13,600 nucleotides of DNA from Chitinophagaceae bacterium (GTDB lineage Bacteria; Bacteroidota; Bacteroidia; Chitinophagales; Chitinophagaceae), in NCBI GenBank assembly GCA_947378615.1, contig CANCKV010000023.1:1-13600 (forward strand), written 5' to 3'. Below, one piece after another: positions 1-13,600 of the stretch. The notes beneath the pieces are model-generated. The model did not search any database. It had not been told where the DNA came from and worked only from the letters and a program-made list of their open reading frames with translations. The translations under genes and the position numbers were made by a program. How positions within the stretch are numbered: position 1 is the first letter of the stretch; every line of letters starts with the position of its first letter.

Positions 1-283
1 CGTTACTAATTTTCTTCAGTCTATTAATGATATTGTTCTTTGCAACGGTATGTAACCAAGCTTCAATAGGTTGAGTAGCATTCATATTTTTACGGGAAAA
101 CCATAATTTAAGGAATACATCCTGTACCACTTCCTGCGCTAAAATGGGAGATTTCAGAAACCGAATAGCCGTCTTATAGATTCTATTTCTATGTCGGTCA
201 TAAATTAATTGAAAAGCGTACTCGCTATCATCTGCTAGAAGCAGTATCAATTTACTTTCTTCATATTTTTCCTGATCAAACAA
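1..283 (-). CDS. ECF-type RNA polymerase sigma factor, N-terminal part (runs off the window)
   Basis: About 94 codons are visible before the frame leaves the window at position 1. The translation carries a recognisable sigma-70 region 2: EYAFQLIYDRHRNRIYKTA, then RFLKSPILAQEVVQDVFLKL and WFSRKNM, then EAWLHTVAKNNIINRLKK, where the -10 recognition surface lies in this family. Region 4 would lie outside. An in-frame TAA sits about 18 nt upstream of the TTG at 283-281, and there is no ATG before the conserved domain, so TTG is the best start and gives an MFDQEKYEES N-terminus. Extracytoplasmic-function sigma factors direct core polymerase to a small regulon, and in Bacteroidota they are often paired with a FecR-like anti-sigma gene. 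Any such partner would lie downstream, beyond the window. The family is clear; the exact start is uncertain. Confidence 0.85.
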   Translation of the reverse strand, partial: MFDQEKYEESKLILLLADDSEYAFQLIYDRHRNRIYKTAIRFLKSPILAQEVVQDVFLKLWFSRKNMNATQPIEAWLHTVAKNNIINRLKKISN

Positions 284-452
284 TTGCCTTAATGTTTTTT
301 AATAAAAAGCGAAGATGCAATTATTTTTCAATAAAATAGTTTTCTTGAAATAAAAATGTAAAAATATCAGAAACCATGCTAAAAAAAATTCTAATAAATT
401 AAAGGAAGCTTCTTCACGAATTATTTGCTTTTAGAAATTGAAGGAAAATTCC

Positions 453-480
453 GTAGAGACAAGGAATGATTTGTCTCTAC
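453..480. repeat. Perfect 10-bp inverted repeat (GTAGAGACAA / TTGTCTCTAC)
   Basis: The arms GTAGAGACAA (453-462) and TTGTCTCTAC (471-480) are exact reverse complements around an 8-nt loop. The element lies 42 bp beyond the stop codon of the flavoprotein gene. Neither strand has a clean T-run after the stem, so it is not a textbook intrinsic terminator, though it could still act as a weak one or as a 3' stabilising hairpin. From memory, palindromes starting GTAGAGAC are a recurring interspersed family in Bacteroidota and cyanobacteria; this was not checked. Confidence 0.8.
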
Positions 481-521
481 ATATAAACTATTTATTATTT
501 CACCTCAATTTGAAGAGATGC

Positions 522-1763
522 TTACATTTGAATTGCTTTACTTTTTTCAGTTATTGCTTTAGCTGCTATCCAACCATTTGTCCAAGCATTTTGGAAATTG
601 AAGCCTCCGGTTACACCATCAATATCTATCACTTCACCCCCAAAAAAGAGATTATCCACCTTTTTACTTTGCATCGTATTTGGGTCAATTTCATTTAATT
701 TAATTCCTCCACAAGTAACAAACTCTTCTTTAAAAGTTGTTTTGCCATTCACTTCAAATATTTGTGCAGTAAGGATGGTAATTAATTTATTCTGATTGGC
801 AGCAGCTAATTCTGCCCATCTCGATTCCTCCTTGATTTTGCAAGTAATTAGAAAATATTGCCATAATCTTGTGGGCAAACCAAAAGGGTTCTTCCCTCCT
901 ATCTTTTGTGAAGCATTCGCATTTCGGATATTCATCCAATCACTTCGTAAGGATTGTTCATTTGTTTCAGGCAACCAATTAATTATTATAGAAAATGAAT
1001 ACTTTTTATTCGCTAATTCCCTCGCTCCATAAGCTGATAACTTTAGAATTGCAGGGCCACTCAATCCCCAATGAGTGATTAATAATGGCCCAACAGTTTG
1101 CAATTTACTCCCTACTAATTTTATTTGTACTTTAGGAATACTGACACCCATCAATTGAATAATAGGATTTTTAGGGATGTTAAATGTAAAAAGCGATGGA
1201 ACAGGTTCTTCAATTGTATGCCCAATTTGTTTTAACCAATCGAACTTTGCAGATGAGCCAAACCCTCCTGCTGCAATCATCAAATAATCAGTTTTAAAAT
1301 TACCTGAAAGGGTATTTATCACCCATTTTTCTTCTTGTTTCTGAATATCTATGACCTCACAACTAGTTATTATATCTACCTTATATTTTAAACTTTCTTT
1401 CAATAAACAATCGATGATTGTTTGTGAGGAGTTTGTAGTCGGAAACATTCTGCCATCTTGTTCTGCTTTTAATTGAACTCCCAGTTCTTCAAACCATTGA
1501 ATGGTATCGTTTGTTTTAAACCAATGAAAAGCTTTTTTCAAGAAATGTTGACCACGAGGATAAAATTTTGCTAATTCATCTATGTCAAAACAGGCATGTG
1601 TTACGTTGCAACGCCCTCCACCACTCACTTTTACTTTGCTTAATAATTGTTTTTGTTTTTCCACGATTGTAACTTTCATATCAGGATTCATTCTTGCGGA
1701 ATTGATTGCACAAAAAAATCCTGCTGCCCCTCCTCCTATTACAATTAATGTTTTTGTGTTCAT
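522..1763 (-). CDS. HI0933/BaiN-family FAD-dependent NAD(P) oxidoreductase
   Basis: The 413-residue length is normal for the HI0933 (YhiN/BaiN, TIGR00275-type) flavoproteins. Residues 6-15 form the FAD dinucleotide-binding loop (LIVIGGGAAG), and an acidic residue at the end of beta-2 (VEK, E35) should bind the ribose. Residues 48-56 carry the family signature GGGRCNVTH. Near the C-terminus, NLFFGGEVIDIDGVTGGFN followed by FQNAWTNGWIAAKA forms the second flavin contact and closing helix. No signal peptide is present, so the protein is cytoplasmic. Members have been linked to bile-acid double-bond reduction (BaiN), but most are uncharacterised and the substrate cannot be read from sequence. The ATG at 1763 directly precedes the FAD motif, as expected. 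It stands alone between the L,D-transpeptidase and the sigma factor, with about 190 nt upstream. Confidence 0.93.
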   Translation of the reverse strand: MNTKTLIVIGGGAAGFFCAINSARMNPDMKVTIVEKQKQLLSKVKVSGGGRCNVTHACFDIDELAKFYPRGQHFLKKAFHWFKTNDTIQWFEELGVQLKAEQDGRMFPTTNSSQTIIDCLLKESLKYKVDIITSCEVIDIQKQEEKWVINTLSGNFKTDYLMIAAGGFGSSAKFDWLKQIGHTIEEPVPSLFTFNIPKNPIIQLMGVSIPKVQIKLVGSKLQTVGPLLITHWGLSGPAILKLSAYGARELANKKYSFSIIINWLPETNEQSLRSDWMNIRNANASQKIGGKNPFGLPTRLWQYFLITCKIKEESRWAELAAANQNKLITILTAQIFEVNGKTTFKEEFVTCGGIKLNEIDPNTMQSKKVDNLFFGGEVIDIDGVTGGFNFQNAWTNGWIAAKAITEKSKAIQM

Positions 1764-1956
1764 TGTGATTTAGAAAATTATATTGTTAGAATTCAATCAG
1801 AGTAACAAGTAAAATATTAAGTGCGGAAGATAATAAAATGATAGATATATCCTATTTATTTTAGCAATCATTATTCATTTAGGAATGAAAAAAAAATACA
1901 CAACTATTAAATACTTTGAATGATTAAAATGATTGTTCAATTAAGAGAAAGCCTTA

Positions 1957-2667
1957 TTATCCGAACGCTGACAATTTGCTATACTTTGAATCAGGATAAT
2001 ACATATACACACAAGACCCCTCCTTTATATAATTGATAATTGGCTGACAAAGTTCCTCTGGAACTGCTGGACACCCCTGACTCCTGCCTAACCGTCCACA
2101 ATTTTTAATGAAAGATGCACTCACATACGATGCTCCATGCATAACTATGCCCCTACCTTCTGCCCCATCATTAATGCCTTTTTCCAACCCTTTCAACCGC
2201 ATTGATAGTCCATGATTGCCAATATAGGTTTCTGCGGTTGAATAAAAGCCAAGACTTGATTTAAAGGAATTCAGTTTGTTGGCGAAAGATACGGCATACT
2301 CATTTCCCGAATTTCTTCCATGTGCCACGTAAGTATTAAAAACAACGATTGCCTTTTCTACATCTATTATATATAGTCGTTTGGCATTTGAAGATTGCGA
2401 AAAATCAATGATTGTCAATAAGCCCGACCGTAGCAATTGCTTGTTCTTGTTAAGCAAAGTCCATCCCGAAATTGCTTTATCAAATACAATTCTTTTTAAG
2501 CCAATATTTGAAAGAAGTAATTCATCGTACAAGTTCCGATAATCAGAAGTCTGATTTATCTGAAAAGAAGTAGAATGCTTATTAAAATCTGAATTGCCCT
2601 GTGTACACAATAACACAAACAATAGCATCAAGCTGATGCGTAATAAACGATAAAATTGTTTTGGCAT
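1957..2667 (-). CDS. L,D-transpeptidase catalytic-domain protein, YkuD_2 type, exported
   Basis: The protein has 236 residues. It begins with a hydrophobic signal sequence (about residues 8-24, LLRISLMLLFVLLCTQG) after a basic start, so it should act in the periplasm. The catalytic region carries H177 (IVMHGASYVS) and the nucleophile motif SQGC with C199, the order seen in the murein L,D-transpeptidase catalytic-domain family (PF13645-like) rather than classical YkuD SHGCIR. Upstream, STAETYIGNHGLSMRLKGLE matches the substrate-cleft region of that family. Known relatives act on peptidoglycan stem peptides through a cysteine thioester; whether this one makes cross-links, trims or attaches proteins cannot be told. 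The ATG at 2667 gives the full signal peptide. It is separate from the larger L,D-transpeptidase at 11198-12838 and is not a paralogue of the same subfamily. Confidence 0.88.
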   Translation of the reverse strand: MPKQFYRLLRISLMLLFVLLCTQGNSDFNKHSTSFQINQTSDYRNLYDELLLSNIGLKRIVFDKAISGWTLLNKNKQLLRSGLLTIIDFSQSSNAKRLYIIDVEKAIVVFNTYVAHGRNSGNEYAVSFANKLNSFKSSLGFYSTAETYIGNHGLSMRLKGLEKGINDGAEGRGIVMHGASYVSASFIKNCGRLGRSQGCPAVPEELCQPIINYIKEGSCVYMYYPDSKYSKLSAFG

Positions 2668-2830
2668 AATATTAATTTGATAAAATTCTTTTTTCTAATA
2701 ACAAATATTTAGCCACCATTAATAGATAGATGTTAATGTTTATAGCGATTTGCCATTCAACATTTCGAATTTTCTTTTGAAAATAATGTAGGTCTAAACA
2801 AAGAATTGAAAATATAAATTTATAGGCATT

Positions 2831-2861
2831 AAAAAGGCTCTTCCTATTCAGGGAGAGCCTT
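2831..2861 (-). terminator. Rho-independent terminator, minus-strand direction
   Basis: On the minus strand the stem AAGGCTCTCCC pairs with GGAAGAGCCTT (one G-T wobble, 6-nt loop) and is followed by a run of T (AAAAA at 2831-2835 on the plus strand). This is the classic intrinsic terminator layout. The plus-strand direction has no T-run. It lies about 210 nt beyond the stop codon of the universal stress protein gene and should end that transcript. Confidence 0.75.
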
Positions 2862-3038
2862 GCAGCTTGAATATATTGAAGAAAGCTATTATAAATGCAG
2901 GTCAAAGTCCAATTTATTTAAACTTTTATATAAAGATAACGGGAGATTTCACATTGTACAACTCAAAAACTGCCCTATTATACATTGTTGCTTTCGCATT
3001 CATGTCGCAATTAGGCATAAAGACAATTCAGATTCAGA

Positions 3039-3066
3039 CTATTTATCTATGAATTCAGATAAATAG
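3039..3066. repeat. Perfect 10-bp inverted repeat just after the usp stop codon
   Basis: The arms CTATTTATCT (3039-3048) and AGATAAATAG (3057-3066) are exact reverse complements around an 8-nt loop containing an EcoRI-like GAATTC. The stem starts six bases after the stop codon of the universal stress protein gene. It is AT-rich, with TTTT following on the plus strand only, so it may be a weak plus-direction terminator or a 3'-end protecting hairpin for the stress protein mRNA. Confidence 0.6.
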
Positions 3067-3071
3067 TTTTA

Positions 3072-3542
3072 CTACCCTTTAGTGGGTATAATAAATACCG
3101 GCGTTTTCGAATGTCTGACTACTTTTTCTGCAACACTTCCTATTAACAGGTGTTCGACTCCAGTTCTACCATGTGTTCCAAGCACAATTAAGTCCGCCTT
3201 CCATTGCTTAGCTATAACAAGAATTTCTTCTTCAGGATTGCCTTGTACAATGTAAGAAGTAACTTGATGTTCACTAAAAATTGTTTCGATAAGTCCCTGA
3301 TGTATTCGTTCAAAATTCTTTTTTTGACCACTTTCAATTTCACTTTCAGTAATAACATCTTCATTCATTCCCATTCCCATCCCCATTATATCATTGTTCA
3401 ACATAATGATTGGTCTTTCAATCACACTTATCAATGCTACTCCTGTATGAAGTTGTTCTACCAATTGAAATGCAGCTAATGCCACACTTTTAGATTCAGG
3501 CTCATTATCTATTGCAATGAGTATTCGTTGAATATTATTCAT
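3072..3542 (-). CDS. Universal stress protein, UspA family, single domain
   Basis: The 156-residue length fits one Usp domain. The N-terminal strand RILIAIDNEPESKSVALAA contains the conserved Asp of the nucleotide pocket. The C-terminal ATP-binding signature G-x2-G-x9-G-S is intact: G122, G125, G135 and S136 in LGTHGRTGVEHLLIGSVAEK. It should therefore be of the ATP-binding type rather than the non-binding UspA subtype. There is no signal peptide, so it is cytoplasmic. An unusual Met/Gly run (MGMGMGMN, residues 53-60) lies in the loop after strand 2. Usp proteins are induced by starvation, redox and envelope stress; their direct partners are mostly unknown. It follows the YceI gene by about 225 nt that includes a hairpin, so it probably has its own promoter. 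Confidence 0.95.
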   Translation of the reverse strand: MNNIQRILIAIDNEPESKSVALAAFQLVEQLHTGVALISVIERPIIMLNNDIMGMGMGMNEDVITESEIESGQKKNFERIHQGLIETIFSEHQVTSYIVQGNPEEEILVIAKQWKADLIVLGTHGRTGVEHLLIGSVAEKVVRHSKTPVFIIPTKG

Positions 3543-3635
3543 GATTCATTATTTTAAAATTTCTATAAAAAAGGCTTGAAAAAGCAATGTCATTTTCTAG
3601 ACTCTAACACAAATTCATTATTTCAAGGGTAATTA

Positions 3636-3665
3636 GATTTGACAACTTTTTAAAGTTGCCAAATC
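3636..3665 (-). terminator. Hairpin between yceI-like and usp genes, possible weak terminator
   Basis: The left arm GATTTGACAACTTT (3636-3649) pairs with AAAGTTGCCAAATC (3652-3665). The only odd position is A/C on the plus strand, which becomes a G-U wobble in minus-strand RNA, so the stem is complete in the direction the genes are read. It lies about 100 nt after the YceI-family stop. The downstream sequence is only moderately T-rich (TAATTA), so termination may be weak. The TTGGCAACTTT-type stem looks like a recurring Bacteroidota intergenic palindrome, by recall only. Confidence 0.5.
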
Positions 3666-3767
3666 CTAACAAGTCATTATGATTGATTACTTGCCATTTG
3701 AATACCCTCTATATCATCTCTCTTTTTGTATTTATAGCCAGAAACTTTAGTTATTAAAGAGCTGACA

Positions 3768-4337
3768 TTACTTTTCCAGTTCCATTTTTGAGTCTTGTTT
3801 GGTCATATTAGTCAATTCTAATTCACAAGATATTTTTACTTCATCACTAACCATAAAACCACCTTTTTCTATAGCAGAATTCCAAATAAGTCCAAAGTCT
3901 CCTCTGTTAATGACTCCTGAAATAGAGAATCCTGCTTTTTCATTTCCCCATGAATCAGTAATAATTCCTCCAAATTCAGCATTTAACTTTACGTTCTGAG
4001 TAATTCCATTAATACTTAAATCTCCCCACAAATCATAATTCTCATCTTCATTAGGGGATATCATTGTACTTGCAAGAAACGTTATTTGCTTATGATTTTC
4101 TACATCAAAAAAGTCAGCGCTTTTCAAATGTCCGTCACGATTTTCATCACCAGTAGATATTGAATCTACATCAATCCACAAGTCAATTTCTACTGTTGTA
4201 AAATCCTTGCCTGATGTATAAATACTTGCATCAAACACTTTAAATGTTCCTTTAACATGAGCAATCATTAAATGCCTAACCTTAAACTCAATTGAGCTGT
4301 GTAATTGGTCAATCGACCACTTTGTTTCTTTTTTCAT
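3768..4337 (-). CDS. YceI-family lipid-binding-like protein, cytoplasmic form
   Basis: The 189 residues match the YceI lipocalin-like fold from end to end. The N-terminal signature WSIDQLHSSIEFKVRHLMIA comes first, then VKGTFKVFDASI, the internal STGDENRDGHLKSADFFDVE motif, ITFLAS, LSINGITQNVKLNAEFGGI and, near the end, GFSISGVINRGDFGLIWN. E. coli YceI and Thermus TT1927b bind polyisoprenoids in a long hydrophobic barrel; ligand binding here is inferred. The canonical protein is periplasmic, but this one starts MKKETKWSID with no signal peptide, which points to the cytoplasm, as in several Bacteroidota copies. The ATG at 4337 sits right at the domain edge. It is a typical member of stress-associated clusters and is separated by about 80 nt from the membrane protein gene upstream. 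Confidence 0.94.
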   Translation of the reverse strand: MKKETKWSIDQLHSSIEFKVRHLMIAHVKGTFKVFDASIYTSGKDFTTVEIDLWIDVDSISTGDENRDGHLKSADFFDVENHKQITFLASTMISPNEDENYDLWGDLSINGITQNVKLNAEFGGIITDSWGNEKAGFSISGVINRGDFGLIWNSAIEKGGFMVSDEVKISCELELTNMTKQDSKMELEK

Positions 4338-4415
4338 TGTTACTAATTTTATTATTAAACGATTAAAATTGAGATGAATATTTTAGTTCTAATATCAATT
4401 ATCAAAGAAGCCTAA

Positions 4416-4802
4416 CTAATTTTTAAGGCCGTTTATTATATCAATTTCCGATTTATCTTTTTTAATTTCCTGACGAAGCAAAGCATACAAACTCATGTAA
4501 ATATTGGCAATCCATACCAATGCAAACAAGGAAATCAAATAACCTATCCAATTGTCTGTAAGCAGTTTGAAATTAGTAAAACATATAAAAAGAAGCGTTA
4601 TATAATGGCTAAAACAATACTCACAAGTAAAAAGATAAAAGAATTTTCTTTTAAAAACATTGTTACAATTCCTGCTTTGTTCAGTACAATAAATTCGAGG
4701 TTCTCGAAATATTTCTTCATTAGTTACTGTCCAAACAATACAAGATATTGGGATAGGCAGTATAAAAAGCCAAATAAGCTGAGTTGGAATATCCATAATC
4801 AA
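4416..4802 (-). CDS. Uncharacterised membrane protein with four cysteines
   Basis: I do not recognise a named family for this 128-residue protein. Hydrophobic segments fall at about residues 7-26, 54-78 and 86-108, suggesting three membrane spans with a basic/acidic tail (RQEIKKDKSEID). Between spans 1 and 2 lies a polar stretch FREPRIYCTEQSRNC, and the second span begins FTCEYCFSHYITLL. The cysteines C39, C46, C60 and C63 (spacings C-x6-C and C-x2-C), with a nearby His, could form a metal site or disulphides; this is inference. The gene begins 37 nt after the WxxGxW lipoprotein stop, so the two are probably co-transcribed. Met1 or Met3 could be the start. The protein-like hydrophobicity and well-placed charges argue for a real gene. 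Confidence 0.75.
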   Translation of the reverse strand: MIMDIPTQLIWLFILPIPISCIVWTVTNEEIFREPRIYCTEQSRNCNNVFKRKFFYLFTCEYCFSHYITLLFICFTNFKLLTDNWIGYLISLFALVWIANIYMSLYALLRQEIKKDKSEIDIINGLKN

Positions 4803-4839
4803 AGTATTGATGTTAAATTCTAAAAATCGACTCTTCTGA

Positions 4840-5133
4840 CTAATACCAATATCCTTTCACCCAATGTAAACCTCTTGGTCTTTGTTGCCAATATCCTTGC
4901 GAATAAGCGCGGCCTGCTAAATGTTTATGCCAAAACCCATCACTGTGCAAGTAAATATGTTTATTCCTATTCCAAATCCAATTTCCTTCAATCCATATAT
5001 CAGATTCATTTTGTTGAGGAGGCCGTTCCATTTCAGTATAACAGGGTATTTCTGTAACATGACCTTCTGCCAAACATCCTAGACATAAATAAAGAATGAG
5101 GGTAATAATGATAATAAATAACAACTTTGTCAT
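4840..5133 (-). CDS. Small WxxGxW-repeat lipoprotein or exported protein
   Basis: The 97 residues start with a strong signal sequence (LLFIIIITLILYLCLGC) whose cysteine at residue 20 could be lipidated, although the lipobox (CLGC) is imperfect. The mature part contains repeated Trp/Tyr-Gly-Trp motifs: DIWIEGNWIWN, DGFWHK, SQGYWQQRPRG and LHWVKGYWY. This is the WXXGXW/YXWXXGXW repeat type (PF12779-like) found in small envelope proteins of Gram-negative bacteria, often described as BcpO-related. The function is unknown; aromatic repeats of this kind suggest a small beta-structured surface or periplasmic protein. It is the first gene of a likely pair with the four-cysteine membrane protein (37 nt gap). 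The ATG at 5133 is the only start giving a full signal peptide. Confidence 0.8.
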   Translation of the reverse strand: MTKLLFIIIITLILYLCLGCLAEGHVTEIPCYTEMERPPQQNESDIWIEGNWIWNRNKHIYLHSDGFWHKHLAGRAYSQGYWQQRPRGLHWVKGYWY

Positions 5134-5180
5134 GATAATTAATATTCATTCCCTGTAAAGTACTCAGGAAAATATTTGGC

Positions 5181-5211
5181 AAAAAGAGTGGAAGGAGTTT
5201 TAACCAACTCT
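5181..5211 (-). terminator. Candidate rho-independent terminator of the BON gene
   Basis: Reading the minus strand, AGAGT-T-GG pairs with CCACTCT (7 bp, one bulged base, about 12-nt loop) and is directly followed by five T (AAAAA at 5181-5185 on the plus strand). The stem begins four bases after the BON gene stop codon, so the placement is what an intrinsic terminator would have. The long loop and bulge make it moderate in strength. Confidence 0.55.
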
Positions 5212-5214
5212 CAA

Positions 5215-5883
5215 TTAAAATTTCAATCTGTCATAAACAATTTCAAGATTGTTATCAACATTCCATACACCCGGGGCATTCCAAGCAATTCTTGCGGCTT
5301 CATCTTTCTGATATAATGAACTGACTGTACCTGAAAGTGTAACCCTATTTCCAATAACATGTACCATAATATTCTGAGTGCTTACTGACCAATTCCTGGC
5401 AAGTGCTTTTTCAATTTCATCTCTTTCAACCTCATCTTGCGTTTGTAGATTAATGACAATATTGTTTATTACTCCTTTTACGCCAGGTTGTTTAACTGCT
5501 GAAGACTTAGCAGCTTCCTTTTGATAATTCCATTCAAGTTCTCCATCTAGAGTAACCCAACCATCTTCTACCTTTACCTTCAATGTATCATTAGGGACAT
5601 CCCAATTCCATTTAAAAGCACTTAAAATTTCAGTTGCAATCTTATTATCATCAATAAAACTTGTGTCTCCAAAGTCCACAACAATTTTTTCTACTACAGC
5701 CTTTACACCCGAGACCCTTTTAGCAGCATCTTCTGCTTCTGTTTTCTTTGAATAATTGTTAACAGTTCCAGTTAGGGTAACTACACCGTCTTTACAAGTC
5801 ACACCAACTTCGGCGGCATTTAACAAGGGCTCCCACTTAATGGCATCCTGAACATCTTTTTGTAATTCTTCGTTACTTTTCAT
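5215..5883 (-). CDS. Triple BON-domain protein (OsmY/CsgD-neighbour type), no signal peptide
   Basis: Three BON repeats fill the 222 residues, at about 6-70, 78-145 and 153-217. Each shows the alpha-beta-beta-alpha-beta pattern with a central GxVTLxGxV strand (DGVVTLTGTVNNY, DGWVTLDGELEWN, GNRVTLSGTVSSL) followed by an A-rich helix and a GV-containing strand (VSGVKAVVEKIVVD, QPGVKGVINNIVIN, APGVWNVDNNLEIV). BON domains are thought to bind phospholipids or stabilise membranes, and OsmY is the osmotically induced periplasmic example. Unlike OsmY, this protein has no export signal (MKSNEELQKDVQDAI), so a cytoplasmic location is likely. Its leader closely resembles that of the PRC-barrel gene 40 nt upstream, which suggests joint expression or a shared promoter history. 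A terminator-like hairpin follows the stop. Confidence 0.95.
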   Translation of the reverse strand: MKSNEELQKDVQDAIKWEPLLNAAEVGVTCKDGVVTLTGTVNNYSKKTEAEDAAKRVSGVKAVVEKIVVDFGDTSFIDDNKIATEILSAFKWNWDVPNDTLKVKVEDGWVTLDGELEWNYQKEAAKSSAVKQPGVKGVINNIVINLQTQDEVERDEIEKALARNWSVSTQNIMVHVIGNRVTLSGTVSSLYQKDEAARIAWNAPGVWNVDNNLEIVYDRLKF

Positions 5884-5915
5884 TTGTTTCTATTTTATTA
5901 TTTTGAAATATTAAT
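5884..5915 (-). promoter_or_regulatory. Conserved A-rich leader of the BON gene
   Basis: Reading toward the ATG, the leader is ATATTT-CAAAAT-AATAAAATAGAAA-CAAATG. It matches the leader of the PRC-barrel gene (6335-6358) with small gaps: ATATTT, CAAAAT and TAAAATAGAAA recur in order and end at the start codon. No GGAGG is present. The conserved AAAATAGAAA block next to the ATG probably supports translation initiation in this lineage. It may instead reflect an intragenomic duplication of the leader. Confidence 0.4.
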
Positions 5916-5923
5916 TATGCTGA

Positions 5924-6334
5924 TTAAAACAAAAAAGGAAAGGAATAAAAACTCCAATAGTCATAAACCTTATCCCAATGAATATTAGTATCGGGCCAAT
6001 GATCCATATCGAATCCCGGAGCTAGTTCAAGAGTCTCTTTTTTTTGATTAAAAACAAATAATTGCTTTTTTTCGTCCACGTTGAGAAGGCCAAAAGGAAT
6101 CGCATAATATTTAGTTGATATTCCCAAAAAGCCACCAAATTCAATTATGTAATAATCAATTTTACCAGTAATTATATCAATCATGATATCCTTAATGGTT
6201 CCAATATGTTCTTCTTCTAAATTGTGGACATGGTCGCCAATAATTGAAGTGGCGGTCAAGTACTTTAAAGGTCGATTTATTGCTGGACCTTCATGATTTA
6301 TGCCCGAAAGATTGTCTTCTGTTAACCTGCTCAT
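5924..6334 (-). CDS. PRC-barrel domain protein
   Basis: The 136 residues include a PRC-barrel at about 24-107: LKYLTATSIIGDHVHNLEEE, then IGTIKDIMIDIITGKIDYYI and IEFGGFLGISTKYYAIPFGL, and LNVDEKKQLFVFNQKKETLE. This is the photoreaction-centre H-subunit/RimM-like beta-barrel, with the hallmark G-x-I-x-D-(I/L)-(M/L)-I-D and AIPFGLL strands. There is no signal peptide or membrane span. Stand-alone PRC-barrel proteins of this size are common beside BON, Usp and other stress genes; the function is not established, and protein-protein interaction is the usual suggestion. The C-terminal tail beyond residue 108 (DHWPDTNIHW, YDYWSFYSFPFLF) is unusually rich in aromatics. The gene lies 40 nt upstream of the BON gene and shares its leader motif. 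Confidence 0.9.
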   Translation of the reverse strand: MSRLTEDNLSGINHEGPAINRPLKYLTATSIIGDHVHNLEEEHIGTIKDIMIDIITGKIDYYIIEFGGFLGISTKYYAIPFGLLNVDEKKQLFVFNQKKETLELAPGFDMDHWPDTNIHWDKVYDYWSFYSFPFLF

Positions 6335-6453
6335 TATTTCTATTTTAATTTTGAAAAATATTCTTAGTTATTACTTTTTCTTTGAATTAATATGGAATCA
6401 ATTTTCAATTTATTTAATCCCAATTACTTATAACCTATCGCCTTACATTAATC

Positions 6454-7197
6454 TTATATAGTTAAATATCCTCCGTCTATAGGATAGTAACCTCCAGAAG
6501 CATAAGATGCAGCATCAGAACTTAACCAAATAACTAAGGATGCCACTTCATCTGGATTGCCTAATCTTCCAATCGGATGTTTTGAAGCTAATTCAGCTTT
6601 AGTTTTATTATCCAACGAGTTTAATAGAGGAGTGTTTATAAATCCTGGTGCAATACAATTAATCCTGATGCCCTTTGAAGAATATTCTATTGCAGCATTT
6701 TGTGTTAGTCCCACCACACCGTGTTTGGCAGCAACATAACCACTAAACGAGCCGAATCCTACTTCTCCAAGAATCGAAGCTGTATTTACAATTACCCCAC
6801 CACCCTGCATCAACATCTGTTCAATTTCAAATTTCATACAATAGAAAATCCCATTGAGATTAACACGAATTACCTTTTCAAACCCCTCAATACTCATATC
6901 TGCTATTGGGTTAATTTCTCCCAAGATTCCCGCATTATTAAAAGCGATATCAATTTTTCCATATTCATCAATTGATTGTTTTATTAGCTGTTCGCATTCT
7001 ATGGCTATACTCACATCGGTTTGAAAGAAACAAGCTTCACCACCTGAAGCGATTATTTTTTCTACAGTATCATTTCTACTAATATCAGATATAACTACTT
7101 TAGCACCATTTGCAGCATAAGCTAAAGCCGCTGCTTGTCCAATTCCTGAACCTCCACCCGTTACTAAGGCGATTTTTCCTTCAAACAACTTTTTCAT
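6454..7197 (-). CDS. Short-chain dehydrogenase/reductase (classical SDR)
   Basis: At 247 residues this is a classical SDR. The cofactor loop TGGGSGIG lies at 13-20. After beta-2 the acidic D38 (VVISDIS) favours NAD(H) over NADP(H). NNAG lies at 87-90, catalytic N114 in VNLNG, and the triad is S141 (NTASILG), Y154 and K158 (SGYVAAKHG). The PG motif at 184-185 (IAPGFINTP) and the C-terminal SGGYYPIDGGYL substrate-loop end are also present. It is a cytoplasmic alcohol/ketone oxidoreductase whose substrate cannot be assigned; 3-oxoacyl-ACP reductase-like and glucose-dehydrogenase-like enzymes share this architecture. The ATG at 7197 gives the usual short lead before the Rossmann strand. It stands between the chaperone pair and the PRC-barrel gene with about 120-130 nt on each side. 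Confidence 0.95.
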   Translation of the reverse strand: MKKLFEGKIALVTGGGSGIGQAAALAYAANGAKVVISDISRNDTVEKIIASGGEACFFQTDVSIAIECEQLIKQSIDEYGKIDIAFNNAGILGEINPIADMSIEGFEKVIRVNLNGIFYCMKFEIEQMLMQGGGVIVNTASILGEVGFGSFSGYVAAKHGVVGLTQNAAIEYSSKGIRINCIAPGFINTPLLNSLDNKTKAELASKHPIGRLGNPDEVASLVIWLSSDAASYASGGYYPIDGGYLTI

Positions 7198-7329
7198 TTT
7201 TATAATTTTATTGCTATGAATTAATTACAATGCAAACATCACTCTCAACAGTGCTTATATTATTACACAATTCAATTAAGATATTATAGGATTCTTAGCT
7301 TTTTAGTAAATTCCAAATTAATGTCAAGA

Positions 7330-7686
7330 TTAAATGGATGCTAACTCCCATAACCATTGCGCCATTTGTTCATTTAAAGAAGGAAGTTGCATGATCATTA
7401 AGTTGAATCCGATTTTACTCATCATCCAATCTATTTCTAAAACTCCCTTTTGTGAATTATAGAGATATATTTTTTTGAAATGATGCCTACCATCAATACC
7501 CAATAAGTTACAAACCCTCAGCGAACGCTGCAAGGACTCTATGATTATTTCAGTAGTTATTTTGCCAGTAAACGACAAGTTTTTGACTGAATAAATAAGT
7601 CTTGAATTGTAAAAAACATCATCAAGTCCCCATGACGCAAATTGATGCCTGCAAGCGGGCAAACGAACAATATTGATTGTTTTCAT
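7330..7686 (-). CDS. Unrecognised 118-residue protein downstream of the CbpA-like gene
   Basis: I do not recognise a named family. The protein is soluble-looking, with no signal peptide or membrane span. It has a basic front half (RLPACRHQF, SLQRSLRV) and a C-terminal half rich in Met/Trp: EIDWMMSKIGFNLMIMQLPS followed by LNEQMAQWLWELASI, probably a short strand plus an amphipathic helix. The central stretch GIDGRHHFKKIYLYN looks like a beta-hairpin. It begins 18 nt after the stop of the DnaJ-type gene, so translation coupling and co-expression are likely. In many bacteria this slot holds CbpM, the CbpA inhibitor, but the sequence does not look like the MerR-like CbpM. A role as partner or modulator of the chaperone is inferred from position only. 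Confidence 0.75.
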   Translation of the reverse strand: MKTINIVRLPACRHQFASWGLDDVFYNSRLIYSVKNLSFTGKITTEIIIESLQRSLRVCNLLGIDGRHHFKKIYLYNSQKGVLEIDWMMSKIGFNLMIMQLPSLNEQMAQWLWELASI

Positions 7687-7704
7687 GCTTAATAATTAAT
7701 CGAT

Positions 7705-8640
7705 TTACACTGTTTTAAATAGTTGACGTAGAGATTCAAATGATGCTTTTTGTTGTTCTGTAAGCTTTTCAGGCATAATGACCAGTAATTGTATATACAT
7801 ATCTCCAAATTCATTTTCCTTACCATATACAGGCATCCCCTTTCCTTTTATACGAATGCTTTTTCCATTTTGCGATCCTTCAATAACTTTAATTTTCACT
7901 GAGCCATTAATAGTATTAGAAACAACTTCCCCACCTAAGACTGCAGTAAATAAATCGATAGTTTGAGTCCTATAAATATCATCTCCTTTGCGTACAAATT
8001 GACTGTTCAATTTCGTTTTTATTTTAACCATTAAATCGCCATTTAATTCCGCAGTACTACCTTTTCCACCCTTTCTCTTAATATTTAACAACTGACCGTC
8101 ATAAGAACCAGGTTTAGTTGTTATTCTAATTTTTTCATTTTCCAATTGTATTATCCTGCTTGTTCCCTTGTAGGCTTCTTCGAGTGTAATTTCCATTTCA
8201 GTCTCATAATTTTCACCTTTAAACCCTGAAGAACGACTTCCTCCTCTCCTATTTCCCTGACTGCTAGATTTACCTGAAAAAAATTGTTCGAAGAAATCCG
8301 AAAATTCATGTTGCCCATCTTCCCCAAAACCTTGAAATCCATTTCCTTCAGTTCCAAATTCTTGCCCAAATCCACGGCTTCCATTTCCCCTATTTTGATT
8401 TCTATAATTTTCATTCTTCGCCCAATTCACACCTAACTCATCATATTTCTTTCGTTTTTCAGGGTCACTCAATACTTCATTTGCCTCATTAACAGCCTTA
8501 AACTTTTCCTCTGCCTGAATATTGTCAGGATTTTTATCTGGATGATGTTTGATAGCCAAAGCCCTATAAGCCTTTTTTATCTCGGCTTGTGTAGCATTTT
8601 TCTCAACACCTAATACTTTATAATAATCCTTGTAATCCAC
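7705..8640 (-). CDS. CbpA-like DnaJ/Hsp40 co-chaperone without zinc fingers
   Basis: The 311 residues show a J-domain at 1-70 ([20 protein letters not shown], with the Hsp70-activating HPD at 33-35). A Gly/Phe-rich linker follows at about 78-130 ([20 protein letters not shown]). The two C-terminal substrate-binding beta domains run from about 145 to 305 ([60 protein letters not shown]). The CxxCxGxG repeats of true DnaJ are absent, so this is the class II CbpA type, which works with DnaK in protein refolding. Translation starts at GTG (8640); an in-frame TGA lies 12 nt upstream and no ATG is available before the J-domain. The leader carries a 9-bp inverted repeat near the start codon. The next gene begins 18 nt after the stop. 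Confidence 0.95.
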
Positions 8641-8644
8641 TTTT

Positions 8645-8689
8645 ATTGATTCAATTTAAATAACTAACTGTTTTCCTCTGTGAATCAAT
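8645..8689 (-). promoter_or_regulatory. Inverted repeat in the leader of the CbpA-like gene (possible RNA thermometer or operator)
   Basis: The arms ATTGATTCA (8645-8653) and TGAATCAAT (8681-8689) are exact reverse complements, separated by 27 nt. In minus-strand RNA the 3' arm ends four bases before the GTG start, so a formed hairpin would crowd the ribosome entry region. The stem is AU-rich (7 of 9 pairs) and would melt easily. A protein operator with dyad symmetry is the alternative reading. Seen: the repeat and its position. Inferred: any regulatory role. Confidence 0.4.
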
Positions 8690-8750
8690 TTATACCAATT
8701 TCATCACGTTTCTGTCTTATATTTCGTCGAAAAAGAAGCACATATCCAAT

Positions 8751-9077
8751 TTAATCCCTACCATCTTCTTCAAGATTATCATGATTATCCCCACCAAGAC
8801 TATAATAGTTATTTTCTTCATCCTCACTCCCTATTTCTTCTTCCTCATCATCCAATTCAGCACCAAGAATATCCAAATCATCTCCCGTTTCATCCTCCTC
8901 AAATCCATTCTCATTATTTGCCCAAGACTTAGTCTTCTTGCGATTTTCTTTACTTTTAGAAATATCCTCAGGATCAATATCTGCCTCTATTTCATCATTA
9001 TCATAAACATCTTCATTTTTGGGAATTAATGAGTGACCATATAAATCTTTTTGTCTTGCTAAATTTCGACTTTTCAT
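8751..9077 (-). CDS. Highly acidic small protein with YYSLGGD tail motif, unknown function
   Basis: The protein has 108 residues, of which 37 are Asp or Glu, with long acidic runs (ELDDEEEEIGSEDEENN). The first 20 residues are basic (MKSRNLARQKDLYGHSL), giving a strongly dipolar chain that is probably largely disordered. The C-terminal YYSLGGDNHDNLEED is the part I recall seeing conserved in Bacteroidota hypothetical proteins near stress genes; this was not checked. There is no signal peptide, no cysteine and no known domain. Acidic disordered proteins of this kind could serve as desiccation or osmotic protectants, nucleic-acid mimics or chaperone clients, but nothing in the sequence decides. 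The gene sits about 110 nt upstream of the CbpA-like gene with its own A-rich leader. Confidence 0.85.
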   Translation of the reverse strand: MKSRNLARQKDLYGHSLIPKNEDVYDNDEIEADIDPEDISKSKENRKKTKSWANNENGFEEDETGDDLDILGAELDDEEEEIGSEDEENNYYSLGGDNHDNLEEDGRD

Positions 9078-9216
9078 TTTCTGTTATTTATTTTGTTTTA
9101 ATTATACTAAGAATCTGCAGACTTGAATTTTATTAAATCTTCGATGTATTTAAAGGCATTTGAAATAACTTTAATTACATTTTTGATTCGCTAAAAATTC
9201 GTCATAAATAGATAGG

Positions 9217-9441
9217 TTATTTATTAACCAAATCATTTTCCAATACTTTTTTGCGCTCTTTATATTCTTCGGTTGTCATTTGTCCCAAAGCATACCGTTG
9301 TTGTAAAATATCTAATGCGGAATCTTTTTTCTTACGTTGTCCTGGCACATCATAAGGTGTAACAAAAATCCAAAAAATAAGGAACATCCAAAGCAGCCAC
9401 CAAATGAGATTCATTCCCCAATAATAATTGTTGTAATACAT
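9217..9441 (-). CDS. Small membrane-anchored SHOCT-domain protein
   Basis: The 74 residues comprise a Trp/Tyr-rich N-terminus (MYYNNYYWGM), one membrane span at about 11-28 (NLIWWLLWMFLIFWIFVT), a basic linker (GQRKKKD) and a C-terminal SHOCT domain at 41-70 (ALDILQQRYALGQMTTEEYK followed by ERKKVLEND). SHOCT is a short two-helix module of the form L-x3-RYA-x-G-x-I-(T/S)-x-EEY, often at the C-terminus of small membrane proteins and thought to mediate oligomerisation. The function is otherwise unknown. It lies about 100 nt downstream of the beta-barrel gene and 140 nt upstream of the acidic protein gene. The positive linker after the span suggests the SHOCT helices face the cytoplasm. Confidence 0.88.
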   Translation of the reverse strand: MYYNNYYWGMNLIWWLLWMFLIFWIFVTPYDVPGQRKKKDSALDILQQRYALGQMTTEEYKERKKVLENDLVNK

Positions 9442-9542
9442 TGTTATAAAATTAATTGTAATAAAAAATGAGTTTTTAAAAGAGTATTTAATTCAAATCA
9501 TGCTGATTCCATGTCTCTAAATCATTTGCCATTTTTGAATAA

Positions 9543-10046
9543 TTAAAATTTAAAAGTCAATCCTACTTTTCCTCCCGAGAATGCATTTCCACCTCCAAAT
9601 TCGAGATTAATACCAAATTTTTTAGTAAAATAATACCTTCCACCAATCTGTGCACCTAACCCTAATCCTGAACTGTGATTACCATAATAACCTGCATCTG
9701 GAGAAGACCAATTGTAAAATCCTAAATTTAGTCCTGCATAAAAATCAAAAGGAGAAGGAATTAATAAGATATTATTGAAATGATAATTTGCATTTGCTGA
9801 AATTCCTGAAATATCTCTTCTGTAATAGTACCGACCCCAATATTCATTATAAGATCTAAAGGATAATTCCCCCCCAATACTAACATTTCGAAATGCCACA
9901 TAATCTATACCTACATAGACAGGCGTACCATATTCTGACAAACCAACTCCCATATTCAATTGTGCATGTCCAATAGACACTGTCCCCTGAGAAAAAACTG
10001 TTACGCCAAACAATGATAATGCGAACAACAAACAAACTCTTTTCAT
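9543..10046 (-). CDS. Outer-membrane beta-barrel protein (small porin-like)
   Basis: The 167 residues begin with a typical type I signal peptide (MKRVCLLFALSLFGVTVFSQ, cleavage probably near FSQ-G). The mature part is a run of alternating amphipathic strands with Tyr/Gly-rich turns (YVGIDYVAFRNVSIGGELSF, GISANANYHFNN, FYAGLNLGFYNWSS, LGLGAQIGGRYYFTKKFG, INLEFGGGNAFSGGKVGLTF). It ends in KF, the aromatic C-terminus expected for BAM-inserted barrels. The length suggests an 8-strand barrel of the outer-membrane beta-barrel (OmpA-like/PF13568-like) class. The cargo or role cannot be told; such proteins often serve structural roles or adhesion. It is transcribed after the AraC-type regulator with a 236-nt gap, so it may be a regulator target, by position only. 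Confidence 0.87.
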   Translation of the reverse strand: MKRVCLLFALSLFGVTVFSQGTVSIGHAQLNMGVGLSEYGTPVYVGIDYVAFRNVSIGGELSFRSYNEYWGRYYYRRDISGISANANYHFNNILLIPSPFDFYAGLNLGFYNWSSPDAGYYGNHSSGLGLGAQIGGRYYFTKKFGINLEFGGGNAFSGGKVGLTFKF

Positions 10047-10282
10047 AAAAAAAATTAAAACCTGATTAAGAAATAATCTCCCTTTTGATAATTAGGAAGA
10101 ATTGAAACATAAAAAAACTTTGAAATTTGAAACTTATGAATGTATTCCATCTTTATAAAAAAAGTCATACGGTTTTGATTCATTAAATTTCAATTATAAT
10201 TCAATTGCTTTTTGTTAATGTAAAGGTGGGTGGCTAATAAGGTTTGATTATTACACAATCAATTGGATAATTTATATGATTA

Positions 10283-10840
10283 CTACTTTTTGTTATTTTT
10301 ATCTTTTTTCACTTTGAGTCCCTTAAAAAATTGTGGGGTAACACCCGTTTCTTTTTTAAATTGTGTGCAAAAATGTGCAATACTTGAATAGTTCAAACGA
10401 AAAACAATTTCCCCAAAACTCATCCCATCGTACAAAATATATTCTTTTATTTTCTCAATCTTATGGTTAATGATATATCGTTCAATCGAGATTCCTGTAG
10501 CCTCCATAAAGAGCATCGTCAACTTTTGATAATTATAGTTGACTTTGTTACTAATATAATCTGAGTGACTTTGTTTAGGTAATTCATCTGCATAATGTAT
10601 CATTTCTACGATAACCATCTTTGTCATATCAACGAGTTGTGCATTTTTGTCTTCCATTAATTCCAACCCATGCTTTAGCAGAGCACTTGCCAAAACCTTT
10701 CTGTCACTTTTCGTAATGGAACTGATTATTTCAACTTCACCTAAATTTATTGCTCCATATTCAATATTCAAGTTTTCAAGCTGTTGCTTTACAATCATTT
10801 TGCAACGAATGCAGACCATATATTTGATAAATATTTTCAT
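10283..10840 (-). CDS. AraC-family transcriptional regulator with HMA-like N-terminal segment
   Basis: The 185 residues contain a C-terminal AraC/XylS DNA-binding domain at about 105-178 (TGISIERYIINHKIEKIKEY, ILYDGMSFGEIVFRLNYSSI, AHFCTQFKKETGVTPQFFKG), with both helix-turn-helix units and the closing G-x-T-P-x-x-F motif. The N-terminus MKIFIKYMVCIRCKMIVKQQ followed by LENLNIEYGAINLGEVEI resembles a heavy-metal-associated (HMA/ferredoxin-like) half-domain with a CxxC at C10-C13. This compact form is a common Bacteroidota arrangement. Metal sensing is suggested by the CxxC but not demonstrated. The ATG at 10840 keeps the whole HMA strand; Met8 would cut it. It probably controls nearby genes (beta-barrel, SHOCT or the lipoprotein), which is inference from position. 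Confidence 0.92.
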   Translation of the reverse strand: MKIFIKYMVCIRCKMIVKQQLENLNIEYGAINLGEVEIISSITKSDRKVLASALLKHGLELMEDKNAQLVDMTKMVIVEMIHYADELPKQSHSDYISNKVNYNYQKLTMLFMEATGISIERYIINHKIEKIKEYILYDGMSFGEIVFRLNYSSIAHFCTQFKKETGVTPQFFKGLKVKKDKNNKK

Positions 10841-10969
10841 ACTAATTATTTTCCTGCAACCTACCTTATTTGTATGGATAAAACGGGTTTAAACTAAACA
10901 ATATTTTGTTTCAACAATTGGCAAAAAAGTAGCTTACTTAAGACAAGCATTCTGAATAATTTCCTATGA

Positions 10970-11125
10970 TTAATAATGTTTCATTCCTTCTCGCTGTTCC
11001 CTTCGTTGTTTGTGTTCATTTGGATAATGCCTACTCCTTTCTTTATGAAAATAAGGAACACAGGCTGAATACATAGTAGCCAATAACGCTGAAATAATGA
11101 GTAGAGAAATTAATTTATTTTTCAT
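10970..11125 (-). CDS. Very small lipoprotein, 51 residues
   Basis: Reading from the ATG at 11125 to the TAA at 10972-10970 gives a 51-residue product. It starts MKNKLISLLIISALLATMYS and continues with the lipidation site SAC (C22), a near-ideal lipobox. The mature part is only about 30 residues and strongly basic and polar (HKERSRHYPNEHKQRREQR, ending GMKHY). A basic start, a hydrophobic core, then a small residue before cysteine is the standard lipoprotein signal. The function is unknown; short basic lipoproteins like this occur across Bacteroidota. It follows the large L,D-transpeptidase by about 70 nt and may share its transcript. Given the length, a chance open frame cannot be excluded, but the signal sequence makes that unlikely. 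Confidence 0.72.
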   Translation of the reverse strand: MKNKLISLLIISALLATMYSACVPYFHKERSRHYPNEHKQRREQREGMKHY

Positions 11126-11197
11126 TTTTTGTTAATTGTAAAAATTGTTTAGTAAAATATTGACCAAAAGTTTATGATTAATTGATTATTTATTAAT

Positions 11198-12838
11198 TTA
11201 ATTTTGAGATACATCAAAGAGCTTTTCTGCCATTTTTTTGTCGTGACCATAAATATCATCTCTAAAATTCATAATGCCCTCTGCATCCACCCAAGCGGTA
11301 AAGTATTTGATAATTACTTGAACTAGTGGTTTCGCATTTACCCATACTTCATTTGATTGATTCATTAAAGTGCCAATTGAATCTGCCGTATAAAGGGGCT
11401 GTCGTCTCAACAAAAATTTTGCTAGTCCTGCTGGATTTCCAATCCGGATGCATCCATGACTAAATGACCTTTTTGAATTTAAAAATGCATCTTTATTTGG
11501 GGTATCATGAAGATAAATGTTGAATTTATTGGGGAAAAGGAATTTTACTTTGCCAAGTGCATTTTTCTGTCCAGGCTTCTGCCTTATTTCAGGAATCAGT
11601 CCATCATATTTCACAACCTCCATATTGTGCTGATTCAGATAATTCCTATTTCTCATCATTGCGGGCATCACTTCCTTTTTTGTGATACTCAATGGCACAT
11701 TCCAATAGGGACTGAATACGATATAACGAATATTTCCAGAAAAAATGACTGTATTATGCGCTTCAGTTCCAACGATTACAGGCATTGAAAAACTGTATTT
11801 CCCAGAATCATATACGTAAAGTTTATATTCAGGAATATTTATCACAATTCTATCAAATCCTAACGTATCGAGAGGCAACCATCTTGCCCTTTCCATATTT
11901 ATTAGAATTTTTATTATCAAAGTTTTGGGAGATAGATTTAATTGTTTGAGAGTAGAAAATCCCACAATTCCCGTTTCAGGAAGTCCGAACCTAAATTGGA
12001 ACTTCTTAACAGCTATCAGCATTGAATCATTAAAAAGTGTTGATGTATCCTTTTCTTGATAATCACCAAGTAAAAAAAGTCGATTCTTGATGATTCGTAT
12101 TATTCTATTTTTTTCTCCTATCTTAAAGACCTTGTCAACTGTAATTGAGTCCCACTTGAAAAGTTTATTGAGTTGTTGGTATTTTGAAAGTTCTTTTTCC
12201 AATAACCTATATTGACGATTCAAAGGCTCCTGTATTTTATTTGGATATTCATTACCATCCACTAATGAGTCAAGAATCTTAGTGATGTTCATTTTTTTTC
12301 TAGGAATATACCACCCTAATTGAGTGATATTTAGTTCACTTCCTTGATACACTTTTGTAGCATATCTAAAGAACTGTCCAGTTATTGACAATTCAGCTTT
12401 TCTTATTAAACTATCCCTCAGTATTTTATTTGTGTCTATTTTATCACTGAGTCTATCATATAATTGCTTTAGTTCTGGATTATAAAGGGTACTATCATCG
12501 AGATTTGAAATTAAATCATTTTGAAGATTGTAAAAATTATGTGCTTGTTCTGTCAACCCATCTGCATCAAACCATGCAAACTCAAAGTTCCTTTGAGAAT
12601 AAAAATCAAAATATTCACTATGATATTTTTGAAAAGAATCTTCCTGTAAAATAAAATTTTCTAAGTAAATACTATCTAAAAAAAGATTATTAAAGGAACT
12701 TTTTGAATTGATGGAACTATCACGCAAACTATCTTTAGCTTTAATTGGGTTGCAAAAAATATTAAATAATGCAAACAAAAAAAGGGTCAATAAAACAATT
12801 GGTGTGGAAAAAATTACCTTTGAAATTTCTATTTTCAT
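11198..12838 (-). CDS. YcbB/LdtD-type L,D-transpeptidase, membrane-anchored
   Basis: The 546 residues match the large L,D-transpeptidases such as E. coli LdtD (YcbB). An N-terminal membrane anchor or signal lies at 10-29 (FSTPIVLLTLFLFALFNIFC). A helical scaffold follows at about 70-230 (FAWFDADGLTEQAHNFYNLQ). A peptidoglycan-binding-like segment lies at about 245-302 (FNDSMLIAVKKFQFRFGLPE, TGIVGFSTLKQLNLSP). The catalytic YkuD domain runs from about 330 to 500, with the NMERARWLP lead-in, IVINIPEYKLYVYDSGK, the capping subdomain around VPLSITKKEVMPAMM, H444 (IYLHDTPNK) and the nucleophile motif SHGCIRI at 460-466 (C463). LdtD makes 3-3 peptidoglycan cross-links and supports survival under envelope stress and beta-lactams. 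The domain faces the periplasm. There is a long gene-free region upstream; the small lipoprotein gene lies 70 nt downstream. Confidence 0.96.
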   Translation of the reverse strand: MKIEISKVIFSTPIVLLTLFLFALFNIFCNPIKAKDSLRDSSINSKSSFNNLFLDSIYLENFILQEDSFQKYHSEYFDFYSQRNFEFAWFDADGLTEQAHNFYNLQNDLISNLDDSTLYNPELKQLYDRLSDKIDTNKILRDSLIRKAELSITGQFFRYATKVYQGSELNITQLGWYIPRKKMNITKILDSLVDGNEYPNKIQEPLNRQYRLLEKELSKYQQLNKLFKWDSITVDKVFKIGEKNRIIRIIKNRLFLLGDYQEKDTSTLFNDSMLIAVKKFQFRFGLPETGIVGFSTLKQLNLSPKTLIIKILINMERARWLPLDTLGFDRIVINIPEYKLYVYDSGKYSFSMPVIVGTEAHNTVIFSGNIRYIVFSPYWNVPLSITKKEVMPAMMRNRNYLNQHNMEVVKYDGLIPEIRQKPGQKNALGKVKFLFPNKFNIYLHDTPNKDAFLNSKRSFSHGCIRIGNPAGLAKFLLRRQPLYTADSIGTLMNQSNEVWVNAKPLVQVIIKYFTAWVDAEGIMNFRDDIYGHDKKMAEKLFDVSQN

Positions 12839-13193
12839 TTTATACTATCTGATGATTTGCCTTTCGCTTAAATTAAGAAGGAACCAAATAGAATAAAGCA
12901 AAATTGAATGAAATGGCTACCTACCATATTATATAAGTTATGGAATTAGTATCAAGATTCTCATATTCAAACTGATTGTGTTAATATTCGTTAGGAAAGC
13001 AGTTAAAATAAATTGAGCAACTTTTATCTAAAGAAGATATGCATTTTAACTTAAAACTTATAACGTACAACTTCCTTACTAATTGAAAGTAACTACTTCA
13101 CTTTTACCCCTAAATTTTATTAAATGAACAAGATTTTCAACAAGTTACTTATCTTATAATACCTACAGACATACATTTTTAATAGGATGCCTG
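12839..13193. other. Gene-free AT-rich stretch upstream of the LdtD-type gene
   Basis: I see no gene in these 355 bp. Open frames on both strands are very short (for example MKWLPTILYKLWN on the plus strand). It should contain the promoter of the L,D-transpeptidase gene, but no clear Bacteroidota TTTG / TAnnTTTG pair stands out. No inverted repeat of note is present until the tandem array begins at 13194. Confidence 0.5.
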
Positions 13194-13403
13194 TTCGTTA
13201 AGCTTATTGCAGTCACATACGACCCTGTGTGGCAGTTCGATAAGCTTAATGAAGCTACACACAACCCTGTGTGGCAGTCCGTTAAGCTTATCGAACCCAC
13301 ATTCGACATCGAATGGCAATCCGATAAGCTTTCTGAACCTGCACACAACCCTGTATGGCAATTCATTAAGCTTATCGAACCCACACACTACCCTATGTGT
13401 CAC
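13194..13403. repeat. Five tandem 42-bp repeats with dyad symmetry every 21 bp
   Basis: Five directly abutting 42-bp units run 13194-13235, 13236-13277, 13278-13319, 13320-13361 and 13362-13403. All contain TAAGCTT at the same place. Each unit has two symmetric cores. The first is an imperfect version of TTCGATAAGCTTATCGAA (unit positions 1-18). The second is an ACACA...TGTGT-type hairpin (positions 23-38). Their centres lie at 9.5 and 30.5, exactly half a unit apart. Units 1, 3 and 5 resemble each other at position 5 (GTTAAGC or ATTAAGC), and units 2 and 4 share GATAAGC and CACACAACCCTGT, giving an A-B-A-B-A order. Units 2 and 4 differ at 7 of 42 positions. The TTCGA-AAGCT core resembles widespread TTCGACAAGCTC-type bacterial repeats, from memory. 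No spacers are present, so this is not CRISPR. Confidence 0.95.
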
Positions 13404-13431
13404 TCTGTAGGTTTTTTATGGCATCTAAACC

Positions 13432-13600
13432 TCAAGTTATTAATCGATTAAGAATTTTCAGGTAATAGCTTGCACAGATTTCGAAGAATTGAAATTTATA
13501 TTTAGTAAAGTTTTCTCCAATCCAATCAAAATACGGCGAAATTTCACCAATAGACAGGCTTTGCAACTCTAATAAATGCTTAAAAAGAAAAAAACTACAT
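13432..13600 (-). CDS. Possible C-terminal end of a gene entering from beyond the window
   Basis: A minus-strand frame is open from the window edge to a TGA at 13434-13432, encoding about 55 residues (FKHLLELQSLSIGEISPYFD, WIGENFTKYKFQFFEICAS, YYLKILNRLIT at the end). The residues look protein-like, with several aromatic and charged positions, but I recognise no family, and an AT-rich 169-nt frame can stay open by chance. If real, the gene ends about 30 bp before the 42-bp repeat array, making the array its immediate 3' flank. Confidence 0.35.
   Translation of the reverse strand, partial: CSFFLFKHLLELQSLSIGEISPYFDWIGENFTKYKFQFFEICASYYLKILNRLIT

What the first reader, a model, noticed from the sequence alone, without database searches (positions are those of the whole stretch)
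13194..13403. 42-bp tandem array with dyad axes every 21 bp and compensating changes in one unit
Five abutting 42-bp units each carry two palindromic cores centred exactly 21 bp apart, about two helical turns, so ten dyad axes could lie on one face of the DNA. In unit 2 the second core is CACACA...TGTGTG. In unit 3 it has become CATTCGA-CA-TCGAATG around the same centre: pairs 25:36, 26:35 and 28:33 changed on both sides together, and 29:32 became paired. Unit 1 keeps the pairing through G-U type wobbles. Keeping symmetry while changing sequence suggests that the symmetry or hairpin is selected rather than the letters. It could be a binding array for a dimeric protein, a chain of RNA or single-stranded DNA hairpins, or a decaying palindromic mobile repeat.
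Basis: partly seen in the sequence, partly recalled or inferred. Interest (0 to 1): 0.7.

Follow-up and report, generated by a model that had tools for sequence, protein, structure and literature searches.

The report
Modular palindromic repeat element in Chitinophagaceae
The 42-base repeats are the middle of a small, gene-free, probably once-mobile DNA element built of palindromes between two matching ends; relatives in three bacterial species keep mirror symmetry while changing its letters, which is intriguing but does not yet prove that the symmetry has a job.

Summary
It is the middle of a larger element, window 13161-13415: a leader and a tail ending in inverted repeats (ACCTACAGA/TCTGTAGGT) with 42-bp palindromic units between. 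I found five further copies in the same genus: one here (contig end), three in G008 (Chitinophagaceae bacterium JR-MC-I-240519-121) and one strongly diverged copy in G007. So 3 of 13 genus genomes have it, a lower bound. Sites are divergent, convergent and co-directional intergenic gaps. G007 and one G008 copy share an orthologous site; this genome lacks the element at rplU, where G008 has it. No convincing hit in 394 family genomes beyond these, nor in phage or plasmid records. It fits a non-autonomous MITE-like modular element of the BrickBuilt/BOX kind, with its own sequence. Selection on symmetry: second cores pair more than in shuffles, and G007 has other letters (TTTC/GAAA) on an axis exactly midway between first cores. 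But two of six arrays have degraded second cores, one after changing one arm only; independent events are few, and template switching between arms explains unit 3 without selection. New variant of a known kind; function unproven.

The parts
13161..13415 (.). whole element: leader, five palindromic units, tail
   Evidence: aligned end to end with G008:C18 (74% over 263 bp, E 6e-41); end profiles; GC 43.9% against 27.2% in the flanks
13161..13169 (+). left terminal inverted repeat ACCTACAGA
   Evidence: complementary to 13404-13412; AAAACCTACAG at the leader of the G008 C18, G008 C76 and G007 copies
13404..13412 (+). right terminal inverted repeat TCTGTAGGT, followed by T run to 13417
13170..13193 (+). 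leader, with GATGCCT motif shared by other copies
   Evidence: alignment A2, 4 leaders
13194..13235 (+). unit 1
13236..13277 (+). unit 2, second core CACACAACCCTGTGTG
13278..13319 (+). unit 3; second core CATTCGACATCGAATG at 13300-13315, a perfect dyad with different letters
13320..13361 (+). unit 4
13362..13403 (+). unit 5; its second half runs into the tail
11198..12838 (-). neighbouring gene: L,D-transpeptidase (YkuD, Scaffold, PG_binding_1), start 322 bp from the element
13432..13599 (-). partial ORF running off the contig, stop 16 bp from the element; no Pfam match, so not certainly a gene

Best explanation
It is one copy of a small non-autonomous, MITE-like modular element: inverted-repeat ends in a leader and a tail, with a minisatellite of 41-42-bp units between, each unit carrying an AAGCTT-centred dyad and a second, letter-variable dyad halfway to the next. 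Most likely mechanism (inferred): a transposase acting in trans on the ends moved it into intergenic gaps, probably long ago; unit number then changed by slippage or unequal exchange and units were homogenised within arrays; the dyads are kept or re-made partly because palindromes drive template-switch correction and partly, perhaps, because hairpin formation matters to the element or its host. Shown: architecture, ends, copies, different sites, presence/absence, unit number, within-array similarity. Inferred: transposition, its enzyme, template switching, any function.
For: Ends and architecture shared by independent copies. Six copies in 3 of 13 genus genomes. Sites: co-directional here, divergent rplU/methyltransferase at G008:C18, convergent at G008:C76. 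Empty site: the syntenic rplU gap of this genome has no element, and the G008 L,D-transpeptidase upstream region read has none. Unit number varies: one full unit (two first cores) in C76, five first cores here and in C18, at least five in C384 (contig end), five in G007. Units are more alike within arrays (0.811, 19 pairs) than between (0.692, 86 pairs; label permutation 0.0002). GC 43.9% against 27.2% in the flanks. No frame open in all copies (direct reading).
Against: No target-site duplication seen at the three copies with both ends readable; the empty-site boundary is blurred because the flanks have diverged. No transposase with matching ends was identified; Y1 transposase genes are in 12 of 13 genus genomes, but not in this one, and do not track the element. 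Copy number is low. It is not AT-rich. G007 and G008:C384 share one orthologous site, with alignable flank (34.2 against shuffle maximum 29.6) and gene proteins 59% identical: an old, retained insertion, which also suits a functional element. The window's own array is no more uniform (0.73) than its match to C18 (0.71).
Confidence: 0.65

Rival explanations
1. The dyads themselves are selected: the array is a multi-site binding platform for a dimeric protein or a chain of DNA/RNA hairpins, and letters drift while symmetry is kept.
For: Second-core pairing above shuffles with and without unit 3; four different letter sets on the same axis (CACACA/TGTGTG, CTT../..AAG, TTCGA/TCGAA, TTTC/GAAA); G007 second dyads exactly at the midpoint although its period is 41; a copy kept at an orthologous site in G007 and G008; strong folding of the window copy, z -11.3 and -9.9.
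Against: Second cores degraded in 2 of 6 arrays; first core without covariation; few independent events; varied gene context; period 41 as well as 42; weaker folds elsewhere: C18 z -4.3/-5.2, C76 -2.7/-4.0, G007 -1.8/-5.8. Letters varying so much argue against a sequence-specific protein on the second core.
Confidence: 0.2
2. Unit 3's mirror change is one template-switch (quasipalindrome) event, possibly copied from the neighbouring first core, and says nothing about selection. This can be true within the best explanation.
For: Unit 3 is the only perfect second core (7 of 7 WC) and its arms TTCGA/TCGAA are those of the first core; no other unit shares a word longer than 3 bases with a window first core, unit 3 shares ATCGAA. 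Template switching between arms is reported to homogenise inverted-repeat arms (PMC8604942, abstract; PMC7202029, start of abstract).
Against: 7% of random palindromes of this size share a 6-base word with a first core and 28% a 5-base word, so the copied-from-core-1 part is weakly supported. No intermediate or sister copy was found.
Confidence: 0.5
3. A transcribed structured RNA or a bidirectional terminator.
For: Closing stem with T run at both ends and strong folds on both strands of the window copy.
Against: No Rfam family reached its gathering score in the window; one copy lies between divergent genes, where a terminator is not expected; both strands fold; wobble pairs do not favour one strand (both g and c types). 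No RNA data here.
Confidence: 0.1
4. A repeat inside a protein-coding gene (14-residue repeats).
For: A 107-aa stop-to-stop frame covers the window array, 13128-13451.
Against: The same frame has TAA in L003 (read); no one of six frames is open in the C18, C384 and C76 copies; a protein search with the opposite-strand frame found nothing at E up to 1.
Confidence: 0.02

Closest known systems
BrickBuilt MITE of Porphyromonas gingivalis (PMC4596501; abstract and passages seen)
   Same: Bacteroidota; leader and tail with small inverted ends; tandem units without spacers between; intergenic; limited host range; no transposase inside.
   Different: 23-nt units against 41-42; different end sequence; 19 copies in one strain against one to three per genome here; the passages seen do not describe palindromic units.
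Pneumococcal BOX elements (PMC3049150; passages seen)
   Same: Modular: end modules A and C around a variable number of B modules; inverted ends; foldable; intergenic; reading frames on both strands in some.
   Different: Other phylum, other sequence, much higher copy number; no 21-bp dyad spacing described in the passages seen.
464/PgRS elements of P. gingivalis (mentioned in PMC4596501)
   Same: Short inverted-repeat element with 41-nt tandem repeats, a similar period.
   Different: Reported there as sharing ends with BrickBuilt, not with this element; sequence not compared here.
REP palindromes, GTAG/CGTC superfamilies (PMC3733652; passages seen)
   Same: Short palindromes in intergenic DNA with subfamilies that differ by complementary stem changes.
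   Different: No GTAG/CGTC-tagged single stems; here two alternating dyads within inverted ends; no link to a RAYT gene shown.

Membership tests
MITE (general) | terminal inverted repeats | tested here: met
   9 bp here, 11 bp in C18, about 11 with one mismatch in C76; the G007 tail is decayed
MITE (general) | no transposase gene inside, 50-1000 bp | tested here: met
   131-259 bp where both ends are seen; no frame open in all copies
MITE (general) | several copies at different sites | tested here: met
   six copies, five different sites
MITE (general) | target-site duplication | tested here: inconclusive
   none evident at the three two-ended copies; empty-site flanks diverged
MITE (general) | related IS with the same ends | not tested
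   searches for other carriers of the ends used end profiles only; no IS library at hand
MITE (general) | usually AT-rich | tested here: not met
   GC 43.9% against 32.2% in the window; a typical, not a strict, feature
BrickBuilt | leader, spacerless tandem units, tail with inverted ends | tested here: met
BrickBuilt | 23-nt unit and its end sequence (GAGACCTT...) | tested here: not met
   unit 42 or 41; ends AAAACCTACAG. Works like BrickBuilt, not a member
BOX | boxA/boxB/boxC sequences | not tested
   BOX sequences were not compared; only the architecture was,
REP/RAYT | palindromes beside a RAYT transposase gene | tested here: inconclusive
   no Y1_Tnp in this incomplete genome, present in 12 of 13 genus genomes without tracking the element; neighbourhood of those genes not read

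The most novel reading that the evidence does not exclude
A modular element whose second dyad is kept as a symmetry without a sequence: different species and subfamilies carry unrelated letters (CACACA/TGTGTG, CTT/AAG, TTCGA/TCGAA, TTTC/GAAA) on an axis exactly midway between fixed AAGCTT axes, even when the period shifts from 42 to 41, because a shape (a chain of cruciforms or hairpins, about two helical turns apart) is what is recognised or replicated.
Probability: 0.2. Interest if true: 0.75.

Novelty: new variant of a known kind. Interest (0 to 1): 0.42.

Why it matters
It extends minisatellite-bearing MITE-like elements, published as BrickBuilt in Porphyromonas, to an uncultured Chitinophagaceae genus, and gives a natural system for asking whether palindromes persist by selection for shape or by template-switch correction: one orthologous pair, two subfamilies and a rewritten unit are available for comparison.

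Tried and rejected
Coding repeat: rejected. Known RNA family: none in the window at gathering scores. Phage or plasmid origin: no match at E 1e-5; two viral-contig pattern hits lie in what reads as coding DNA without a period near 42, and an end pattern gave 0. Genome-contig pattern scan: 6 stretches, two being G008 itself; the other four (L039, L041, L042, L044) have no array of period near 42 (L039 has one short 21-bp duplicate at 6014-6054) and each matches only the first core; taken as chance. G330 (L036) and G141 (L150) hits look like coding DNA without an array. G010 (L029), G004 (L079) and G005 (L080) weak hits were read and look like coding DNA. The other weak hits were not read one by one: all 156 fetched loci were scanned for AAGCTT runs 36-48 bp apart, which besides known copies gave L062 and a two-site run at L033:418/462 inside a gene.

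Re-reading weak hits showed the G007 copy (E 0.096), so the count is now 3 of 13 and the case for kept symmetry rose a little. I also corrected the axis count (5, not 4, of 10 axes have 4-5 of 8 pairs).

Limits: profile searches scored 150 candidates per genome in the genus and 13 per genome in the family, so diverged copies are certainly under-counted.

Literature searches: palindromic repeat + GIY-YIG + intergenic (nothing relevant), TTCGACAAGCTCA (0 papers), BOX, quasipalindrome, Chitinophag + palindromic + interspersed repeat (0 papers), miniature inverted-repeat + Bacteroidetes, BrickBuilt (3 papers). That this element is not in print rests only on these.

Full report
OBSERVATION. The array is as described. 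Two dyads 21 bp apart exceed all 5000 column permutations. Symmetry is imperfect: WC counts over eight flanking pairs are 5,4,6,6,6,7,4,5,6,4.

ANATOMY. ACCTACAGA at 13161-13169 is complementary to TCTGTAGGT at 13404-13412, the latter followed by a T run. Both strands fold strongly: z -11.3 (+) and -9.9 (-), 0 of 200 shuffles each. The long inverted repeat 13227-13306/13309-13388 follows from alternating dyads and needs no separate explanation. The element is GC 43.9% in flanks of 27.2%.

RELATIVES. BLAST over 59 relatives hit this genome and G008. Reading the loci gave G008:C18 (L026, complete, five first cores), G008:C384 (L027, cut by the contig end), G008:C76 (L033, complete, two first cores) and a second copy here, C342 (L003, cut by the contig end, leader decayed). 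G008 is Chitinophagaceae bacterium JR-MC-I-240519-121 by contig identity. Profiles of unit, tail and leader over the 13 genus genomes gave strong hits only in these two genomes. A weak tail-profile hit in G007 (E 0.096) proved on reading to be a sixth copy: leader AAAACCTACAG, first cores CTCAATAAGCTTACCGAG and the like, spacings 42, 41, 41, 41, decayed tail. So 3 of 13 genus genomes carry it, as a lower bound. In 394 family genomes, BLAST and the tail profile added only two single hits in DNA that looks coding, G330 and G141.

SITES. Here: between a partial ORF and an L,D-transpeptidase, same direction. C18: between divergent rplU and a methyltransferase. C76: between convergent genes. C342: upstream of a gene for a repeat-rich protein. 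C384 and G007: upstream of homologous genes of unknown family, proteins 59% identical over 320 residues, with the flank between gene and element alignable (34.2 against a shuffle maximum of 29.6) and the leader on the far side in G007: one old shared insertion. In this genome the rplU gap has no element; the G008 region upstream of its L,D-transpeptidase has none. Sharing one site and differing at others fits an element that moved in the past and is now kept or lost.

SUBFAMILIES. Units here and in C18 are of a CACACA/TGTGTG type; those of C384, C342 and C76 are of a CTT/AAG type. This genome and G008 each have both. Within-array identity is 0.811 (19 pairs), between-array 0.692 (86 pairs), permutation 0.0002. 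The window array is itself diverse (0.73), about as far from C18 (0.71).

SYMMETRY TEST. Over 15 units in a gapless alignment, the first core keeps 87.4% standard pairs but not more than shuffles (488 of 500 as high): its letters are simply conserved. The second core keeps 79.0% against 64.4% (0 of 500) and a covariation score of 0.487 against 0.271 (0 of 500); without unit 3, 77.6% (0 of 500) and 0.449 (1 of 500). The number of pairs with two-sided change is not above shuffles (137 of 500; without unit 3, 499 of 500). Shuffles ignore relatedness, and the main two-sided change (27:40) follows the subfamilies. WC pairs of 7 in the second core: window 5,7,6,4; C342 5,5; C76 4; C384 1,3,3,3; C18 2,2,1,2. 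In C18 the left arm was replaced while the right arm stayed nearly as in the window. G007 was not in that alignment: three of its four midpoints carry TTTC..GAAA dyads exactly on the axis (15 of 24 WC against 6.8; 215 of 20000), the fourth, next to the leader, does not. Symmetry with new letters thus recurs, but is lost in two of six arrays.

MECHANISM. I favour a MITE-like modular element with unit turnover. Template switching between arms, reported to homogenise inverted repeats (PMC8604942 abstract), can remake symmetry without selection and fits unit 3, whose arms equal those of the first core; the evidence for that source is weak, since 7% of random palindromes share a 6-base word. Selection on shape remains open.

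COMPARISON. The architecture matches BrickBuilt of Porphyromonas (leader, spacerless tandem units, tail with inverted ends) and BOX of pneumococcus (end modules around a variable number of inner modules). Unit length and end sequence differ from BrickBuilt, so it works like it but is not a member. No transposase was tied to it; Y1 transposases do not track it.

VERDICT. Observation confirmed; interpretation partly supported; new variant of a known kind.

Noticed in passing
L027:359-1375 (-) and L062:1850-2860 (+): A conserved gene of about 336-338 aa, without Pfam match in the L027 copy, keeps the element upstream in both G008 and G007.
   Followed up: partly
L103:3210-3276: A different hairpin, ACAGGACTGAATG...CATTCAGTCCTGT followed by a T run, lies upstream of the G008 L,D-transpeptidase, where the window has its element further out.
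   Followed up: no
L033:1880-2110: Intergenic stretch with recurring motifs like aacgctaatattgaac / gacgcaacgttaagattgaa, which looks like another degenerate repeat family.
   Followed up: no
window first cores (TTCGATAAGCTTA): From memory they resemble TTCGACAAGCTCA-type palindromes scattered in many bacterial genomes; one paper search for that string found nothing and the likeness was not tested.
   Followed up: no
window 1957-2667 and 11198-12838: Two unrelated-looking L,D-transpeptidase genes (YkuD_2 and YkuD) within 11 kb.
   Followed up: no
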